Origin: Vulcanimicrobiota bacterium
Lineage (GTDB): Bacteria > Vulcanimicrobiota > Vulcanimicrobiia > Vulcanimicrobiales > Vulcanimicrobiaceae
Length of the DNA stretch: 64,000 bases
Reading direction: 5' to 3'
NCBI GenBank assembly: GCA_003151115.1
Contig: PLWS01000002.1
Span: forward strand, 310,001-374,000
Under the pieces are notes generated by a model. It was not told the origin of the DNA. It saw only the letters and a program-made list of their open reading frames with translations, and made no database searches. Positions 1-64,000 of this stretch are shown one piece after another. Positions within the stretch are counted from its first letter, which is position 1. Every line of letters begins with the position of its first letter. Both the position numbers and the translations under genes were made by a program.

Positions 1-308
1 CCGGTCACCGCGAAGGTCTCTTCGTAAAGAATCGCGCCGCCGGATTTTACGTCGAGAACGTCGGCGTGCCACGTCGCGGGATTGAGCGCGATCAGAATAT
101 CGATGCTGCTGCTGCGGCATTGGTAGCCTTGTGGGGAGACGCGAACGTCAAACCACGTCGGCAGCCCCTCGATGTTCGACGGGAAAACGTTTTTCGGGGC
201 GACGGGAATGCCCAAACGGAAAATGGCGTTGGCTAAAACCAAATTCGCGGATTGACTTCCCGAACCGTTCACCGTCGCGGCGCGGATCGTCAAATCGTTG
301 ACTTGCAC
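1..308 (-). CDS. 2-oxoacid:ferredoxin oxidoreductase alpha subunit, N-terminal part (truncated by window edge)
   Basis: About 102 codons read on the minus strand from a GTG at 308 to the window edge without a stop. The protein opens with VNDLTIRAATVNGSGSQSAN, then GIPVAPKNVFPSNIEGLPTW. This is the pattern of the gamma-type domain at the N-terminus of fused KorA-type 2-oxoglutarate/2-oxoacid:ferredoxin oxidoreductase alpha subunits, which make acyl-CoA with reduction of ferredoxin. An in-frame TAG lies 11 codons upstream and no ATG intervenes, so GTG is the only canonical start. The catalytic beta subunit would be expected next, outside the window. Substrate specificity cannot be judged from this fragment. 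Confidence 0.8.
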   Translation of the reverse strand, partial: MQVNDLTIRAATVNGSGSQSANLVLANAIFRLGIPVAPKNVFPSNIEGLPTWFDVRVSPQGYQCRSSSIDILIALNPATWHADVLDVKSGGAILYEETFAVT

Positions 309-366
309 GGACGAATTCTTCGGGAAGGCGCGCCCGTTCGCCTAGGACGCCGGGTGCGCCGCCTGC

Positions 367-555
367 CTAACCCTGCTTGTCGACCTCCCCAGTGTCGCCT
401 TGCTCGACGCGGACCGGTTCGCGGGCGCGTTCGTCGGAATCACGTTCGGCGAGATTATCTTCAGGTATCTCGCCGCGGCTCGATGGGCTGCGCGTGATGA
501 TGAGGCTGGAGAGGCGTCTTGAGATGTTGTCGTCGGTGTGCTGGCGGTCGGCCAT
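367..555 (-). CDS. Small acidic hydrophilic protein, unknown function
   Basis: This 62-residue product (starts MADRQHTDDN) is rich in Asp, Glu, Arg and Ser, with no membrane segment and no recognised domain. The start is well supported: AAGGAG lies 6 bases before the ATG. It is co-directional with the ferredoxin oxidoreductase fragment and ends about 58 bases before that gene's start, so the two could share a transcript. The composition suggests an intrinsically disordered peptide. No function is assigned. Confidence 0.6.
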   Translation of the reverse strand: MADRQHTDDNISRRLSSLIITRSPSSRGEIPEDNLAERDSDERAREPVRVEQGDTGEVDKQG

Positions 556-627
556 CGAGTTCTCCTTGTTACCTTGGTACTAGGGCGTACCCATCGGCCG
601 GAGACGCTACGCGGCAAGCGCTCTTTG

Positions 628-1161
628 TTAAGGCTTTCCGATGCCCTGTGCGCGGTAGGAACGCGAAAGCTTTACGTACTCGTGCGCGCTGATCGCGATC
701 CACTTAGCCGACTCACCGTCTAGTTGCTTCTTGACCTTGGCCGGAGAGCCGGCAACCAGCACGCCGTCGGGAATTTCGCAACCTTCGCCGACGACGCTTC
801 CCGCGGCGACAAGCGAGCGTTCGCCGACGGTCGCGTTGGTGAGTACGACCGCGTTGCTGCCGATCAGCGCGTGTGACTTGATGTGGCAGTCTTCCATAAT
901 CGCCGCGTGGCCGACGGTCACGTCGTCGTCGATTTGCGTGAGCCCGCCTTCGCTGACGTGAATCACGGAGTTGTCTTGAATCGACGTGCGCGCGCCGATG
1001 CGAATCGGTCCGTTGTCGCCGCGCAGGACCGCGCCGAACCAAATGCTCGATTCGGCTCCGATGACGACGTCGCCGATCAGTACGGCGGTCGGAGCGATAA
1101 AGGCCGACGGGTCTACTTTCGGGCGCTTCCCGTTGTACTCAATGATCGTGGCGTGTTCCAT
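628..1161 (-). CDS. Gamma-carbonic-anhydrase-like left-handed beta-helix protein
   Basis: The 177-aa protein consists of hexapeptide repeats (PTAVLIGDVVIGAESSIWFG and following turns) of the YrdA/PaaY gamma-carbonic anhydrase family, with a short C-terminal helix. Of the three zinc histidines expected, H68 (VIHVSE) and H85 (VGHAA) are present. The position of the third, normally in an LHGC context, reads M-E-D-C (E90). Catalysis as a classical carbonic anhydrase is therefore doubtful. The reading frame extends 45 codons upstream, but family proteins begin near this ATG and the longer start would overlap the divergent gene. It could instead be a CoA-linked thioesterase or acyltransferase-like relative, as suggested for PaaY. 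Confidence 0.85.
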   Translation of the reverse strand: MEHATIIEYNGKRPKVDPSAFIAPTAVLIGDVVIGAESSIWFGAVLRGDNGPIRIGARTSIQDNSVIHVSEGGLTQIDDDVTVGHAAIMEDCHIKSHALIGSNAVVLTNATVGERSLVAAGSVVGEGCEIPDGVLVAGSPAKVKKQLDGESAKWIAISAHEYVKLSRSYRAQGIGKP

Positions 1162-1179
1162 AGAAAGCGACAGGTTCTG

Positions 1180-1437
1180 ATGCACCGTCATAACACCCCG
1201 CTGCGCGGCGTGAAAGCCGTTCCCCGGCCCAAACCTGATGACGCGGGCTATACGGCGATCAATTATGCTTATGCGGGCAAGACCGGGCACATCCACGAGG
1301 TGGTGACGCTCAACGGCCGCGAACTGGCGAAGGTCGGTTTCGACGACCGGAAAATCGTCTATTACTTTTTGGACGATTTAGAGCTCGATGCCGGCGCCAA
1401 ACGCGGAACGTTCCACGACAACGATAAGAAGGAGTAA
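1180..1437 (+). CDS. Hypothetical 85-aa protein
   Basis: The 85-residue product contains GYTAINYAYAGKTGHIHEVV and KIVYYFLDDLELDAG, giving predicted beta strands and a soluble acidic C-terminus. No family is recognised. The ATG at 1180 is chosen because the upstream frame is antisense to the carbonic-anhydrase-like gene, and only 18 bases separate the two divergent starts. The stop is directly followed by the ribosome site of the YVTN gene (AAGGAG overlaps the stop), so these two plus-strand genes are probably translated from one message. Confidence 0.6.
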   Translation: MHRHNTPLRGVKAVPRPKPDDAGYTAINYAYAGKTGHIHEVVTLNGRELAKVGFDDRKIVYYFLDDLELDAGAKRGTFHDNDKKE

Positions 1438-1440
1438 CCC

Positions 1441-2355
1441 ATGCCTATTGTAGCTGCAGCTCCGCCCGTAGCGGTGACGCCGCCCGGCGGCTTCGACTAT
1501 GTGACCATCGACTCCGTGAACCGACGCATGTATGCGGCGCACGGCGCCGTCCTCTTGATCGTCGACGTCGACAAAGGCAGCGTCGTCGGCACCGTCCAGC
1601 TCGGCGGCTCCGCGGGTTCGGCGCCCAACACGAGCACCGGTCACGTCTACACGGGCGACGGCGATGCCAAGGCCTTATCCGAGGTCGATCCGGTTTCGCT
1701 CAAAGAAGTGCAGCGCGTCGCCGTATCCGGTCCGGTAGATTGGATATCCTATGATGCGCAGCTGGGACGCATTTACGGCGATGAAGACGACGGAAGCCAG
1801 ATTTTCGTGATCGACGCCAAGACGTTCAAACAAATCGGTTCGATCGCGATACCCGGCCATCACCCCGAGACGCTGCAAATCAACCCTGCGACCAATGAGA
1901 TGTACCAGAACATCGCAACCGACAACGAGATTGCCGTCATCGATCGACAGGCAATGAAAGTCACGCGCACGATTCCAACCGCTCCCGTCACCAACAATCA
2001 CCCGCTGGTGTTCGACGCGCCTTACGATATGCTGGTCGTTGGCGGCGGAAACAAATTCTCGGGCTATACGTCCGCCGGCAAGCTGTTATGGACGATCGAC
2101 TTTCCTGGGCGCGTCGATCAATGCGATCTCGACGTATCGAGGCAGCTGATGGCCTGCGCCGGCGGCGGCATCACGTTGTTCAAGATCAATCAGAACGGTC
2201 CGGCGACGATCGTCGGCACGCTGCCGATGACGCCCGGTCCGCATACCGTCGCGATCGACCCGAAAACGGGCGACATTTGGGCGGTTTGGGGGACGCGGCC
2301 TACCGCAACGGCGCCCGCAACCGCTTTCGTCCAGCGTTTTCAGTACAAGCCCTAG
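1441..2355 (+). CDS. YVTN-type beta-propeller protein
   Basis: The 304-aa protein is built of repeated four-strand blades with the phrases YAAHGAVLLIVDVDKG, IFVIDAKTFKQIGSI, EIAVIDRQAMKV and AIDPKTGDIWAVWG, typical of 6-8-bladed YVTN/NHL-like propellers that act as binding scaffolds or surface proteins. AAGGAG lies 7 bases before the ATG. Most relatives are exported, but this one begins MPIVAAAPPVAV with no basic n-region or long hydrophobic core. It is either cytoplasmic or has lost its signal peptide. The 3' end overlaps the convergent HNH gene by 56 bases. Ligand unknown. Confidence 0.85.
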   Translation: MPIVAAAPPVAVTPPGGFDYVTIDSVNRRMYAAHGAVLLIVDVDKGSVVGTVQLGGSAGSAPNTSTGHVYTGDGDAKALSEVDPVSLKEVQRVAVSGPVDWISYDAQLGRIYGDEDDGSQIFVIDAKTFKQIGSIAIPGHHPETLQINPATNEMYQNIATDNEIAVIDRQAMKVTRTIPTAPVTNNHPLVFDAPYDMLVVGGGNKFSGYTSAGKLLWTIDFPGRVDQCDLDVSRQLMACAGGGITLFKINQNGPATIVGTLPMTPGPHTVAIDPKTGDIWAVWGTRPTATAPATAFVQRFQYKP

Positions 2356-2836
2356 ATCGAGAGCGCCGTAGCGGCAGGATCAGCGGCGAGAAATCCGTTG
2401 ACTTGATCCCTTTCATGTAGCGGGCACGTCTAACGGCCCGTCCCCGGCCCTTATTCGCATTCCCAAAGGTTGGAGTCAGTGAATGATGGTTGGGGCAAAG
2501 GAACCGAAGGTTTTCCGGTCGGTTGTTCCGCGCATTTCCGTCGATGTGATCGATATGAATCGGGATGCGGCCAGTATGCGGGTTACGTTCGTCCCATCCG
2601 CACATGCAGCACTTTTCGCCGTAGGTCGCGATCATATACGTCCTGATGTGACCCGAAGGCTTGTCAAAACTCGTTGTCGTCCCCTCGATCTCACCGGAAA
2701 GCCATCGCCGGATGTACTCTTCGTGGTGAAAGGCAGCGCAACACCTGTTAGAACAGTAGATGAACGCATTTTTTCCGACAACATTGTTGCAGCCATTTCG
2801 TTTGCACTTAATGATTTTTTTTAAAGATACTCTCAT
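2300..2836 (-). CDS. HNH endonuclease with N-terminal zinc-knuckle-like segment
   Basis: The 178-aa protein has Cys pairs near the N-terminus (KCKRNGC and YCSNRCC), a second pair (KCCMCGW) and the HNH core HIDHIDGNARNNRPENLRFL followed by CPNHHS. These are the His/Asn/His and Cys ligands of bacterial and phage HNH nucleases with a ββα-metal fold. The ATG at 2836 is preferred over an in-frame GTG 30 bases upstream. The last 18 codons are antisense to the propeller gene. It is an isolated gene next to tRNA-Thr, which would suit a mobile or homing-type nuclease, but no integrase or inverted repeat is visible. Confidence 0.85.
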   Translation of the reverse strand: MRVSLKKIIKCKRNGCNNVVGKNAFIYCSNRCCAAFHHEEYIRRWLSGEIEGTTTSFDKPSGHIRTYMIATYGEKCCMCGWDERNPHTGRIPIHIDHIDGNARNNRPENLRFLCPNHHSLTPTFGNANKGRGRAVRRARYMKGIKSTDFSPLILPLRRSRSRACTENAGRKRLRAPLR

Positions 2837-2880
2837 GGATCTAACGATAACCACTGCGAGTGCCACCTGTATGGCACAGT

Positions 2881-2912
2881 AAAAAACGCAACACGATTGT
2901 GTTGCGTTTTTT
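2881..2912 (-). terminator. Rho-independent terminator downstream of tRNA-Thr
   Basis: A perfect 14-bp stem (AAAAAACGCAACAC, loop GATT, GTGTTGCGTTTTTT) ends in a T-run on either strand. It starts 5 bases past the CCA end of the minus-strand tRNA, so it most likely ends that transcript. It would also separate the tRNA from the HNH gene. Confidence 0.85.
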
Positions 2913-2916
2913 TACA

Positions 2917-2992
2917 TGGAGCCGACGCGGGGACTCGAACCCCGGACATTTTGCTTACGAAGCAAACACTCTACCAGCTGAGCTACGTCGGC
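2917..2992 (-). tRNA. tRNA-Thr(CGT)
   Basis: On the minus strand the sequence folds as a standard cloverleaf. The acceptor is GCCGACG paired with CGTCGGC. The D arm is GCTC...GAG(T). The anticodon stem TTTGC/GCAAA encloses loop TTCGTAA (anticodon CGT). The T arm is CGGGG TTCGAGT CCCCG. The 3' CCA is encoded (2917-2919) after discriminator T. It reads ACG codons. Confidence 0.95.
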
Positions 2993-3103
2993 GCGGCGGA
3001 ACATTTTCTCCCTTGCGACCAACGGCCCTGCGCCCTGCAAAGTTTCTGCACACCCGGCGCAGAGTGACAGGCAGCTGGCACCCTGCCCGGCAATAATTGC
3101 GCC

Positions 3104-3919
3104 ATGGCCGTTGCAGTCGAGGAGATCGCCTCCGTAGCGCTTTCCCCGCCGCTGAAATGGGCCGGCGGAAAGCGCTGGCTGGTACCCCATTTGCTCGAGA
3201 CGTGGGCCGTCCACCGCCAACGCCGGCTCGTAGAGCCGTTCGCGGGTGGAATGGCGGTCACGCTCGGACTGCTGCCGCGGCGCGCGCTTTTGGGCGACGT
3301 CAATCCGCACCTCATCTCGTTCTACCGATGGCTACAGCGCGGACTGGACCTGCGCACTACCGGCGTCTCGCTGAAAAACGACCGCGCGATCTATGCGCAC
3401 AACCGCGCGCGCTTCAACGAGCTGGTCCGCAACGGCGAAGGCGAGACGGCCGAAGCCGCTGCGCTTTTTTATTACCTCAACCGCACGGGTTACAATGGAC
3501 TCTGTCGCTTCAATGCGCGCGGTGTTTTCAACGTGCCTTTCGGTCGCTACAAGCACATCGAATGCACAAAAGATTTTTCGCCGTACCGTGCCACATTGTC
3601 GCGCTACGAAATCGTCCAAGGTGATTTTGAAGCGATCGATATCCGCGACGACGACTTCATCTATGCCGATCCGCCCTACGACGTGGAATTTACCTCATAC
3701 GCCGCCGGCGGCTTCACGTGGGCGGACCAGCGCCGCCTCGCAAAGATGCTCGCGGCACATCCCGGTCCGGTCATTGCATCGAATCAGGCGACGGATCGCA
3801 TCCTGCGTCTCTACAAAAAGCTCGGATTTGCCGTGGAAATCCTCGACGCACCGCGGCGAATCAGTTGCGACGGCAACCGCGACGACGCGCGCGAGATGCT
3901 GGCCATGCGGAACATCTGA
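3104..3919 (+). CDS. Dam/DpnM-family DNA adenine-N6 methyltransferase
   Basis: The 271-aa D12-class methyltransferase transfers a methyl group from S-adenosylmethionine to adenine N6 in double-stranded DNA. The family hallmarks are all present: KWAGGKRWL (motif X/P-loop analogue), LVEPFAGGMAVTLGL (motif I), FYYLNRTGYNGLCR, and ADPPYD (catalytic DPPY). Length is normal for Dam/DpnM. The ATG of the following nuclease gene overlaps its stop (TGATG at 3917-3921), so the two are translationally coupled, the layout of a type II restriction-modification module. GATC is a plausible target by family but is not provable from sequence alone. Confidence 0.92.
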   Translation: MAVAVEEIASVALSPPLKWAGGKRWLVPHLLETWAVHRQRRLVEPFAGGMAVTLGLLPRRALLGDVNPHLISFYRWLQRGLDLRTTGVSLKNDRAIYAHNRARFNELVRNGEGETAEAAALFYYLNRTGYNGLCRFNARGVFNVPFGRYKHIECTKDFSPYRATLSRYEIVQGDFEAIDIRDDDFIYADPPYDVEFTSYAAGGFTWADQRRLAKMLAAHPGPVIASNQATDRILRLYKKLGFAVEILDAPRRISCDGNRDDAREMLAMRNI

Positions 3920-4356
3920 TGCTATTCCCGGGCAGCGTTGGCACGAAGACCGGTTCCACGCTCGAAGCCGGCGTCGAAGCCGTGCTGCTCAACAACAGTT
4001 ACGCGGTCGAAAAACAAGTCGTCGTCGGCAGTAAACCCGGCGGCGGAAAACACCGTGCGGACTTGGTGGGCATGCGTCCAAACGGCACGCGGTTCTTAGT
4101 CTCGCTCAAATGGCAGCAGACGGCGGGCAGCGCCGAAGAAAAAGTTCCGTACGAAGTGATCAAACTGCTGCATGCGCTGCGCGAGAATCCGAACTACGAC
4201 AAGGCGTACATCGTCATCGGCGGGAGCGGCTTTACTTCAGGGCTGGTGGCGTTCTATCTCTCGGAAGAGTTCCGCTCGTACATTCGCGAGTCGGAGAAGA
4301 TCGAAATCCTCACGCTCAACGATGTGATGGCGCGTGCCAACAAAGGCTCGCTCTAA
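3919..4356 (+). CDS. PD-(D/E)XK restriction endonuclease partner of the Dam-like methylase
   Basis: The 145-aa protein carries HRADLVGM followed by FLVSLKWQQTAGSAEEKVPY, a PD-(D/E)XK-like core (Asp, then Ser-Leu-Lys with a trailing Gln). Further on is KAYIVIGGSGFTSGL. Its ATG overlaps the methylase stop. A small nuclease directly downstream of a Dam-like methylase is best read as the cognate restriction enzyme. A Vsr-like nicking role or a solitary DUF nuclease is possible. The reading frame extends 67 codons upstream, but that part only shadows the methylase. The 3' end overlaps msrB by 4 bases. Confidence 0.75.
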   Translation: MLFPGSVGTKTGSTLEAGVEAVLLNNSYAVEKQVVVGSKPGGGKHRADLVGMRPNGTRFLVSLKWQQTAGSAEEKVPYEVIKLLHALRENPNYDKAYIVIGGSGFTSGLVAFYLSEEFRSYIRESEKIEILTLNDVMARANKGSL

Positions 4357-4847
4357 GCGGCTTTCCCCGGTGCGAACTTGAGCGCCAACCCGTCGATGCA
4401 GTAACGTTTTCCGGTCGGCTTCGGGCCGTCGTCGAAAATATGTCCGAGGTGCGAACCGCAGCGCCGGCAGTGCGCTTCGGTGCGCGGATCGACGAGCTCG
4501 TAATCCGCACGGGTGCGAATCGCATCGGGAAGCGCGGCCCAAAAACTGGGCCAGCCTTCGCCGGCGTCGTATTTCGTTTTCGAAGAAAAGTTCGCGAGCC
4601 CGCACGCTGCACACGAATAGGTTCCCGAGCGGTGCTCGTCGTTCAGCGGGCTGCTGCCGGGCGGCTCGGTGCCGTTTTGGCGCAAGATTTGGTAACGCGC
4701 CGGGCCAAGCAATTGCCGCCACTCTGCGTCGCTGTGCGCCACGGCGTAGCTCTCACTCGCGTGCGCGCCGCGCATAAACGCGAGCGCGCCAACTGCCGAA
4801 GCCATGCTTGCCGCGAAAGCCGCGCGCGTCATAGTGCTATGTGACAT
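4353..4847 (-). CDS. msrB: Peptide-methionine (R)-S-oxide reductase, exported
   Basis: MsrB reduces the R-epimer of methionine sulfoxide in proteins. The 164-aa product has the two zinc CxxC pairs (C79/C82 in SCAACG, C127/C130 in HCRRCG), the GWPSFW substrate patch and catalytic C150 in RYCIDG. An N-terminal hydrophobic stretch after MTRAAF ends near AHA-SES and looks like a Sec or weak Tat signal, so it probably repairs envelope proteins. The ATG at 4847 overlaps the end of msrA by 19 bases, and both lie in an operon with the peptide transporter genes. Confidence 0.92.
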
Positions 4848-5302
4848 GCGACTCCGTTCCTCTCGAAATACCGCTGATGATAATCTTCGGCCGGATAGAA
4901 ATCGCCGGCAGCGGTGATTTCCGTCACGATCGGCTTGGACTGATTGGCTTGCTCCCGCGCACGCGAGGCTTCGGCCAGCTTCTGCTGCTCCTCGCCGTGC
5001 GTGAAAATCGCGGAGCGGTATTGCGTTCCGACGTCGGGCCCCTGACGGTTCGGCGTCGTCGGATCGTGGATCTTCCAGAACGCGTCGAGCAAGGCGTCGT
5101 ACGATACCCGTTGCGGATCGTACAGGATTTCCACGGCCTCGGCGTGCCCGGTGCGTCCGCTGCATACGTCTTGATAACTCGGCGCGACCGTGTGCGCGCC
5201 GGTGTAGCCGCTGGTCACCTCCAGCACGCCCGGAAGCTGCCGGAACGCCGCTTCGACGCCCCAGAAGCAGCCTGCCGCGAAAGTCGCCGTTTCATTGCTC
5301 AT
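4829..5302 (-). CDS. msrA: Peptide-methionine (S)-S-oxide reductase
   Basis: The 157-aa MsrA has the active-site motif GCFWG (C12) and the conserved [15 protein letters not shown] and PAEDYHQRY segments; it reduces the S-epimer of methionine sulfoxide. The ATG at 5302 forms TGATG with the stop of the upstream substrate-binding protein and is preferred to the GTG one codon earlier. No signal peptide is seen, unlike the neighbouring MsrB, so the pair may serve different compartments. Confidence 0.93.
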
Positions 5303-6954
5303 CACTTTCTAGAACGTTTTCCGGCCGCCGGCGGATTCACGCGGTGCCAAAATTGCAGGCCCATCGGGAGCGCGGCCGGCGCCAGCGGGTCGAGATCGTA
5401 TCCGGCCAGGTTTGACGGCACGACTGCGCCCAGGCGGATCGAGTAAAGGTAGATCACGGGGAGATCCACGGCGGCCAATTCCTGATAGCGGTCGAGTTCG
5501 CGCCGGGCGACCGCCATCGAGGGGGCCGAGCGCGCCGCTTCGATTGCGCGATCGACCTGCGGATTGGCGTAGAAGCCGATGTTGTAACCGCCGGCTGCGC
5601 GGGTTTGCTGGGAGTCATACGATCGATAGTCGTCGGGGTAGGCGGGCAGAATGATACCGCGCAGCGCTACTTGGAAACGGCTGTTGTGCAGATCTTCAAA
5701 AAACGTCTGCAGCTCCTCATTCTCCAGCGTGCAGTCCATACCGACTGCGCGCAAATTGGCTTGTATCAGCTCCGCGATGTTGCTCGCCACCGCGTCGGTT
5801 GCGCCGCCTGTTTTGAGCGTAAAACGCAGCTCGTGTCCGTCTTTTACGCGAATATTGCCCTGAAGTTTCCAGCCGGCTGCATCCAGTATCGCTCGCGCGC
5901 GCGCGGGATCGTACCGGTAGGTTCGCACGCGCGAATCGTAGTGCGGCGAAAAGCTTGGAAGCGGTCCGTTGAGAATATCCGCCTGGCCGCTCATGATTCC
6001 GGCTTTGATAAAGTCGCGGTCGATTGCGTACATCATCGCCTGCTTCACGCGCGGATCATGCGCCCATGCAATAGACGCATCGTGGTAATTCGGCAGCAAT
6101 AAGAATGTGACGTTCCAAGGCCAGGTGATGAATTTATGATCACCGCGCAAGCGATTGTGAATGCGCCAGAGGTTGGGAGCGATATCGGTCACATCGACTT
6201 CGCCGGCATCGACCGCGGCATAGAGCGAGTCCTGTTGAGGATAGACGCGGAAGGCCACCTCATCGAGTTTAGTTTTCGGTCCCCAGTAGCGCGGGTTGCG
6301 GCCGAGGATGGTATACGAATCGCGAACGCTGCGAACGATCCGCCACGGGCCGCTGATGACGGGATTTTGGGCGAAGTCCGCATCCGCGTTGACGAATTTC
6401 GCTTCGTCTTCAGAACCGGGCGGATAACGGTGCAAAATATGCTCGGGAAGCGGCAGCGTCTCGCCTAGGGCGTTCTCCAAGAATGGCGGCGACGGAGACG
6501 AAAGCCGGATCTCGACGGTGTAACGATCGATGGCCCGGACCGAAGTCATGAGTTTGAAATCTGAAGCGCTACTTTCCAAAACGTTTGGGTTATTGCCGAG
6601 CAGCAGCGAGAAGACGACGTCTTTCGACGTGAGCGGCGCGCCGTCAGACCATCGCGCGTTGCGGCGCAGGTGAAGCAGATAACGTTTTCCGCCGTCGGTG
6701 ATATCGATGCGATACGCCAAACTGGTTTGCGGACGCGGAAGCAAGTCGGGACCGATCGCCAGCAGCGGAGTGTAAATGAGTTCGTTGACCATGCGCGCCG
6801 CCGATCCGACGGCCGTCAGCGGATTGAACGAATCCGGCCCCGCGATCCACGCCGTCACGATCATGTTGGGCTGACGCGTCTCGGCAGATCGCGCTCCGCA
6901 CCCCGCCGCCGCTAAGACGAGCGAAGCCACTATTGACATGGTGAGCGCCTTCAC
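5302..6954 (-). CDS. Peptide/nickel ABC transporter substrate-binding lipoprotein
   Basis: The 550-aa family-5 (DppA/OppA) solute-binding protein has an N-terminal lipoprotein signal ([11 protein letters not shown], lipid-attachment Cys 19). The fold's typical phrases follow, including DGKRYL-type strands, [16 protein letters not shown] and [12 protein letters not shown]. It would be anchored outside the inner membrane and capture oligopeptides or another small ligand. It overlaps the permease gene before it by 4 bases and couples to msrA after it. No ATPase gene accompanies the cluster, so the transporter must borrow one. Confidence 0.92.
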
Positions 6955-7805
6955 GTCTGTTTCTCTCTCAGCCAGTCGCCGACGAAGTTAAAGGCACAGA
7001 CGGTGATGAGAATTGCTAAGCCGGGCGGCAGAATCAGCCAGTACGCTCGGGCAAATAGGTCGCTTTGCGCGCTCGTAAGCAAATTGCCCCAAGACGGGAT
7101 CGGCAAACGGATGCCGATCCCCAGATACGAAAGCGCGGTTTCGGCGAGCATTGCGCTGGCGACCATGAACGTCGTGGTCGTGATGATCGTGCCCATCGCA
7201 TTTGGCACCACGTGCCGGAAGATGATGCGCCAATCGCCGGCGCCCGAGGAACGCGCGGCTTCCACATACAGCCGCTCTTTTAGCGTCAAAACCTCGCCGC
7301 GTACCAGACGCGACGGCCCGAGCCAAGCCGTAAAACCGATGACGAGCATCAGCGTGAGCACGCTGCCGTTGAAGAGTGCGGCTAAAAAGAGCAAGAGAAA
7401 TAACGTCGGGACGGCCAAGAACACGTCGACGACCCGCATCAGAATCGAATCGAACCAGCCGCCATAAAATCCGGAGAGCGCGCCGTAGAGCGTCCCGATC
7501 AGCATCGCCACGAGCGCCGCCACGATGCCGACCGAAAGCGTTATCCGCCCGCCGATCAGCAGACGCGCGAGCTCGTCCCGCCCCAATCCATCGGTTCCCA
7601 GCCAGTGCGCGCCGCCCGGCTGCGCGTATGCATGCGCGACGTCGGTTGCATACGCGTCGATGTGCAGCAAGTACGGCGCCAACCAGCAGGCCAGCAGTGC
7701 CAGCACAATCCAAAACATACCCGCGGCCGCAATTGGGTCGACGCGCATCCGCCGGCGCCGCGGAAAACCCTCGTCAACCGGCAGCGTCAGCGTCGCATCA
7801 ATCAT
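6951..7805 (-). CDS. ABC transporter permease, DppC/OppC type
   Basis: The 284-aa integral membrane protein has an N-terminal hydrophobic helix (FWIVLALLACWLAPYLL), the periplasmic phrase HWLGTDGLGRDELARLL that marks the OppC/DppC subfamily, and the cytoplasmic EAARSSGAGDWRIIFRHVVP EAA loop that contacts the ATPase. About six membrane helices are expected. It overlaps the partner permease by 8 bases and the binding-protein gene by 4. Product start ATG at 7805. Confidence 0.93.
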   Translation of the reverse strand: MIDATLTLPVDEGFPRRRRMRVDPIAAAGMFWIVLALLACWLAPYLLHIDAYATDVAHAYAQPGGAHWLGTDGLGRDELARLLIGGRITLSVGIVAALVAMLIGTLYGALSGFYGGWFDSILMRVVDVFLAVPTLFLLLFLAALFNGSVLTLMLVIGFTAWLGPSRLVRGEVLTLKERLYVEAARSSGAGDWRIIFRHVVPNAMGTIITTTTFMVASAMLAETALSYLGIGIRLPIPSWGNLLTSAQSDLFARAYWLILPPGLAILITVCAFNFVGDWLREKQT

Positions 7806-8751
7806 AACGCACGCGCGGATCGACCACGCCGTAAAGCACGTCGGCCAACAGATTTCCGAGAATGACCAGGAGCGCCGTGATGACCGTCATCCCCAGGAGC
7901 GTGAAGTAATCGCGGTCGGTTGCGGATTGCCAGAAGAGCTGGCCCATTCCGGGATAAGCGAAGATCTGTTCGGTGATCACCGCGCCGCCGAACAGTGCGG
8001 GAATCGTTCCGCCGAGCAAGGTGATGAACGGAATGAGCGCGTTGCGAAGCGTGTGCTTGAACAACACCGCTCCGGCGGGCAAGCCTTTCGCTCGTGCCGT
8101 ACGGGCATAGTCTTCCTGTAACTGCTCGACCATGCTGCCGCGAATGTAGCGGCTCCAGCCTGCCAGCGAGACGAGGGCGAGCGTCGCCGCAGGCAAGATC
8201 AGATGTGCTAACCGCGATGGCCAATCAAACGAGGCCGTGTCGATCGTTTGCAATCCGCCGACGGGCGACCATCGAAGCTGTACGGCAAAGAGCGCGATCA
8301 AGATCGTGCCGAACCAAAACGTCGGCATGGACCAGGCTACGAAAACCACCGCGCTGGCCGCGCGGTCGAAGATCGTGTTTCGCCGGAAAGCTTGATAGAC
8401 ACCGAGCGGAACGGCAATCACGATCGACAATGCCAGCGCGCTGCCCATCAGCAGCAGCGTGCGGCCAATCCGTTCGCCGATGAGGGACAGTACCGAAGCC
8501 TGGCGGCGGTATGAAAATCCCAGATCGCCGCGCGTGAGCTTGCCCAGCCAGATTGCGTATTGCTCGTAGACGGGCCGATCCAAGCCCAATTCGTGGGTGA
8601 TGCGCGAGACTTGCGCGGGCGTGGCATTTTCGCCGGCCAGCGTTTGCGCTAAATTGCCCGGCGCGAGGTGCAGCAAGATAAACGTTAAGACCGTGACGCC
8701 CAAAAGCGTCGGGATCGCCAACAGCAGACGCTTAAGGACGAATTGAAACAC
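7798..8751 (-). CDS. ABC transporter permease, DppB/OppB type
   Basis: The 317-aa permease of the OppB/DppB subfamily opens with MFQFVLKRLLLAIPTLLGVT and has LAPGNLAQTLAGENATPAQV and a C-terminal EAA-type loop (RTARAKGLPAGAVLFKHTLR), with about six membrane helices. It is first in the four-part cluster DppB-DppC-binding protein-MsrA/B, all on the minus strand with overlapping ends. It forms the translocation channel with the DppC-type subunit. Confidence 0.93.
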   Translation of the reverse strand: MFQFVLKRLLLAIPTLLGVTVLTFILLHLAPGNLAQTLAGENATPAQVSRITHELGLDRPVYEQYAIWLGKLTRGDLGFSYRRQASVLSLIGERIGRTLLLMGSALALSIVIAVPLGVYQAFRRNTIFDRAASAVVFVAWSMPTFWFGTILIALFAVQLRWSPVGGLQTIDTASFDWPSRLAHLILPAATLALVSLAGWSRYIRGSMVEQLQEDYARTARAKGLPAGAVLFKHTLRNALIPFITLLGGTIPALFGGAVITEQIFAYPGMGQLFWQSATDRDYFTLLGMTVITALLVILGNLLADVLYGVVDPRVRYD

Positions 8752-8754
8752 CGG

Positions 8755-10245
8755 TTACCAGCGGTACGCCGCCAGCGCGTCCCACTGGTACGGCTGCGTC
8801 CCGTCCCAGGCGAAAAAGCATTCGCCAATCGCCCCGGCAGCGTGGCTCGCATCGAGCGAGGCGGTAATCTCGTCAGCAGGCGGGTAGCCGTTGCGTCCCT
8901 CCGCGGTTGTCTGCCCGCCGATACTCACCGGCAAGCGGCGCCCGCTCATCGCGATCAGTTTGTCGTAGGATGCGCGCAGCAGTACCTTGACTTGCGCCGG
9001 CGTCGTCGGCGTGCGCCGCATCATGCGCCAGTACGCCATCGGCTGCAGCACGTCGCTGTATTGCGCAATTTGGCGGTATGGGTATTTCGCCAGGTCCAAA
9101 TGTTCGAGGTACGGATCCTCGACGGTTGAGACGAGCAAATATTTCGGTCCGAGCGCTGCGCGCAGACGCTGCATATAAAGCCACAGCGCGTCGAGTTTTT
9201 GCGGATCGCCGCCCATGAATTCAGGGCCGCGCTCGAGATCGATCGCGAGCCCGGTCAACGGCGTTCCCTTCGCAGTCCGGTAATATGCGGTGCGTACGCT
9301 GGCCTGCAGATCTTCGAACGTCGTATCGCGCGGAACCGTCCAGCCGATCGTGCCGATGCCGTGCGCGGCCAAACCATCGATAATCGCATCGACTGTCGCT
9401 TTTGCTTCGGGTGTGATCTCCCAATACGCACCGTAGGCGGTGCGCAGCTCGACGTAGTGCAAACCGGCGCGCACGGCTTGGTCGACCATGGCTTGCGCAT
9501 CGAGGTGTTTGAAATAGAGCGGATCGATCGGATTGGCTGTAAAGAAAAGCCACATGCCTTTTCCGGAGGCCGCCGCGATTGACGTTGCGCGCGCTGCGGG
9601 CGGCGTAACGATCGCTGCGGTCTTCACCGGCGGGTAGCCGCTTCGGTACAGCAGATAGCGGTATCGCGCGCCCGGTTGCGCGGACGTGTCGCGATAGGTG
9701 GAACTCGGCCCGGCTATCACGCTCATTATCGCGCGCCTTCCTAAACTGTCGATGCGCACGACGCGCGCCAGCACGTTCTCTTGCGGAAACCAACCGACTT
9801 GTACGGTATGCGGCCCGAGCGCTTGCGCGACGACGCGCGATCCGCTCCAATTGCGCGTATCGGTCGTCACCGTTACGCTGCCGAGCTTCGGCGTGTTCGA
9901 GCGCACCTCGAGCTTCAGCGGCCCGTTGCGGTGGGTTTTAAGAATGGCCGCGGGCTGACCGAAGCGCAGGCGCGTTTGCCACTGCACGTACCCGTCCTTC
10001 GAGAGCCATTCCAAATCGCTGCCTGTCATGATGCGCGTCGGTCTGCCTTGTGCGTCGAGAAAGCGCCCGACCAGAAGCCAGCGCGCGTTTCCATCCGGAT
10101 CGAACCCGAGCGGACGCGAGACGACCGTCAATTTAGCGGCCGGATTTCCGTAATAGACTAAACCGGAAGGCATCGGCGGCGGCGATGGAGTGGGCTTGGC
10201 TTGCGCCTGTAGCAATCCGGCGATGATCAGAAGCACGAGATACAT
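8755..10245 (-). CDS. Secreted protein with C-terminal TIM-barrel-like domain, unknown function
   Basis: The 496-aa product starts with a signal peptide (MYLVLLIIAGLLQAQA), followed by a proline-rich linker and about 180 residues of beta-rich sequence. Residues from roughly 225 resemble a TIM barrel: GLHYVELRTAYGAYWEI, GIGTIGWTVPRDTTFEDL, LAIDLERGPEFM and YSDVLQPMAYWRMM, in the order of glycosidase strands with acidic residues at strand ends (candidate catalytic D/E in IDLERG). No named family is recognised. The ATG at 10245 is favoured over a GTG 18 codons upstream that lies in the terminator hairpin. It ends 4 bases before the dppB-type start. Confidence 0.75.
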   Translation of the reverse strand: MYLVLLIIAGLLQAQAKPTPSPPPMPSGLVYYGNPAAKLTVVSRPLGFDPDGNARWLLVGRFLDAQGRPTRIMTGSDLEWLSKDGYVQWQTRLRFGQPAAILKTHRNGPLKLEVRSNTPKLGSVTVTTDTRNWSGSRVVAQALGPHTVQVGWFPQENVLARVVRIDSLGRRAIMSVIAGPSSTYRDTSAQPGARYRYLLYRSGYPPVKTAAIVTPPAARATSIAAASGKGMWLFFTANPIDPLYFKHLDAQAMVDQAVRAGLHYVELRTAYGAYWEITPEAKATVDAIIDGLAAHGIGTIGWTVPRDTTFEDLQASVRTAYYRTAKGTPLTGLAIDLERGPEFMGGDPQKLDALWLYMQRLRAALGPKYLLVSTVEDPYLEHLDLAKYPYRQIAQYSDVLQPMAYWRMMRRTPTTPAQVKVLLRASYDKLIAMSGRRLPVSIGGQTTAEGRNGYPPADEITASLDASHAAGAIGECFFAWDGTQPYQWDALAAYRW

Positions 10246-10286
10246 GTATGGCGGACTTTCTCCGGCAGTGACGGCGTAAAAAATCA

Positions 10287-10316
10287 AAAGGCGGTACACC
10301 TAAGTGTACCGCCTTT
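10287..10316 (-). terminator. Rho-independent terminator after the TonB receptor gene
   Basis: A 13-bp stem AAAGGCGGTACAC / GTGTACCGCCTTT with loop CTAA is followed, in the minus direction, by TTTTGATTTTTT. It sits 24 bases beyond the receptor stop codon and just upstream of the next minus-strand gene. Confidence 0.85.
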
Positions 10317-10339
10317 GCCTTACCTCGTCTCCTCTGCCG

Positions 10340-13279
10340 TTAGAACTTCTTCGAAAGGAAGAATAGGATCAGAGGGGACGATTGGTTGATCAAGAGATAC
10401 GAGTTGACGCCTGCAATGGCACCGGGCGCCACTGAAGTCGCCCCGACCGGACGCAGCGCGCCGCAGCCGAGGCCGAGACCCGCAGCCGGGAGGGCTGAAG
10501 GAACGCAAGTGGGCGTGATCGGCCGGTTGTTGTTCAGGAGATTGCTCGCCTGAATGCCGATGTCCCAGGAGCGGTTTGGTCCGATCTCTTTTAGAACTGT
10601 GGCATTAACAATGCCCCAGCCTGGCGTATGATTGGGCACGGCCGTAATTATGCCGTTACTCGAGCCCGTGGTACTTCCCGAAGGAATTGTTCCCGTGTAG
10701 AACGTCACGGCACTCTGCAGATACACCTGCGGAATCAAGTGCAATCCGTGCTCGTGAAAATCCGCGGTAACCGAACCGCTCCATGGCGGGTTCTGCGACG
10801 AACGGAACAAGACGCCCGTTGTTGACGGCGGCAGTTGAACGCTGCCGTAAGGCGTCGTGAGCGACGAGACCGTGTTTGTCCAGAAGTTCACGTACGTGGC
10901 AGCGAGCCAGTACGATGTGCCGCTGTCCCGATTATCGAGGTGGTTGAGCCCCAGCTCGAATCCAAAACCCTTCCGAATGCCGGTGTTGGAGACGCTGCTC
11001 GGCTGAGTCAAGACCGGTCGCCATAAGGGCGGATTGACGGTCGTGTCGAGCTGGTAGGGACGGAAGTCCAATAAGATATTGCTGGCTTCGTTGTAGTATG
11101 GGCCGAATTTAATCGACGTATTCCGATCGATTTGGTGTTCCCACATGAGATTGTAGTCATGGGTCAATGTGGGCTGCGGCGAAGTTCCGCACTGCGACGT
11201 GTTGTACTGGTTGCAGTAGTAATTGGCCGCAAAGGCCGCCGTTCCCGGAACGTTGACGGGACCGTTGAGCATGCTCTGGGGCACGTAGCGGTAGACATAC
11301 GCGGATGCCACCAGCGAGGTAGAGGTTGTGACCGAACCGATGATGACGTCGTTGCGGCCCGCTTGGTAGTTAAACGCGAAGGTTGGATTTAGTGCCGTAG
11401 ACGTAGCGCCGCCCCCAATCGGGTAGCCATAATGGCGCGAGGTCCAGCGGATGCCGGGGCTGAGCTTCCATTTCCCGACCTGAAAGTCACCTTGAGCATA
11501 CGCGTATGGCGTGTGCGTCGGATACGAAGAGTCGTACAGCAGCGCCGGCCAGATTGTGCTCCACGTGCCGACCGGGTTAAACCATCCATCGTAGTAGTTC
11601 GTGTAGCGGTTGTTGCTGTAATCGTCACCGACGCCCAGCTCGATGGACGAGTTGGCGTTGAGTTCGTTGTCGTAGACGATCGATCCGGAATAGAGGTTAG
11701 ATGAGCGATCCTCCCAGTAGCCGGTACTGACCCAATTGGCGAGCTGCATGCAAGCGACTCCGGGGTTGGGTGCGTACGTGCCGGGGATCGTCGGCGTGGT
11801 GCCCGGATAGCCCGGATAGAGCACAGGGGTCCCGGGCGCGTAGGGGTATGCCGGGCAGCCGGCCCTCACATCAACGTTTGGATTGTTTTGGAATTGTGCC
11901 AAGTTGGCATCGGCGACGGGTTGATCGAAGATGTACTGGTTGTAATTTTCCGCTAGACGAAACTGGAGCGCGGAATGATCGTTGATGATGTGGTTCCATT
12001 GTAATTTGCCGATGCCGCTATAGTGGTGCCAGTAATTGCCGCCCGCGTTCTGGGTGGCGGCCGTACCGAAGTAGAGGCCTTCCGGGCAGGGCTGACCGTT
12101 GGGCGCCACTCCACCTTGGCCGCCGGTGTACGTCGGCGATCCGCTTCCGTCGCCGACTGCCACGGCCCCGGGGCACATATTTACGGTCAACGGCTGAGGT
12201 TCGCCGGGCGCTCTTTGCATCAAGTAGCCCCAGTCAAAGTCACCTAAACCATTTTGAATAAGAAACTGAATGTCGTTTCTGTCGTTGGGCCGCCAGTGGA
12301 AGTTGCCGATAAGGTCCGTCGTCTTGACCACACCCGGGCCGTTTTGCTGCTCGATCAAAACGAGCGGATAGGTTTGTCCAGAGGTGTACTGGTTCAAAGC
12401 GTTCGTCATGTCGGCCGAGACGAACCAGGACAGTTTGTGGTTCGGCGTCGCGCCGCCGTACTCGGCGGTATAGTACATGTTCCGGTACTGCGGCGTCGAG
12501 CCGTACGTGAAGTCCCCGAAAGGCGGATAGGTTCCCGACTTCACGACGGTGTTGATGACACCTATTCCGTAAGCCGCCTGCGAAGCCGGCAGACCGCCGG
12601 TCGAAACCAGGATGCTCCCGATGCCGACGTTCGACAGGTTCGTGGTGAAGAGTCCCGACATCTGATCGTTAATCGGGATGCCGTCGAACTGGTAGGAGAT
12701 GTCTGCGGCCGAACCGCCGTGCACGCGGGGCTGGGCCGGAAAACCGCTTCCGGTGATACCCGGGATCGTTGCAATATACTGATACAACGTCTTGTGCGTA
12801 TCGTTACCGAGCGATATCGCGCTCAGTTGGTCGCCGGTAACCGTGTAGGTGTCCGAGGTCGTGTCGGGCTTTACAAGCGAGCCGGCGACTCGGGACGTTA
12901 CGTTGGCGATCGTTCGTAGGGTAGCCGACAGACGAATATTTTCCGTCACCGTGAGCGTTTGAGTGACGGTGACGCCCGGCAGGCTTTGCGATTCAAATCC
13001 GCCTGCTACAACGGAAACCGTATAAGTATCCGGCAGAAGATTTTGCAAGACGTAGAAGCCGCTGGCGTTGCTCGTTGTCGTCTGTCTTCCGCTGGGCGAT
13101 GAAGCCGTCACCGAAGCGTTCGCGATAGGAGCGCCCGTCGTCGCGTTTGTGACCGTTCCGCTGATGGTGCCTGTCGTCGCCGATTGCGCCAGCGCAACGG
13201 TCGGCGATACGATCGACACGGCCGTGACTGTCGCCAGCACGACTGCCAGGTGGCGCAGATGACCCTTGATCTGTATCAT
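10340..13279 (-). CDS. TonB-dependent receptor with carboxypeptidase-regulatory-like N-terminal domain
   Basis: The 979-aa outer-membrane protein has four parts. A signal peptide ends at VALAQS. A CarboxypepD_reg-like/SusC-type Ig domain follows (GTISGTVTNATTGAPIANAS, residues about 36-115). Then comes a plug domain (PGITGSGFPAQPRVHGGSA, DGIPINDQM). The rest is a long aromatic-rich beta barrel ending SPLILFFLSKKF, with the C-terminal Phe of barrel assembly signals. The ATG at 13279 is preferred over the longer frame because it starts the signal peptide; GGTGGAG lies about 13 bases upstream. The substrate is unknown; no adjacent uptake operon specifies it. Its presence argues for a diderm envelope. 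Confidence 0.93.
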   Translation of the reverse strand: MIQIKGHLRHLAVVLATVTAVSIVSPTVALAQSATTGTISGTVTNATTGAPIANASVTASSPSGRQTTTSNASGFYVLQNLLPDTYTVSVVAGGFESQSLPGVTVTQTLTVTENIRLSATLRTIANVTSRVAGSLVKPDTTSDTYTVTGDQLSAISLGNDTHKTLYQYIATIPGITGSGFPAQPRVHGGSAADISYQFDGIPINDQMSGLFTTNLSNVGIGSILVSTGGLPASQAAYGIGVINTVVKSGTYPPFGDFTYGSTPQYRNMYYTAEYGGATPNHKLSWFVSADMTNALNQYTSGQTYPLVLIEQQNGPGVVKTTDLIGNFHWRPNDRNDIQFLIQNGLGDFDWGYLMQRAPGEPQPLTVNMCPGAVAVGDGSGSPTYTGGQGGVAPNGQPCPEGLYFGTAATQNAGGNYWHHYSGIGKLQWNHIINDHSALQFRLAENYNQYIFDQPVADANLAQFQNNPNVDVRAGCPAYPYAPGTPVLYPGYPGTTPTIPGTYAPNPGVACMQLANWVSTGYWEDRSSNLYSGSIVYDNELNANSSIELGVGDDYSNNRYTNYYDGWFNPVGTWSTIWPALLYDSSYPTHTPYAYAQGDFQVGKWKLSPGIRWTSRHYGYPIGGGATSTALNPTFAFNYQAGRNDVIIGSVTTSTSLVASAYVYRYVPQSMLNGPVNVPGTAAFAANYYCNQYNTSQCGTSPQPTLTHDYNLMWEHQIDRNTSIKFGPYYNEASNILLDFRPYQLDTTVNPPLWRPVLTQPSSVSNTGIRKGFGFELGLNHLDNRDSGTSYWLAATYVNFWTNTVSSLTTPYGSVQLPPSTTGVLFRSSQNPPWSGSVTADFHEHGLHLIPQVYLQSAVTFYTGTIPSGSTTGSSNGIITAVPNHTPGWGIVNATVLKEIGPNRSWDIGIQASNLLNNNRPITPTCVPSALPAAGLGLGCGALRPVGATSVAPGAIAGVNSYLLINQSSPLILFFLSKKF

Positions 13280-13534
13280 TTCAGTGTTTTTTCTCCACCG
13301 GAGCCGCGAGCGGTGCGCCTTGATGCATCCCGGCCGTGGACCCCGAGATAATACTAAAGCGACCGGCGTGAGGACACGCTCGTCCGCTGGATCTTGGAAT
13401 ATGATTAAAACCAATGTGCTCCTGCCTTAGGCCCCGAGGGGTGCCTTCCGAAGGACGGCGCCGTCCGGGCGCGCTTGTTCGACGGGCAGTGCAAGGAGCG
13501 AACCCGCGCGATTCTGCCGAATACATGAGATCGT
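13280..13534. promoter_or_regulatory. Divergent intergenic region with possible -10 element for the TonB receptor
   Basis: The 255-base gap lies between the divergent receptor and the secreted 249-aa protein and must hold both promoters. On the minus strand TATTAT (13348-13353) lies about 70 bases upstream of the receptor ATG and would fit a -10 box. No convincing TTGACA partner is visible at 17 bases, so this is a weak assignment. No riboswitch or obvious operator palindrome was found. Confidence 0.3.
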
Positions 13535-14284
13535 ATGATGGCAATTGTCCTAGCGGCAGCCGTGGCTGCCACGCCTTCGCCCAAACCGGCCCAGCCGCTC
13601 AAAGTGATCATCCACATCAGATCGAACAACACGTATTGTTCGTCCGTCCGCACGATGGCCGTACCCATCGGTTATGTGACGCGTCGCAATGACGAAGCCT
13701 TTGCTGCGATCGACCATTCGCTGCTAAAATTTTTTGAAAGCGTTCGCGGCGTTTCGTCAGCCGGAACGCAAGATATGGAGACCCTGAGCTCCGAGCTTGA
13801 TGACGCCGCCATCTATACGCCGACCGGGACGTTGAGCACGATGAAGGTCAACCAGATCGCGTACGATATCGTCCAGAACCTCGCGCTTGAAGATCAGGTC
13901 ATGCACGATTCATGGACAAAATATCCAAAGGGCGCCTTCCCGAACATCGACGCGATGCGGGAGCGGCTGCAAAACCTCATGGATTTGCAACGAGCTCTCG
14001 CCGGCCGTTACGTCGAATTCGCCTCGACCTACGAGGACAACGCCGGCCAGGCCAAATATGCAGATGACGCCGCTTCCTTCAAAGCGCTCCTGCGCGATAC
14101 CATACTTGGGCTGTCATCAGCGCTGGCCCACGCGCATGACCCGAGTGACGAACTGCCGCCGCAAGAGACGGTGCACGATCTCGCGCACACCGGCAACGTG
14201 TCAGATGTGGTCAGGGAGCTCAAACTGCAAGAGATGGCCTTTTCCACCGAGATCGTAGACGCAGGCAACTCGTGCGGAATCTGA
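13535..14284 (+). CDS. Secreted hypothetical protein, 249 aa
   Basis: Short hydrophobic N-terminus (MMAIVLAAAVAATPSPKPAQP) consistent with a signal peptide, then a mostly helical soluble domain. Phrases such as LSSELDDAAIYTPTGTLST, ERLQNLMDLQRALAGRYVEF and SALAHAHDPSDELPP recall helical bundles. Two cysteines (SNNTYCSS and GNSCGI) bracket the mature protein and could pair in the periplasm. Two adjacent ATG codons (13535, 13538) are possible starts. No family recognised. It is divergent from the TonB receptor. Confidence 0.7.
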   Translation: MMAIVLAAAVAATPSPKPAQPLKVIIHIRSNNTYCSSVRTMAVPIGYVTRRNDEAFAAIDHSLLKFFESVRGVSSAGTQDMETLSSELDDAAIYTPTGTLSTMKVNQIAYDIVQNLALEDQVMHDSWTKYPKGAFPNIDAMRERLQNLMDLQRALAGRYVEFASTYEDNAGQAKYADDAASFKALLRDTILGLSSALAHAHDPSDELPPQETVHDLAHTGNVSDVVRELKLQEMAFSTEIVDAGNSCGI

Positions 14285-14288
14285 ACCG

Positions 14289-15284
14289 TTACACGAGAGT
14301 CTTGGCCAGCCCGCGAGGGGCGTCGCTTTCGACGTAGCGCGCCCGCCCGACGTACAACGCGACCATTTGGGCGGCAACTAGCCAAGCCAGCGTGTTAAAC
14401 GCATCACCGGCGACCGGACCCAGCAGCGGAATGTCGCCGATATGGCCGCCGATGACGTACCGCAAGCTCTCGGCCTGGGCCGCCTCCATCATGGGGCCGT
14501 TGACGATGTTGCGCGCGACGTCGTCCACGATCCCGATGATCGCGCAGGTAGCGTCGAGCATCGCCGCACTTCCGTGCCGGAACTCGCCGGCCGAAAACCC
14601 CTCGGCGTGGATGTAGCTCGCTTCTTTCAGTTTGAGCGCAAATTCGTTGGCGACCGGAATCCCGTAGCCGGCCGCGACGATGACGACGCTGCGCCGCCGC
14701 GCTATGCGTTGTGCCGCTTCGTGGACGGCCTCGACGCCGGCTCCGTCGAGCCAGCTGCGGACGTCCTCGGCGGTTTCGGTCAGACTGTCGGCGTTGCGCG
14801 AGTGCGTGCCGGCCATCAAACCCGCTGCCCACAATAAGATCGCGGCCGTGGCGCTGACGCTCTTGCTGGCGGGAACCGCGATTTCAGGACCGGCGGCGAG
14901 ATCGATCGTGAGATTAGCGCGGCGCCCGAGTTCCGAATCGGGCGTGTTGGTGATCGCGATCAGATCCTTGGGCTGCAGAACGTTGAGCGCTTCGAGCAAG
15001 TCGCCCGACCGGCCGCTTTGCGAGCACGCGATGATCGCCGCATTTCTGTAGGCGACATTATCGAGCGGCGCCTCGGTCGCGGCCAGAGCGTGCGCGCGTA
15101 TGCCGCGGCGGCGCAGCGCGAGTGCGCCGAGTTGCGACATGAAAAGCGAACTTCCGCTGCCGAGCAGCACCACGTCGCGCTCGCGAATCGCGTGCGCCAG
15201 GGTTTCGGCCTTATCCGACGCGGCAAGTGCGCGCCAGACGTCTGGCTGTTCGCGGATCTCGCTTTCGAAATGGGCTCCGAGCAT
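14289..15284 (-). CDS. SIS-domain sugar isomerase-like protein (GlmS C-terminal-like/AgaS type)
   Basis: The 331-aa protein has two SIS (sugar isomerase) domains: VLLGSGSSLFMSQLGALALR and IIACSQSGRSGDLLEALN in the first, VVIVAAGYGIPVANEFALKL and SAGEFRHGSAAMLD in the second. This is the layout of the isomerase half of GlmS, without the glutaminase part, as in AgaS/FrlB-type phosphosugar isomerase/deaminases. It begins 3 bases after the dacB stop on the same strand as lysA and dacB. An amino-sugar link to cell-wall metabolism is plausible but not proven. Confidence 0.85.
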   Translation of the reverse strand: MLGAHFESEIREQPDVWRALAASDKAETLAHAIRERDVVLLGSGSSLFMSQLGALALRRRGIRAHALAATEAPLDNVAYRNAAIIACSQSGRSGDLLEALNVLQPKDLIAITNTPDSELGRRANLTIDLAAGPEIAVPASKSVSATAAILLWAAGLMAGTHSRNADSLTETAEDVRSWLDGAGVEAVHEAAQRIARRRSVVIVAAGYGIPVANEFALKLKEASYIHAEGFSAGEFRHGSAAMLDATCAIIGIVDDVARNIVNGPMMEAAQAESLRYVIGGHIGDIPLLGPVAGDAFNTLAWLVAAQMVALYVGRARYVESDAPRGLAKTLV

Positions 15285-15287
15285 ACG

Positions 15288-16832
15288 TTACTGCTTGGCG
15301 ATCGCCGCGAGGATGGCGCCGCGCATCGTGGCCAGGTCGGCGGCACCGTGCGGCTGGTCTTCGCCCATCCACTGATTGATCATGAACGAGAAGGTGACCG
15401 GCCCGTGCGTCTTCGTTTTTACGTAGCCGGAAATCGTGCGCACGTGGCTGATGCTGCCGGTCTTGGCGAAGACGTTATTTTCCGCGATCGTTCCTTTATA
15501 CGAGCTCCTGAGCGTTCCGCGCACGCCCGCGACGGGCAAGGCGTCGAGCACCACGTCCCGGGTGGGCGAATTCCAATCGTTTTGGAGGATCAGCAGAAGA
15601 TCGCGCGGGGTGATGCGGTCGTATTGCGAGAGCCCCGAACCGTCGGAGATCGAAACCGTCGCGGGATCGATGCCGGCCGACTTCAAGTATTGATTCTCCA
15701 GCGCGGTCCCGTTTTCAACCGTGCCCGGCGCGCCTTTCAAACGGAAGCCGAGCTCTTTGAGAAACATTTCGCCCATCAAATTATCGCTGGGATACCAGAA
15801 GTCGGCGAGCAGTTGCGGCATCGCTTCGGAATGTTTACTCCAGAGCACGGTCGCGCCGGCCGGAGCCTTTCCGCTTTGCATTGAGCCGGCGACGGTGACG
15901 CCGTGCGCGGCAAGCGCTTTGGCGAAAACATCGCCCGAATAACTTTGCGGATCGGGAACAGCCGGATGAACGTCGCCTGAGGTTTTCGCGCCGGCCGGAT
16001 AGCTGCCGGTAATGCGAATCGTCGCCGGTTGATCCCAGGGCCGCACGAGTTCGGACGTGTCCTTGGATTTGGGCGGCCCGGTCATTAGCTGGTTATCGAG
16101 CGTGAACGCGCCGGTCGGAGGCTGTAGCGTGATGAGCGCAGGTTCACCCGGTGCGGCGCCCGGAGAAAAGTGCATGTGAACGACGCCGTCCTCGAGTTCC
16201 AGCGCGGTAACCACGGGCGCGTAATAAAAAGGAAGATCGTCCCACGACCAGCCGTACCCGTAGCGGACCGCATCAAAATGCGCGGCGTCGGTTACCACGC
16301 TGCCCGAGACGCTGGTCACTCCCTGCGCGGCCACGGCGGCCGCGGCGTCGTCCAAATCCTTTGCGGTCAGCAGCGCGTCACCCCCGCCGACCAAATACAC
16401 GTTGCCCGCGACGGTGCCGTTTTGCGGCGGCCCGTCCGAAACGACCGAGGTGGTGTAAGCGAATCCCGTCCCGAGAATCTTCAGCGCGGTGGATCCTACC
16501 AGCAGCTTAAAGTTCGAGGCCGGCATGAACTCCTGATCCGCGTTTTGCGAATAGAGCGCGTTCCCGCGAACCGTGTCTATCGCGATGAGGCCGACCTGCG
16601 CGCCGCGAAGCGTAGGCGCGGCCAGCAGTTTTTGGATCGTACGACGCAGTGCCGCAATCTGCGCGGCTTTCCACGGCACACCGCCCGGAGCGGGCTTCGC
16701 CAGCGTAGCAACAGACGACATGTCGGCCGCTATAGCCGTGAACGGCGCGCATGCGAGCGCGGCACATCCTATTGTCATGGTGAGCTTGTCGAACCACCGC
16801 CGAGCTTGACGAGGCGCCGCTCTTTTATTCAT
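15288..16832 (-). CDS. dacB: D-alanyl-D-alanine carboxypeptidase/endopeptidase (PBP4 family)
   Basis: The 514-aa class C penicillin-binding protein trims or cleaves D-Ala cross-links in periplasmic peptidoglycan. It has a signal peptide (TIGCAALACAPFTAIAA), the SxxK active site S106-N-F-K109, SDGSGLSQYDRITP near the SxN position and the KTGS triad (VFAKTGSISHV). The start at 16832 is preferred because a longer frame would overlap lysA further; as set, the overlap is 8 bases. A short dispersed repeat (TTGTCATGGTGAGCTTGTCG) lies inside the signal-peptide coding region and supplies part of it. Confidence 0.93.
   Translation of the reverse strand: MNKRAAPRQARRWFDKLTMTIGCAALACAPFTAIAADMSSVATLAKPAPGGVPWKAAQIAALRRTIQKLLAAPTLRGAQVGLIAIDTVRGNALYSQNADQEFMPASNFKLLVGSTALKILGTGFAYTTSVVSDGPPQNGTVAGNVYLVGGGDALLTAKDLDDAAAAVAAQGVTSVSGSVVTDAAHFDAVRYGYGWSWDDLPFYYAPVVTALELEDGVVHMHFSPGAAPGEPALITLQPPTGAFTLDNQLMTGPPKSKDTSELVRPWDQPATIRITGSYPAGAKTSGDVHPAVPDPQSYSGDVFAKALAAHGVTVAGSMQSGKAPAGATVLWSKHSEAMPQLLADFWYPSDNLMGEMFLKELGFRLKGAPGTVENGTALENQYLKSAGIDPATVSISDGSGLSQYDRITPRDLLLILQNDWNSPTRDVVLDALPVAGVRGTLRSSYKGTIAENNVFAKTGSISHVRTISGYVKTKTHGPVTFSFMINQWMGEDQPHGAADLATMRGAILAAIAKQ
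16770..16800. repeat. Short dispersed repeat copy 1
   Basis: The sequence TTGTCATGGTGAGCTTGTCG with trailing AACCACC belongs to the CATxxTGAGC...GTCGAA class of short interspersed repeats. It lies within the 5' coding part of dacB. Related copies occur at 18156 and 34637. Confidence 0.5.
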
Positions 16833-18126
16833 CACAGTCGTTCCGTAATACGTCATCGATGCTTTCACGTTTCGCGATCAGCGTGTGCGTCCCGCCCCGT
16901 ACGGCGACCACCGCCGGCCGCGTAAAACGATTGTAATTGCCCGCCATGCTGTAAGTATATGCCCCGGTCGTGCACATCGCGATCAGATCCCCCTCGGCCG
17001 CATCGGAAGGCAAGCGCGCGGTGCCGAGCTCATCGTTTTCACAAGAACGTCCGCACAGGATGGTTTCTTGCAGCGGCCCGCTTTCACGCGCGGCATAGGC
17101 ATGATGGTACGCGCCATAGAGTGCGGGGCGGGGATTTTCGTAGATACCGCCGTCGACGATGACGAACGGCTTGCCGGACTGGCGCTTGGCGGACATCACG
17201 CGATAGAGCGTTGTGCCGGCTTGCGCGACGAGCGCACGGCCGGGTTCGATGCCAATCTGCGGAAGGGGAAGATTCCAGCGCTTGGCGTCTTTGCGCGCCG
17301 CGTTTGCGATCTCCGCAATGGTCTTATCCGCATCGAACGTATCAGGCTCGTCGGGATGCATCGAAACACCGAAACCGCCGCCCACGACGATGCGCTCCGT
17401 CACAAAGCCGGCGGCCGCGGCAAAAGCGGCCCGCTCCATGAGCGCGTGCGTATTTTCGACGAACGTCTGCGTGTCGTAGATCTGCGAGCCGAGATGCGAG
17501 TGCAGTCCCTCAAACTGTAGGCCGGGCAATTTTTTGAGTGTCTCCAACGCCGCCGGCAGAGCGGCCGTATCGAAGCCGAATTTGGTGCGCGCTCCGCCCG
17601 TGCGTACGAATTCGTGGGTATGCGCTTCGATGCCGGAGTTGACTCGCAGCAGAACGGAGATTTTCGCGCCGCCGGAACGGCTGCCCAGACGCCGCAACTC
17701 CTCGATGTTGTCGACGATCACGCGCGCCACGCGCCCTTCGGCGGCTGCGTCGAGTTCCTCGCCGGTCTTTCCGCACCCGTGAAAGGCGATGCGGTCAGGT
17801 GGAAAGGCGGCGCGTTCAGCCGTGGCCAGTTCGCCGAGCGAGCAGACGTCGAGGTGCAGCGGCGTGTGCTTTAAGTGGCGCGCGAGCGCGACAAGCAGCA
17901 GCGCTTTGCCGGCGTAGGCGATTTCGACCGAGTGCGGAGCGCACGCTTGCAGAAACTGTGCGATCGCCGCGTCGAATACGCCGTAATCGACTGCAAGCAG
18001 CGGCGTGCCGTAGGTAGCGGCAAGTTCGTCGGCGGAAACGCCGCCGGCAAACAGCTCGCCGCCGCGCCGCTCGTGTCCCGGAGCAAGGCCGCCGCGCCAG
18101 CGTACGGGCGCAGAGTTCCCGATCAT
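16825..18126 (-). CDS. lysA: Diaminopimelate decarboxylase
   Basis: The 433-aa fold-III PLP enzyme makes L-lysine from meso-diaminopimelate. PLP lysine K74 lies in EIAYAGKALLL. It also has HSHLGSQI, the glycine loop VGGGFGVS, PGRALVA, and the C-terminal CGRSCENDEL and MCTTGAYTYSMAGNYN that complete the active site across the dimer. ATG at 18126. It is the first gene of a minus-strand run lysA-dacB-SIS, with an 8-base overlap to dacB, joining lysine/DAP supply and peptidoglycan processing. Confidence 0.95.
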   Translation of the reverse strand: MIGNSAPVRWRGGLAPGHERRGGELFAGGVSADELAATYGTPLLAVDYGVFDAAIAQFLQACAPHSVEIAYAGKALLLVALARHLKHTPLHLDVCSLGELATAERAAFPPDRIAFHGCGKTGEELDAAAEGRVARVIVDNIEELRRLGSRSGGAKISVLLRVNSGIEAHTHEFVRTGGARTKFGFDTAALPAALETLKKLPGLQFEGLHSHLGSQIYDTQTFVENTHALMERAAFAAAAGFVTERIVVGGGFGVSMHPDEPDTFDADKTIAEIANAARKDAKRWNLPLPQIGIEPGRALVAQAGTTLYRVMSAKRQSGKPFVIVDGGIYENPRPALYGAYHHAYAARESGPLQETILCGRSCENDELGTARLPSDAAEGDLIAMCTTGAYTYSMAGNYNRFTRPAVVAVRGGTHTLIAKRESIDDVLRNDCDE

Positions 18127-18155
18127 TGCATCTCTTGCTTTGGCCCAAACCGTGC

Positions 18156-18206
18156 TTTGTCATCCTGAGCGGCGCGGAGTTGCGCGCCTGTCGAAGGTCG
18201 AAGGCG
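18156..18206. repeat. Short dispersed repeat copy 2
   Basis: TTTGTCATCCTGAGCGGCGC followed by CTGTCGAAGGTCGAAGG matches the widely seen CATCCTGAGC...GTCGAAGG interspersed-repeat type. It occupies the gap between the divergent lysA and amidase genes and could hold or replace the amidase promoter. Confidence 0.5.
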
Positions 18207-18211
18207 CGATC

Positions 18212-18775
18212 ATGGAATATCCGTTCTGGAAACTGCGCGAGTGGACGCCCGATCTGCCGGAAGGCCGCGTAGACAACATCTATATCCATTGGTCGGCGCA
18301 TGACTACCGCTCTGTTTTCCCCGCCTATCATTTCTGCGTGGCGCTCGATGATGACGGTGATATTATCGTCGTCAACACGCACGACGTGCGGGAAAATATG
18401 CGCAATGTTTATGACGCTCCGGACGAACCGTACGCCGCCCACACGCGCAAACGCAACTCGTTTGCTCTCGGAATCTCCGTCATGGGCATGCAAGACTCAA
18501 AGCCCGGCGACTTCGGACCGTATCCGCTCACGCCCGAACTCATCGATGCACTGTGTTTGGTTGCAGCGAAACTCGCGTCGCGTTATGGCGTTCCGGTCGA
18601 CGCGGAGCACATCATGACGCATGCGGAGGCCGGGCTCCTCGACGGATATTTCGGAACCGAACCCCAGCAGCGGTGGGACATCGCGCGGCTGCAGCCCGAT
18701 CTGCGCCCGCTCGTGCCGCAAGACGCGCTCGATGCGGGAGAAGAATTGCGCTTGCGAATCCGCCGCTTCAGCTAG
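18212..18775 (+). CDS. Amidase_2-like (AmpD/PGRP-fold) N-acetylmuramoyl-L-alanine amidase-like protein
   Basis: The 187-aa protein has NIYIHWSAHDYR and AYHFCVALDDDGDI at the N-terminus and THAEAGLLDGYFGTEPQQRW later. These match the zinc-ligand and catalytic regions of the type-2 amidase fold (His in HWS, His in THAE, Asp in RWDI). The ATG at 18212 is preferred because the 24-codon extension is made of a dispersed repeat. No signal peptide is visible, so it would act on recycled muropeptides in the cytoplasm or be exported unconventionally. The 3' end overlaps manA by 8 bases. Confidence 0.75.
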   Translation: MEYPFWKLREWTPDLPEGRVDNIYIHWSAHDYRSVFPAYHFCVALDDDGDIIVVNTHDVRENMRNVYDAPDEPYAAHTRKRNSFALGISVMGMQDSKPGDFGPYPLTPELIDALCLVAAKLASRYGVPVDAEHIMTHAEAGLLDGYFGTEPQQRWDIARLQPDLRPLVPQDALDAGEELRLRIRRFS

Positions 18776-19835
18776 GGGCAAACTGCGCGAGGAATTGCTC
18801 GATGACGGGTTGCGCGACGCCTGCGTCGTGCAGTCGCTGCTTCATTGTTTCAGTCGAGGCGGGCGGTGTGACGAGCAAGAACGGCGATGCGGCTCTGTTA
18901 CCGGAGATTCTCACGTTTTGCGCGGCGGCAGGAATGAGCGCGGTCTGGTAGCGGTGCAAGTGCGCGCTTCCGTCATCGCAGGCCAAGTCGAGTTCGTCTT
19001 CGAGCGTCATGACGATGAGCGGACGGTCGTGCGTGCCCATTGAGGCTGGCGTTTCCGTTGCCGTAACGCGTTCGACAATGAAGTGCGAGTCTGCGATGAG
19101 CGCTGTACGCTGAAAACCTTCGAAGGCATAAGCGAGTTCGGAAAGCGCGTTCGACGTGCCGGCTTTGTAGTTGAGAACGTCGGCGGCTTTTTGAACGTGA
19201 AGCTCGCGCGGCTTGCCGTCGGGTCCGACGCGGTTCCAGTCGAAGATGCGATACGTCAGATCGCTGGCCTGCTGCGTTTCGAAGATCACGATGCCCGCGC
19301 CGATTGCGTGCAGCAGGCCGGCGGGAATGTAAAATGCGTCTCCGGCTTCGATCGGTACGCGGCGCAGAATTTCCCCGAGCGATCCGTCGGCGACGCGTTG
19401 TTCGTACTCTTCACGCGTGGTGTCGCGCGTCCAGCCCATCACGAGCTCCGCGCCCGGTTTGGCTTGCAGAACGTACCAACATTCGGTCTTGCCGTTGGGC
19501 TGATGTTCGACGCGTTGCGCGTAGGCGTCGTCGGGGTGCACTTGTACCGAAAGCGAATCGCACGCGTCGATAATCTTCGTAAGTATCGGGAAAATACGCG
19601 ACGGGTCGATGGAAGCCAGCAGTTTTGCGCCCAGCGAAGCGCGCAGTTGCGCAACGGTTTGGCCGGCGAGCGGTCCGTTCGTGACCTGATTTTCGTCCCA
19701 GCATTCCCAGCTTTCGCCGATCTTTATCCCGGGGTCGCCGTCTTTGCCGAATTCCCTGACCAAATCGTCACCGCCCCAAATGGCCGGAGCGAGTTTGGGC
19801 TGCAGCACGTAGGGATACAGCGAATCGTCAGACAC
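18768..19835 (-). CDS. manA: Mannose-6-phosphate isomerase, type I (class I ManA)
   Basis: The 355-aa cupin isomerase interconverts mannose-6-P and fructose-6-P. Zinc ligand regions are visible: SVQVHPDD (His), GKTECWYVL (Glu) and YIPAGLLHAIG (His). PKLAPAIWGG and TYRIFDWNR are also family signatures. The start is GTG at 19835, overlapping the end of pabBC by 8 bases; the frame upstream of that only shadows pabBC. ManA supplies mannose for polysaccharide synthesis or catabolism. Confidence 0.93.
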   Translation of the reverse strand: MSDDSLYPYVLQPKLAPAIWGGDDLVREFGKDGDPGIKIGESWECWDENQVTNGPLAGQTVAQLRASLGAKLLASIDPSRIFPILTKIIDACDSLSVQVHPDDAYAQRVEHQPNGKTECWYVLQAKPGAELVMGWTRDTTREEYEQRVADGSLGEILRRVPIEAGDAFYIPAGLLHAIGAGIVIFETQQASDLTYRIFDWNRVGPDGKPRELHVQKAADVLNYKAGTSNALSELAYAFEGFQRTALIADSHFIVERVTATETPASMGTHDRPLIVMTLEDELDLACDDGSAHLHRYQTALIPAAAQNVRISGNRAASPFLLVTPPASTETMKQRLHDAGVAQPVIEQFLAQFAPS

Positions 19836-21513
19836 GGTTACGTTCGCTCGCGAGCTGGGCTTTGAGCAGTCCGCGCGCCGAATTTCCCACGAAGACCTCC
19901 TGTGCGGATCGCAAGTCGTCCTCGTGCAGCACGCGTTCGACGGCTTCGCCGCGCGAGACCAGCGCATTGCGCAGAACTCCCGGCAAGACGCCGCAGCTCA
20001 AGGGCGGCGTATAGAGTGTGCCGTCAATGCGCGCAAAAAGATTGGTTCGCGATCCTTCGGTCAACTCGCCGCGCTCATTTCGCAGCAGGGCGTCGAAGCA
20101 TCCCGCTCGCTGTGCGTACTCCGCGGCCGCGTCGTAAGCGGGCCGCCAGGACGTTTTGTACTGCAGCATGGGATCGCCGGATCGCACGCGTTCCTCCGAG
20201 ACGAGAATCGTGACGCGCTCCCTGATCGCTTGTAGTTGCTCGGTGGCCACCGACGCCGCTCCGTCGAGGCCGAGCCGGATGCGAACGAGGGCCGGCACGC
20301 CGCGCGCGTTGAGTTCGTTTAGGCTGCGGCGCAGTTCCCCATCGTCAAATGCAATAGCGAAATGCTTCGCGGCGCCGCGTAAGCGCTCCAGGTGCGCGTT
20401 GATGTCGCTCGGCTGCGGTCCGCAGCGCAGCGTTTCCAGGCACGCGAACCCGGCGAGAGCCGGCGCGACGAAAGCGGTTTTGAGCAGCACTTCGCGCCAT
20501 TCGTCTTCGGCTTGCGAGTCGGTGACGATGCCGCCGCCGGCGTCGAGCCGTCCGGCGCCCTGAGCGCGATCGATTTGCAGCGTGCGAATGGCGACGTTCC
20601 ACCAGCCGCGCCGTTCCGGCATCAGGTAACCGATGCTGCCGGTATAGATTTCGCGGGTTCGCGGTTCGAAACGCGCGATGTGCGCCATTGCGGCGCGCTT
20701 GGGCGCGCCGGTGACGCTTCCGCATGGAAAGGTTGCGCGGAAGATCTCGCTCAGCGGCGTTTCGGGAAGGGGCGTTCCTGAAACCGTCGACGTCATTGTC
20801 GCAAACGTCGGGTACCGTTCGATCGAAAAAAGTTCATCGGCCTTTACGCCGTCGCAGATCTTGTGCAGATCGTTGCGCAACAAGTCGACGATCATCAAGT
20901 GCTCCGCGCGGTTCTTGGCGTTGTTCAGCTCGCCGGCTTCGTTCGGGGGGGCTGTTCCTTTCATCGGTTTGGTTACGAGCCGGCCGTCTTCAAACCGCAG
21001 AAAGAGTTCCGGGGAAAACGACAAGAGTGCGAGATCGCCGTCTTCCACGTAGGCGCAGTAGCGGGCTTCGCTTTGTTTCGCGAGCAGGCGATACGCGCCG
21101 AACGTTTCGCCGGAAAATGCGAAATCGAACGGCAGCGTGTAATTCACCTGATAGACTTCGCCGTCGCGAATTGCCGAGCGGATTGCGCCTATCCCCAGGT
21201 CGTATTCGCTTCGTTCGATGCGAGCTGCGGGCGGCGTCATGCGGAAGTCGAGCGGCCCGGTCTCGAGGTCGATCGTTTGCGGCGCGTCGTAGACGCCGAG
21301 CGCCAGCAATGGCGCCTGCGCATCGCGTTGCGGAAGTCCGTTGCAGCTTGCGCCCAGTTCGTAAGAAAGAAAGCCAGCGATGCAGTAGCCAGCCGACAGC
21401 GCCGCGTCCGCTGCGTCCAGAGTGCCCCACGCTTCGTCCGGCGAGGCGGCTCGAAAGACGTGGATCGGTGAATCGAAGAGCAGGGCCGGGCCCGATCCGG
21501 CTACGACGCGCAG
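19828..21513 (-). CDS. pabBC: Aminodeoxychorismate synthase component I fused to aminodeoxychorismate lyase (PabB-PabC)
   Basis: The N-terminal two-thirds is a chorismate-binding PabB domain (IRDGEVYQVNYTLPF, KPMKGTAPP, HLMIVDLLRNDL, FPCGSVTGAPK). The rest is a class-IV aminotransferase-fold PabC (LQYKTSWRPAYD, ERGELTEGSRTNLF, CGVLPGVLR). Together they make p-aminobenzoate for folate. The conserved PabB N-terminus (FDSPIHVFRAASPDEAWG, GYCIAGFLSYELGA) is read upstream of the first canonical start (TTG at 21309). The frame runs back to CTG at 21513, preceded by GGGGA, which I take as the likely start. If so it overlaps the upstream gene by 13 bases. A TTG start would leave PabB lacking about 68 residues. 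Confidence 0.88.
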   Translation of the reverse strand: MRVVAGSGPALLFDSPIHVFRAASPDEAWGTLDAADAALSAGYCIAGFLSYELGASCNGLPQRDAQAPLLALGVYDAPQTIDLETGPLDFRMTPPAARIERSEYDLGIGAIRSAIRDGEVYQVNYTLPFDFAFSGETFGAYRLLAKQSEARYCAYVEDGDLALLSFSPELFLRFEDGRLVTKPMKGTAPPNEAGELNNAKNRAEHLMIVDLLRNDLHKICDGVKADELFSIERYPTFATMTSTVSGTPLPETPLSEIFRATFPCGSVTGAPKRAAMAHIARFEPRTREIYTGSIGYLMPERRGWWNVAIRTLQIDRAQGAGRLDAGGGIVTDSQAEDEWREVLLKTAFVAPALAGFACLETLRCGPQPSDINAHLERLRGAAKHFAIAFDDGELRRSLNELNARGVPALVRIRLGLDGAASVATEQLQAIRERVTILVSEERVRSGDPMLQYKTSWRPAYDAAAEYAQRAGCFDALLRNERGELTEGSRTNLFARIDGTLYTPPLSCGVLPGVLRNALVSRGEAVERVLHEDDLRSAQEVFVGNSARGLLKAQLASERNRV

Positions 21514-21758
21514 ATTTCCCCGCGTTCGACGATCGACTTGAACCGGTGCAAGTCTTCGGGCGACGTGCTATAAGGAACGCTGGCGTTGGGATTGTGCGTC
21601 TGCCCGTCGGGCATCGATGCGATTCCGAGCGCTGCGTAGATCGGGCAATAACCGGTTGCGGCGCGATAGAGCAGATGGGCCGCAGCGGCGCCTATCAGCA
21701 TCCCGGCGCCGAGCGAGAGCCATCGTTCGGATGGGGCAACGTTGCGTCCGTCGTGCAT
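21501..21758 (-). CDS. Small inner-membrane protein, YgaP/DUF2892-like
   Basis: The 85-aa protein begins NVAPSERWLSLGAGMLIGAA and has CPIYAALGI, the typical DUF2892/YgaP membrane-domain pattern with a hydrophobic segment and a following Cys-Pro. The C-terminal 40 residues are soluble and acidic (STSPEDLHRFKSIVERGEI). GAGGAGAG lies 8 bases upstream of the ATG. It directly precedes and probably overlaps pabBC. Function in the family is unclear; some members carry rhodanese domains, absent here. Confidence 0.75.
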   Translation of the reverse strand: MHDGRNVAPSERWLSLGAGMLIGAAAAHLLYRAATGYCPIYAALGIASMPDGQTHNPNASVPYSTSPEDLHRFKSIVERGEICAS

Positions 21759-21791
21759 GCGATTACTCTCCTCGTCCCTAAGTACCCAAAC

Positions 21792-23201
21792 GTGCGCGTC
21801 CACGTCGGCATCGGCTCGAACCTCGGCGACCGGCAGGCCAATATTCTTGCGGCTCTGCAGCGGCTTCGGCGCAAAAGCCGCGTGCTGGCGGTTTCGTCGT
21901 TTTTTGAAAGCGCCCCCGCGGAAGGCGCGGAGGGCCCGCCGTTCCTCAACGTCGCGGCAGAACTGGAGACCGCACTTGATCGCGAGAGTTTTCAGGAACT
22001 CGCACGCGGCGTTGAAGTGTCGGTCGGCCGGCCGGGAAAACAGCGCTTGGCGGCACGGGCCATCGATATCGATCTGCTCGCAGCCGGCGACGACTACGTT
22101 CATCCGGCGCTCGCGCAGCGTCCGTACAATCTCGTTCCGCTCGCCGAAATCGCGCCGCAATTCGCGCAACTCGCAGCCGCGTTGAAGACCAACGGCGTCC
22201 ACAAACGCGCGCGTTCGCTGCACTTCGACGCGAACCGCCAGGAAGAGACTCCCGACGTACGGCTCTCACTCGACCGCGTCGGCGTGTCGCGCGTGCGCCG
22301 GATCGTTCGGCTGAATGTCGCAGGCCGCGAACAAGTTTTCAACGGCGAGTTTACGATGCTCGCCGATCTCGCGCCCGATAAAGCCGGCGTGCACATGTCG
22401 CGCTTTCACGAAATCTTGGAAGAGGCGGCGTTGGAAGTGCTGGCTCGAACCGATGCGCCGTCGCGGATCGAAGGTTTGGTCGAAGCGATCGCCCGCGAGA
22501 TCGTGCGAACGCAGCGCGCCGTGCGCGCCGACGTGCGTCTGCGCGCCGAGTTTGCGCTCGAGCGGTGGACGCCGGTCAGCGGAAAGCGCGGCGAGGAGAC
22601 CTACACGCTGACGGGCATCGCGCACGCGGACGGCGCCGGCGTACGCCGCGCGATCGGAGTCGAGGCCGAGGGGATGACCGCGTGCCCGTGCGCGCAGGCG
22701 ATGGTTCGCGAGCAAAGTTTCAACGATCTGCGTGAGGCCGGTTTCTCGGAGTCCGATGCGCGCCGCGCGCTCGAAGCGCTGCCGGTCGCCACGCACAACC
22801 AGCGCGGACGCGGCAGCGTTTTGATCGGCGCGCTGCCGCAAGAGATGCCGGCGGTCGAAGATCTGGTCGAGATCGTCGAGAATGCGATGTCGAGCGAAAC
22901 GTACGACCTGCTTAAGCGGCCCGACGAGTTTTTCGTGGTCAACAAAGCGCACCACAATCCCAAGTTCGTCGAAGACGTCGTGCGCGGTATCTTGGCCGGC
23001 GCGCTCGAGATGTACGAAGACTTTCCGGACGGGACGTTCATCAGTGCTTCTCAGGTCAATTACGAATCGATCCACAAGCATGACGCGTTTGCCGAAGCGT
23101 TCGGCACGTTCGGAGAATTGCGCGGCGAATTGCGCGGCGGCGCCTACGCCGGCCGCAAAACGGATTTGACGGCTTGGCTCGCGGCACGCAGCTCGTCCTA
23201 A
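21792..23201 (+). CDS. FolK-FolE2 fusion: 6-hydroxymethyl-dihydropterin pyrophosphokinase plus GTP cyclohydrolase IB
   Basis: Residues about 1-145 form a FolK (HPPK) domain: GIGSNLGDRQANIL, PFLNVAAELET, RAIDIDLLAAGDD and PYNLVPLAEIAP. Residues about 150-469 are a FolE2 (GCYH-IB) domain: RVGVSRVRRIVRL, AGVHMSRFHEILEE, MTACPCAQAM with the metal Cys, and VARATHNQ-type segments. The fusion joins the first and a later step of dihydrofolate synthesis in one chain, beside pabBC on the other strand. Start GTG 21792; another GTG at 21753 is possible. The FolK part is slightly shorter than standalone enzymes. Confidence 0.9.
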   Translation: MRVHVGIGSNLGDRQANILAALQRLRRKSRVLAVSSFFESAPAEGAEGPPFLNVAAELETALDRESFQELARGVEVSVGRPGKQRLAARAIDIDLLAAGDDYVHPALAQRPYNLVPLAEIAPQFAQLAAALKTNGVHKRARSLHFDANRQEETPDVRLSLDRVGVSRVRRIVRLNVAGREQVFNGEFTMLADLAPDKAGVHMSRFHEILEEAALEVLARTDAPSRIEGLVEAIAREIVRTQRAVRADVRLRAEFALERWTPVSGKRGEETYTLTGIAHADGAGVRRAIGVEAEGMTACPCAQAMVREQSFNDLREAGFSESDARRALEALPVATHNQRGRGSVLIGALPQEMPAVEDLVEIVENAMSSETYDLLKRPDEFFVVNKAHHNPKFVEDVVRGILAGALEMYEDFPDGTFISASQVNYESIHKHDAFAEAFGTFGELRGELRGGAYAGRKTDLTAWLAARSSS

Positions 23202-24709
23202 AAAACGCGCGCGCATACCGTTACGACCCGCAAGCGCGCACCTATTCCCGGCACGAAGGTGTGGTGCTGGAAGACGGCCGGATCGCATCCTTGGATCCCA
23301 GCGATGCCGGAGCCGGCGTCGCGTCGATCGATGTCGGCGGTGCGACGGTCTTGCCGGCGTTTGCGGATTGTCACGTGCACCTCACCGACACCGGCTATTT
23401 CACCGGGGCGCGCAATTTTGACGCCGTGCGCTCGTATGAGGAATTTGCCGCCGCGGTGCGCGAGCTGCCGCGCGAGAGTTACGTGCTCGCCGGTCAGTAT
23501 GACGAAAGCGCGTGGCGCGACGGCCGTGCCGCCGATGCCGCGCCGCTCGAACGGGAGTTTTCCGAAACGTTTGCGATGCTCGTGCGCATCGACGGCCATT
23601 CGTGCGTCGTCAATCGCAAGACATTCGCGTGGCTGAACTTGCCGCCCGAAACCACGGGCATCGAAAAAAATGCGTCCGGCGAACCCAGCGGCAAGCTCTC
23701 CCTCGAAGCCAACTGGCGCGCGCAGTCGGCATTCATGGCCGCGCTGCCGCAGGGCGCCAAGCGCGCCGCCGAAGCGCGGGCCGTGGAACTGGCCCTTTCG
23801 CGCGGATGCCTCCATTTGCACGCGCAATTCGTCGGCTTCGCGCGCGACGAATACGCCGCGGAGATTGCGGCGCTCCGCGACCTGCCAGGAGCCAAATGGT
23901 ATCCCAAGGTGTGCGAGCCGGATCCGCAGCTGGCCAAAGAGCTCGGCTTACCGTATATCGGCGGCGACATTTTCTTGGATGGTTCCATCGGCAGCTGCAC
24001 CGCCGCCGTCAGCGAACCGTTTCTTTCAGGTGCAGGCAGCGGCTGCGGCGACCTTCGCTACAGCGACGCGCAAGTTTTCGAATATTTTTCCGCCGCGGAA
24101 ACGCTCGGTATCTCGGCCGGCGTGCACGCGATCGGCGATCGGGCGATCGAACAGGCCGTCGCTACATGGGAACGCATCTTACACGGCAAGCCCAGCCAGA
24201 ACGGCTGCCGGCATTTCATCGAGCATTTCGAGATTGCGCGTGACGATCAGATCGAACGCTGCGCGCGGCTTGGAATATATCTCTCCATGCAGCCGCAGTT
24301 CGATTTGCTGTGGGGCGGCGCGGGCGGAATGTACGAGCGGCGTTTGGGAACGGAGCGCGCGCGTTCGATGAACGCACTGCGCCGCATCGAGCAGGCCGGC
24401 GGCGTGCTCTGCGGCGGCGACGACAGCCCGGTTTGCGACTTGAACCCGCTGCTGGGCATGCAAGCGGCGGTCTCACACCACGAGGCCGGCGAACGGCTTT
24501 CGCCCGCATCCGCGCTCACGATGTACACCTACAATGCCGCGCGGCTCGGGCATGCTGAAGTTCGGACGGGCTTGCTCGCCGAAGGGTATGCTGCGGATCT
24601 CGTCATGCTCGACAAAGATCCGCTCGACGGCGCGGCGTTTACGCAATGCCGTGTTTTGTCCACTTGGTGCGACGGAGAGATCGTGTATGCAGAAGATCGA
24701 ACGCTCTAA
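23174..24709 (+). CDS. YtcJ-like metal-dependent amidohydrolase (Amidohydro_3 family)
   Basis: The 511-aa protein has the beta-sandwich N-terminus and the metal motif ADCHVHLTD, then LVRIDGHSCVVN, GDIFLDGSIGSCTA, GVHAIGDRAIEQ, CRHFIEHFEI and GGDDSPVCDLNPL, all typical of YtcJ-type amidohydrolases of the AdeC superfamily. These hydrolyse exocyclic amide or ester-like bonds of mostly unknown substrates. The TTG start at 23174 overlaps the folK-folE2 stop by 28 bases, so they are likely co-transcribed. No signal peptide. Confidence 0.88.
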   Translation: MARGTQLVLKNARAYRYDPQARTYSRHEGVVLEDGRIASLDPSDAGAGVASIDVGGATVLPAFADCHVHLTDTGYFTGARNFDAVRSYEEFAAAVRELPRESYVLAGQYDESAWRDGRAADAAPLEREFSETFAMLVRIDGHSCVVNRKTFAWLNLPPETTGIEKNASGEPSGKLSLEANWRAQSAFMAALPQGAKRAAEARAVELALSRGCLHLHAQFVGFARDEYAAEIAALRDLPGAKWYPKVCEPDPQLAKELGLPYIGGDIFLDGSIGSCTAAVSEPFLSGAGSGCGDLRYSDAQVFEYFSAAETLGISAGVHAIGDRAIEQAVATWERILHGKPSQNGCRHFIEHFEIARDDQIERCARLGIYLSMQPQFDLLWGGAGGMYERRLGTERARSMNALRRIEQAGGVLCGGDDSPVCDLNPLLGMQAAVSHHEAGERLSPASALTMYTYNAARLGHAEVRTGLLAEGYAADLVMLDKDPLDGAAFTQCRVLSTWCDGEIVYAEDRTL

Positions 24710-25667
24710 GTTTCTTGCTCTGACCGGCGGCGCCGCCGCTGCGTGTGCGATTCCGCTGCCGGCATTTGCCGCAATCGAATCGGGTGTGGCCCTGCATACG
24801 GCAACCGGATCGATCTTCGGAACGCTTCTGTTGCCGGCGAGCGCAAAGCCGGCGCCCGTCGTGCTGCTTATCGCCGGTTCTGGACCGACGGATCGCGATG
24901 GCAACAATCCGCTGCTTCCCGGAAAAAATGATTCGCTCAAGCTCCTGGCCACGGCGCTGGCTTCGCGGGGCGTCGCGTCTTTGCGTTACGACAAGCGGGG
25001 CATCGCGGCGAGCGCGGCTGCGATGACCGCTGAAAAAGACCTTCGTTTTGATACGTACGTCGACGATGCTGCGGGCTGGGCAGCGCTGCTGGCGCGAGAT
25101 CCCCGGCTATCGCACATTACCGTTGCGGGCCACAGCGAAGGATCGCTGCTCGGAATGATTGCCGCACAGCGCGGTGGTGTTGCAGCTTACGTTTCGCTTG
25201 AGGGTGCAGGGCGGCCGGCATCCACGGTTATTCGGGAACAACTGCGCCCCGCGCTGACGCCCGCACTCTTGGCGCAAGCCGACACCATCATCGCCCAGTT
25301 AAATGCGGGGACCGTTTACACAGGTGCCATACCGCCCGAACTGCAGTCACTTTTTCATGCGTCGGTCCAGCCGTATCTCATCTCGTGGTTTAAGTACGAT
25401 CCGGCCGTGGAGATCGGGAAGCTCAAAATCCCGGCCACGATTGTCCAGGGAACGGCGGACGTGCAGGTGACGATGGCGGATGCACAAGCGCTCAAAGCCG
25501 GCGATCCAGGCGCGAGCCTCGTTGTGGTGCCCGGAATGAATCACGTGCTCAAGATCTCGCCCGACGTTTCGAGCCGAGCCGCGATCATCGCCGGCTACAC
25601 GAATCCGGCGCTGCCGGTAGCGCCGCCGGTCATTAGCGCGGTCGCGTCCGCCGCGAAAACTAAATAA
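24687..25667 (+). CDS. Exported alpha/beta hydrolase
   Basis: The 326-aa serine hydrolase has signal sequence FLALTGGAAAACAIPLPAFA, oxyanion region LLIAGSGPTDRDGN, nucleophile elbow AGHSEGSLLGM (Ser), an Asp in IVQGTADVQV and a His in PGMNHVLK. This is the fold of dienelactone-hydrolase/prolyl-oligopeptidase-like periplasmic esterases. The ATG at 24687 has GGAGAGA upstream and overlaps the amidohydrolase gene by 23 bases. The 3' end overlaps mrp by 8 bases on the opposite strand. Substrate unknown. Confidence 0.87.
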   Translation: MQKIERSKFLALTGGAAAACAIPLPAFAAIESGVALHTATGSIFGTLLLPASAKPAPVVLLIAGSGPTDRDGNNPLLPGKNDSLKLLATALASRGVASLRYDKRGIAASAAAMTAEKDLRFDTYVDDAAGWAALLARDPRLSHITVAGHSEGSLLGMIAAQRGGVAAYVSLEGAGRPASTVIREQLRPALTPALLAQADTIIAQLNAGTVYTGAIPPELQSLFHASVQPYLISWFKYDPAVEIGKLKIPATIVQGTADVQVTMADAQALKAGDPGASLVVVPGMNHVLKISPDVSSRAAIIAGYTNPALPVAPPVISAVASAAKTK

Positions 25668-26757
25668 TCGAGATCGTTTCCTTCGGCTTGGGATGCGCTT
25701 CGATCGCGTCGAGTAATGCGCCGGCGAGCTGGTCGCAGATCGGATCGTCGATTTCTTCCACGAGGCCTTCGTCGGCAAGCCGCGCCTTCTCCGGGTCGAT
25801 GGGAATGCGGGCGAGGAGCGGCGCCTTCGCCAGTTCGGATACGCGCTCGGCGTAAGAGGGGCCGAAGATTTCGTACTTCTTTCCGGTGTCGGGCGCGATG
25901 AAGTACGACATGTTTTCGACGACGCCCAATATCGGTTTCTTGAGCTGATGCACCAGGTTCGCCGCTTTGCGCACGATCATCGTCGCAAGCGCTTGCGGCA
26001 TCGTCACGAGGATCACGCCGTCGATCGCGAGTGATTGTAAGACGGTGAGCGGCGCGTCGGACGTTCCCGGCGGCAGATCGATGAGCAGATAGTCGAGGTC
26101 GCTCCAAAGCACTTGCTCGTAAAACTGACGAATGACGCCGGAAAGAATCGGACCGCGCCAGATCATCGCGGTGTCTTCCTGATCGGTGAGCAAGTTTGAA
26201 CTGACGATTTCGATCGCGGTGCGCGATTGCGCGGGCACCATGAGCGGCGGCGCGTTCCCGCCTTGCGGAACGGGCTTCGCGTTAGGGTCGACTTCGAGCA
26301 GCAGCGGCGTGCGCAGCCCGAAGAGTTTTGGGATCGACGGTCCCGTAATGTCGGCGTCAAGGATGCCGACGCGCAGATTCCGGCGTCGCAGCCCGAGCGC
26401 GATCAGCGCGGTGACGAGCGATTTACCGACGCCGCCCTTGCCCGACATGATCGGTACGACGTGGTTGATTTTTCCGTGTCTTTTGAATTCACCGGGAGCG
26501 CGGCGCAGCGGAATGCGATCTTCGTTGCTGATATTCGGGACGAAGCCCGAGAGGCGCGCCTGCACGAGGGCCGCGATAATCGGCTCGATCCGCAGGCCGT
26601 GCGCTTTGGCGCCTTGTTCGATCGTCTCGTACTTGTTGACGCCGCAGCCGGCGCAATGCAGGCCGAATTTGCCGAGAACCTCGGCTGCTATGGGGAGGTC
26701 CCGGACCAGCTCCGCGATGTTGCTCTGCGGCCCGATCTCCATTTCGAGGTGCGGCAT
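25660..26757 (-). CDS. Mrp/ApbC-family P-loop ATPase with N-terminal DUF1858-like domain
   Basis: The 365-aa protein starts with a short helical domain carrying LHCAGCGVNKYETIEQGA (DUF1858, as in ScdA-type N-termini). The Mrp/NBP35 ATPase follows: deviant Walker A MSGKGGVGKS, DADITGPSIPKLFG and LLIDLPPGTSDAP. Family members carry or insert iron-sulfur clusters. The usual C-terminal Cys pair after ENMSYF is missing (reads FIAPDTGKK), so the N-terminal cysteines may be the only cluster ligands. ATG at 26757 chosen over a TTG two codons earlier. Confidence 0.92.
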   Translation of the reverse strand: MPHLEMEIGPQSNIAELVRDLPIAAEVLGKFGLHCAGCGVNKYETIEQGAKAHGLRIEPIIAALVQARLSGFVPNISNEDRIPLRRAPGEFKRHGKINHVVPIMSGKGGVGKSLVTALIALGLRRRNLRVGILDADITGPSIPKLFGLRTPLLLEVDPNAKPVPQGGNAPPLMVPAQSRTAIEIVSSNLLTDQEDTAMIWRGPILSGVIRQFYEQVLWSDLDYLLIDLPPGTSDAPLTVLQSLAIDGVILVTMPQALATMIVRKAANLVHQLKKPILGVVENMSYFIAPDTGKKYEIFGPSYAERVSELAKAPLLARIPIDPEKARLADEGLVEEIDDPICDQLAGALLDAIEAHPKPKETISII

Positions 26758-26792
26758 GGGCAAGGGGTTCGCGTTCCGAAGCCCCCGGTCTT

Positions 26793-27638
26793 ATGCGAGA
26801 GATGTCGCACGAGCAGCTCGCCTTGCTGACCGCCGCCTACATGCACGTTCCGGCGCGGCGTCTGCGGTCGCTCGCGCGCGGTGAAGATTCATCATTAAAG
26901 GAGTGGCTGGAGTCTGATTCGGGCCGGCGCGTCGCGCACGCCCGTCATCAGGCCCGCGACGCGGCACATACCCTGGCAGCGCTGGAGGCTTCCATCGTAA
27001 CCATCGCCGACGCGCGCTATCCTGAACGTTTGCGCGATCTCGAGGATCCGCCGGCGTTTCTGTGCGTGCGCGGAAATCTGCCCTCGCGCGGCATTGCCGT
27101 CATCGGGACCCGCACTCCGCCCGAAGCGGCGCGGCTCTTCGCGCGCGAGTTTTCCGCGCGTCTGGGCGAGCCGATCGTCAGCGGTTTGGCTTTGGGGATC
27201 GATGCCGCGGCGCATCGCGGCGCGCTGGACGCCGGCGTTCCGACCGTCGCCTATGTCGGAACGGGTTTGGGCGTCACGTATCCGCCCGAGCACCGCGCGC
27301 TGGAAGAAGAGATCGTTGCGCGCGGCGGCGCGATCGTCAGCGAACGTCTTCCGGGCGAAGGCGCCACAAAATCCACGCTCGCGCACCGCGACCGTCTGCA
27401 GGCGGCGCACGCGCGCGCGGTCGTGCTGATCGCAAGCGAAACCGACGGCGGCGCGATGCTGACCATGCGTTACGCCAAGCAGCTGGGGCGCCCGAGGTTT
27501 GCGTTGGCGGCGTACGGCGATCGGTGCTATACCGGAAACGCGCAAGCGCATGCCGACGGCGCGCGCGTGCTGCCGTTCGACGTCGACCGGGCGTTGCACG
27601 AACTGCAAGAGTTCTCGAAGCACCTCGCGCCGGCTTAA
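26793..27638 (+). CDS. dprA: DNA-processing protein DprA (Smf)
   Basis: The 281-aa Rossmann-fold protein loads RecA on incoming single-stranded DNA during natural transformation. Family marks: DPPAFLCVRGN, AVIGTRTPP, VSGLALGIDAAAHRGAL, GTGLGVTYPPEH and ASETDGGAMLTMRYA. It lacks a C-terminal winged helix, as short DprA forms do. Its presence suggests DNA uptake ability, though no com genes lie in the window. The stop is immediately followed by the GTG start of hemL with no gap. Confidence 0.92.
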   Translation: MREMSHEQLALLTAAYMHVPARRLRSLARGEDSSLKEWLESDSGRRVAHARHQARDAAHTLAALEASIVTIADARYPERLRDLEDPPAFLCVRGNLPSRGIAVIGTRTPPEAARLFAREFSARLGEPIVSGLALGIDAAAHRGALDAGVPTVAYVGTGLGVTYPPEHRALEEEIVARGGAIVSERLPGEGATKSTLAHRDRLQAAHARAVVLIASETDGGAMLTMRYAKQLGRPRFALAAYGDRCYTGNAQAHADGARVLPFDVDRALHELQEFSKHLAPA

Positions 27639-28904
27639 GTGCAAGAAACGCTCGCTGGCGGCTGCAACTCGCCGGTGCGCTCGGGCTGGTCGGTCGGTGA
27701 AAAACCGTTCGTGCAGAGCCGCGGCGACGGCGCTTATGCGTTTGATGAAAACGGCGAACGGTACATCGACTACATCATGGGCTACGGCCCGCTTTTGTTC
27801 GGATACAACAATCCGGCGCTGACGTCCGGACTCGACGAGCTGGCGGCGCGTGGTGCGCTATTCGGATCGACGCACGCGGAAGAAGAGCGGCTGGCGCAGC
27901 GCATTCGCGGACACGTCCCTTCGATGGAGCGCGTGCGTTTCACGACCACCGGCAGCGAAGCGATGATGAGCGCGATCCGCGTGGCGCGCGCGTTTACCGG
28001 GCGCGATCTCGTCGTGCGGTTTGCCGGAAACTATCACGGGCATTTCGACGCGGCGCTTTTTTCCGCAGGCGCATCCGCGCAGACGACGCAGGCCGGCCCT
28101 AGCGGCATTCCCGGGGGCGTCATGCAAGATGTCGCGGTCGCCCGTTACAACGAACTTGAAAGCGTCGAACGCGCTATCCGCGGGCGCGAAAGCGAACTTG
28201 CCGCGATCGTCGTCGAGCCGGTTTGCGCAAACATGGGGCTGGTCAAGGCCCGCAAGGATTTCCTGAAAGGCTTGCGCCGGCAGGCCGACGCTTCCGGCGC
28301 GTTGTTGATCTTCGACGAAATCATTTCGTGGCCGCGCGCAGGTATGGGCGGCGAACAGGCGGTCATCGGCATCCGTCCCGACCTGACCGCAATCGGGAAA
28401 GTCCTCGGCGGCGGCTTTCCCATCGCGGCCTTCGGCGGGCACGAAGACGTCATGGCGGTGCTCGCACCGGACGGCGCGGTGTTCACGGGCGGAACTCATG
28501 CCGGCAATCCGTTCAGTGTCGCGATCGCGCATCGCGTGCTCGATCTGCTCGCAGCGCATCCCGAATATTTCGCTCAGGTGCGCGGGCTGGCGGAACGGCT
28601 CGCGCTCGGAATTCGCGGGATATTCGTGCGGCAGAACCTTGCTTATAATGTGGCGCAATACGAATCCATCGTGGATTTTATGTTCCGCAACGGACCGCCC
28701 GTTCGAGACTACGACGACGCGCGCGGCTCCGATGGAAAGAAGTACGCCGCATATTACCGCGCGATGCGCGAGCGGCACGTTCTGTTGCCACCCTCCCAGA
28801 ACGAAGTGATGTTTCTTTCAACCGCGCACACCGAGAGCGACATCGACGAAACGCTCAAGGCAATCGACGAGTCACTTGCCGAGATCGAGCATGCGGCGCC
28901 GTGA
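27639..28904 (+). CDS. hemL: Glutamate-1-semialdehyde 2,1-aminomutase-like PLP enzyme
   Basis: The 421-aa class-III aminotransferase-fold protein has NSPVRSGWSVGEKPFV, RFTTTGSEAMMSAIRVARAF, FAGNYHGHFDA, LIFDEIISWPRAG and PLP-lysine region IGKVLGGGFPIAAFGG, all as in HemL, which makes 5-aminolevulinate for tetrapyrroles. The typical DEV in front of the catalytic site reads DEI, and the C-terminal part is somewhat divergent, so a HemL-like aminomutase of other substrate is possible. GTG start at 27639 abuts the dprA stop. Confidence 0.85.
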   Translation: MQETLAGGCNSPVRSGWSVGEKPFVQSRGDGAYAFDENGERYIDYIMGYGPLLFGYNNPALTSGLDELAARGALFGSTHAEEERLAQRIRGHVPSMERVRFTTTGSEAMMSAIRVARAFTGRDLVVRFAGNYHGHFDAALFSAGASAQTTQAGPSGIPGGVMQDVAVARYNELESVERAIRGRESELAAIVVEPVCANMGLVKARKDFLKGLRRQADASGALLIFDEIISWPRAGMGGEQAVIGIRPDLTAIGKVLGGGFPIAAFGGHEDVMAVLAPDGAVFTGGTHAGNPFSVAIAHRVLDLLAAHPEYFAQVRGLAERLALGIRGIFVRQNLAYNVAQYESIVDFMFRNGPPVRDYDDARGSDGKKYAAYYRAMRERHVLLPPSQNEVMFLSTAHTESDIDETLKAIDESLAEIEHAAP

Positions 28905-30276
28905 CTTTCTAGAAAGTACCGCGGCTGCGGCGCTCTTACCCGCGGAGCTGGCCTGCCTGCCGCCGGCGTCGATGCTATCGCCGAAAGCGATCGCTGCGCA
29001 AGTGCGCGACGAGTTTTTGCACGCGTGGCATGGTTACAAGTACGCAGCCTGGGGCTACGATGAAGTGCGCCCAATCAGCGGCAAGCCGTCGAATTTCTTT
29101 TTGGAGAACCATTCGTTCGGGCTCTCGATCATTGAAGCGATGGATACACTTTACGTCATGGGCCTCGATGCCGAACTGGAGTCGTGCGTCGCATGGCTGC
29201 GCTCGCACATGGATTTCGACGTAGACGGCGACGTTCAGATGTTCGAAGCGGTGATTCGCATGGTCGCCGGATTGTTGACGGGTTATTACGCGATCGGCGA
29301 GCGGTTTTTGGCGGACGGTGCCCGCGATCTCGCGGATCGTCTGCTCGTTTGCTTCACGAAGTCGCCCACCGGCGCGCCCTACCGGTACGCGAACCTGAAA
29401 ACCGGCGCGGTCCGCGAGCCGCACATGGTGCTCGCCGAAATTGGTTCGAACATTTTGGAGTTCGGCGATCTCACACGGCTCACGGGCCAGCCGAAGTATG
29501 TGCAGGCCTCCATGAAAGCCTATGAAGCCGTTATCGCCAAACGATCGGATCTCGATCTGCTCGGCACGACGTTCGACGTGGAGAAGGGCGAGTTCATCGA
29601 TACCGATGACCCCGCGCCCGACGAACCCGTCGATTCGTTCTACGAATACCTGTGGGGCGGTTGGCAAATGCTTGGCCTTACCCAGCCGCGCGATTGGTAC
29701 CGCATGCTGACGGCGGCGATCGTCAAGTATAAGCTGACGCGCGTTTCGGGAAACCTCTGGTTCAAAACGCTGAACTACAAGACGGGCGCGGCCACCGGAG
29801 ATACGACGACGTCTGAACTCGCGGCATTCTATGCGGGGCTTGTTGCCAAGGGCGGCAATCGCGACGTTGGTTCGGCATTTTACGACTCGTGGACCACGGC
29901 ACTCGATAAGTACGAGCTGATTCCCGAAGTTATTAACTATGCGGACCTCTCAATCGTCAGCCCGCGGCACTGGCTGCGGCCGGAATATCCGAACTCTTCG
30001 TTTGACTTGTGGTTTCTGACAAAAGATCCGAAGTACCGCGTGACCGCATATCAGTACTTCCAAGCGCTGCGCCGGAATTGCCGGACGCCGCGCGGCTACA
30101 CTGTGCTCACCGACCTGCGCACGCGACCGATGACGCAAGGCGATTACTTCCCGGCGTATTCGTTTTCGGAGAACTTCAAGTATCTCTATCTCATGTTCGC
30201 CGATACGCCGCGCTTTGACGGCTCCCGCTACTACCTCAACACCGAAGGCAAAATCATGCGCGGCATGCGGACATGA
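28891..30276 (+). CDS. Glycoside hydrolase family 47 (alpha-1,2-mannosidase-like), exported
   Basis: The 461-aa protein begins with a twin-arginine-type signal (MRRRDFLESTAAAALLPA). The GH47 pattern follows: HGYKYAAWGYDEVRP, SIIEAMDTLYVMGL, VQMFEAVIRMVAGLLTGY, SNILEFGDLTRLTGQPKYVQ, LRPEYPNSSFDLWFLT, SENFKYLYLMFAD and NTEG near the end, where the conserved Thr binds Ca2+. GH47 enzymes invert alpha-1,2-mannosyl bonds; they are common in the eukaryotic secretory path and uncommon in bacteria. ATG at 28891 overlaps hemL by 14 bases. About 450 residues equals a minimal catalytic domain. Confidence 0.88.
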   Translation: MRRRDFLESTAAAALLPAELACLPPASMLSPKAIAAQVRDEFLHAWHGYKYAAWGYDEVRPISGKPSNFFLENHSFGLSIIEAMDTLYVMGLDAELESCVAWLRSHMDFDVDGDVQMFEAVIRMVAGLLTGYYAIGERFLADGARDLADRLLVCFTKSPTGAPYRYANLKTGAVREPHMVLAEIGSNILEFGDLTRLTGQPKYVQASMKAYEAVIAKRSDLDLLGTTFDVEKGEFIDTDDPAPDEPVDSFYEYLWGGWQMLGLTQPRDWYRMLTAAIVKYKLTRVSGNLWFKTLNYKTGAATGDTTTSELAAFYAGLVAKGGNRDVGSAFYDSWTTALDKYELIPEVINYADLSIVSPRHWLRPEYPNSSFDLWFLTKDPKYRVTAYQYFQALRRNCRTPRGYTVLTDLRTRPMTQGDYFPAYSFSENFKYLYLMFADTPRFDGSRYYLNTEGKIMRGMRT

Positions 30277-30330
30277 GCCGAGGCGGGGTCCGGTTGAACC
30301 GCTAGGTTCGCCGGATATTTTGGAGAATTA

Positions 30331-30852
30331 GTGCGGGTGGAAAAATTTCTGTTGAGCATGAGCGTGCTCTTTTTTGTTGCCGGCCCGGCCATGTCGCAAG
30401 CGAGCGCGGACGGAAACTTTCGCGCCGTTCTGCAGAGCCGTTACGCAGCTATGAAGGCCGCCATGGCGGCGAGGGACGCAAATGCGATCGCCTCTGTCCT
30501 GGCGCCGAACTTCGTCAGCATCGACACGTCGGGCAATCGCGAGAATGCCGCGAAGATGATCGCGGAGGTTAAGGCGCTGCCGCAAGATCCGCATAAGACA
30601 GGCGTAACGACGTTGGTTTCCGTCTGGGTTAAGCAGAACACAGCGATCATCTAACAACGTTACGATATGAAAACCACTAAGGCGGTGCTATTCAGCACCC
30701 AGCCCGTGGAACCGATCACGCTTTCGACGGACACATGGGTCAAACTGCATGGCCGTTGGTTATTGCAAGAAACGGAAACCGACCAACTGGACTATTACGT
30801 TAACGGTTTGCGCGTGCAGCATGCAGTGAAGGGCACTAGCTCGCCTCACTGA
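30331..30852 (+). pseudogene. DUF4440/SnoaL-like secreted protein interrupted by an in-frame TAA
   Basis: Reading from GTG 30331 (GGAG 6 bases upstream) gives a signal peptide, then RAVLQSRYAAMKAAMAARDA and LAPNFVSIDTSG, an NTF2-like cone-fold start. At 30652-30654 a TAA stops the frame. Directly afterwards the same frame continues QRYDMKTTKAVLF...WVKLHGRWLLQETETDQLDYYV, which is the expected C-terminal half of a DUF4440 protein. One substitution (for example CAA or GAA to TAA) explains it. The broken gene totals 173 sense codons. The second half has an ATG at 30667 but no ribosome site. Confidence 0.75.
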
Positions 30853-32180
30853 CGCACTGCCACCGGATAGACCGCCGGACTGACTAGTCCGCTTGCGTCC
30901 ACCGAGCGCACTCCCAAGATGGAGTTGTCCTTGCTGACCGGCACCGTCGCCTGCGTGACGTTGCCGACGTTTTTAGAGTGCTGCCACAGCGGCGAGGTCG
31001 TGTCACGCCAGACGATTTCATAGCTCGCCGCACGTGCGGCCGGTTTCCAACGCAGCGTCGAATCGTTGGTCAGCCGGTCGATCATGATTTGCACGGTCCC
31101 CGGCTGGTCGGGTCCGAGCGCAAGTGCCGCAAGCGCGGCGACGTTCATGCGGGTGACGTTGGCGAGATAGTTCCAATCATTGTATTGGGGCAAGTCGCCG
31201 TACTGCACGCCGTTTTCGACGCGCACGTTTTGGTGCTGGTGTCGGAAATCTTCGTGGATTTCGACGAAACGGATCGCGGGAAAACCCCGCGCCGTAAACG
31301 ACTCTTGATCGCCGCCGCGGCGGAAGCGGTCGGCGCGGTAGATGAGCGTCGCGGTCATCGGCGCGACGTATTGTTCGGAAACGTTCTTGACAAACCGCGC
31401 GATCTCGCGCGACGGCGAATCGTTTTCGGAGCCGGCAGCGTTTACGGCGCTGATTTTCGCGTCGTCCGGAACGCCCTGGCTGAAGACGCGGACGGTGTGG
31501 CGATCGGGCGATCCGGCCGGCGAGTTCGAGGTTCCGATGATGTCGTTATTGAGATCGGCAACGACGTTTGTGTTGGACGCTTTGAGCTCGCGCGCGAAGT
31601 GATCCGAGCCCCACAGATTGAGCTCCTCACCGTCGAAAACCGCAAAGATGATCGTGCCGTGAAATTGCTGCGCTGCCATGACCTTGGCGGCTTCAAGGAC
31701 CGCCGAAGTGCCGGAGCCGTTGTCATCGGCTCCAGGCGCTTGACCGGCGCCGTCGGTGCAATCGCCGTCACAGTCGTCGTAGTGGCTGGACATTACGTAG
31801 GTCGGTCCGGGTTCGTCGCCGCGCAGCGTCGCGATGATGCTCGATTCGGTAACGGCGCGCGGGGTGCGCGGAGTCTTGTCCTGGAGATACGTATCGAGCG
31901 CGACCGTCATTCGCCCGCCGCTCGTCGCAGCGGCCGCTTCGAACTGCGCTTTGATCCAATCGCGCGCTGCAAAAACGCCGCGGGCCGGCGAGTTCATGCC
32001 CTCGGAGAAGTCGTTGCGTGTGTAAAAGCCCACCAAGCGCGTATCATACGCGCGCAGGTCCGCGGAAGAAACCGCGCGGACCATCGCGGCAATGCGCGGG
32101 TCGGCGGCCGGTTTGGCGGAAGCGGAGACGACGGTCAGCGCGAGGATCGCGCTTGCAGAAAGAATGCGGCGAGCGTTCAT
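30846..32180 (-). CDS. Secreted M28-family zinc aminopeptidase
   Basis: The 444-aa protein has a signal peptide (ILALTVVSASAKPAADP) and co-catalytic zinc ligands in SSHYDD (His), APGADDNGSG (Asp), VFDGEELNLWG (Glu-Glu), VADLNNDIIG (Asp) and RHQHQN (His), as in M28 peptidases such as leucine aminopeptidases. The last 90 residues (LTNDSTLRWKPAARAASYEI, NSILGVRSVDASG) resemble a fibronectin type III domain. Its start is only 20 bases from the divergent GIY-YIG start, leaving almost no room for separate promoters. Confidence 0.9.
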   Translation of the reverse strand: MNARRILSASAILALTVVSASAKPAADPRIAAMVRAVSSADLRAYDTRLVGFYTRNDFSEGMNSPARGVFAARDWIKAQFEAAAATSGGRMTVALDTYLQDKTPRTPRAVTESSIIATLRGDEPGPTYVMSSHYDDCDGDCTDGAGQAPGADDNGSGTSAVLEAAKVMAAQQFHGTIIFAVFDGEELNLWGSDHFARELKASNTNVVADLNNDIIGTSNSPAGSPDRHTVRVFSQGVPDDAKISAVNAAGSENDSPSREIARFVKNVSEQYVAPMTATLIYRADRFRRGGDQESFTARGFPAIRFVEIHEDFRHQHQNVRVENGVQYGDLPQYNDWNYLANVTRMNVAALAALALGPDQPGTVQIMIDRLTNDSTLRWKPAARAASYEIVWRDTTSPLWQHSKNVGNVTQATVPVSKDNSILGVRSVDASGLVSPAVYPVAVRQ

Positions 32181-32200
32181 GAAAGTGCCTTCACGAAAAT

Positions 32201-32473
32201 ATGTTCGTCTACATTCTTGCCTGCCGGGACGGATCGCTGTACACGGGCTGGACGGACAACCTCGACCGCCGGCTTCAGTCGCACCTCGACGGGCGCGCCG
32301 CGAAGTATACGCGTTCGCGCCTGCCCGTGCGGCTGGTCGGATGGATGCGGACGGGTGACGTGTCGCAAGCCAAGAGCTTGGAAGCTCGCTTCAAGCAACT
32401 GAGCCGCGGGGAAAAGCTGGCAGCCCTCGCCGCGGGCAAGGCCTTCGGAGTCCGGCTGCACAAAACGCGCTAA
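32201..32473 (+). CDS. GIY-YIG nuclease domain protein (UPF0213/YhbQ type)
   Basis: The 90-aa single-domain protein has VYILACRDGSLYTGWTDNLD (GIY-YIG motif as V-Y-I / Y-T-G), RRLQSHLDGRAAKYTRSR and SLEARFKQLSRGEKLAL-type tail, close to the YhbQ family. The conserved catalytic Arg (RRLQSH) is present. Such stand-alone proteins are suspected in DNA repair. Stop at 32471-32473 is followed at once by the ATG of the cyclophilin gene. Confidence 0.9.
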   Translation: MFVYILACRDGSLYTGWTDNLDRRLQSHLDGRAAKYTRSRLPVRLVGWMRTGDVSQAKSLEARFKQLSRGEKLAALAAGKAFGVRLHKTR

Positions 32474-32965
32474 ATGGCAACGCACACTGCGCCCACAGGC
32501 GAAGAATTCCGCACGCTCGTCGAGCGAGCGCGCACATCTTTGGCGCGCATCAGCACGCCCAAGGGTGACATGGTCTTTTCTTTTTATGCCGCCGATGCGC
32601 CGCAGCATTGCGCCGCATTTATCAAACTCGCCGACGCGGGGTTCTACGACGGCACGGCTTTCCACCGGGTTGAACCCGGTTTCGTGATTCAAGGCGGCGA
32701 CCCGCAAGGCGACGGCACCGGCGGCCCGGGCTACAACTTGAAAGCGGAGTTTAACGACTACCCGCACGTGCGAGGCACGGTTGCGATGGCGCGCGCCTCG
32801 TCGCCGGACTCGGCCGGCTCGCAGTTTTACATCTGCTTGGACGACGCGCGCTTTCTCGACAAGCAGTACACGGTCTTCGGGCAATTGACGGAGGGATTTG
32901 AAACGCTCGACGCGATCCGGCGCGGCGATAAAATGACGAAAGTAAGCGTCGCTCCTAAAGCATAG
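32474..32965 (+). CDS. Cyclophilin-type peptidyl-prolyl cis-trans isomerase
   Basis: The 163-aa protein folds as a cyclophilin: GDMVFSFYAADAPQHCAAF, FYDGTAFHRVEPGFVIQGGD (catalytic Arg in FHRV, Gln in QGG), MARASSPDSAGSQFYICL and FGQLTEGFETLDAI. No signal peptide, so cytoplasmic. It assists folding by turning X-Pro bonds. It directly follows the GIY-YIG gene without a gap, and its end overlaps the beta-lactamase-like gene by 11 bases. Confidence 0.93.
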   Translation: MATHTAPTGEEFRTLVERARTSLARISTPKGDMVFSFYAADAPQHCAAFIKLADAGFYDGTAFHRVEPGFVIQGGDPQGDGTGGPGYNLKAEFNDYPHVRGTVAMARASSPDSAGSQFYICLDDARFLDKQYTVFGQLTEGFETLDAIRRGDKMTKVSVAPKA

Positions 32966-33830
32966 TTCCGGCTACCTGGTGGTAGACCAGGCGCGAAATA
33001 TCGGCGATGCCGGAGGCTCCGCCGCTCCAATCGTTGAGTTGCATCGTGTAAACGGCGATCACGTATGGCGAATTTCCGAACGGATCGACGATCGCGACGT
33101 CCGCGCGCGTGCCAGTGAGTTCCCCGGTTTTATTTGCGATCGCGACGCCGTGCGGGACGCCCGCTGGAATTTTGTCGCGGTCGGTCTGCCCCAGCATGAT
33201 CTGGATCATCGCGCGGCACGATTCGGGCGATGCAACGGTCCGGATCGCTTCCCGGGTTCCGCGCTCGATCTGGAAGAGCAGGTTCGCCATATCTTGCGGC
33301 GTGGTGCGATTGTCGTGATGCTTGAGGATCGCCGGCGTATCCAGAAAATGACGGCGCAGCGCCGTATGTTTCATGGCGGCATGGTGCGCGGTTGCATTGA
33401 TCGCATCGAATCCAAAATGCGTGATCAGAATATTCGCAGCGGTGTTGTCGCTCACCTGAATCATCGGCACGATGAGCTCGTGCACGGTGAAATGCTCGCC
33501 GTTTGAAGCGTGCGCCATGAAATCGGAGCCGCCGATGAAATCGCCGCTTCGAAACGTGATGGCTTTTTGCATGACCGACGGGTCGCTCTCGGCTTGGCGG
33601 AACGCCGTCAGCATGATCAGCAGCTTGATCGTGGAGGCGCTCGGAAAAGATAGGCCGGCGTTATAAGATGCAATCGGGGCGCCGGGTGCCATGCTTCGCG
33701 CATAGACGCCGACCGTCGCGGGAATCCGTTCGATCGCTTCGCGCAAGAGATCGTCGAAAGATTGCGCGGACGCGCGTTTAGGCCACAGGGCGGCCGCGCC
33801 TACGCCGGCGACGAACATGGAGCGTTTCAC
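32955..33830 (-). CDS. Class A beta-lactamase-like serine hydrolase
   Basis: The 291-aa exported protein has signal MFVAGVGAAALWPKRASA, active-site S-T-I-K (SASTIKLLIML), SDN loop (QVSDNTAANIL) and KTG triad (IANKTGELTG). In the omega loop the region expected to hold Glu166 (ExxLN) reads FLDTPAILKHHDNRTTP, with Asp at that place and no Asn, so efficient deacylation of beta-lactams is uncertain. The GTG at 33830 overlaps the upstream permease stop (GTGA). The much longer frame upstream is a shadow of the permease gene. Could be a peptidase-like relative. Confidence 0.85.
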   Translation of the reverse strand: MKRSMFVAGVGAAALWPKRASAQSFDDLLREAIERIPATVGVYARSMAPGAPIASYNAGLSFPSASTIKLLIMLTAFRQAESDPSVMQKAITFRSGDFIGGSDFMAHASNGEHFTVHELIVPMIQVSDNTAANILITHFGFDAINATAHHAAMKHTALRRHFLDTPAILKHHDNRTTPQDMANLLFQIERGTREAIRTVASPESCRAMIQIMLGQTDRDKIPAGVPHGVAIANKTGELTGTRADVAIVDPFGNSPYVIAVYTMQLNDWSGGASGIADISRLVYHQVAGTML

Positions 33831-34621
33831 GAGCCCGTTCCTTGATAGTGTTGCAAACCATAGCGCCAAAACGCGTACGAGATCGCAAGCCAGCCGGCAC
33901 CGACGAGCGGCGTCAGCAATCCGATCTGCGGCGAGAGCGAGAATCCGGTCTCGGCTTTGTGCAGCAAAAACGTCGCCGGAAAATAATTCATGAACGCGAA
34001 CGGAAAGACGAACGCCAGCAAGAACCGGACGCCGCGAGTGTAGATGCTGATCGGATAGCGTGTAAATTCCTGTTCGAGCGACATGACCACCCATCGCAGC
34101 GTGTCGACGCGGACAAACCAAAATGAAACCGTGGCCACGGCAAGCGATATACCCAAATCGATGAGCGCGCCTCCCACCATCACGAGCGGCACGAAGAGCA
34201 GGAACGCTGCATCTACGTTGACGCCGCTGTAATTCGTTGCGAGCACCATCCAGACGATCGCGAGAATAAGGCCGTCGGGGAAAAGTTGGGCCGGCACGGT
34301 GAGTGTTTGGAACAGCGTGTCTTGGGGCCGCACCAGGAACCGGTCGAAGCGGCCTTCGCGCACGTATTCGGGAACGCTCACGACGTTGAAGAAGAACGCA
34401 TTATGAAACTCGTGCCCCAGCATCCAGAGCGCGTACAGAAACGCCATCTGCCGGAAGTCCCAGCCGTTCATCGACGGGAACGTGCGCAGCGTCACCCAGA
34501 GCGCCGCGATGGCGGTCGCGTGATAGACGATCGTGAACGCGAACCACATGATGAAATTCGCCCGGTACTCGAGCATCGTCAGGAAATTGATGCGCCAATA
34601 TTGGTAGTAGGTCGCAAGCAC
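33827..34621 (-). CDS. ABC-2 family transporter permease (PF06182-like), subunit 1
   Basis: The 264-aa polytopic membrane protein has six or so hydrophobic segments (LATYYQYWRINFLTMLEYRA start, WFAFTIVYHATAIAALWVT, PLVMVGGALIDLGISLAVA, FLLAFVFPFAFMNYFPATFL). The phrase EYVREGRFDRFLVRPQDTL is typical of the ABC2_membrane_6 family. These permeases come in pairs with one NatA-like ATPase. The second permease and ATPase lie 2-4 kb away on the same strand, separated by plus-strand genes, so this subunit is physically detached from its partners. Confidence 0.88.
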   Translation of the reverse strand: MLATYYQYWRINFLTMLEYRANFIMWFAFTIVYHATAIAALWVTLRTFPSMNGWDFRQMAFLYALWMLGHEFHNAFFFNVVSVPEYVREGRFDRFLVRPQDTLFQTLTVPAQLFPDGLILAIVWMVLATNYSGVNVDAAFLLFVPLVMVGGALIDLGISLAVATVSFWFVRVDTLRWVVMSLEQEFTRYPISIYTRGVRFLLAFVFPFAFMNYFPATFLLHKAETGFSLSPQIGLLTPLVGAGWLAISYAFWRYGLQHYQGTGS

Positions 34622-34636
34622 AGTATGAGACTTATT

Positions 34637-34683
34637 TCAGTCATGAGCCGGAGCCTGTTCTGAGCGAAGTCGAAGGGCTCGAA
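34637..34683. repeat. Short dispersed repeat copy 3
   Basis: GAGCCTGTTCTGAGCGAAGT followed by CGAAGGGCTCGAA is a third member of the TGAGC...GTCGAAGG class, here with outer arms GAGCC/GGCTC able to pair. It fills the space between the divergent permease and alkA genes. Confidence 0.5.
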
Positions 34684-34713
34684 ACGGAGCTTCCCGTCCG
34701 GAAACCATACCGC

Positions 34714-35574
34714 TTGGATTTGACCGCCGACGCCTTGCGGCGGCTGGCCGCCAACGTGGTGGACGTGCTGGACGACGGCGCATACCGCCGCGTGCTTTCC
34801 GACGAACACGGCAGCAATCTGATTGAGGTGCGACAGCTTCATGAAAGCGCGCTGCAGTTGCGCGTCGCCGGATCGCAGCCTGAGCGTTGGACGGAGACGG
34901 TGCAATCGATGCTCGGCATCGAAGCCGCCTTGGCCGAGTGGAAGCGCCGCGTGAAGCCGTTTCCGTGGCTTGCGCGGCTCACGCAGCATTTGCGCGGGAT
35001 GCATCCGCCGCGCTATCCGTCGCTTTGGGAAGCACTGGCGCACGCGATCGTGTTCCAGCAGATCAGCATTCACGCGGCGTCGGCGATCATGCGGCGCACC
35101 GTTCAGACGCTCAGCGCGCCGTACGAAACGGAAAGCGGCGCGCTGCATCCGTTTTTCAGTCCGTCGAGCGTGCTTTTTTCGGCCGACGAAACGCTGCGCG
35201 CCGCGGGCTTGAGCGCGAACAAGATCGACCACCTGCGCAGCGCGGCCGCGGCGGTCGAGGACGGACTGGTCTCCGAAGAATTGCTCGCCGGCCTTTCGAG
35301 CGAAGAGGCCGCTGTGAAACTGCAGGCCGTCCGGGGCATCGGCCCTTGGAGCGCGGCAGTGGTCTTGCTGCGCGGCTTGGGGCGGCTCGACGTCTTTCCC
35401 TTGAACGATTCGGGGGTGGCTCGCTCGCTTCGCGAGCTCTCAGGCGAGTCGGATCTTGACGCGGCGGCGCTGCTCGCGGCGCTCGGTCCCGTGCGCGGCT
35501 TCCTTTACTTTCATCTGCTCCTGGGCCGGATGCGCAACCTCGCGCCGGGCGGCGACGATTCTGGCACTGCATGA
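34714..35574 (+). CDS. DNA-3-methyladenine glycosylase II, AlkA-like
   Basis: The 286-aa HhH-GPD protein excises alkylated purines. It shows an N-terminal AlkA_N-like part, then GMHPPRYPSLWEALAHAIVF and QQISIHAASAIM. The helix-hairpin-helix is LQAVRGIGPWSAAVVLLRGL, and the catalytic Asp follows in LDVFPLNDSGV. TTG start at 34714 is used because no ATG or GTG precedes it in the open frame, which continues about 30 codons upstream through a dispersed repeat. Its stop overlaps the pirin ATG (ATGA). Confidence 0.9.
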   Translation: MDLTADALRRLAANVVDVLDDGAYRRVLSDEHGSNLIEVRQLHESALQLRVAGSQPERWTETVQSMLGIEAALAEWKRRVKPFPWLARLTQHLRGMHPPRYPSLWEALAHAIVFQQISIHAASAIMRRTVQTLSAPYETESGALHPFFSPSSVLFSADETLRAAGLSANKIDHLRSAAAAVEDGLVSEELLAGLSSEEAAVKLQAVRGIGPWSAAVVLLRGLGRLDVFPLNDSGVARSLRELSGESDLDAAALLAALGPVRGFLYFHLLLGRMRNLAPGGDDSGTA

Positions 35575-36299
35575 GAACGATTTCCGAGCCGCCGGCGGGC
35601 CTAACGATTCAGCGCGCGGACCAGCGGTTTTTCGCCGACCACGGCTGGCTGAAGACCTATCATTCCTTCAGTTTCGCGGAGTATTACGATCCGGCGAACG
35701 AACAGTGGGGCGCGCTGCGCGTCTTCAACGATGATCGCATTGCGGCGGGGATGGGTTTTCCAACGCATCCGCACCGCGACATGGAGATTCTCACCTACGT
35801 CTTTAGCGGCGAACTCGAACATCAGGACAGCATGGGTAACCATGGCGTCGTGAAGTCGGGCGGCGTGCAATTCATGAGCGCGGGTACGGGTGTGCGCCAT
35901 TCGGAATTCAACGCGCGCAAAGACTCGGAGTTGCACCTGGTGCAAATGTGGGTGCTCCCCGGACGCACCGGTACGCCGCCGACCTATGGGCAAATGGATT
36001 TCACGCAAGACGATCGCCTCAACGACTGGCTGACCGTCGCATCGGGCGAACCCAACGTTGATGCCCCGATTAAACTGACGCAGGTCGCGACGCTGCGCGT
36101 TATGCGCCTCGAGAACCGGGCCTTGCGGCATACGTTTCAGCCGCGCAGATTCGGATTTTTGTTCGCGGGCCCAGGTTCGGATTTCAGCGTAAACGGCGAG
36201 GCGCTGCGCCCCGGCGATGCGGTGCGCACGTACGACATCGAACGCCTCGAGTTACAAGGAAATGGTGAGGTAGTGCTATGGGATCTTCCGGCAGCATGA
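35571..36299 (+). CDS. Pirin family protein (YhaK/YhhW-like bicupin)
   Basis: The 242-aa bicupin has the pirin metal site THPHRDMEILTYVFSGELEH (two His) and GTGVRHSEFN (His, Glu), and the N-terminal HGWLKTYHSFSFAEYYDP. Some members oxidise quercetin; the role here is unknown. ATG overlaps the alkA stop, and the end overlaps the zinc-finger gene in the same ATGA manner, so alkA, pirin and zf-UBP form a translationally coupled trio. Confidence 0.93.
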   Translation: MRTISEPPAGLTIQRADQRFFADHGWLKTYHSFSFAEYYDPANEQWGALRVFNDDRIAAGMGFPTHPHRDMEILTYVFSGELEHQDSMGNHGVVKSGGVQFMSAGTGVRHSEFNARKDSELHLVQMWVLPGRTGTPPTYGQMDFTQDDRLNDWLTVASGEPNVDAPIKLTQVATLRVMRLENRALRHTFQPRRFGFLFAGPGSDFSVNGEALRPGDAVRTYDIERLELQGNGEVVLWDLPAA

Positions 36300-36556
36300 G
36301 CGCATGCAAACACCTCGATCACATTCACGACGTCAAGCCGAAGACGCCGCAGGGCTGCGAGGAGTGCTTAAAGATCGGCAGCGATTGGGTGCACTTGCGC
36401 GAGTGTTTGGAGTGCGGGCACATCGGCTGCTGCGACGATTCGCCGAACACGCACGCGACCAAGCACTTCCACGCTACGAAACATCCAGTCATCCAATCGT
36501 TTCAGCCGGGCGAAAACTGGAAGTGGTGCTACGTCGACGAGTTGATGTGGGAGTAG
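36296..36556 (+). CDS. UBP-type zinc-finger protein
   Basis: The 86-aa protein is almost entirely one zf-UBP domain: CKHLDHIHDVKPKTPQGCEE, HLRECLECGHIGCCDDSPNT and HATKHFHATKHPVIQSF, giving the full set of Cys and His ligands, and a terminal GENWKWCYVDELMW. In eukaryotes this fold binds the ubiquitin C-terminus; bacterial stand-alone versions exist with no known ligand. Start taken at the ATG overlapping the pirin stop; an ATG at 36278 is an alternative. Confidence 0.9.
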   Translation: MSACKHLDHIHDVKPKTPQGCEECLKIGSDWVHLRECLECGHIGCCDDSPNTHATKHFHATKHPVIQSFQPGENWKWCYVDELMWE

Positions 36557-36561
36557 GGCAC

Positions 36562-37353
36562 TTAACCGCCCTGGATCACGACCCGGCGCGCGGCGGCTCG
36601 CCACATGAAGAGCGAGAGCGTGCTGAAAAGCCCCAGCCACAGGAATTGCACGAGTAGGTAGCGCCCGTAGTCTTGCGGGTGAATGACGCCGACGTAGATG
36701 AGCAGCGGAGTCGAATAGATCGCCGCAAACGGCAGCGCGAAGACGATCCGGCCAAAGACGCCGGGAAAAAACGTCAGCGGGATGATCTGGCCGCTCAAGA
36801 GATCCGAGACCCACCGCACGATCAACTGAATCGCGAACGTTTCGAGCGTCCAGAACGCGATCGCATTCATGACGAAGTTCACGAAGAAATTTAAGAGATA
36901 ACCGACCGCGAACGACAGCAGAAACATCGCGAAGACGGGCGCGCTTGGCACGTCGATGTGCACCAGCAGCAGCGCGAAGAGGATGCAAGGGATGACCAGC
37001 AGCGCGTGCAGGCCGGTTTGGCCGAATCCGTCGCTGAAGAAGTAGAACGGTACGCTGATCGGTTTCATCAGGTCGGTCGCGATGGTGCCTTCGCGCAATT
37101 TTTCGCGAATGAGCCGCGTGCCGTCAACCTCGAGAATCAAAGACATGAGCAGCGCGACCGTCGCGTAGGTGATCATGCTGTGCAGCGGCAGGTTCATCGG
37201 CGCGATGTTCTGTGCGTAGAGCGCTGTCCAAACCGACCGCAACAGGTAAACCCGCACGATGAGCGAGCCGATTTCGGTGAAGACTTCGAGGCGGTACGTC
37301 GCTTCGCGCGCGAACGCTTTCTTCGCGAATTCGAAGTACGGCTCGAGTCTCAC
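36562..37353 (-). CDS. ABC-2 family transporter permease (PF06182-like), subunit 2
   Basis: The 263-aa membrane protein has about six hydrophobic helices (ALLVIPCILFALLLVHI, FLLSFAVGYLLNFFVNFVM, LFSTLSLFMWRAAARRV) and REKLREGTIATDLMKPISVP, the permease phrase equivalent to EGRFDRFLVRP in its detached partner. Its start overlaps the LbH-protein gene by 4 bases, placing it in an operon with that gene and the ATPase. Substrate unknown. Confidence 0.88.
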   Translation of the reverse strand: MRLEPYFEFAKKAFAREATYRLEVFTEIGSLIVRVYLLRSVWTALYAQNIAPMNLPLHSMITYATVALLMSLILEVDGTRLIREKLREGTIATDLMKPISVPFYFFSDGFGQTGLHALLVIPCILFALLLVHIDVPSAPVFAMFLLSFAVGYLLNFFVNFVMNAIAFWTLETFAIQLIVRWVSDLLSGQIIPLTFFPGVFGRIVFALPFAAIYSTPLLIYVGVIHPQDYGRYLLVQFLWLGLFSTLSLFMWRAAARRVVIQGG

Positions 37354-38120
37354 CGCTTGGTTTTCTTTTCGCGCTCGATTGCGGCTTCGCGCCGCAACCG
37401 CGCCTCCTCCAACTCAACGAACATCACGTCGACAACTTTTTCGACTTCGGTCGACTGTGTCGGGGGCGGCTCTTCGGTTCTGCGCTGGGGCGGCTTTGGC
37501 GCCGTTTTCTTGGGCGCTTCGGCGATGGTTGCGTCTTGGGCGTGCGTCTTGCGAAGGAACTTGGAGTAGCCTTCGGCCGCTTTCGCTCGCACGTCGTCCG
37601 AATCGGGCAAGTTGAAGACGTCTTGGAAGAAGTGCATCTTCCCATGCACTTCCTCGGCCTGGCGTGGAGAGTAGATCGTCGCGGGATCGCCGTGCGCGAT
37701 GTTGAGCATCGGCACGTGCTGGCCGCTCTTGACGCGCGTATTCACGTGGACGATAGCGCCAATCGCTACGCTCACGCCCTCCTCGACCGTCGCGCCGTTG
37801 AAGACGCGCGCCCCCGAGGCGATGAATGCGCCCGGCTCTATGGTCGCGCCGATGATGTAGGCGCCCGGCCCGACGATGCAGCTCTCGCCGACTGAGCACG
37901 GAAACTGCATGACTTTTCCGCCGCTGGATTTGACGACGGCGTTTTCCATCACCACGCTGTTGGCGCCGATCGTAACCGGCGCGCCTTCGGCGCTGATGAC
38001 GGCGCCGAAAAGTATGGCGCAGCCCTCTTCGATGGTGGCGTCGCCGCTAATCGTTGCCGTCGGCGCAACATACGCACTTGCGTGGATGTTCGGCTTTTTC
38101 GTTCCGCTGGAAACAATCAT
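37350..38120 (-). CDS. Left-handed beta-helix (hexapeptide repeat) protein with charged C-terminal tail
   Basis: The 256-aa protein starts with ten or so hexapeptide turns (VAPTATISGDATIEEGCAIL, GAYIIGATIEPGAFIASGAR, GATVEEGVSVAIGAIVHVNT) like gamma-carbonic anhydrases or acyltransferases but without the zinc histidines. After residue about 175 comes a helical, then Pro/Lys/Glu-rich tail (KKTAPKPPQRRTEEPPPTQS) that should be disordered. It sits between the ATPase and permease genes with 4-base overlaps on both sides, so it is probably part of or assembled with the transporter. Confidence 0.85.
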   Translation of the reverse strand: MIVSSGTKKPNIHASAYVAPTATISGDATIEEGCAILFGAVISAEGAPVTIGANSVVMENAVVKSSGGKVMQFPCSVGESCIVGPGAYIIGATIEPGAFIASGARVFNGATVEEGVSVAIGAIVHVNTRVKSGQHVPMLNIAHGDPATIYSPRQAEEVHGKMHFFQDVFNLPDSDDVRAKAAEGYSKFLRKTHAQDATIAEAPKKTAPKPPQRRTEEPPPTQSTEVEKVVDVMFVELEEARLRREAAIEREKKTKR

Positions 38121-39121
38121 GAATTTACCGGCTCCTGCTCGTAGCCTTCGACATAGATTCTTCGGATTATCGATTCCAAGTCAGGCTCCTCGATGCTGAC
38201 GTCGCGCAGTTCGTACCGCTCGGTGGCTTCGCGAATCAATTGGTCGGGGCGCACGCGCCGGCGGTCGAAGCGGTAGCGCACTAGGCCGCGATCGTTGGAT
38301 TCGATCTCTGTTTCTTCCAGCACGGGATTCGGATGCGGCTCGGTCAGCGTCAGCACGAGCGTGCGGTGCGTGCCGTACTGTTCCTTGATGTGATCGACCG
38401 TGCCGTCGTAGATGATCGTGCCTTTGTCGATCAGGATTATGCGGCGGCAGAGCCGTTCGACGTCGGCAAGGTCGTGCGTCGTCAGGATGATGGTCGTGCC
38501 GCGGTCTTGGTTGATGTGGCGGACGAATTCGCGGATCGCTTCCTTCGCGACGACGTCGAGTCCGATCGTCGGCTCGTCCAAATAGACGATCCGCGGGTTG
38601 TGCAGCATCGCCGCCGCGAAATCGCCGCGCATACGTTGCCCGAGCGAAAGCTGACGCACCGGCGTGCGCAGAAACGGCTCCATCTCGAGCATCTCGATAA
38701 AGCGCTGGAGGTTCTCGCGGTAGCGGTCCTTCGGAATCGAATAGATGGCGCGCAGCAGTTCGAACGATTCCACTAGCGGCAGATCCCAATAGAGCTGGCT
38801 GCGCTGTCCGAAGACCACGCCGATGTTGCGCGCGTTGTCGTTGCGGCGCTCGTGGGGCACCAGGCCGGCGACTTCGATCGTACCTGACGTCGGCACCAAA
38901 ATGCCGGTCAGCATTTTGATCGTCGTGGATTTGCCCGCTCCGTTGGGCCCGATGTAGCCGACGAGTTCGCCCGGCTCGAGTTCCATGGTGACGTCGCGGA
39001 CGGCGACCTTTTCTTCATATGCGCGCGAAAAGAGCGTGCGCAGCGCGCCGCTGACGCCCGGCCGCCGTTTCGGGGAGCGAAAAGTCTTGCGCAAATCGTG
39101 CGTTCGAATGATCGGCGGCAT
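38117..39121 (-). CDS. ABC transporter ATP-binding protein (NatA-like, ABC-2 exporter)
   Basis: The 334-aa ATPase has Walker A IGPNGAGKSTTIKML, Q-loop GVVFGQRSQLYWDLP, signature LSLGQRMRGDFAAAM, Walker B RIVYLDEPTIGLD and H-switch LTTHDLADVERL. The C-terminal 90 residues are a regulatory domain as in PF06182-linked systems. ATG at 39121 is favoured over a longer frame. It heads the operon ATPase, LbH protein, permease 2 and very likely also serves permease 1 at 33.8 kb. Confidence 0.93.
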   Translation of the reverse strand: MPPIIRTHDLRKTFRSPKRRPGVSGALRTLFSRAYEEKVAVRDVTMELEPGELVGYIGPNGAGKSTTIKMLTGILVPTSGTIEVAGLVPHERRNDNARNIGVVFGQRSQLYWDLPLVESFELLRAIYSIPKDRYRENLQRFIEMLEMEPFLRTPVRQLSLGQRMRGDFAAAMLHNPRIVYLDEPTIGLDVVAKEAIREFVRHINQDRGTTIILTTHDLADVERLCRRIILIDKGTIIYDGTVDHIKEQYGTHRTLVLTLTEPHPNPVLEETEIESNDRGLVRYRFDRRRVRPDQLIREATERYELRDVSIEEPDLESIIRRIYVEGYEQEPVNS

Positions 39122-39173
39122 GTAGGCCCTGTTATCCCGAGGCTCGCGCAGGCCCTCGGAGAAAGACGCCAAC

Positions 39174-39776
39174 GTGGTCATCACGATCTCCAACCGGTAC
39201 GGCTGCGGTGCGTTCGCGATCGCGCAGCGCGTTGCCGAACGCCTCGGCTATGAATTCGTCGACGAGCAGCTGCCGGTGGTCGTTGCAAAACGGCTGCACA
39301 CCTCGCCCGAAGCAGTCGAGTCGGCTGAAGATATGGGCCGCTCGATGAGCGAGCGGATGCTGCGAGGGCTCGAGCTCGGCACGCCCGAGGTGCGCGCCGA
39401 AACCGGCCCGACGTTCGACGAAGAGTGCTTGCGCGAAGTGCAGGAGGCGGTGCGCGAGTATGCCGCGCGCGGCAACGTGATTCTTTTTGGGCGAGGGGCG
39501 CACGCGATTCTGGGGCGAGGGCCGGGCATATTGCGCGTCTTCATGACCGCGCCGCGCGAGTGGCGCGTCCACCACGTCATGGAAGCGGGAGACGCCGACG
39601 AAAAGACTGCGGCGGCGGAAGTCGAGCGCATCGACCGTGCGCGCCGCGAGTATCTGCGCGCCTACTACGATCTGGACTGGGGCGATTCGGCTAATTACGA
39701 TCTCGTGGTCGATACGTCCACGTTCGGCGTCGAAGGCTGCACCGATCTCATCACGCACGCGGCTGGCGGGCGGTGA
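39174..39776 (+). CDS. Cytidylate-kinase-like family protein
   Basis: The 200-aa protein starts VITISNRYGCGAFAIAQRVA, then LGYEFVDEQLPVVVAKRL, VILFGRGAHAIL and LRVFMTAPREWRVHHVM. It follows the Cytidylate_kin_2 pattern (ISReyGSGG...LA..LG..y.D). The P-loop is degenerate, with Gly-Cys-Gly in place of Gly-Ser-Gly-Lys. Such proteins are annotated as kinases but substrates are unproven. GTG start at 39174; ends in GTGA overlap with the exporter gene. Confidence 0.87.
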   Translation: MVITISNRYGCGAFAIAQRVAERLGYEFVDEQLPVVVAKRLHTSPEAVESAEDMGRSMSERMLRGLELGTPEVRAETGPTFDEECLREVQEAVREYAARGNVILFGRGAHAILGRGPGILRVFMTAPREWRVHHVMEAGDADEKTAAAEVERIDRARREYLRAYYDLDWGDSANYDLVVDTSTFGVEGCTDLITHAAGGR

Positions 39777-41017
39777 GCCTCGAACGCTCGCTACCGGCGC
39801 GGCGCATCACGATATTTTCGGCGCTGCGCTTTCGCGATTTCCGGCTGCTGTGGATCGGGCTGCTGATATCCAATCTTGGCTCGTGGATGCAGCTGACCGC
39901 AACGGGATACTATATTGCGATTCTCGCCGGCAATCCGCACACGGCCGCATTGTACCTCGGCTTGCAGGGAGTTGGCCGAGCCATCCCCGTGCTGCTGCTC
40001 TCGCCGGTTGCGGGTGTGGTCGCTGACACGTTCCCGCGGCGCCGCATTCTCTTTATCACAAACTCGGTCATGGTGCTGCTCGCGCTCATCTTAGCCATTT
40101 TCACGAGTTTGGGGTGGATGAACATCGTCGGGCTGATTCTCATCAACGCGGCCAGCGCGACGACGCTCGCGTTCGACTCCCCGGCGCGCCAGAGCTGGGT
40201 GCCGCTGATGGTCGAGCGCGAGTACGTCGGAAACGCGATCGGCTTGAACTCGGTGGCTTTCAATGCGCCGGCGGTGATCGGGCCGGCGATCGCCGGTGGA
40301 CTGATCATCTGGAGCGGAATCGCCGGCTCGTTCTACGTGAACGCGGTCTTGACGCTCGCCGTGATTTTGGCGCTTGTTTTTATGAAGCCGGCGCCGCCGA
40401 GCACGGCGCGGCCCGAAAATTGGCTTGGTTCGATCGTCTACGGGCTTCGCTTCTTGATGGAACATCCGATCCTGAAATGGATCATCGCGATCTTCGTAGT
40501 GACGGCGGTACTGGTGCGGCCGTATAGCATGTTGCTGCCGGCCTTCATTGTGAACACGCTGCATGGGAATGCGTTAGATCTCAGCCTGGCAATTTCGGCC
40601 ACCGGCGTCGGCGGATTCGCTGGCGCGCTGCTAACGGCATACCTTGGTACGCGCGAGCGCCGCGGGACGATTTGGCTCGTCTCGTCGGTGTTGATGGCGC
40701 TCGGGGTCATGAGCCTAGGATTCATTTGGAGTCTGTGGATTGCGCTGCCGGTGCTCTTTGTGATCGGCACGGCGACGATGACGCTGCTCGGCGCTTCGAA
40801 CACGCTCATTCAAACGCTCTCGCCCGATCACGTCCGCGGACGCGCGATCTCGGTCTACACGATGGTCGCGATCGGCTTGGTTCCAGGGGGCGCGCTCGTC
40901 GTGGGCGCCATCGGGTCGTTCATCGGCCTGCACATGGCGTTTCTCATCGTCGGCGCGGTCAGCGCGCTATTTGCCGTCTGGCCCTGGCTGACGCGGCCGA
41001 TATTACGGACGGTATAA
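39773..41017 (+). CDS. MFS transporter (MFS_3/EntS-like)
   Basis: The 414-aa protein has about 12 hydrophobic helices, beginning FRDFRLLWIGLLISNLGSWM, with the cytoplasmic motif-A region VVADTFPRRRILFITN and EYVGNAIGLNSVAFNAPAVI typical of the EntS-like exporter family. The internal duplicated half ends near LGTRERRGTIWLVSS. It likely exports a small molecule or drug; no substrate clue nearby. GTG start overlaps the kinase-like gene's TGA. Confidence 0.92.
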   Translation: MSLERSLPARRITIFSALRFRDFRLLWIGLLISNLGSWMQLTATGYYIAILAGNPHTAALYLGLQGVGRAIPVLLLSPVAGVVADTFPRRRILFITNSVMVLLALILAIFTSLGWMNIVGLILINAASATTLAFDSPARQSWVPLMVEREYVGNAIGLNSVAFNAPAVIGPAIAGGLIIWSGIAGSFYVNAVLTLAVILALVFMKPAPPSTARPENWLGSIVYGLRFLMEHPILKWIIAIFVVTAVLVRPYSMLLPAFIVNTLHGNALDLSLAISATGVGGFAGALLTAYLGTRERRGTIWLVSSVLMALGVMSLGFIWSLWIALPVLFVIGTATMTLLGASNTLIQTLSPDHVRGRAISVYTMVAIGLVPGGALVVGAIGSFIGLHMAFLIVGAVSALFAVWPWLTRPILRTV

Positions 41018-41021
41018 AAAA

Positions 41022-41043
41022 AGCGCGCCGGAAACGGCGCGCT
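41022..41043 (-). terminator. Terminator hairpin for the histone-like gene
   Basis: A 9-bp perfect stem AGCGCGCCG / CGGCGCGCT with GAAA tetraloop is followed in the minus direction by TTTTTTTATACC. It lies just beyond the MFS stop and below the histone-like gene, so it ends the minus-strand message. Confidence 0.8.
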
Positions 41044-41048
41044 AAAGG

Positions 41049-41068
41049 AAAAACGCCGAAGCGTTTTT
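41049..41068. terminator. Bidirectional terminator between MFS and histone-like genes
   Basis: An 8-bp stem AAAAACGC / GCGTTTTT with loop CGAA gives a T-run on both strands. It sits between the convergent stops at 41017 and 41071 and together with the GAAA hairpin forms a double terminator. Confidence 0.8.
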
Positions 41069-41070
41069 AG

Positions 41071-41238
41071 TTAGGCGGCCTTTTTCCGGCGGCGCCGGCG
41101 GGTCGTCTTTTTGCGAGCCGTTGTCTTGCGAGCGGCTTTGCGTGCGCCTTTACGGCGTCCGCCCTTGCGCGCTGCCTTACGGCGCTTACGCGGAGCTGCT
41201 TTTGCAGCTGCCTTTTTCCTTCTACGTTTGACTGCCAT
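41071..41238 (-). CDS. Histone H1/AlgP-like Lys/Arg/Ala-rich DNA-binding peptide
   Basis: The 55-aa product (MAVKRRRKKAAAKAAP start) has 31 Lys or Arg among its residues, with Ala, Gly, Thr and Pro making up most of the rest, and no hydrophobic core. It resembles the basic tails of eukaryotic H1 and bacterial Hc1/AlgP proteins and should be unfolded and bind DNA or RNA without specificity. AAAGGA stands 13 bases upstream of the ATG. It is a single-gene unit closed by two terminators, which fits high independent expression. Confidence 0.85.
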   Translation of the reverse strand: MAVKRRRKKAAAKAAPRKRRKAARKGGRRKGARKAARKTTARKKTTRRRRRKKAA

Positions 41239-41290
41239 TTAAGCTCAGTCATCCTTTCTCTGGCTAGGTAAGTAGCCAGGGGTGTTGCCT

Positions 41291-42115
41291 ATGTTATACA
41301 GTATTACGAGCGCCGTGACAAGTTTTTACGTTGACGGAGCCGAGCTCGATGTCGCAACGGACGGCAACGGCGACGCGATCGTTCTGATCCACGGCTTCCC
41401 GCTGACGCGCGAAATCTGGAACGCACAGGCTTCGCAGCTCGCGAAAACGCATCGCGTGATCCGTCCGGATCTGCGCGGCATGGGACGATCGAGTGCGCCC
41501 GACGGACCGTACTTGATGGAAACATTAGCGGGCGATCTTGCCGCGATCTTGGACGCGATGGCGATCGATTGCGCAACAATCGTGGGCCATTCGCTCGGTG
41601 GATTCGTCGCATTAGCTTTCGCGCGCATGTATACGGAGCGCGTCGCGCGTTTAGCGCTGGTCTGCAGCCGCCTTGGGGCGGATTCGCCCGAAATAGCGGG
41701 CTTTCGGAACGATCTCGCCGATCGGCTGGAGCGCGAGAACAGCATCGAACCGGCGGTCGAAAGTTATATTCCTAGATTGTTTTCGGACGAGTCGCTGAAG
41801 AAAAATTCCGAGGCAGTCGAACGCGCTCGCGGGATCGCGCGAACGATTTCACCGCGCGGCGCGGCCGCGATGTTGCGCGGTATGGCGCAGCGGACGGAGT
41901 CTTACGACATCGCCGCGGATTTGGCGATGCCGGTGCTGATCGTGGCGGGCGCCGGGGACAAAGTCGTGGCGCAAACCGAGGCTGCAGAGATAAGCGCCGC
42001 CTTTCCGGGCGCGCGGCTGACGGTCATGAAAAAAAGCGGGCATCTTCCGATGCTCGAGGAGCCGGAGGCGCTTACGGCCGAGTTGGCCGCACTCGTTAGC
42101 CCCGGTAGCGGGTAA
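41291..42115 (+). CDS. Alpha/beta-fold hydrolase
   Basis: The 274-aa cytoplasmic hydrolase has IVLIHGFPLTREIW (oxyanion), RPDLRGMGRSSAP, nucleophile VGHSLGGFVALAF (Ser), acid VLIVAGAGDKVV (Asp) and terminal MKKSGHLPMLEEPE (His). It matches the carboxylesterase/lactonase/haloperoxidase-like group. ATG at 41291 with AGGGG 8 bases upstream is preferred to GTG at 41282. Its end overlaps the small membrane protein by 20 bases. Confidence 0.9.
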   Translation: MLYSITSAVTSFYVDGAELDVATDGNGDAIVLIHGFPLTREIWNAQASQLAKTHRVIRPDLRGMGRSSAPDGPYLMETLAGDLAAILDAMAIDCATIVGHSLGGFVALAFARMYTERVARLALVCSRLGADSPEIAGFRNDLADRLERENSIEPAVESYIPRLFSDESLKKNSEAVERARGIARTISPRGAAAMLRGMAQRTESYDIAADLAMPVLIVAGAGDKVVAQTEAAEISAAFPGARLTVMKKSGHLPMLEEPEALTAELAALVSPGSG

Positions 42116-42290
42116 TCGCGGCCGAGCCGGTACGGCGGCGAAACAGGTTTATAAGGAAGAGCACTCCGACCACGAGCGCCGCGATGATGAGCGCCGGCAC
42201 GACGACGTGCACGACCAGGAACGAGACGACGAACAGCACCACGAGCACCAGCGCGACCAGAATCGTCAAGCGCATGAAAAGACTGAGCAT
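42096..42290 (-). CDS. Small two-helix membrane protein, unknown function
   Basis: The 64-aa protein (MLSLFMRLTILVALVLVVLF start) is almost wholly hydrophobic, with two membrane helices, then a basic tail NLFRRRTGSAA. The start is unclear: AGGAGG stands only one base before the ATG at 42290, an ATG at 42275 is also possible, and an ATG at 42353 would overlap the divergent gene. No family recognised. Confidence 0.6.
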   Translation of the reverse strand: MLSLFMRLTILVALVLVVLFVVSFLVVHVVVPALIIAALVVGVLFLINLFRRRTGSAAITRYRG

Positions 42291-42351
42291 GCCTCCTACT
42301 ACCAGGGAAGAGCCGGACGGGTTTCGTCCTTGGGAAACCGAAGTTTCACCC

Positions 42352-43101
42352 ATGAACCGACTTCTTCATATGATCTGTGCGTTTGCTTTACTTAGCGGGC
42401 TTGCAAGCACCGGCGCGAGCGCCCAGCAGAAGCCGACGCGCCATCTGGCCTATAGCTTCGATATCAGCATCACGTCTGAACTCACCGTGCAATCTTCAGG
42501 CATCGACGAGGCCGGCGGCGGCGGGAGCGGCACGACGCACTACAGCGGCGGCAATAGCGACAAGGGCACGATCACGGTCGACGTCATGGGGGTGCAGCCT
42601 GATACCGGGCTGATCGTGAACATCGCCGAGCAAGGCCGCGGCAACCGCACCGCCGAGTCGGCGACCTGCGTCGTCTACGGCATCGGCAGCGTCGTCTGCG
42701 ATCCGAACGCCAAAGTGAACGAAGAAGAGATGTCCTTGCTGCGCGTGCTCGGCCGCAATTTCGTCAACGACTCGGCCCTCGACAGCAACCACCATTGGCA
42801 GAACGTCGCGAACGGCGCCGGCGGCAAGGAAGTCAATGATTACACGATTTCGAAAGACAACCACGACGGCACGCTCGGCATCGATTTCCAGCGCGTTCTT
42901 ACCGTTGAAGGCGCAAACGGCTACCGCGCGGACACGCACGGCAGTCTCTCCTATAACCAAAAGCTCAGCGTGCCGATCCAAGTGAAGGAAGACACCGTCA
43001 CCCGCACCCACGTGGGGCAGGGCCAAGATAATCGGGTCGAACAGCAGCTGACCCTCACGCTGACGTCCGACTCGCTCGCGCAAGCGTCCACGACCCCGTA
43101 G
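42352..43101 (+). CDS. Secreted hypothetical protein, 249 aa
   Basis: The protein has a signal peptide (FALLSGLASTGASAQ) and a mature part rich in Gly, Asn, Ser and Thr with alternating pattern (TVQSSGIDEAGGGGSGTTHY, LTVEGANGYRADTHGSLSY), suggesting a beta-sandwich. Two Cys (ATCVVYGIGSVVCDP) are placed to form a disulfide. No family recognised. ATG at 42352 begins the signal peptide; the longer frame upstream is antisense to the small membrane protein. Confidence 0.75.
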   Translation: MNRLLHMICAFALLSGLASTGASAQQKPTRHLAYSFDISITSELTVQSSGIDEAGGGGSGTTHYSGGNSDKGTITVDVMGVQPDTGLIVNIAEQGRGNRTAESATCVVYGIGSVVCDPNAKVNEEEMSLLRVLGRNFVNDSALDSNHHWQNVANGAGGKEVNDYTISKDNHDGTLGIDFQRVLTVEGANGYRADTHGSLSYNQKLSVPIQVKEDTVTRTHVGQGQDNRVEQQLTLTLTSDSLAQASTTP

Positions 43102-43141
43102 CAGAGAGCGGCTCCGCGCCGTCGAACAGGCGTTCGTATTC

Positions 43142-45739
43142 ATGGAGCCGCTTTTTAACGCCCTGCATCCTGATGTCGCGCGATGGTGCCGCGATGTCTT
43201 AAAGGAAGCCACAGAACCGCAGCGCGCCGCCATACCCCTGGGCCTCGAGCGCCGGAACGTGCTGGTTTCCTCACCTACCGGCACCGGCAAGACCCTCGCC
43301 GCCTTCTTGCCCGTCATCTCGGCCCTGGCGCACCGCCGCGACGAGGACAGGCTCTTTCCACGCACGTTTGCGCTCTATATCTCCCCGCTGCGCGCGCTGG
43401 GCTACGACGTCGAGCATAACGTGCGTCGCCCGCTGCGCGAGATGGGCTTGCTGGAGCGCCCGAACTCGCCGCGCGCGCGGCTCCGCCGCGGACGCATCCG
43501 CGAAACGCACGTTCGCACGGGTGTGCGCACGGGCGACACGCCCAAGGACGAGCGCCGGCTGATGCTCTCCCGCCCGCCGCATATCCTGATGACCACGCCG
43601 GAGTCGCTCGCGGTGATGCTGGCCATGGAGTCATACCGCAAGACCCTGCGCACGGTCGAAACCGTCATTGTCGATGAAGTGCACGCGCTCGCAACCAACA
43701 AGCGCGGCGCGCAGCTCGCGCTCTTGCTCGAATCGCTGGAAGAACTGGCCGAAACGCCGTTCAACCGCATCGGGCTCTCGGCGACGATCAGCCCGCTCGA
43801 CCGGGTCGCAAAGTTTTTGGCCGGCGCCGATCGTGAGTGCGAGATCGTCGACGCGCGGCGGTTGCGCTCCATTTCCATCGACGTGCTGGCGCCGTTTCCC
43901 AACGCAATGGCGCCGCTGGCGACCGTCGCGCAAGCGGCGGCGCGGCTCAGCCGGGAAGAGCGCACGACGCTCGTCTTTACCAACGTGCGCAGCCAAGCCG
44001 AACTGATCGCGCACGGCATGGCGCAGATTCTGGAACCGGAGAGCGTCGAAGAAGTGAACGGCCAGCCGCGCGAGCGGCAATACGATTCGCGCATCGGCGT
44101 ACACCATAGCGCGCTCGAACGCAACGTCCGCCATCGCGTCGAAGCCGCGTTGCGCGCGGGCAAACTTCGCAGCGTCGTCTGCAGCTCGAGTTTGGAGCTG
44201 GGCGTCGACATCGGCTTCGTCGATCGGGCTTTGGTGATCGGCGGCGCGCGCGGCATGACGCCGACGCTGCAGCGCATCGGCCGCGCCGGCCACCGTCCGG
44301 GCGCGGTCGCGCGCGGCACGATCATCGCGCAAGATCGCGATGACATCGTCGAAGCCGCCGCCACCAAACGCTGCATCGCCGACTCCGTTCTCGAAGAAGC
44401 CGCGATCCCGCAAGCGCCGCTCGACGTGCTGGCGCAGTGGCTGGTCGGCAGCGTCTGCTACGACAGCCGGCTGCCGATCGACGATGCGTTGCGCATCGCG
44501 CGGCGCGCCTATCCGTTCGCGCAACTCGAACGCAGCGATCTGGTCGCGTGCGCGCGCTATCTTTCAGGCGGAGGCGTCGGCGAGGACGAAGCGCATGTGC
44601 GGCGCTTAGGTTTCGACGGCGAAGCGCTCTACGGGCTCGGCCGCGAAGTCTGCGCCGCATTCTTCGAAAACGTCGGCACGATTCCCGACGAGCAGCATGT
44701 CCCGGTGACGTTAAAGGGCGCGCGGCACGCGATCGGCCGCGTAGAAGAGAGTTTCCTCAGCGAAATCCGGCAAGGCGACGTCTTCGTGCTCAACGGCCGC
44801 ACGCTGCGCGTAAAGGAACTGACGGGCACCGGCATCATCGTCGAACCGCACGCCGGCCGTCCAACCGTTCCGCAATGGAGCTCGCACCTGCGCGGTATTC
44901 CCACCGCACTCGCCGCCGAGATCCATACGCTCCGCAACGGCGTCGCCGAGCGCTTCCGCAGTGGCGGGGGGAGCGCGCTCGAGTATCTCCGCACCCGGTA
45001 CGGGCTCGAAGGTTTGGAGGCGGAGCACGTAGTGCGCTACATCTCCGAACAGATCGCGCTGTCCGGCGTGCCCGACGCGACGCATCCGGTGATCGAGATC
45101 TACCGCATCGACGGCAAGCAGTGCGCGGTCTTCCACACCGGCGCAGGCCGCCGGATCAACGAAACGCTGGCGCGTGCGATTGCGACGCGTATCTTTTGGC
45201 AGATCCGCGCAAACGTGCAGCTCACGACCGATGATAACGGTTTTCTGCTGACGCTTCCGGCCGGTAAATCCATGCGCGACGAGACATGGGCGAAACTGCT
45301 GCATGTACACGATTTCGAACGCGACCTGCTGGCCGGGCTGCGCAGTTCGCATTTGCTGCGCAACCAATTCCGCTACGTCGCGAACACGGGGCTGTTGGTC
45401 TTGCGCCGGGCCGGCGGCAAGACGTTGCGCCGCCGCGCGCTGTCGTGGAATTCGCAGCGCATCTTCGAGCGCATCTTTGCAAGCGATCGCGACTTTCCGC
45501 TGCTGCGCGAGACGCTGCGCACCGTGACGCGCGACCTGCTCGATGCGCCGGGCGCGCTGGCCTATCTGGAATCGATCGAGCACCCAATCCGGCTCTTTCA
45601 TCCCAAAGCCGCCTCGCCGTTCACCTTCGGCATCATCACGTCGAGCTTTGGCGACACCGTCGTGCTCGACGATCGCTCGAGCATGGTCGAGGCGTTGCAT
45701 CAGCGCGTGCAGGAAGTGCTGGAACGCCGTGCTTCGTGA
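43142..45739 (+). CDS. Lhr-family ATP-dependent helicase (ligase-associated DEXH-box type)
   Basis: The 865-aa superfamily-2 helicase has motif I VSSPTGTGKTLAAF, II VIVDEVHAL (DEVH), III LSATISP, IV VFTNVRSQ, V SSSLELGVDIG and VI LQRIGRAGHRPGAV. A winged helix and the Lhr-core domain follow. About 860 residues equals the core Lhr size. It overlaps the PdeM-like nuclease gene by 11 bases; this pair is the known ligase-associated DNA-repair couple. No DNA ligase is present in the window. Confidence 0.93.
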   Translation: MEPLFNALHPDVARWCRDVLKEATEPQRAAIPLGLERRNVLVSSPTGTGKTLAAFLPVISALAHRRDEDRLFPRTFALYISPLRALGYDVEHNVRRPLREMGLLERPNSPRARLRRGRIRETHVRTGVRTGDTPKDERRLMLSRPPHILMTTPESLAVMLAMESYRKTLRTVETVIVDEVHALATNKRGAQLALLLESLEELAETPFNRIGLSATISPLDRVAKFLAGADRECEIVDARRLRSISIDVLAPFPNAMAPLATVAQAAARLSREERTTLVFTNVRSQAELIAHGMAQILEPESVEEVNGQPRERQYDSRIGVHHSALERNVRHRVEAALRAGKLRSVVCSSSLELGVDIGFVDRALVIGGARGMTPTLQRIGRAGHRPGAVARGTIIAQDRDDIVEAAATKRCIADSVLEEAAIPQAPLDVLAQWLVGSVCYDSRLPIDDALRIARRAYPFAQLERSDLVACARYLSGGGVGEDEAHVRRLGFDGEALYGLGREVCAAFFENVGTIPDEQHVPVTLKGARHAIGRVEESFLSEIRQGDVFVLNGRTLRVKELTGTGIIVEPHAGRPTVPQWSSHLRGIPTALAAEIHTLRNGVAERFRSGGGSALEYLRTRYGLEGLEAEHVVRYISEQIALSGVPDATHPVIEIYRIDGKQCAVFHTGAGRRINETLARAIATRIFWQIRANVQLTTDDNGFLLTLPAGKSMRDETWAKLLHVHDFERDLLAGLRSSHLLRNQFRYVANTGLLVLRRAGGKTLRRRALSWNSQRIFERIFASDRDFPLLRETLRTVTRDLLDAPGALAYLESIEHPIRLFHPKAASPFTFGIITSSFGDTVVLDDRSSMVEALHQRVQEVLERRAS

Positions 45740-46484
45740 AGCGGCCGCGCGCCGCGTGCCGCTGGCCGAGGGAATCGACGCCGTCGCGCCTGGGCTGCTC
45801 TGGATGCGCGAAACGCGCACGATCGTGGCGGCCGACGCCCATCTCGCCTACGAAGACGTCATTGGCGGCGCGCTGCCGACCTGGAGCACCGGCGACGCGA
45901 TCTCGGTGCTGCAGAAAGCGGCTCAAGAATTCGGCGCGCGCGAGTTTCTTTTTCTCGGTGACGTTATTCATGGCGCGCGCATGAGCGAAGGCGCCGCGCT
46001 TGAAGTGCAGTCCGGACTGGAGCGGCTGCGCGCGCTCGCGCTAGTAACGCTGGTCGCCGGCAACCACGAAGGCCGCACGCGCGGCGCGGACGTGCTGGGC
46101 GATACGGTGGAATTCGCCGAGCGTTCCGGCTGGCTACTGATACATGGCGATAAGCAGTCGCTGGCGGGGCGCGCCATCATTGGACACTTGCATCCGAGCG
46201 TGCGCAGCGACGGAACCACTGCGCCGGTATTTCTCGCGGGAGAGCGGATCATCGTCGTGCCTGCGCTTACACCGTATTCCGAAGGCCTCGACGTTTGCGG
46301 GGACGACTGTTTCGAAGCGCTCCAAGCATTTGGCGTTACATCGCGCGGCGAACTGCAAGTCGTGGCCACAACAGAAGAACTCGTGTATCCGCTCGGATCG
46401 GTCTCCGGCTTGCGGCAAGAACTCCGGCGCCCTTCGCAGCCGCAACATCATTACCGCCGGAAGTTTCTGCGCCCCGATCGCTAG
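45729..46484 (+). CDS. pdeM: PdeM-like calcineurin-type phosphoesterase (ligase-associated endonuclease)
   Basis: The 251-aa metallophosphoesterase has TIVAADAHLAYED (Asp/His metal pair), LFLGDVIHGA (GD), LVAGNHEGRT (GNHE) and IHGDK with IIGHLHPS (His ligands). The PdeM family accompanies Lhr helicases and acts in damage response. GTG at 45729 starts it inside the helicase end; the longer frame upstream is only a shadow. Its TAG overlaps the NUDIX stop by 4 bases on the other strand. Confidence 0.88.
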   Translation: MLREAAARRVPLAEGIDAVAPGLLWMRETRTIVAADAHLAYEDVIGGALPTWSTGDAISVLQKAAQEFGAREFLFLGDVIHGARMSEGAALEVQSGLERLRALALVTLVAGNHEGRTRGADVLGDTVEFAERSGWLLIHGDKQSLAGRAIIGHLHPSVRSDGTTAPVFLAGERIIVVPALTPYSEGLDVCGDDCFEALQAFGVTSRGELQVVATTEELVYPLGSVSGLRQELRRPSQPQHHYRRKFLRPDR

Positions 46485-47020
46485 CGCAAGCGGTCCAGCA
46501 TCAAATAGATCGATGCGACGTGCGCGACCGAATCGATCGTCCCGTCGCGTACGAAACCGTGCAGCTCGTCGAGCGCCGCCAGCTCGACGGTGATCTCTTC
46601 ACCCAGTCCGAGGTTTTGCTTTCCGGCGAGCGTGACGTTAGGCGCGTAAAAGAGGTGCGCGACGGTGTCTGCATTGGTCGGGTCGGTGCAAAACGAATGC
46701 ACGAGGTCCATCGCACCGGCGTAACCGGTTTCTTCGGAGAACTCGCGTAGCGCGGTTTGCAGCGGCTGCTCGCCGGGGTCGATCGCGCCGGCCGGAAGTT
46801 CCAACAAGACTTTGCCGATGCCGTGCTTGTACTGACGCACCAAAACGACACGCCCGTCGGCGGTCGTCGCAAAAATGACCACGAACCCCCGACTCTCTTT
46901 GACGTAATAGTCTTCGATGGTACGTCCGTCTGGAAGTTCGATCCGGTCTTTGCGCAGTCGCAAGTGTTCCGAATCGACGACATACGAAGAAGAAGTCACG
47001 CGCCAACGCGATCCGCTCAT
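46481..47020 (-). CDS. NUDIX hydrolase (ADP-ribose pyrophosphatase-like)
   Basis: The 179-aa protein has a full Nudix box, GAIDPGEQPLQTALREFSEE followed by TGY, preceded by VVLVRQYKHGIGKVLLELP as in ADP-ribose and nucleoside-diphosphate-sugar pyrophosphatases. ATG at 47020 is chosen because the earlier 20 codons do not resemble the family. Substrate not defined. Diverges from the PaaH-like gene by 50 bases. Confidence 0.9.
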   Translation of the reverse strand: MSGSRWRVTSSSYVVDSEHLRLRKDRIELPDGRTIEDYYVKESRGFVVIFATTADGRVVLVRQYKHGIGKVLLELPAGAIDPGEQPLQTALREFSEETGYAGAMDLVHSFCTDPTNADTVAHLFYAPNVTLAGKQNLGLGEEITVELAALDELHGFVRDGTIDSVAHVASIYLMLDRLR

Positions 47021-47070
47021 GCCGCTCGGTTCGGCATGAACCGCCGCCGTCCCCGAACAATGAGGAAAGC

Positions 47071-48669
47071 GTGTCTTCAATCGTAGTGGTAGGCGGCGGG
47101 ACGATGGGCGCCGGCATCGCAGCCGTCGCGGCGCTTGCGGGCGACGACGTTGCGTTAATCGAGCCCGATGCGGCCGCCCGTGAGCGAGCGCGGCAGCTCA
47201 TCGCCGGTGCGGCGAACGATCGCGCGGGCAAGGTGCAATACTACGAAACGCTTCCGCCGGGGATCCAAGCCGATCTCGCGGTTGAAGCCGTGCCGGAGCG
47301 TCTGGACCTCAAGCGCTCCGTTTTCGCGAATCTCGCGCAGGCACTCGGCCCGCAAGCCGTGCTCGCGACCAATACGTCTTCGCTTTCGGTCGGCGAAATC
47401 GCGCAAGGCCTCCCAAATCCCGAGCGCGTGTTAGGGTTACATTTTTTCAACCCGCCCACGGCGATGAAGTTGGTCGAAATCGTGCGTGGAGCAGAAACCG
47501 GCGATGAGGCGATCGAACGCGCGCGCGCGGCTGCAACGCGTTTCGGAAAGACTGCCGTCGTTGCCGCCGACACGCCGGGGTTCATCGTGAATCGTGTTGC
47601 GCGTCCGTATTATCTGCAGGCATTGCGGGCATACGACGCCGGAATCGCAACGGTCGAAGAACTCGACCGGCTCGCGCGCGGCGCCGGCTTTCGCATGGGC
47701 CCGTTCGAACTGATGGATCTCATCGGGCTCGACGTCAACCTCGCAACGTCGGAGTCGATCTACGAGCGCACGGGCGCGAAACGCTTGGAACCCGTTGCGC
47801 TACAGCGCGAGCTGGTGCAGGACGGAAAGTTGGGGCGCAAGAGCGGCGCGGGCTTTTATGATTACAGCAAAGGAAAACCGGCGCACGACGATGCGCCGCC
47901 GGCGCTGCCCGCGGAGATCAACACCGAAGAAAGGATTCTCGTCATCGGCTTGACCAACGCCGCCATCGAACTGCGCGAAGCGCTCGACAAGGCCTACGCG
48001 CACGTGAACGTCTGCGAGAATCCCGAAGCCGTTGACGATATGCCGCTCGACGCGACCATCGTCATCGACGCGGGCGACGGCGTGAACGACCGCGGCGGAT
48101 TCATTGGCGAATTGGAAGCGGTCTTTCCACCCGAAACGGTTTTTTTGGTCGATGCCTATGCGCTCGACATGAGCCGGCTCGCCAAGAGATTGCGCCATCC
48201 CGAGAGGGTCGCCGGTTTCGGCGTGCTCGGTTCGCTCGCGAGACAGAGTGTCATCGAAATTGCCGACGCGGAAGCGACCGGCGACGACGCGCTGGAATTG
48301 GCGCAAGAAGTTTTTGAATCGATCGGCAAGAGCGTCGTACTTGTGGAAGATCGGCCCGGTCTATTTTTGGGGCGGACGATCGGTTCGATCGTGAACGAAG
48401 CGGTCTACGGAGTCGAGGAAGGTGTCGCTTCAGCCGACGACATCGACCTCGCTATGCGCCTGGGCACGAACTACCCGCTTGGCCCGATCGCATGGGGGCG
48501 CGAAATCGGCGGCGACCGCATCGTTCGCATCTTGCAACGGCTCGCGGGCGCCGACGGTGTAGCTTTCGCGCCCCAGCGCGCGTTGTGGGTGCTGGATGTG
48601 GAAGACGATCAAGACCCTGTCTCAACGCAGTCTGGAAGCGCAACGCCGTATCCCGGAATATTTGGATGA
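47071..48669 (+). CDS. 3-hydroxyacyl-CoA dehydrogenase (PaaH/PaaC-like, two tandem modules)
   Basis: The 532-aa enzyme oxidises L-3-hydroxyacyl-CoA with NAD. The Rossmann domain is visible: [33 protein letters not shown] and GLHFFNPP with catalytic His. Next come [16 protein letters not shown] and [15 protein letters not shown] second, shorter 3HCDH helical domain follows ([27 protein letters not shown]). This matches the size of phenylacetate-type PaaH. GAGGAAAGC precedes the GTG start. First of an overlapping run with thiolase and aldehyde dehydrogenase. Confidence 0.92.
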
Positions 48670-49838
48670 TGCGTAACATTGTCGTCGTCGACGCAGCGCG
48701 TACGCCGATCGGAAGATACGGCGGTGCGCTTGCGAACGTGCGTCCCGATGATCTCGCGGCGCTCGTGATAAAAGCCATCGTCGAACGCACCGGCGTCGAT
48801 CCGAAAAAGATCGAAGACGCCTTCTTCGGCGCCGCCAATCAAGCCGGCGAAGATAATCGCAACGTCGCGCGCATGGCCGCGCTGCTGGCGGGGCTGCCGG
48901 TCGAGACTGCAGGCGTGACGATCAACCGCTTGTGCGGCAGCAGTCTGCAGGCGCTCAACTCGGCCGCGCATGCGATTGCGTACGGCGAGAGTGACGTCGT
49001 TATTGCGGGCGGCGTCGAATCGATGACGCGCGCGCCTTTCGTGCAGCTGAAAGCGGAGAAACCGTTCGAGCGCGCACCCGAGCTTTACGATACAACTCTC
49101 GGCTGGCGCATGGTGAACCAGCGCATGCAAGAGTTGTATCCGCCCGTTACACTTGGCCAAACTGCGGAAAACGTCGCCGAACGCTACGGCATTTCGCGTG
49201 AGGAGCAAGATCGTTTCGCTTACGAATCGCAGATGCGCGTGAAGGCGGCCGTTGAAAAGGGTGCGTTCGCGGACGAGCTCGTCCCGGTAGGCGGCGTCGC
49301 CGCCGACGAACATCCGCGCCCCGATACGACGCTCGACGCTTTGTCGAAGCTCAAGCCCGCGTTCAAAACCAACGGCACGGTGACGGCGGGGAATTCGGCG
49401 GGAATAAACGACGGAGCGGCGGCGCTGCTCTTGTGCGAAGCCGAAACTGCAAAGCACCTTGGCCTGCGGCCCATGGCGCGCGTCGTCGCGACGGCGGCGG
49501 CCGGCGTGCATCCCGACTTCATGGGCCTAGGCCCGATTCCGGCGACGCGCAAAGCCCTCGCGCGCGCGGGCCTGTCGATGGCCGATATCGACCTGGTCGA
49601 AATAAACGAAGCCTTCGCAGCCCAATCGATTGCATGCTTGCGCGACCTGGAGATTGACCCGGCCAAGGCGAACGTAAACGGCGGCGCGATTGCGCTCGGG
49701 CACCCGCTCGGCGCGAGCGGAGCGCGCATCGCCACGACTCTGCTGCACGAACTGCGGCGGCGCGGCGCGCGTTATGGTTTGGCGACGATGTGCATCGGCG
49801 TCGGGCAAGGCGTTAGTACGATTTTCGAAAGGCTTTGA
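48669..49838 (+). CDS. Thiolase (acetyl-CoA/3-oxoadipyl-CoA acyltransferase, PaaJ/PcaF-like)
   Basis: The 389-aa thiolase has the nucleophilic Cys in [51 protein letters not shown] (His) and MCIGVGQG (second Cys). It cleaves 3-oxoacyl-CoA with CoA. The N-terminus [15 protein letters not shown] is typical of PaaJ/PcaF. The ATG overlaps the dehydrogenase stop (GGATGATG: ATG at 48666 also possible); the ALDH ATG overlaps its own stop (TGATG). Confidence 0.93.
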
Positions 49839-51331
49839 TGGCGGTAACTGCAGCGAAAGCGAAAACTGAACTCTTCATCGGCAATCAATGGGCCGGCGCT
49901 TCCGACGGAGCGGTGTACGAAGACACCAATCCCGCAACCGGCGCAGTCATCGCCCAAGTCGCAAACGCGTCGGCTGCCGACGTCGACCGCGCGGTAACCG
50001 CCGCGCGCAACGCGCTCGAGCGCGGCAAGTGGAGCACGATGGCCGCATCGCGCCGGGCGAAGATCGTCTACAAAATCGCGCAGCTCATCGCCGAGCGTGC
50101 CGGCGACATCGCGCTCCTGGAAACGCGCGACAACGGCAAGACGCTCGGTACCGCTAAGGGCGAGTTAGGCGCCATCGCCGATTGCTTCGAGTTTTACGCC
50201 GGCGCCGCGACGAAAAACTACGGCAACAGTTTGCCGGGTCCGCTGCCCAACTATCTCGCACAGACGGTGCGCGAACCCGTCGGCGTTGTCGGCGCCATTG
50301 TGCCGTGGAACTTTCCGTTGCTGCTGGCTTCGTGGAAAGTTGCGCCGGCGCTCGCTGCAGGCTGCACGATTGTGCTCAAACCTGCCGGACAGACGCCGCT
50401 CTCGGCGCTCGAGCTTGCGAAGATCGCGCTCGAGGCCGGATTGCCCGAAGGCGTGCTCAACGTGATCACAGGCGAAGGCCGCGATCTGGGACAAGCGATC
50501 GTCGAGCATCCCGGCATCGACAAGATCGCATTCACCGGAAGCACGGCGACGGGCATACGCGTCGCCGCTACGGCCGCCAAAACAATAAAACGCGTTACGC
50601 TCGAGCTTGGCGGCAAGTCGCCGTCGATCGTTTTCGACGACGCCGACGTCACGCAGGCCGTCAACGGCGCGCTCTACGGCATCTTTTACAACGCGGGCCA
50701 ATGTTGTGAGGCGCGTTCGCGCGTTCTGGTGCACGAAACCATCGCGGACGAATTCATCGCGGCATTTACCGAAAAGGCACGCAAGTTGCGCGTCGGCAAT
50801 CCGGAGGACCCGCAGACGCAGATCGGCGCGATTACGACGCAGGAGCAGTACGACAAGATCAAGTCGTATTGCGACATCGGCGCTGGCGAAGGCGCGAAGC
50901 TGCTGCTCGGCGGCGGGCCCCAGCGCGTGGGCGACGGATTCGAGCAAGGCAAGTTTTGGAGCGTCAGCGCATACGAAGCGCAGCCGGCGCACCGCATTTC
51001 GCGCGAAGAAGTTTTCGGTCCGGTCGCTACGATTACGCGCTTTAAAGATGAAGCGGAAGCGATCGCGATGGCAAACGACAGCGAGTACGGTTTGTCCGCC
51101 AGCATCTGGACGCAGAATCTCGGGCGCGCCGGCCGCACGGCCAAAGCGCTGCGCACGGGAACCGTGGCGATCAATACGCCCTACTCGGTATTCCCGGGCG
51201 TTCCGTTCGGCGGCTACAAGCAGTCGGGCTACGGGCGCGAGTTGGGCATCGAAACGATGGCGCTCTATTCGGAAGTGAAGAGTATCATTACGTATATCGG
51301 CGAGAAGCCCATCGACCCATTTGGAGTTTGA
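49838..51331 (+). CDS. NAD(P)-dependent aldehyde dehydrogenase
   Basis: The 497-aa ALDH has VPWNFPLLLASWKVAPALAA, FTGSTATG, VTLELGGKSPSIVF (general base Glu) and FYNAGQCCEARSRV (catalytic Cys). The C-terminal phrases EEVFGPVATI and PFGGYKQSGYGRELG are also conserved. It would oxidise an aldehyde formed in the pathway to an acid or CoA ester; with the oxygenase nearby a ring-cleavage semialdehyde is a candidate. Coupled to the thiolase by TGATG. Confidence 0.93.
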   Translation: MAVTAAKAKTELFIGNQWAGASDGAVYEDTNPATGAVIAQVANASAADVDRAVTAARNALERGKWSTMAASRRAKIVYKIAQLIAERAGDIALLETRDNGKTLGTAKGELGAIADCFEFYAGAATKNYGNSLPGPLPNYLAQTVREPVGVVGAIVPWNFPLLLASWKVAPALAAGCTIVLKPAGQTPLSALELAKIALEAGLPEGVLNVITGEGRDLGQAIVEHPGIDKIAFTGSTATGIRVAATAAKTIKRVTLELGGKSPSIVFDDADVTQAVNGALYGIFYNAGQCCEARSRVLVHETIADEFIAAFTEKARKLRVGNPEDPQTQIGAITTQEQYDKIKSYCDIGAGEGAKLLLGGGPQRVGDGFEQGKFWSVSAYEAQPAHRISREEVFGPVATITRFKDEAEAIAMANDSEYGLSASIWTQNLGRAGRTAKALRTGTVAINTPYSVFPGVPFGGYKQSGYGRELGIETMALYSEVKSIITYIGEKPIDPFGV

Positions 51332-51334
51332 GCC

Positions 51335-51655
51335 ATAGAAGCACTGAAAATTGGGACGACGTACCAAACCACCTACGGCACGCTGTGGAAGGATGGAACG
51401 TTTTTTCCGCGCGGCACGAAAGTGGTGGTCGTCGGTCTTCACCTCGTCGAAGGTTTTTGCGTTCGCTTCCCGGCTGAAATAGACGGCGACCCGCTCGAAA
51501 CGTGGGAAGACTGGGAAGAGAGCGATTTTCTAGCCGAGGAAGGCGGGGTTGAAATCGCCGCACCGGTCTCACAAGCCATGCTTTCGGAAGCGCGCGAAGT
51601 TTTGCGCGACGCCGAAGACGGCTGCCATCTCCATTTCCACGAAGACGCGGACTAA
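51335..51655 (+). CDS. Hypothetical 106-aa protein with apparent ATA start
   Basis: The frame is open from directly after the ALDH stop. GGAG lies 8 bases before ATA (51335), giving I/M-EALKIGTTYQTTYGTLW...FPRGTKVVVVGLHLVEG, compact and beta-rich, then an acidic tail DWEESDFLAEEGG and HLHFHEDAD. The first canonical start (GTG, 51422) would remove the first 29 residues including what looks like the first two strands. No family recognised. It probably belongs to the aldehyde dehydrogenase message. Confidence 0.6.
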   Translation: MEALKIGTTYQTTYGTLWKDGTFFPRGTKVVVVGLHLVEGFCVRFPAEIDGDPLETWEDWEESDFLAEEGGVEIAAPVSQAMLSEAREVLRDAEDGCHLHFHEDAD

Positions 51656-51664
51656 ATAAGAAGA

Positions 51665-51682
51665 GCCGCCTGATTAGGCGGC
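51665..51682 (+). terminator. Hairpin after the 106-aa gene
   Basis: A 7-bp perfect stem GCCGCCT / AGGCGGC with loop GATT begins 10 bases past the stop. It lacks a T-run on the plus strand, so termination is possible but weak. A second stem AATCGC/GCGATT (51697-51720) is followed by TTTA. Confidence 0.45.
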
Positions 51683-51765
51683 CCGTCGCGTAGCGCAATC
51701 GCCGTGTCGCCGTAGCGATTTTAGCACGCGAGCGGCCTGGGTGGAAGACCCAACTGTGTTGGGCC

Positions 51766-51837
51766 TGGAGCCGACGGGATTCGAACCCGCACTTCCGAGT
51801 TGGCGACACGGCGCGCTACCAATTACGCTAAGGCCCC
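51766..51837 (-). tRNA. Atypical tRNA: Ala-type acceptor stem, anticodon arm reads GCC in register
   Basis: On the minus strand a 72-nt cloverleaf is seen: acceptor GGGGCCT/CGGCTCC with a G3·T70 wobble (the tRNA-Ala identity pair) and a T7-C66 mismatch. The D stem is GCGT/GCGC and the T arm is GCGGG TTCGAAT CCCGT. The discriminator is A and no CCA is encoded. The anticodon stem CCGTG/CTCGG has a T-T mismatch, and the loop TCGCCAA puts C where U33 is universal, with GCC (Gly) at 34-36. It may be a decayed or deviant tRNA. Amino acid identity is not settled. Confidence 0.6.
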
Positions 51838-51950
51838 GACCCAATCCAGGACAGTAGCGCCCGCTTATTGCGAGGAGATTTCCGCGCCGTTGCCGTTCCG
51901 TGTGCCGCCCCGCGAGGCTCGGAAGGCATCGTGGTATAAGGAGAGTCTCG

Positions 51951-53069
51951 ATGGCGCGGATAGCAACTTTCGATGATTGGCTGGCTCTGCTGGCGGATTG
52001 GCAAAACGACATCGGCTTGAACAAAGAGCTGATCGATCGCTATATGCCGGGCTACCAGTTCGAAGCGAAGTACGGAGAGCTGCCGACGGGCGAAATATAT
52101 TTTGGCGACTTCAAAGGGCAGGCGCGGTGGGAGAAGCTCTTGCAGGTGCCCGATCAGCGCATGCGCGACGCGCTGATGAATATGATCGTGTATCAAGGCG
52201 ACACGGAGTTCGCCTCCAACGAACAGCAGCGCTTCCTCGTGAACAACTCGCCATCGGAATATGACCTCGCTTCGCTCGTGCGCATCATGGTGGAAGAGAC
52301 GCGCCACGGTTACCAGATGTGCCATCTGCTGATCAACCACTTCGGCAACGACGGAAAAATTGAAGCGCAGAAACTCTTGGAACGGCGCGCGTACGGCAAG
52401 AAAAACCGCCTGCTCAATGCCTTCAACGACGACGTGACGCACTGGCTGGACTTTTTCGCCTATACGAACTTCATGGATCGCGACGGCAAATTCCAGTTGA
52501 CGATGCTCTCGCATTCCGGGTTCGCTCCGCTCGCGCAGTCGATGGGTCCGATGCTGCGTGAGGAGTCCTACCATATGGGAACCGGCATCTCGGGGTTGCG
52601 CCGCATCGCACAAGCCGGCGTCATTCCGGTCGAGTTGCAGCAAAAATACTACAACAAGTGGATCTCCGGGTCGCTCGATCTCTTCGGAACCGACCACTCG
52701 GGTTCGGCGCAGTGGGCTTATACGTGGGGAATCAAGGGCCGCGTAGACGAGGACAAGGCCGGCGAAACGGCCGACAAAGAACACTTGAACGAACGCGCCC
52801 GCGGTCAGTTTTACGACGAGATCGGTAAAACGGTCGAACGCGTCAATGCCGTGAATGTGTCCGATACGAAGCTGTACGTGCCGGATATTCGCTTCAACCG
52901 GAAGATCGGTCAATTTGCCGGCCAGTATTGGGCCGTTGACGGACGCTCCCTGACGCAAGCCGAATGGGAGGCCTACCTGCCTTCGGTATTGCCGACGTCG
53001 CAAGACGAGAAGAAAGTCCAGGAACTGACCAAAGACTCGAGCTGGATCACACCTAAAGGAAAAGACTGA
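51951..53069 (+). CDS. PaaA/BoxB-like di-iron aryl-CoA epoxidase (oxygenase) subunit
   Basis: The 372-aa helical-bundle protein belongs to the phenylacetic-acid-catabolic PaaA/PaaC-BoxB group. Candidate iron ligands lie in YQGDTEFASNEQQR (Glu), RIMVEETRHGYQMCHL (Glu-Glu/His) and LREESYHMGTGISGL (Glu/His). Such enzymes epoxidise the ring of phenylacetyl-CoA or benzoyl-CoA. The length is between PaaA (about 310) and BoxB (about 470), and no PaaB, PaaC, PaaE or BoxA gene follows. Specificity stays open. AAGGAGA 7 bases upstream supports the ATG. TGATG links it to the hydratase. Confidence 0.85.
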   Translation: MARIATFDDWLALLADWQNDIGLNKELIDRYMPGYQFEAKYGELPTGEIYFGDFKGQARWEKLLQVPDQRMRDALMNMIVYQGDTEFASNEQQRFLVNNSPSEYDLASLVRIMVEETRHGYQMCHLLINHFGNDGKIEAQKLLERRAYGKKNRLLNAFNDDVTHWLDFFAYTNFMDRDGKFQLTMLSHSGFAPLAQSMGPMLREESYHMGTGISGLRRIAQAGVIPVELQQKYYNKWISGSLDLFGTDHSGSAQWAYTWGIKGRVDEDKAGETADKEHLNERARGQFYDEIGKTVERVNAVNVSDTKLYVPDIRFNRKIGQFAGQYWAVDGRSLTQAEWEAYLPSVLPTSQDEKKVQELTKDSSWITPKGKD

Positions 53070-53929
53070 TGGCTACTACGGTAAACGGGCCCGCCGCGGC
53101 GCAAACTCCCTTCGGGCGTGAAGAGCGCGCGCGTGACGGCAAGCGCGTCATCAATTATTCGAAAGACGGACACATCGCCATTGTCGAGATGGAAGATCCG
53201 CCGGCCAATACCTACACCCACGAGATGATGCGCCAGCTTGACGAGGCGATCTTGGACGCGCGCTTCGATCAAGACGTCGAAGTGATCGTGCTCACCGGCA
53301 AGGGCGAGAAGTTCTTTTCAGCCGGCGCGAACATCGCCATGCTCAATTCGGTGACGCCCGAATTCAAATACAACTTCTGCTTGCACGCCAACGAGACGCT
53401 CTTGCGTCTCGAACAGTCGCCCAAGCTCGTCATCGCCGCGCTCAACGGGCACTGCGTCGGCGGCGGCCTGGAAATCGCGATGGCTTGCGATATCCGCATC
53501 GCGCGTCAGGACGCCGGGAAGATCGGCCTGCCCGAAGTCGCGCTCGGCGTTTTGCCGGGAACCGGGGGCACGCAGCGGCTCGCGCGCTTGGTCGGGAAGT
53601 CGCGCGCGATCGAATTGATGGCGATGGGCCGCACGTTCAGCTTCGAGCAAGCGCTGGAGTGGGGCATCGTCAACGACGTCTACGAAGGCGATGCGGCGAG
53701 CTTCCGCGATCAGGCGCTCACCTACGCCAAACAGTTTACGTCGCCCAACAAAGCTCCCATGGCGGTCGGGCACATCAAACGCGCGGTGCAGACCGGGATG
53801 GAATTGCCGCTGCAAGATGCGTTAGCGCTGGAGCGTGAGCTGCAGTCGCTCCTGTTCAAGAGCGAAGACGCCAAAGAAGGGTTGGCGTCGTACAACGAAA
53901 AGCGCACGGCGCGCTTTAAGAACAAGTAA
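53069..53929 (+). CDS. Enoyl-CoA hydratase/isomerase
   Basis: The 286-aa crotonase-fold protein has VEMEDPPANTYTHEMM, KFFSAGANIAML (oxyanion Ala-Gly), NGHCVGGGLEIAMACDIRIA and GLPEVALGVLPGTGGTQRLA with the catalytic Glu positions. It has about 30 extra N-terminal residues before the fold. With the oxygenase it may isomerise or hydrate an epoxy- or unsaturated CoA ester (PaaG/PaaF-like). ATG overlaps the oxygenase stop. Confidence 0.92.
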   Translation: MATTVNGPAAAQTPFGREERARDGKRVINYSKDGHIAIVEMEDPPANTYTHEMMRQLDEAILDARFDQDVEVIVLTGKGEKFFSAGANIAMLNSVTPEFKYNFCLHANETLLRLEQSPKLVIAALNGHCVGGGLEIAMACDIRIARQDAGKIGLPEVALGVLPGTGGTQRLARLVGKSRAIELMAMGRTFSFEQALEWGIVNDVYEGDAASFRDQALTYAKQFTSPNKAPMAVGHIKRAVQTGMELPLQDALALERELQSLLFKSEDAKEGLASYNEKRTARFKNK

Positions 53930-53930
53930 T

Positions 53931-55103
53931 ATTCTCACCCTCGCGCGCAAGACGCTGTTCGAAGACCTGCCGCGATTTTTCGTGGCGCTCTCCGGCATCG
54001 TTTTCGCGGTTACGCTGCTCACCGTTCAGGTAGCGCTTTTCAGCGGTTTTTCCAACTCCACCACGCTGCCGATCGCCGAATCGAGCGCCGACGTTTGGGT
54101 CGCCGCACCCGAAATGCTGTACTTTGAAGGTACGCTGCCGCTCGAGTACGGCACGGTCGCGAAGATTCGCGCGGTTCCGGGCGTCGCGCGCGCCGAAGCG
54201 CTTTCGCTCGGCATCGCACGCTGGCGCAGTCCGCACGACGAGTTAGCGCTGGGGCGCATCATCGGCTTCGACCCGGGCGGAAAACTCTTTAATCCCGGAA
54301 ACGCGGCCGGTGCAACGCTGAAGCTCTTGCGGCGACCGTATGCGTTCGCCGTTGACGCAACGCAGCTGCATATTTTGGATCTGCAGCGCGTTGGCCAGAG
54401 CGGCGTCATCGGGACGCTGCCCGCGCATCTCGCATACGTGACGCGCGGCACCCAGCCGATCGTCTCGGCCACGTTTTTCTATACGTCACTCGAAACCGCT
54501 AACGCGTACACGCCGTCGGCGCTTTCATTTTTCTCCCCGCCCGGCTCGGCGCCGCCGCCGCTGGAATCGACCGATCCCATCATGTACGTTATGGTGCAGG
54601 CGAAGAATCCGGCCGCATCCGCACAGCTCGCGGCCGCCATCCAGCACAGCATCCCGCACGTGCGCGCAATGACGCGCGCCGAGATGCTTGCGACGACGCG
54701 CGACTACTGGGTCAAGCGCACGGGCATCGGATTCATTCTCTCGCTGATCGCGCTGATGGGCGCGATCGTCGGCGTTGCCGTCGTGGGACAGATTCTCTAC
54801 ACGTCGATCAACGAGCACTTCCACGAGTACGGAACGCTCAAGGCGATCGGCGTCAACGACGGCTACCTCTACGGCGTGGTCGCGCTGCAGGCTTCGTGCA
54901 TGGCGGTGATCGGCTACGTGCCGAGCCTGGCATTCACGTTCGCGATTCGCGGAATCGCAGCCGAGCGCGGCGTCGACATCCTTATCACGCCCGGCGGGGC
55001 GCTGCTCGTATTGGCGGCGGCGCTGCTTATTTGCATCAGTGCCGGCATGGTTGCCATGCAGCGAGTGGTCCGGGCGGATCCCGCGCTGGTGTTTCGAGCG
55101 TAA
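53931..55103 (+). CDS. ABC transporter permease, FtsX/MacB-like, apparent ATT start
   Basis: The 390-aa membrane protein has an N-terminal helix (FFVALSGIVFAVTLLTVQVAL), a periplasmic domain of about 220 residues (SSADVWVAAPEMLYFEG) and three C-terminal helices (GFILSLIALMGAIVGVAVVG to LLVLAAALLICISAGMVAMQ), the FtsX layout. The coding frame begins right after the hydratase stop (TAAT-ATT). No ATG, GTG or TTG occurs near the N-terminal helix, and the nearest upstream GTG lies 32 codons inside the hydratase gene. ATT at 53931 is the best start. Its ATPase follows one base later. Confidence 0.85.
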   Translation: MLTLARKTLFEDLPRFFVALSGIVFAVTLLTVQVALFSGFSNSTTLPIAESSADVWVAAPEMLYFEGTLPLEYGTVAKIRAVPGVARAEALSLGIARWRSPHDELALGRIIGFDPGGKLFNPGNAAGATLKLLRRPYAFAVDATQLHILDLQRVGQSGVIGTLPAHLAYVTRGTQPIVSATFFYTSLETANAYTPSALSFFSPPGSAPPPLESTDPIMYVMVQAKNPAASAQLAAAIQHSIPHVRAMTRAEMLATTRDYWVKRTGIGFILSLIALMGAIVGVAVVGQILYTSINEHFHEYGTLKAIGVNDGYLYGVVALQASCMAVIGYVPSLAFTFAIRGIAAERGVDILITPGGALLVLAAALLICISAGMVAMQRVVRADPALVFRA

Positions 55104-55104
55104 C

Positions 55105-55776
55105 ATGCTCGATAAGCTTGCGATTGCCGCACACGACCTGCGCATGACGTATGACGGGGCGAGACCCGTGCATGCGCTCAAGGATGTTATGCTGGACATC
55201 CGTCAGGGCGAAATGCTGCTGGTGATGGGTCCGTCGGGCTCGGGTAAGAGCACGCTGCTATCGATCATCGGCGGTCTGCTGACGCCGACCGGCGGCAGCG
55301 TTTCGGTTTCGGGAACCGAGATCACGCATTTGGGCCGGAAAGCATTAGGGCGCTTCCGGTTGCAGAATTTCGGCTACGTTTTCCAAACTTTCAACTTGTT
55401 TAGCTCGATGACCGGAGCCGAGAACGTGGAGCTGGCATTCGATATTCGCGGCGTTCGCGGTCGCAAAGCTCGTACGGCCGTCCGCGACTTGCTCTCGCAG
55501 TTCGGGCTCAACGAGCAAGCCGACCGCCTCGCGCGCGATCTCTCCGGCGGCGAAAAGCAGCGCGTGGCGATCGCGCGCGCGCTGGCCGGAAATCCGTGCG
55601 CCATCCTCGCAGACGAGCCGACCTCGCAGCTCGATGCGGAAAACGGCGCTATCGTCACGGATATTCTTTCGGAGCTCGCGCGCAAGCGTGGTACGACGGT
55701 CGTCATAGCGGCGCACGACGACCGGATTCAAAAAGTCGCCGACCGGGTCGTACGGCTCGATGACGGGAGGCTCTAA
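55105..55776 (+). CDS. ABC transporter ATP-binding protein (LolD/MacB-type)
   Basis: The 223-aa ATPase has Walker A MGPSGSGKSTLLS, signature LSGGEKQRVAIARAL, Walker B CAILADEPTSQLD and H-loop IAAHDDRIQ; Q-loop FGYVFQTFNLF. It is the energiser for the FtsX-type permease in front, whose stop (TAA) is one base before this ATG. MacB/LolD-type systems move lipoproteins, peptides or signals across the envelope without transporting through the inner membrane. Confidence 0.93.
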   Translation: MLDKLAIAAHDLRMTYDGARPVHALKDVMLDIRQGEMLLVMGPSGSGKSTLLSIIGGLLTPTGGSVSVSGTEITHLGRKALGRFRLQNFGYVFQTFNLFSSMTGAENVELAFDIRGVRGRKARTAVRDLLSQFGLNEQADRLARDLSGGEKQRVAIARALAGNPCAILADEPTSQLDAENGAIVTDILSELARKRGTTVVIAAHDDRIQKVADRVVRLDDGRL

Positions 55777-55778
55777 GA

Positions 55779-56249
55779 ATGCGCTACGCAGTGTTGCTCG
55801 CCGGCTTGGCCATCGTTATGGCGCTTCCCGCGCAGGCGCGCTGCGGACGCGGTTCCTACCAGACGTTTTTGCACGGGTTCGAATCGGCGCGCGACTCGCT
55901 GCGCACGAAACCGCAGCCGGCTTACAGCGCGTTCGTCGCGCTCAAAGCCAAAGCGCAGGCGTGCGGCCGGGGAGAAGATCGCGCCGACGTGCGTTACAAG
56001 CTCCAGCTCTTTGAGACGGGGTTGGACGCATACATCGGCGCCGCCGATGCCGAGCGCGGGAACGTCGCGCGCGGCCGCGCGCAGGCCGATGCGGCGATGA
56101 CGCAGGCGCTCGCGATCGAACGGGCCCATCATTCCAAACCCTCCGAACTCCAGCTCGCGCAAGAACTTGTCGCCCAATTGAAGACCCCGCTGCAAATTAT
56201 CGACGAGCTGCAAGGCTCGCCTTCACCCGCGCCCAGGGCCACGCAGTAA
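55779..56249 (+). CDS. Secreted hypothetical protein, 156 aa
   Basis: A signal peptide (MRYAVLLAGLAIVMALPAQA) is followed by a helical mature domain with two Cys (ARCGRGSY, AQACGRGE) and regular Ala/Leu/Gln pattern (ELQLAQELVAQLKTPLQII). It starts 2 bases after the ABC ATPase stop, so it is likely a periplasmic partner of the MacB-like system. No family recognised. It is the last gene before the repeat-rich boundary. Confidence 0.75.
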   Translation: MRYAVLLAGLAIVMALPAQARCGRGSYQTFLHGFESARDSLRTKPQPAYSAFVALKAKAQACGRGEDRADVRYKLQLFETGLDAYIGAADAERGNVARGRAQADAAMTQALAIERAHHSKPSELQLAQELVAQLKTPLQIIDELQGSPSPAPRATQ

Positions 56250-56309
56250 CTAGTGTTTGACGCAGACGCTGTGGGTGAGAATCTTCTTGCGGGATATATC
56301 CTAACGCGC

Positions 56310-56465
56310 GCAAAACGTCCGGTTGTCTTTCGCGAGCAGAGATCGCAAAACGTCCGGTCGCTGTGCGCGAGGTGCCGAAACGCGGTGACGCCTAAGCGCA
56401 AAACGTCCGGTCGCTGCACGCGAGGTGCCGATGCGCGGCGACGCCTAAGCGCAAAACGTCCGGTC
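56310..56465 (+). repeat. 53-bp direct repeats (GCAAAACGTCCGGT family)
   Basis: GCAAAACGTCCGGT occurs at 56310, 56345, 56398 and 56451. Between 56345 and 56451 the unit is exactly 53 bp long and nearly identical (GCGAGGTGCCGA, CGCGG-GACGCCTAAGC inside). The first copy is followed by a shortened 35-bp unit and the last runs into the CCGATGC array. There is no spacer pattern as in CRISPR. Confidence 0.9.
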
Positions 56466-56466
56466 G

Positions 56467-56645
56467 CCCGATGCACCGATGCACCGATGCGCAATGCGCC
56501 GATGCGTAATGCTGCCGATGCGCGATGCTGCCGATGCGCAATGCGATGTGCGCCGATGCACAATGCGTGACCGATGCGCAATGCGCGCTGAACCGATGCG
56601 CAATGCTGCCGCTGCCGCTGCGTCGTGCGCGATGCATGATGCGCC
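56467..56645 (+). repeat. Minisatellite array, left copy (CCGATGCGCAATGC units)
   Basis: About ten degenerate, tandem or near-tandem units of CCGATGCGCAATG(C), alternating with GCTG or GCGC linkers, each with the palindrome TGCGCA. Both strands show open frames here (HCASVHRALRIGA-like text), but these are a product of the repeat. The same motif in reverse orientation forms the array at 57112. Confidence 0.9.
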
Positions 56646-56745
56646 ATGCTGCGTTACTGGGTGTGTCTAGTAGGTCTGGGAAACTAGCCCTGATTCGGTC
56701 GCATTGAGCGGAAAAGCGCCATTGCTCGGCCAATGGATTTCCCCT

Positions 56746-57057
56746 ATGCGAACTTTTAGCGAAAATTTGGAGGGCATTCAGAGCGTCTTTCGGAGGGGGT
56801 TACCGCCGGAGTCGAGTTCTATCCAATGGGCCCACATTGTGAACTCGATTGACGACTACCGGGGTAGCTCTAATTCGGCGCCGGACAGTGTGATCGCAAA
56901 GCGCCTCCGCGATATTGTTGACGAAATGCAGCAGCACGCGCCGCAGCGCGGTGAACCGCTTACAATGCCGGACCCGTCTTTGCATGAGCCCGGTTTACGT
57001 CAGGCGGATTCAAAAATATCTGCTTTAATTGCGGACCTTAAAAGTCGGAGACTGTAG
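56746..57057 (+). CDS. Orphan hypothetical protein between the inverted arrays
   Basis: The 103-aa protein (MRTFSENLEGIQSVFRRGLP start) is hydrophilic and helical with LRDIVDEMQQHAPQRGEP and a C-terminal KISALIADLKSRRL. No family is recognised. Codon use is less GC-rich than in chromosomal neighbours. A TTG at 56704 in the same frame is an alternative start. It is the only gene enclosed by the two opposed minisatellite arrays and may be cargo. Confidence 0.6.
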   Translation: MRTFSENLEGIQSVFRRGLPPESSSIQWAHIVNSIDDYRGSSNSAPDSVIAKRLRDIVDEMQQHAPQRGEPLTMPDPSLHEPGLRQADSKISALIADLKSRRL

Positions 57058-57111
57058 CGTCTGTTACATCATGTGTTGCTCTATCTCCGCTATAGGGCTT
57101 CGCGTATCTGC

Positions 57112-57262
57112 ATCGTGTATTAGTGCATCGGGCTCATCACGCATTGCGCATCGGCACCACGCATTCCGCATCGGTACATCGCGCATCGGTGCATTGCGCA
57201 TCAGCGCATCGTGCATTGCGCATCGGCGCATTCGACGCATTGCGCATCGGTCGCGAGGCGCG
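57112..57262 (-). repeat. Minisatellite array, right copy (GCATTGCGCATCGG units, inverted)
   Basis: About eight units of GCATTGCGCATCGG with short linkers, the exact reverse complement of the left-array unit CCGATGCGCAATGC. It ends in three GCGAGGC microrepeats (57252-57276). With the left array it forms a long imperfect inverted repeat around the 103-aa gene. Positions 57058-57432 hold no other gene. Confidence 0.9.
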
Positions 57263-57432
57263 AGGCGCGAGGCGGGTGGCGGTGGGCGAATGGCGCGTGC
57301 AAAGGCACCGTGTTTAACACTTTGCCCTGCGCATGGTCTACGAATCTGGTCCGCGAAGCCTTATTGTAGATGTGGAATGTCGTCATCGCGGGGGCTGAGT
57401 TGCTTTGGGGCCTACCCCAAATCGAGACGAGC

Positions 57433-58008
57433 ATGGAAGTAACCATAAGTGCGTTTTTGACGATTCTCGCAATTGCATTTGGAATGACCTTACCTTGGAC
57501 TGAGCTCGCAGCAGTGGCCGCAGTCACTTCGGCTATCTTTTTAGCACTGACGTGGTCTGTAGCGAGAAAACAGCTAACGTCACTTAACAAAGCGACCCAG
57601 CTCCAAAATTTCGTAGCGCTCGCACAGGAAATGGACTCGAAAGACTTTTCAAGCACGTTTGGCTTCATATGGAATTTACGAAACTTACCTTTGGACACGA
57701 AACGGATATGCTTAGATCAAGATGCGGCCACAGCCGACCCTCAATTGGATCGAGTTACAAACTACATAGAACGCGTCGCTTTCCTTGCAAACCATGGCTT
57801 CTTAGAATACGAATTAGCTATCCAATGGTGGGGCGTAATCGCAGATGATATTTACAAGAGTATTGGCGATTTCATCGAGGAAGGCAGTCAATCAGACCCA
57901 GGTTTTTGCAGCGAACTCAAACGGTTTGTGGCTGCTGTAAATGCCCACTGGGAAAGATTTGGAAAGTCTTCAACCAGTGCAGCCTCATTTAACAAAAAAA
58001 GTCGCTAA
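57433..58008 (+). CDS. Two-TM membrane-anchored protein (DUF4760-like)
   Basis: The 191-aa protein has two N-terminal hydrophobic segments (ISAFLTILAIAFGMTLPW and LAAVAAVTSAIFLALTWSVA), then a soluble helical domain with KATQLQNFVALAQEMDSKDF, NYIERVAFLANHGFLEYELA and IQWWGVIADDIYKSIGDFIE. This recalls DUF4760-type proteins often found near restriction or defence genes. Start uncertain: ATG 57433 has GAGACGAG upstream, ATG 57370 would add 21 residues. AT-richer than the chromosome. Confidence 0.7.
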   Translation: MEVTISAFLTILAIAFGMTLPWTELAAVAAVTSAIFLALTWSVARKQLTSLNKATQLQNFVALAQEMDSKDFSSTFGFIWNLRNLPLDTKRICLDQDAATADPQLDRVTNYIERVAFLANHGFLEYELAIQWWGVIADDIYKSIGDFIEEGSQSDPGFCSELKRFVAAVNAHWERFGKSSTSAASFNKKSR

Positions 58009-58055
58009 CGCCCCCTGGCGGGTGGCGCTGCGTGCTCCGTGCAAGGAGGATTCTT

Positions 58056-59297
58056 ATGGCTACGCGGATTGTGGTTTTAGACACGGAAACGACTGGATTT
58101 TCACCGGACTGGGATCGGATCGTTGAGATTGCTGCAGCCGAAATACAACCGCGAAGCGGCGTTCTGGGACGAGAATTTTATCATCTAATAAATCCGGGTC
58201 GCGCGATCCCATCGCTCGTTACCCGAGAAGTGCATGGCATTACCGACGACAAGGTTAGAGATAAACCATCCTTTGGAGCGGTGGCAGACGAGGTAGTCGA
58301 CTTCCTTAAAGGCGCTACGATGGTGAGCCACAACAGCTCCTTCGATACGCGTATGCTTGACGCCGAATTATCCCGCGCAAAGAAACCAGTCCTAGAGCAA
58401 CTGGGAGTAACTGTCATCGACACCTTAGCGGTGGCCCGGAACGTATACCCGCTCATCCCAAAGCATAATTTAAACGCGTTATGCGAGCACCTAAACATAA
58501 ACCTTGATGAGCGAGAACTTCACGGCGCTACCATTGATATCCGGCTCTTGGGGTCGGCTTTTCCTAAGATGGCTACTGATTATGATAGGTGGATGGCGAT
58601 CGTGGAAGATTCTTGCGGGGCAGAGCTGGATAACTTCGAAAGGGAACTGCTTTTCTTTTATAATGAACTGATCGCTTCAGGAAGCCACTCAGCTCCTGAA
58701 GCGGTGGACGGGGCACTTTCACGTATCGGCACCGCTCTGAGGTCCGTCGAACGCCAGCGAGCAGCGCTTTTGGAGCGTTGCAGCGGCTTAGTGGGAACTG
58801 ACGATTGGTGTTGCAAGCACTTTTTCACTCGCTGGGATACATCGGAGAGAATCTCCTGGAAGAGCGCGGTGGAATCTCTCATACCGACGGTCGACCTCGC
58901 GCCATACAAGGAAGTAAGCGTATCAGAAACCGTCACCCCAAAAACAGCCGTCGATGTTGAAGCTGCTCTGAATGCTGTAGGGGCTCCGCTAGCGTCGGAA
59001 AGCGTCACGTCCTCGATTCATTGCATCGCGCGGGCTGTGGTCATACTTGCCGACGCGGAGCGCAGCCTCGCGGCGGAACGGCAATCTCTTCGCGAAGAAT
59101 TGCTGACCTATGCAAGATTGGGATACGCACCCGCACAGTGCTCGGTGCGATCAACTTCCCGCACGACAATCGATTACGAGCAGGCATGTAGAGATCATGC
59201 GCCGGACGGAGACTTTGCGCCCTTTGTATCATCCACAAACGGTTTCAAGGTGCGTCGCCGAGCGGCAGAGTCATGTCAAGCCCTCTGGGGAGCTTAG
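58056..59297 (+). CDS. DEDDh 3'-5' exonuclease (DnaQ/PolC-like) with unassigned C-terminal domain
   Basis: Residues 1-170 form a DnaQ-type exonuclease: VLDTETTG (D9, E11), SHNSSFDTRML (D97), HNLNALCEHL and HGATIDIRLL (H156, D161), the full DEDDh set. Residues about 175-413 are helical with a likely coiled coil (RIGTALRSVERQRAALLERC) and GTDDWCCKHFFTRWDTSE; no known domain is recognised. AAGGAGG 7 bases before the ATG gives strong translation. AT-rich relative to the chromosome and next to a restriction-modification gene, so a defence or plasmid-type role is plausible. Confidence 0.87.
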   Translation: MATRIVVLDTETTGFSPDWDRIVEIAAAEIQPRSGVLGREFYHLINPGRAIPSLVTREVHGITDDKVRDKPSFGAVADEVVDFLKGATMVSHNSSFDTRMLDAELSRAKKPVLEQLGVTVIDTLAVARNVYPLIPKHNLNALCEHLNINLDERELHGATIDIRLLGSAFPKMATDYDRWMAIVEDSCGAELDNFERELLFFYNELIASGSHSAPEAVDGALSRIGTALRSVERQRAALLERCSGLVGTDDWCCKHFFTRWDTSERISWKSAVESLIPTVDLAPYKEVSVSETVTPKTAVDVEAALNAVGAPLASESVTSSIHCIARAVVILADAERSLAAERQSLREELLTYARLGYAPAQCSVRSTSRTTIDYEQACRDHAPDGDFAPFVSSTNGFKVRRRAAESCQALWGA

Positions 59298-59392
59298 GGA
59301 GCGCGCGCCCTTTCGCTTCTAGGTAGTCTGTCAGGGAGGCGCCCCTTACTCGCGGTAGCAACCCGGACCGGGCGGAAGCGGTGCCTGCGCGC

Positions 59393-62300
59393 CTACTTGA
59401 TCGGCCATCCACCACATTGCCGAATTGCGGTCTCAATGTCGGCCATCACTTGGATTGTTTGCGTGATCGACGCGGCCATCTTTTGGTAATGGTCGAGGTC
59501 ATCGAAAGTGAGATTAAGGCCCTTACGGTCCTTTAGCCACTTTTCGCACATCCTGTAAGCGCCAATCTCAAACTCCCAAACCTCGCGCGGCATATTGCCA
59601 AAATATTGCGATTTATTTATATGAACGCGGCCGACACCGTTGGGATCGCATTCAAACTTCACGACATCAATTTGATTGGTTCCGGCTACCGGAAAATTGG
59701 TAACATACGAAACATTTGATCTCATCAGATGCAGCGCGCGTAAGTCCGCGCCCTTTGACGCAAGCACCTTAAAAAGTGACTTGTCCGAAGTAATGGGGAA
59801 TCGAAGGAAGTCTCGTCTTAGTTCAGCACTATAGCGTTCTCGATAGCCTGGCGAGTATGTAATCGCATATATATAGTTGAAGACATCTTCTGGCCCAAAT
59901 GAAGTGCTGAAGTCGCCATAGCCATCATTTACGAATTTTAGTCCGAGGTTCTTTGAAAATGCCTCAACGCAGGCGGCAGAAAGGTTTGACTCTTTTCCTT
60001 CTAACTTCTCGTCGAACATAGACAGATGGCGCGCCTCGCTAAATTGGTAGAGCGGGAACTGAAAGCTGTTCCCCCCGCCAGCGGATTTGTTCGCCACTAC
60101 GCATTGGTCACCAATCATTTCCGTACAATAAGAAAATGTAAACTCTTGCGGGGACTGCGGGCGATGCGTCAAAAACGCGACGTTGCCATCAAGCATGTGC
60201 CCCATAACATCGAGGCGCATGCGCTCTACCAGGGCTTTGTGATAAAAGACGTAACGAAAATCAAACGGGCGGTAACAGTAAGTCCTTATGTAACTCTTCG
60301 GTTTCCCAATATTTGCGAGCTCACTTCTCGCTGTCGCTAGATTCCAGTAGGAAACATCTCGCAACGAAGGATAGCGCAGTCTTATTTCATCGTCACTGAG
60401 GTTGCGGTCCAAAAGGTCGTCAACGCGGCGTATCAGCGTCTTTTCATCGAACGCCATTGCGAAATCGTTTCGCGCCGTGGTAACGGTGCTATTAAAAAGG
60501 CCAAATGCGTCTTTGATGGACATGAAGGTGGCGTATTCCACCTGCTGAGAGCCATCTTGAGGAACGAACAAGTAAGCCGGAGACTGTGGGGCAACCTCCT
60601 TCCAACTCGTAGTCGCGACATTATTGGCATAGAGGTAGTCATATTTATCCTCGCGGCTCCCCCACAATTCGGCGTGGTGAATCTTCGTTGCTTCCGAATC
60701 ACGGTTTCGTTTGACGAATATACCGATTGCTACACCGGGACGTATATCGAAAACGTTCTTATCGGTAACCCCAGTCGGCGCAGCCTCGGTCTTCAGCGAA
60801 TTGCCATGCAAATCCAAAATGTAGATATCATCGAAGGTCTGCATCAGCGTACGGCGCATGCCGCGAAAGGTCGGGTTATCCAGATAGCCATGATTAGTTA
60901 TGAAGGCCAGTATCCCGTAACCCGTTTTTTCGATTCGCCATTGGGCAAATCGAACGAATTTTACATAATCATCATTTAGCCATTTTGGGTTGCGCTCACC
61001 AAGCGGTTTGCCATCGACTTCAAAATAGCTGCTTGTCGCGGCATATGGCCTCGAAGCGGTTTTTTGTTTTATGTCTTTACCCCGCAGGAGTCCATTCACC
61101 CATTCCCCATTATTTGCGGATAGTTTTGAGTAAGGAGGATTCCCCAATACCACCATGACGGGCATTTGCTCCTTAATGTCATTGGCATTGTTCGCTTCCT
61201 CAGCAAGCCAGTTCGCAAAGAGGGACAAGCCAGATATATCGTGGGCTTCCTCAAGCGAGTTTGTGAGATATAGTCTTAGGCGTTCATCACTCAAAAAATT
61301 GTAGCCCGACTCGCGCAGCTTCATTCCTAATACCATATGTGCGACGGCGTATGGAGCCATCAACAGCTCGAAGCCGTAAAGGCGAGGAAGCAGGTGTGTG
61401 TGCACGTAATCGGACCACATGCCCCTATTGGACCGGAAGGCCGCCAAAATCTTGTCGATTACTGCATGTAAGAATGTCCCCGTCCCCGCAGCGGGATCGA
61501 GGATTTGAAGCTTGTGCGTTTCGCTTTTAGCCGAGCCGCGCTTTATTTTTGAAGAATCCGCTAGTCCTTTCGACAGTCCGAATTGTTTGCGCAAAATAAC
61601 ATCGGTGCTTTCCACGATGTAAGACACCACCGACTCGGGTGTGAAGAATACTCCCCGAAGTTCCCTCATTTCAGGGTTATATTCAGAAAGAAACGTTTCG
61701 TAGAAATGAATTACCGGATTCTCTCGTTGACGCCGTTTGTTAAAATCTAAAACGATTTGCTTTATGTCTGCGCGCTCTAGCAATTCTGCTAAATCATCCA
61801 CTGCCCAGGCAACCCGGTCGTCTAAATCTGGCCCCGCAATATGACCAAATAGTTTCCGAAGGAATGGGTTCGTCTTTGGCAGCTCGTAGGCGGCGTCTTT
61901 GCGCGTAAACGGTTTTACATCTGGCGCGTTACAGCGTGCCGAAAATAATCCATAACAAATCGTCTGGGCATACATGTCCGCAAATTGCTCTTCATTAAGC
62001 TCATGCAGAAGAACTTGCTTAAATGACTTGAACTGTTCGTGAAGTTCCCCTTTAGAGGTCTCGCTTGCGAACGCGCGCCTGAGGACATCCCGAATCAACC
62101 GCGCAGACCCCGCCATACGAAGCGCGAGATCACGCGAGGTTGTGATTACTGGGACCTTGGATTTTACGAAATGATCGAACAGCGCCTCAAAACCAGCATA
62201 ATTCTTCGGAAGCGGCGAGAGTTTGCCGCGCGCGTCCACGCTAGCAATCCGTACGGATTCCCGTTGCTCTCCGTTTACGAACCAGGCAAATGAAATATAG

Positions 62301-62605
62301 TCTGTTAAAATGAGATTTGACAGCGCATGGCGATAGCGCGTCAGTTGCTCGTCATCGGCAATGCGGTCGAGGTCAGTGCCAATGTCCTTTGCCTCGATGT
62401 AACCAAGCGGCGTGTGTCCCCTACTGATTATGAAATCCGGGGCACCACATTTTATACGCTTGGGCTCGTTTGTAACTGTAATCTTGTTGTGCAGCTGCTC
62501 CAGCAGATTCTGCAGTGTGCCCCGATGCGTATGCTCTGTCGCGTTGCCGAGCGACAGTGCCTTCCCAACTCTGCCGAGATAACCATCAATTGGGGTCGTG
62601 CTCAA
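59393..62605 (-). CDS. Single-chain type IIG/ISP-like restriction-modification enzyme
   Basis: The 1070-aa protein combines an N-terminal PD-(D/E)XK nuclease (APDFIISRG with D57, YIEAK with E71/K73), a helical spacer with FYETFLSEYNPEMRELRGVF and FTPESVVSYI, and an N6-adenine methyltransferase (motif I LDPAAGTGTFL at 370, motif IV VLGNPPYSKL at 489). A C-terminal target-recognition region follows (SPGYRERYSAELRRDFLRFP, KMAASITQTIQVM). No helicase motifs are seen, so it fits type IIG rather than LlaGI-like ISP. TTG start at 62605. Target unknown. Confidence 0.9.
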   Translation of the reverse strand: MSTTPIDGYLGRVGKALSLGNATEHTHRGTLQNLLEQLHNKITVTNEPKRIKCGAPDFIISRGHTPLGYIEAKDIGTDLDRIADDEQLTRYRHALSNLILTDYISFAWFVNGEQRESVRIASVDARGKLSPLPKNYAGFEALFDHFVKSKVPVITTSRDLALRMAGSARLIRDVLRRAFASETSKGELHEQFKSFKQVLLHELNEEQFADMYAQTICYGLFSARCNAPDVKPFTRKDAAYELPKTNPFLRKLFGHIAGPDLDDRVAWAVDDLAELLERADIKQIVLDFNKRRQRENPVIHFYETFLSEYNPEMRELRGVFFTPESVVSYIVESTDVILRKQFGLSKGLADSSKIKRGSAKSETHKLQILDPAAGTGTFLHAVIDKILAAFRSNRGMWSDYVHTHLLPRLYGFELLMAPYAVAHMVLGMKLRESGYNFLSDERLRLYLTNSLEEAHDISGLSLFANWLAEEANNANDIKEQMPVMVVLGNPPYSKLSANNGEWVNGLLRGKDIKQKTASRPYAATSSYFEVDGKPLGERNPKWLNDDYVKFVRFAQWRIEKTGYGILAFITNHGYLDNPTFRGMRRTLMQTFDDIYILDLHGNSLKTEAAPTGVTDKNVFDIRPGVAIGIFVKRNRDSEATKIHHAELWGSREDKYDYLYANNVATTSWKEVAPQSPAYLFVPQDGSQQVEYATFMSIKDAFGLFNSTVTTARNDFAMAFDEKTLIRRVDDLLDRNLSDDEIRLRYPSLRDVSYWNLATARSELANIGKPKSYIRTYCYRPFDFRYVFYHKALVERMRLDVMGHMLDGNVAFLTHRPQSPQEFTFSYCTEMIGDQCVVANKSAGGGNSFQFPLYQFSEARHLSMFDEKLEGKESNLSAACVEAFSKNLGLKFVNDGYGDFSTSFGPEDVFNYIYAITYSPGYRERYSAELRRDFLRFPITSDKSLFKVLASKGADLRALHLMRSNVSYVTNFPVAGTNQIDVVKFECDPNGVGRVHINKSQYFGNMPREVWEFEIGAYRMCEKWLKDRKGLNLTFDDLDHYQKMAASITQTIQVMADIETAIRQCGGWPIK

Positions 62606-62788
62606 AGCGGCCCTCGTTCACCATTAAGTTACATCAACTATTGACAGCCCATTAAGCGTGCGCGGCCCCCTCGCCTCTGTTTTGCCCCACGCGAATGCAT
62701 TGGGGTCTCTGATTCGCCCCCAGTAGGCGTTTGCGCGCGACGCGCAACTTTACGTCCTCGTCGCAGAAATCGGGGCGCTCAATACGGC

Positions 62789-62956
62789 GTGATATTCTGG
62801 AACTTTCCAACTCCTGGGATGACGGCAGGCATTCTGGAGCTGCCGTACATGCTCGCGATGTTTGAATCGGAAGAGGCCGCTTCCGGTGTAGAGCTGGGCG
62901 ACCTGGACCTTTGGCAAATGCTAGACGAGTACGACGAAATCATTCGGTGGAACTAA
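62789..62956 (+). CDS. Possible small acidic protein, 55 aa
   Basis: From GTG 62789 (or ATG 62819, 45 aa) the frame reads VIFWNFPTPGMTAGILELPY, then MFESEEAASGVELGDLDLWQ, with acidic helical character. No clear ribosome site. Its last 17 bases overlap the convergent large gene. The remaining gap 62606-62788 upstream of the restriction enzyme holds TTGACA at 62642 but no gene. Weak call. Confidence 0.3.
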   Translation: MIFWNFPTPGMTAGILELPYMLAMFESEEAASGVELGDLDLWQMLDEYDEIIRWN

Positions 62957-64000
62957 AGCGCTCAGCCGAGTATTCCATAGCGAGACGAACAATTGCGCGC
63001 TGCGTTTTCCGGCGGGGGGTCGACTTGCGCTTCAAAATGTCGCGCCAGCGCCTTTCCGAGATACCGAGTATGGCTGCAATACGCGCCTGAGGAAATTGCG
63101 CAAGATAATCTACTGCGCTCCACAAGCCGTCGAAGCATCGGACACGCTTACGCTTCGCTTTAGCATCGTAGACTAGCGGCCCGTCGTTGTCGATGCTGGT
63201 GCCCTCGTCTTCATCGAGGCGGTCGACTTCTTTCCCGATGCGAATTGCGCCGTCGGATTCCAGGGGCAGCGAAAAAAGCACACCTCGGGTCTCCTCTGTA
63301 CACGGAATGCCTTCTGAGTCGGCTGCCTTGAGTTCCGGATGCCGCCGAAATTCTTCAACGTATTCGGCTAGCGATAACACCGGCACGGCTCCCGCCCAGC
63401 CATTGCGATCCCAATCGATGGCGATGGCGTCGCCTGTCAGCGCGTCAATGCACGGGAGTTTTCGGCATTTGCCCAGGTCCTTTTCGAACGGCATTACCGG
63501 TCGTATATCTTCATACACCGATTGTTCTGCAACGGTAAGTGCTTGTATAAAGTTAAATGGTTTTACCCACTGGTCATAAGGTTTGCGCGCGTTGTAATAC
63601 TTGAAACGTCCGAACGTTACAGGCTGCGTTATTGGAAGCTTCCGTCGAAGCGGCGTTTTTCCAAACTTGTATAACTGTTCAACCCGTCGCACTTGTTTTT
63701 TCGGCATTGGGAGCTCTTGGGATAAAATGGCGAGCCAAACTCGCCGGGCAAGCTTCTTGGTGTTCTCTCCGGCCGTTCGACCAACAATAGCGCCCAGTGC
63801 GCTCTCCGAGGCTTTCACGATCCGAATGCGGCCCGTTTCCGTTACCGTGTAGAGCACGTAACGTTTTGCAGAAATCGCAAAGCACCTGAGGTTGCGTTCT
63901 TCCTCGTGTTCAATTTTGATGAGATTGCCTTTTAGGTTATAAGGGCTTAGTACATCAAGTCGTTTCAATATGCGCTGAACTTGTGAGATTTTCAGACAGG
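62940..64000 (-). CDS. C-terminal part of a large protein, possibly PolB-like (runs off window)
   Basis: The frame is open from the window edge, reading LKISQVQRILKRLDVLSPYN then GNLIKIEHEEERNLRCFAIS and AKRYVLYTVTETGRIRIVKA. The CFAISAKRYVLY...IVKASE pattern recalls the thumb-side region of large, poorly described family-B DNA polymerase-like proteins in accessory regions. This likeness is from memory and unproven. The last 100 residues carry FPQARIAAILGISERRWRDI, a helix-turn-helix-like segment, and a basic tail. A TTG at 63968 could be a start only if the upstream frame is not coding. Its stop overlaps the small plus-strand frame. Confidence 0.65.
   Translation of the reverse strand, partial: CLKISQVQRILKRLDVLSPYNLKGNLIKIEHEEERNLRCFAISAKRYVLYTVTETGRIRIVKASESALGAIVGRTAGENTKKLARRVWLAILSQELPMPKKQVRRVEQLYKFGKTPLRRKLPITQPVTFGRFKYYNARKPYDQWVKPFNFIQALTVAEQSVYEDIRPVMPFEKDLGKCRKLPCIDALTGDAIAIDWDRNGWAGAVPVLSLAEYVEEFRRHPELKAADSEGIPCTEETRGVLFSLPLESDGAIRIGKEVDRLDEDEGTSIDNDGPLVYDAKAKRKRVRCFDGLWSAVDYLAQFPQARIAAILGISERRWRDILKRKSTPRRKTQRAIVRLAMEYSAERFSSTE

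Follow-up and report, generated by a model that had tools for sequence, protein, structure and literature searches.

Does a tRNA that joins the acceptor of one amino acid to the anticodon of another, and whose anticodon arm recurs in inverse orientation close by, represent a decaying gene copy or one half of a working RNA pair? This question is raised by nucleotides 51766-51837 (minus strand) of the window, the whole 64,000-nt stretch of DNA analyzed here (genome G000). The initial annotation had described a tRNA with the Gly anticodon GCC, and both programs agreed: ARAGORN called a tRNA-Gly(GCC) at 51837-51766, one of its two tRNAs in the window, and Rfam matched the tRNA family (RF00005) with 54.7 bits against a gathering score of 29. 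Direct reading confirmed C33, GCC at positions 34-36, and a U30.U40 mismatch (T-T in the gene) in the anticodon stem, together with an Ala-type acceptor (G1-C72, G2-C71, G3.U70, and A73), and the proposed combination of Ala acceptor determinants with a Gly anticodon was supported. The acceptor and T-stem have the lengths of a 7/5 cloverleaf. When the sequences were read by eye, a T7.C66 mismatch was seen in the window tRNA and a G53.G61 mismatch in its counterpart in G002, a species of the same genus. A loop shifted by one position (T33, anticodon CGC) was checked by hand and discarded, as it leaves the stem unpaired. A canonical tRNA-Gly(GCC) was rejected on the basis of C33 instead of U33, the U30.U40 pair in the stem, and the normal tRNA-Gly(gcc) elsewhere in the genome; the tRNA-Ala class shares the acceptor features G3.U70 and A73, but the anticodon is GCC, not NGC. 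A T-box riboswitch was also rejected, with RF00005 as the sole Rfam family matched in the window and the transcript converging on a gene of 77 amino acids (aa). AlaRS recognizes its substrates by G3.U70 and A73. Under these known rules, charging with Ala would be expected, and charging followed by insertion of Ala at Gly codons is possible; decoding should be weakened by C33 and U30.U40.

All 43 RF00005 matches in the genome were read with ARAGORN. It had been asked whether tRNA-Ala or tRNA-Gly(GCC) is otherwise missing, and neither is: besides the tRNA at 51766-51837, the genome carries Gly GCC, TCC, and CCC and Ala GGC, TGC, and CGC. The tRNA is therefore surplus, and these full sets rule out a canonical decoding role. 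The ordinary Ala (GGC, TGC, and CGC) and Gly(GCC) tRNA genes are the same in G000, G002, and G003 (a third species of the genus) among those compared, the comparison covering the better-scoring tRNAs (21 of G002 and 20 of G003). The remaining best-hit pairs between G000 and G002 or G003 showed 0-17 differences, some of them being paralogs or tRNAs without a G000 counterpart. As a separate observation, there was no tRNA-Asp among the 43 matches of G000, with one each in G002 and G003, perhaps reflecting an assembly gap. In addition, for the complement of nucleotides 101-174 of locus L040 (G000:C8:16455-16801), ARAGORN called a tRNA whose anticodon loop has 8 bases (gacg, undecided between Val and Arg); it may be a tRNA of the frameshift type, or the loop may be set wrongly.

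Both G002 and G003 carry counterparts of the tRNA and of its surroundings. Identity across the three species is 89-92% for the tRNA and 85-94% for the stretch antisense to it, whereas the adjacent upstream spacer is 65-74% identical and the four-fold sites of the flanking gene differ by 0.43-0.56. C33, GCC, U30.U40, and G3.U70 were kept in 3/3 species, and the tRNA stem pair 27-43 was compensated (C27-G43 to U-A in G002). These comparisons show purifying selection on both the tRNA and the antisense stretch. A tRNA pseudogene evolving at the neutral rate was thus rejected for these three species, and the earlier idea of a decayed copy did not hold for them; the tRNA in G005 and in both copies of G110 is broken.

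Table 1. Features at the tRNA locus, in window coordinates
Feature	Position	Strand	Basis
Inserted cassette, approximate extent (right edge uncertain)	51656..51905	-	empty syntenic sites in G001, G004, and G006
tRNA-fold RNA	51766..51837	-	ARAGORN; Rfam, 54.7 bits; orthologs in G002 and G003
D-arm stretch TAGCGTAAT, tRNA positions 8-16, complementary to 51691-51699	51822..51830	-	read directly
Anticodon-arm 12-mer CGCCGTGTCGCC, tRNA positions 25-36	51802..51813	-	
Hairpin GGCCCAAC/GTTGGGTC directly 3' of the tRNA, trailer or weak terminator	51747..51765	-	RNAfold; 86-93% identity in three species
Imperfect palindrome CTCGCGTGC..GCTACGCGAG around the promoter and antisense 5' end	51682..51733	-	RNAalifold; pair counts
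TGCTAAAAT, extended -10-like element, inferred promoter	51718..51726	-	TGCTARRAT, 6 nt, GG
GGCGACACGGCG, complement of the tRNA anticodon arm (plus strand, CGCCGTGTCGCC)	51700..51711	-	
Putative antisense RNA of about 55 nt (nt 1-12, inverted 12-mer; nt 13-21, anti-D-arm)	51657..51711	-	covariance model matches
Intrinsic terminator of the minus-strand transcript(s)	51663..51684	-	

The anticodon-arm 12-mer had been reported in inverse orientation about 90 bases away, and the coordinates were right, with a spacing of 90 nt between the two sites (Table 1). One further exact match lies elsewhere in the genome (G000:C6:154608), so the 12-mer is not unique as such. The complementarity reaches into the D-arm, where TAGCGTAAT faces ATTGCGCTA with one G-U pair, and the inverted copy, rather than being a decayed duplicate, makes up the apical loop in a hairpin that is longer, imperfect, and followed by a terminator. 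The putative RNA of about 55 nt lies on the same strand as the tRNA, with an antisense match to the anticodon arm and D-arm over the 27 nt at its 5' end. In dinucleotide shuffles, performed per locus with the 45-nt 5' part of the tRNA and the 60-nt hairpin stretch, a perfect complement of the length of the 12-mer arose by chance in 21/5000 cases at the window locus. The arm complement was reached in 59/5000 shuffles for G003, in 23/5000 for the copy on contig C43 of G110, a genome of another genus in the same family, and in 481/5000 for G002, in which a G-U pair restricts the longest perfect complement to 9 nt. The complementarity between the tRNA and the hairpin exceeds chance, because the other genus has preserved the register of the pairing while its letters differ.

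In this C43 copy, the tRNA-like 5' half has CCGTACCACC replacing CCGTGTCGCC, and the hairpin has GGTGGTACGG replacing GGCGACACGG. Across the four sequences, the 10-pair helix between the arm and the antisense stretch was paired in 40/40 cells, and all three pairs that differ between lineages were compensated; the D-arm helix (helix 1) was paired in 38/40 cells (95%). When the partners were slid by 1-3 columns, pairing in the 20-pair structure formed by both helices fell from 97.5% to 22-44%. The complementarity has thus been upheld by compensatory change. Both partners are present in just four sequences; as three of these are orthologs, the covariation essentially amounts to a single comparison between two lineages, and the column-shuffle control, in which 18/500 shuffles reached the observed covariation score, is weak. 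In the tRNA stem, pair 31-39 changed from G-C to A-U together with the antisense base in the C43 copy compared with the others, indicating that one position covaries with two partners.

The computed duplex energies (kcal/mol) separated the two lineages, with cognate pairs lowest or near lowest. Each short RNA with its own tRNA gave -38.6 (G000), -35.3 (G002), and -38.7 (G003), compared with -26 to -28 for the same RNAs with the arm from G110; the short RNA of the C43 copy gave -34.0 with its own arm and -23 to -29 with the arms of G000, G002, and G003. Against the 43 tRNAs of its own genome, the best computed partner of the window RNA was the tRNA at 51766-51837 (-38.6), followed by a tRNA at -30.2.

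These data bear on the possibility that an accessory or ageing tRNA simply lies beside a hairpin, the inverted identity having arisen by template switching (gene conversion) and the pairing having no function. Template switching can homogenize nearby inverted repeats, the tRNA is lost or broken in three of the six copies described below, and the mismatches T7.C66 (window copy) and G53.G61 (G002) would suit an ageing molecule. However, both the tRNA and the antisense stretch are under selection, positions 31 and 39 changed together, the latter lying beyond the repeat, and the same architecture recurs at three loci; we therefore regard this explanation as improbable. Gene conversion itself, as suggested by the initial annotation, is possible, but as the sole origin it leaves unexplained the pairing with new letters in another genus and the change at position 39.

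The short RNA would be produced from a promoter inside the element. The motif TGCTARRAT-N6-GG was found on the minus strand in 6/6 copies, and TGATATAAT, an extended -10 of the TGCTARRAT kind, lies 18-19 nt before tRNA-Ile and tRNA-Gln in the same genome (2/43 tRNAs of G000). Neither a -35 match nor a sigma-70 consensus match was found upstream of the putative antisense RNA, and the motif preceded 0/8 window genes in a crude count with unreliable gene calls. From the motif, we infer an internal promoter at TGCTAAAAT and two separate transcripts. A single read-through transcript with two folds, whose 3' part would refold onto the 5' half of the tRNA and thereby switch the tRNA off or time its maturation, appears unlikely. 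In its favor, the computed energy of pairing across the whole 181-187 nt was better by 3.4 to 6.4 kcal/mol than that of separate folds in 3/3 species, and the GG is not preceded by a strong promoter consensus. The pairs of the inner hairpin stem also covary, and this covariation favors a read-through hairpin because it spans bases that a short RNA starting at GG would leave out. By contrast, TGCTARRAT, the antisense part, and the terminator have survived the loss of most or all of the tRNA in G005 and on contig C114 of G110, and the -10-like motif is conserved beyond what the pairing needs, both of which speak against a single transcript.

The distribution of the element was surveyed with a covariance model of the hairpin and terminator in 117 genomes of the class, and the model was then remade with six copies and run on 149 genomes of the phylum. 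Six strong copies were found, in G000, G002, G003, and G005 and two in G110. In the phylum-wide run, they had E values of 5.8e-15 or better, the second model containing them by construction, and the next match was at 1.0e-5; both runs used stricter filters, with which weak matches are lost. Because the model was built on the hairpin and terminator part, tRNA-only copies could be missed, but searches with the tRNA part yielded no loci beyond the known copies, which argues against many tRNA-only copies. A pattern search of genome contigs returned four stretches (the two G110 copies, G005, and G002), and the pattern had 0 matches in viral contigs. A looser pattern of the tRNA arm, applied to the 117 genomes, matched exactly in G000, G002, and G003 only and gave one real match with one mismatch, in the C43 copy of G110; its other matches were about as common as those of a reversed-pattern control. 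Locus L006 and most weak pattern matches were attributed to chance, those examined lying mostly within reading frames, and the five weak covariance matches inspected (L095-L098 and L100) were terminators or nothing. A phage or plasmid origin was rejected: nine phage and five plasmid records showed generic tRNA similarity only, none of them over most of the query, and at the one plasmid match examined, in Variovorax (H10), only an IS3 transposase was seen nearby.

The six copies occupy three unrelated insertion sites, and at 3/3 the terminator end lies closely behind the stop codon of an opposite-strand gene. In the window, the cassette lies between the stop codon of the 77-aa gene, which has no Pfam match, and a PaaA/PaaC-family gene, on the strand opposite to both and downstream of an aldehyde dehydrogenase. 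The 77-aa and PaaA-like genes abut in G001 and G004 and are separated by a short cassette-free spacer in G006. The C114 copy of G110 adjoins an S4/FtsJ-domain (TlyA-like) gene, and the cassette is missing there in G106, G108, and G105; the reading frame ending on its other side is presumably xseB. The C43 copy and an unplaced gene of 320 aa are flanked by a fumarase-like gene on one side and a gene of 167 aa on the other (gene names at this site being in part our assumption), and G109 lacks both the copy and the 320-aa gene. The comparison with empty sites thus demonstrates insertion at three sites.

Several other features of the G110 loci were recorded. The 320-aa protein (L121:4903-5865) has no Pfam match, and its site in G109 is without it; its VEVKS stretch suggests a nuclease. 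On either side of the C43 cassette lies one unit of a 17-bp direct repeat, GAGCGGATGACGGCCCA (L121, about 5910-5927 and 6165-6181). A clean target-site duplication was rejected, as the cassette is separated from the repeat by the native stop codon of the neighboring gene, and direct repeats of at least 8 nt were not found around the window or C114 copies. Over 197 bases, the ends of contigs C114 (L120:1-197) and C4 match completely; the overlap ends at the cassette terminator and may reflect variation in the population or a branch in the assembly. The start of the TlyA-like gene, ATGGCGACACGGC (L120:356-375), repeats 11 bases, GGCGACACGGC, of the window antisense RNA, possibly by chance.

The tRNA is intact in G000, G002, and G003, whereas all or part of it is gone in the other three copies (the whole tRNA in G005, the 3' part in C43, and the 5' part in C114). 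The promoter-like motif, the antisense stretch, and the terminator were kept in all three. In G005, the ortholog without the tRNA, the antisense GACACGG has become GACACAG, which would break one arm pair. Loss of the tRNA with retention of the antisense stretch would fit an antitoxin, but also a useful small RNA (sRNA) with a dispensable partner. In the latter sense, the short RNA could be a trans-acting regulator of other genes that is titrated by the tRNA-fold RNA, as its persistence without the tRNA in G005 and C114 would allow. In Escherichia coli, sponges of sRNAs derived from tRNA spacers exist, and they offer a precedent for pairing between an RNA derived from a tRNA and a small RNA; there, however, the transcribed spacer pairs, whereas the cassette uses the anticodon arm and D-arm of the tRNA body. 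A sponge would have no need of the intact acceptor, T-arm, and G3.U70 that three species have kept, and the antisense sequence varies between copies, unlike a seed with fixed targets, which makes this role quite improbable.

These results are best read as a horizontally spread cassette that encodes a tRNA-fold RNA together with an antisense partner. We estimate a probability of about 0.5 that an inserted cassette encodes a tRNA-fold RNA and, from its own promoter, an antisense RNA of about 55 nt that targets the anticodon arm and D-arm and blocks the tRNA. The small cassette would give two RNAs from one strand. The first would have a tRNA fold with an Ala-type acceptor and a Gly anticodon; the second, of about 55 nt, would start at the internal promoter and end at the terminator, with its 5' end antisense to the anticodon arm and D-arm. 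The short RNA would most likely base-pair with the tRNA or its precursor and so block its folding or use. Pairing and blocking in the cell are what we infer from the sequence comparisons. Whether the pair is also an RNA-only addiction module is doubtful; in that case, the toxin would be the Ala-charged tRNA, reading Gly codons or otherwise poisoning translation, and the antitoxin the short antisense RNA. Such a module would spread between operons by settling after stop codons, and its decayed copies would lose the tRNA first and keep the antidote.

The cassette resembles type I toxin-antitoxin systems in having two complementary RNAs at one locus, in its scattered insertion sites, and in decayed copies that lose the would-be toxin and keep the would-be antitoxin. 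As in type I systems, the antisense RNA is complementary to its putative target, and compensatory changes have upheld this complementarity; here the antisense is encoded in tandem, downstream of that target and on the same strand rather than opposite it. The RNA that would be controlled is a tRNA fold and not the mRNA of a peptide, and single-base indels in the tRNA part between copies argue against a conserved peptide ORF there. In CreTA, the RNA toxin CreT acts by sequestering a tRNA, and guides of CRISPR effectors repress it (PMC8501985). CreT likewise acts as an RNA on tRNA supply, with no toxin protein (PMC8501985), but in the cassette the tRNA fold itself would be the candidate effector. 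Allo-tRNAs and other G3:U70 tRNAs with a non-Ala anticodon combine the Ala identity pair with the anticodon of another amino acid (PMC7609411), as does the cassette tRNA, which differs from the 8/4 and 9/3 allo-tRNAs in its 7/5 structure and in its antisense partner. Among the papers listed in literature searches, none showed a bacterial antisense RNA dedicated to a tRNA; a search specific to Eremiobacterota was swamped by unrelated papers, so an earlier report from that phylum is possible.

If the main reading is correct, tRNAs would join the targets of antisense control, this one having an antisense RNA dedicated to it. If the tRNA also mis-decodes, the pair would constitute a protein-free toxin-antitoxin pair and a regulated source of Ala-for-Gly mistranslation. 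The locus would also mark a small RNA cassette able to move from one operon to another in Candidatus Eremiobacterota, a phylum with little molecular work.

Follow-up and report, generated by a model that had tools for sequence, protein, structure and literature searches.

A marked change in base composition near the right end of a 64,000-nucleotide chromosomal stretch from an uncultured bacterium of Candidatus Eremiobacterota (the window; genome G000, C6:310001-374000) raises the question of what kind of DNA begins there. The GC content is 0.618 at positions 1-56290 and 0.512 at positions 57433-64000, and GC3 is 0.75-0.81 in two upstream host genes compared with 0.45-0.54 in three genes of the island. 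A sequence-only reading had noticed this shift in composition and codon use, which is confirmed here, and had described an accessory, defence-type island of four unrelated genes, the first two of which were proposed as an unnamed defence system. The four reading frames are present where that reading placed them: a DUF4760-like protein, a DEDDh exonuclease, a 1070-aa type IIG enzyme and an open-ended frame, the first three with profile matches at 8e-7, 1e-28 and 3e-287. They are instead the cargo and part of the core of one transposon, and the island almost certainly makes up the left-hand 7.7 kb of a casposon of 16.5 kb. Casposons are rare mobile elements whose insertion is carried out by a relative of the CRISPR enzyme Cas1.

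The element is 16,496 bp long and extends from window position 56291 to C6:382786, 8.8 kb past the window edge. It was followed in the locus L009 (C6:365000-384500), in which window position equals locus position plus 54999. Its identification as a casposon rests on inverted ends, a 14-bp target-site duplication, empty sites in relatives, a core of Cas1, PolB, HNH and HTH-like genes, and conserved catalytic residues. The features are as follows, with window positions first and C6 coordinates where the feature passes or lies beyond the window edge.

56277..56290, no strand: left copy of the target-site duplication, a perfect repeat; the site is empty in sister genomes
56291..56322, plus strand: left terminal inverted repeat GGGATATATCCTAACGCGCGCAAAACGTCCGG, with 13 of 14 tip letters matching the right end
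56312..56463, plus strand: four subterminal AAAACGTCCGG repeats (starts 56312, 56347, 56400 and 56453; exact pattern search)
56478..57260, no strand: two CCGATGCGCAATGC-like repeat arrays in opposed orientation (~56478-56650 and ~57141-57250)
57433..58008, plus strand: DUF4760 membrane protein, 191 aa (212 aa if read from 57370), PF15956; passenger
58056..59297, plus strand: DEDDh exonuclease, 413 aa, RNase_T; passenger
59393..62605, minus strand: type IIG restriction-modification enzyme, 1070 aa (PADLOC PDLC03610, Type_ISP_C)
62940..64000, minus strand: C-terminal part of a predicted family-B DNA polymerase (motifs, relatives, fold search)
C6:372940-374955: full polymerase gene, 671 aa, cut by the window edge
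C6:374936-379499, beyond the window: genes for the exonuclease subunit, HNH, HTH-like and Cas1 proteins
C6:382755-382786, beyond the window: right terminal inverted repeat GGGATATATCATAAGGAATCAAAACGTCCGG
C6:382787-382800, beyond the window: right copy of the perfect 14-bp duplication

Boundaries and insertion site

The inverted ends open with GGGATATATC and also carry a ACGTCCGG box, and a paired-end scan found their tips, GGGATATATCCTAA and GGGATATATCATAA, flanked by perfect copies of the 14-bp direct repeat GAGAATCTTCTTGC. The paired-end score of 27/28 exceeds the best value obtained when the locus was Markov-shuffled 300 times (at most 24), and this score together with the empty sites in relatives places the ends beyond chance. 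When the element and one repeat copy are deleted, the 3' end of a gene for a protein of ~170 aa is restored (GKKILTHSVCVKH, followed by a stop), and this end resembles that of the homologue in G003 (GKKLATHSVCAKR, followed by a stop). The joined DNA aligns over the junction in G005 (1375 bp, 80%), G002 and G003. The restored gene end and the empty sites in these sister genomes thus indicate an insertion with a 14-bp duplication, a length within the 1-27 nt (median 15) taken as the casposon criterion. Two further AAAACGTCCGG copies lie inverted near the right end, where there is also a third array of the CCGATGCGCAATGC-like repeat, and more of these repeats occur in a second element of the same genome. 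The start of the island, which had been set after the repeats at 57433, must therefore be moved outward, as the repeats lie inside the island.

Several observations were made around the right part of the element. At the right junction (L009:17500-18708) the broken host gene continues into the casposon end and repeat array, and read-through predicts a tail of DAQC-like repeats. The rightmost 3 kb, with a Vgb-like and a TetR gene, may be a later insertion. Within the right part, L009:14984-15467 contains 372 bp that are 92% identical to G001:C21 and, beside them, a 121-bp stretch repeated in G000 (89%) and in the genus; these stretches may mark a nested integration. Just beyond the element, a fluoride riboswitch (RF01734, 50 bits; L009:19438-19500, G000:C6:384437-384499) sits at a cation/proton antiporter-like gene.

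The Cas1 protein and the presumed mode of integration

The 452-aa Cas1 matches Pfam PF01867 at 1.1e-34, and among solved structures it is closest to the casposase of Methanosarcina mazei (6opm, 2e-18, residues 3-323). Residues E167, H250 and E265 are invariant in ten homologues and line up with the active site of that casposase, E162, H232 and E247 (PMC6977970). The C-terminus is a CxxC-rich, zinc-binding-like extension. In a tree, 19 Eremiobacterota Cas1 proteins form one supported clade with two branches; the partial M. mazei casposase falls outside it, on a long branch and weakly supported. As both Pfam and PADLOC give the protein the label Cas1, it could be read as a leftover of a CRISPR-Cas system within an ordinary defence island lacking mobility. 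This explanation is extremely improbable and was rejected: the closest solved relative is a casposase, PolB and HNH genes adjoin cas1, the protein groups with other PolB-linked Cas1 proteins, and the locus has inverted ends, a duplication and an empty site. No cas2 was noticed among the open reading frames neighbouring cas1, and among the Pfam-named frames of the island (small frames scanned in part) there was no integrase or transposase other than Cas1.

By analogy with the M. mazei enzyme, the casposase would join the 3' ends of the inverted repeats to both strands of the host target, with joins staggered by 14 bp that gap filling would convert into the duplication. The element's own polymerase, HNH protein and HTH-like proteins would presumably be used in copying and target choice, and the passengers (type IIG enzyme, DEDDh exonuclease and DUF4760 protein) lie between this core and the left end. 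The casposon thus described presumably copies itself, and the present copy is probably still able to move.

A polymerase in two frames

The open-ended large protein at the window edge was rightly noted as present, but it is not the unknown it was called, being part of the predicted family-B DNA polymerase. Upstream of the polymerase frame are genes for an exonuclease chain (306 aa), an HNH protein (219 aa) and an HTH-like protein (181 aa); divergent to this set are genes for a 342-aa HTH-like protein and Cas1. The assignment to family B is based on the motifs (DVTSMYP, NVCSYG and CDTDSL), a weak Pfam match (0.01) and a fold search in which a low-confidence query model gave top matches that were all family-B polymerases; a PDB profile search with the protein returned nothing useful.

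Polymerase motifs A, B and C and the exonuclease motifs are present, distributed over two overlapping frames that each retain whole catalytic motifs, in contrast to the single chain of ~950 aa found in relatives. This difference may reflect a lesion, and the element could then be a dead relic, its polymerase frameshifted, that merely carries its cargo; that the tips agree at fewer positions than in some relatives would fit such a state. We regard this as possible but unlikely, given that both frames are long and keep every motif, that an ATG overlaps the end and stop of the upstream gene, that the polymerase of G009 is split at the identical junction, and that the duplication is perfect. We lean instead toward a working two-chain enzyme.

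The remaining core proteins, of kinds expected in the core of casposon families 2 and 3, were recognized by motif and position. The HNH protein has an LEL(D/N)H...N.H motif whose H, N and H are invariant in eight homologues, and the 181-aa protein, in which the HTH was seen by eye, is kept at the same place in relatives; neither has a Pfam match.

Cargo genes and the proposed two-gene system

The clearest cargo gene encodes the type IIG enzyme, which matches PDLC03610 across residues 9-1057 in PADLOC and Type_ISP_C (PF18135) at 3e-68, and in which DPAAGTG and NPPY can be read as methylase motifs, along with a PD...ExK-like site near the N-terminus. It resembles type IIG enzymes with a Type ISP C-terminal domain over its full length, with methylase and specificity in one chain. 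The type ISP enzymes LlaGI and LlaBIII have a helicase domain, which the present protein lacks. Most likely the enzyme is an anti-phage defence cargo.

The DUF4760 and DEDDh genes (57433-59297) had been singled out as a possible new defence system, in which the nuclease would act as sensor or cutter and the membrane protein as effector. The two genes adjoin on the same strand, are alike in low GC3 and lie beside a restriction enzyme within a mobile element. The distribution of their homologues does not support the proposal and is the outcome that the sequence-only reading had itself named as refuting: the pair never co-occurs elsewhere in the 99 genomes of the family, with homologues of both genes found together in 0 of the 98 other genomes. 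Full-length homologues of the exonuclease occur in two of these (G020 and G027) and homologues of the DUF4760 protein in four, one clear (G001, 58%) and three weak. Homologues of each gene sit in differing settings, and both genes are missing from the other casposons compared. The two-gene system is therefore very improbable and was rejected for want of co-occurrence. The clear homologue in G001 lies ~1 kb from a remnant of a casposon end, which suggests that the DUF4760 gene has travelled with casposons.

The exonuclease consists of a DnaQ-like domain (residues 1-170) and a C-terminal part of ~240 aa. Its best fold match, the epsilon subunit of DNA polymerase III, covers only the exonuclease domain, and a fold search with the C-terminal part gave no lead. 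Nor did the results establish the other alternative of the sequence-only reading, a housekeeping exonuclease of plasmid replication. A separate candidate assignment, as a PDC-S48 defence gene, was discarded since residues 3-162 alone match a profile of ~411 aa. The protein might work for the casposon rather than in defence, as was suggested for the exonuclease of MetTin-C1, which would trim casposon ends or aid copying (PMC4046053); the proofreading-type DnaQ-like fold and this one report of an archaeal casposon with an exonuclease are in line with such a role. It is nevertheless a doubtful one, as the gene is absent from all other casposons compared and its two full-length homologues sit outside recognized casposons.

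Related elements in other genomes

Strong casposase matches (E <= 1e-15) were found in 23 further genomes of one bacterial class. A search of 198 genomes located close homologues of Cas1 (51-64%) in Eremiobacterota together with a second Cas1 group that is ~30% identical and has a C-terminal HTH-like region. Of 387 other genomes, 22 have PolB homologues, and 21 of these belong to the same class. The Cas1, PolB, HNH and HTH-like genes are repeatedly found together in relatives. Perfect 14-bp duplications with GGGATA tips delimit elements in G024, G067, G075, G018, G112, G009 and G005; the G024 element measures 6.4 kb, with no polB inside, and both G075 and G018 contain two elements in tandem. 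Searches of plasmids and phages returned mostly Cas1 proteins annotated as CRISPR, plus one weak polymerase fragment.

A second element in G000 itself (C6:248882-252896; L071:883-4897) is 4 kb long and lacks cas1. Flanked by a perfect duplication of 14 bp, TCGGCAAATCCGAG, it has GGGATA tips similar to those of the larger element and contains the same kinds of repeat array. One of its genes matches PDC-S31 (5e-22), and the element is possibly mobilised in trans. This element and those in G018, G112 and G009 are inserted at the same codons (NQCLMAS / LGFADA) of a peptidase-like gene. The target gene was called clostripain-like by eye from its DHGxGDGGG and NQCLM motifs, and Pfam named no family on its fragments. 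Elsewhere in the genome, at L070:3221 (G000:C6:633220), the left end of the casposon recurs as an orphan of 41 bp (95%), with no partner end visible within the 6.5 kb read.

Other copies vary in their make-up. In G005, which belongs to the same genus, the casposon at L104:1389-16755 is one of the second Cas1 branch; it has a 14-bp duplication, GTGCTCGTCACCGC, and tips GGGATAGGAGACAG that are identical across 30 bp, and carries a methylase-Mrr protein and a full-length PDC-S02. The G009 element (L039, L076) is a mosaic with a first-branch Cas1, ends GGGATAGGAGACAG and a polymerase nearer the second branch. The casposon cargo in G067 includes a 510-aa protein that combines a Cas4-like region with an RNase H-like domain (L034:14379-15911). 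Outside the phylum, G372 has a two-frame PolB with HNH and HTH-like genes (L103:1-8296); directly after them come the Mod and Res genes of a type III system. The contig begins at this locus, and no cas1 was seen there.

The cargo of other copies includes SIR2 and HerA (1e-122, 8e-155), which in the G075 casposon lie directly downstream of cas1 and which are absent from the present element, another type IIG enzyme (1e-86), an Mrr-STAND protein (PDC-S73, 1e-27), a SIR2_2 protein, an OLD-like ATPase (2e-26, partial) and a methylase with PDC-S02 (8e-129). When PADLOC matches in cargo and in flanking genes were tallied (116 against 61 families), the comparison was confounded by flanking ABC ATPases and helicases that match defence profiles too. 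Defence-type cargo recurs by strong individual matches, and we claim no enrichment over flanking DNA. The description of the region as foreign, accessory and defence-related is supported by the full-length type IIG match and by the SIR2-HerA, type IIG and PDC-S02 genes of related elements.

Comparison with known casposons and implications

By description, the element is like the bacterial family 3 casposons AceAut-C1, NitAL212-C1, HenMar-C1 and StrAlb-C1 (Krupovic 2014, PMC4046053) in its bacterial host, its core of Cas1, PolB, HNH and HTH-like proteins, its inverted ends and target duplication, and the modification enzymes in its cargo; a Cas1 with a C-terminal zinc-binding-like CxxC extension is likewise described for AceAut-C1. 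It differs in belonging to another phylum, in the two Cas1 branches within one class and in the split polymerase. Several of its relatives are also inserted inside the peptidase-like gene, unlike the casposons described in 2014, which left genic targets intact (PMC4046053). With the M. mazei casposon (family 4) it shares an end that begins GGGATATA, its first 8 letters being identical to the M. mazei end that is present in the crystal structure, as well as the E/H/E active site and the 14-bp duplication that the M. mazei casposase also yields (PMC6977970). The M. mazei Cas1 is distantly similar and HTH-ended, in contrast to the CxxC-rich end here, and its target is tRNA-Leu rather than protein genes. 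The Eremiobacterota casposon is accordingly a further example of a known element type, with relatives that show an unusual choice of target; among the papers searched, none names both 'casposon' and 'Eremiobacter'.

A broader and tentative reading, to which we give somewhat less than even weight, is that Eremiobacterota casposons are dedicated anti-phage carriers, in which autonomous and cas1-less copies that share their ends would swap defence modules and would enter the peptidase-like gene again and again at a single codon position, or use alternative sites. This reading draws on the type IIG, SIR2-HerA, PDC-S02, PDC-S73, PDC-S31 and OLD-like cargo among copies, on the tandem arrangement seen in G018 and in G075, and on the 4-kb cas1-less element in G000.

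Casposons are thought to be ancestral to the spacer-insertion machinery of CRISPR, and the 2014 survey reported only four in bacteria (PMC4046053). The elements described here come from one class and fall into two branches; with their clean ends, their sites found empty in relatives and their tandem copies, they provide a comparative set for target choice and split polymerases. They also bear on whether innate defence genes are moved between bacteria by relatives of the CRISPR adaptation enzyme.
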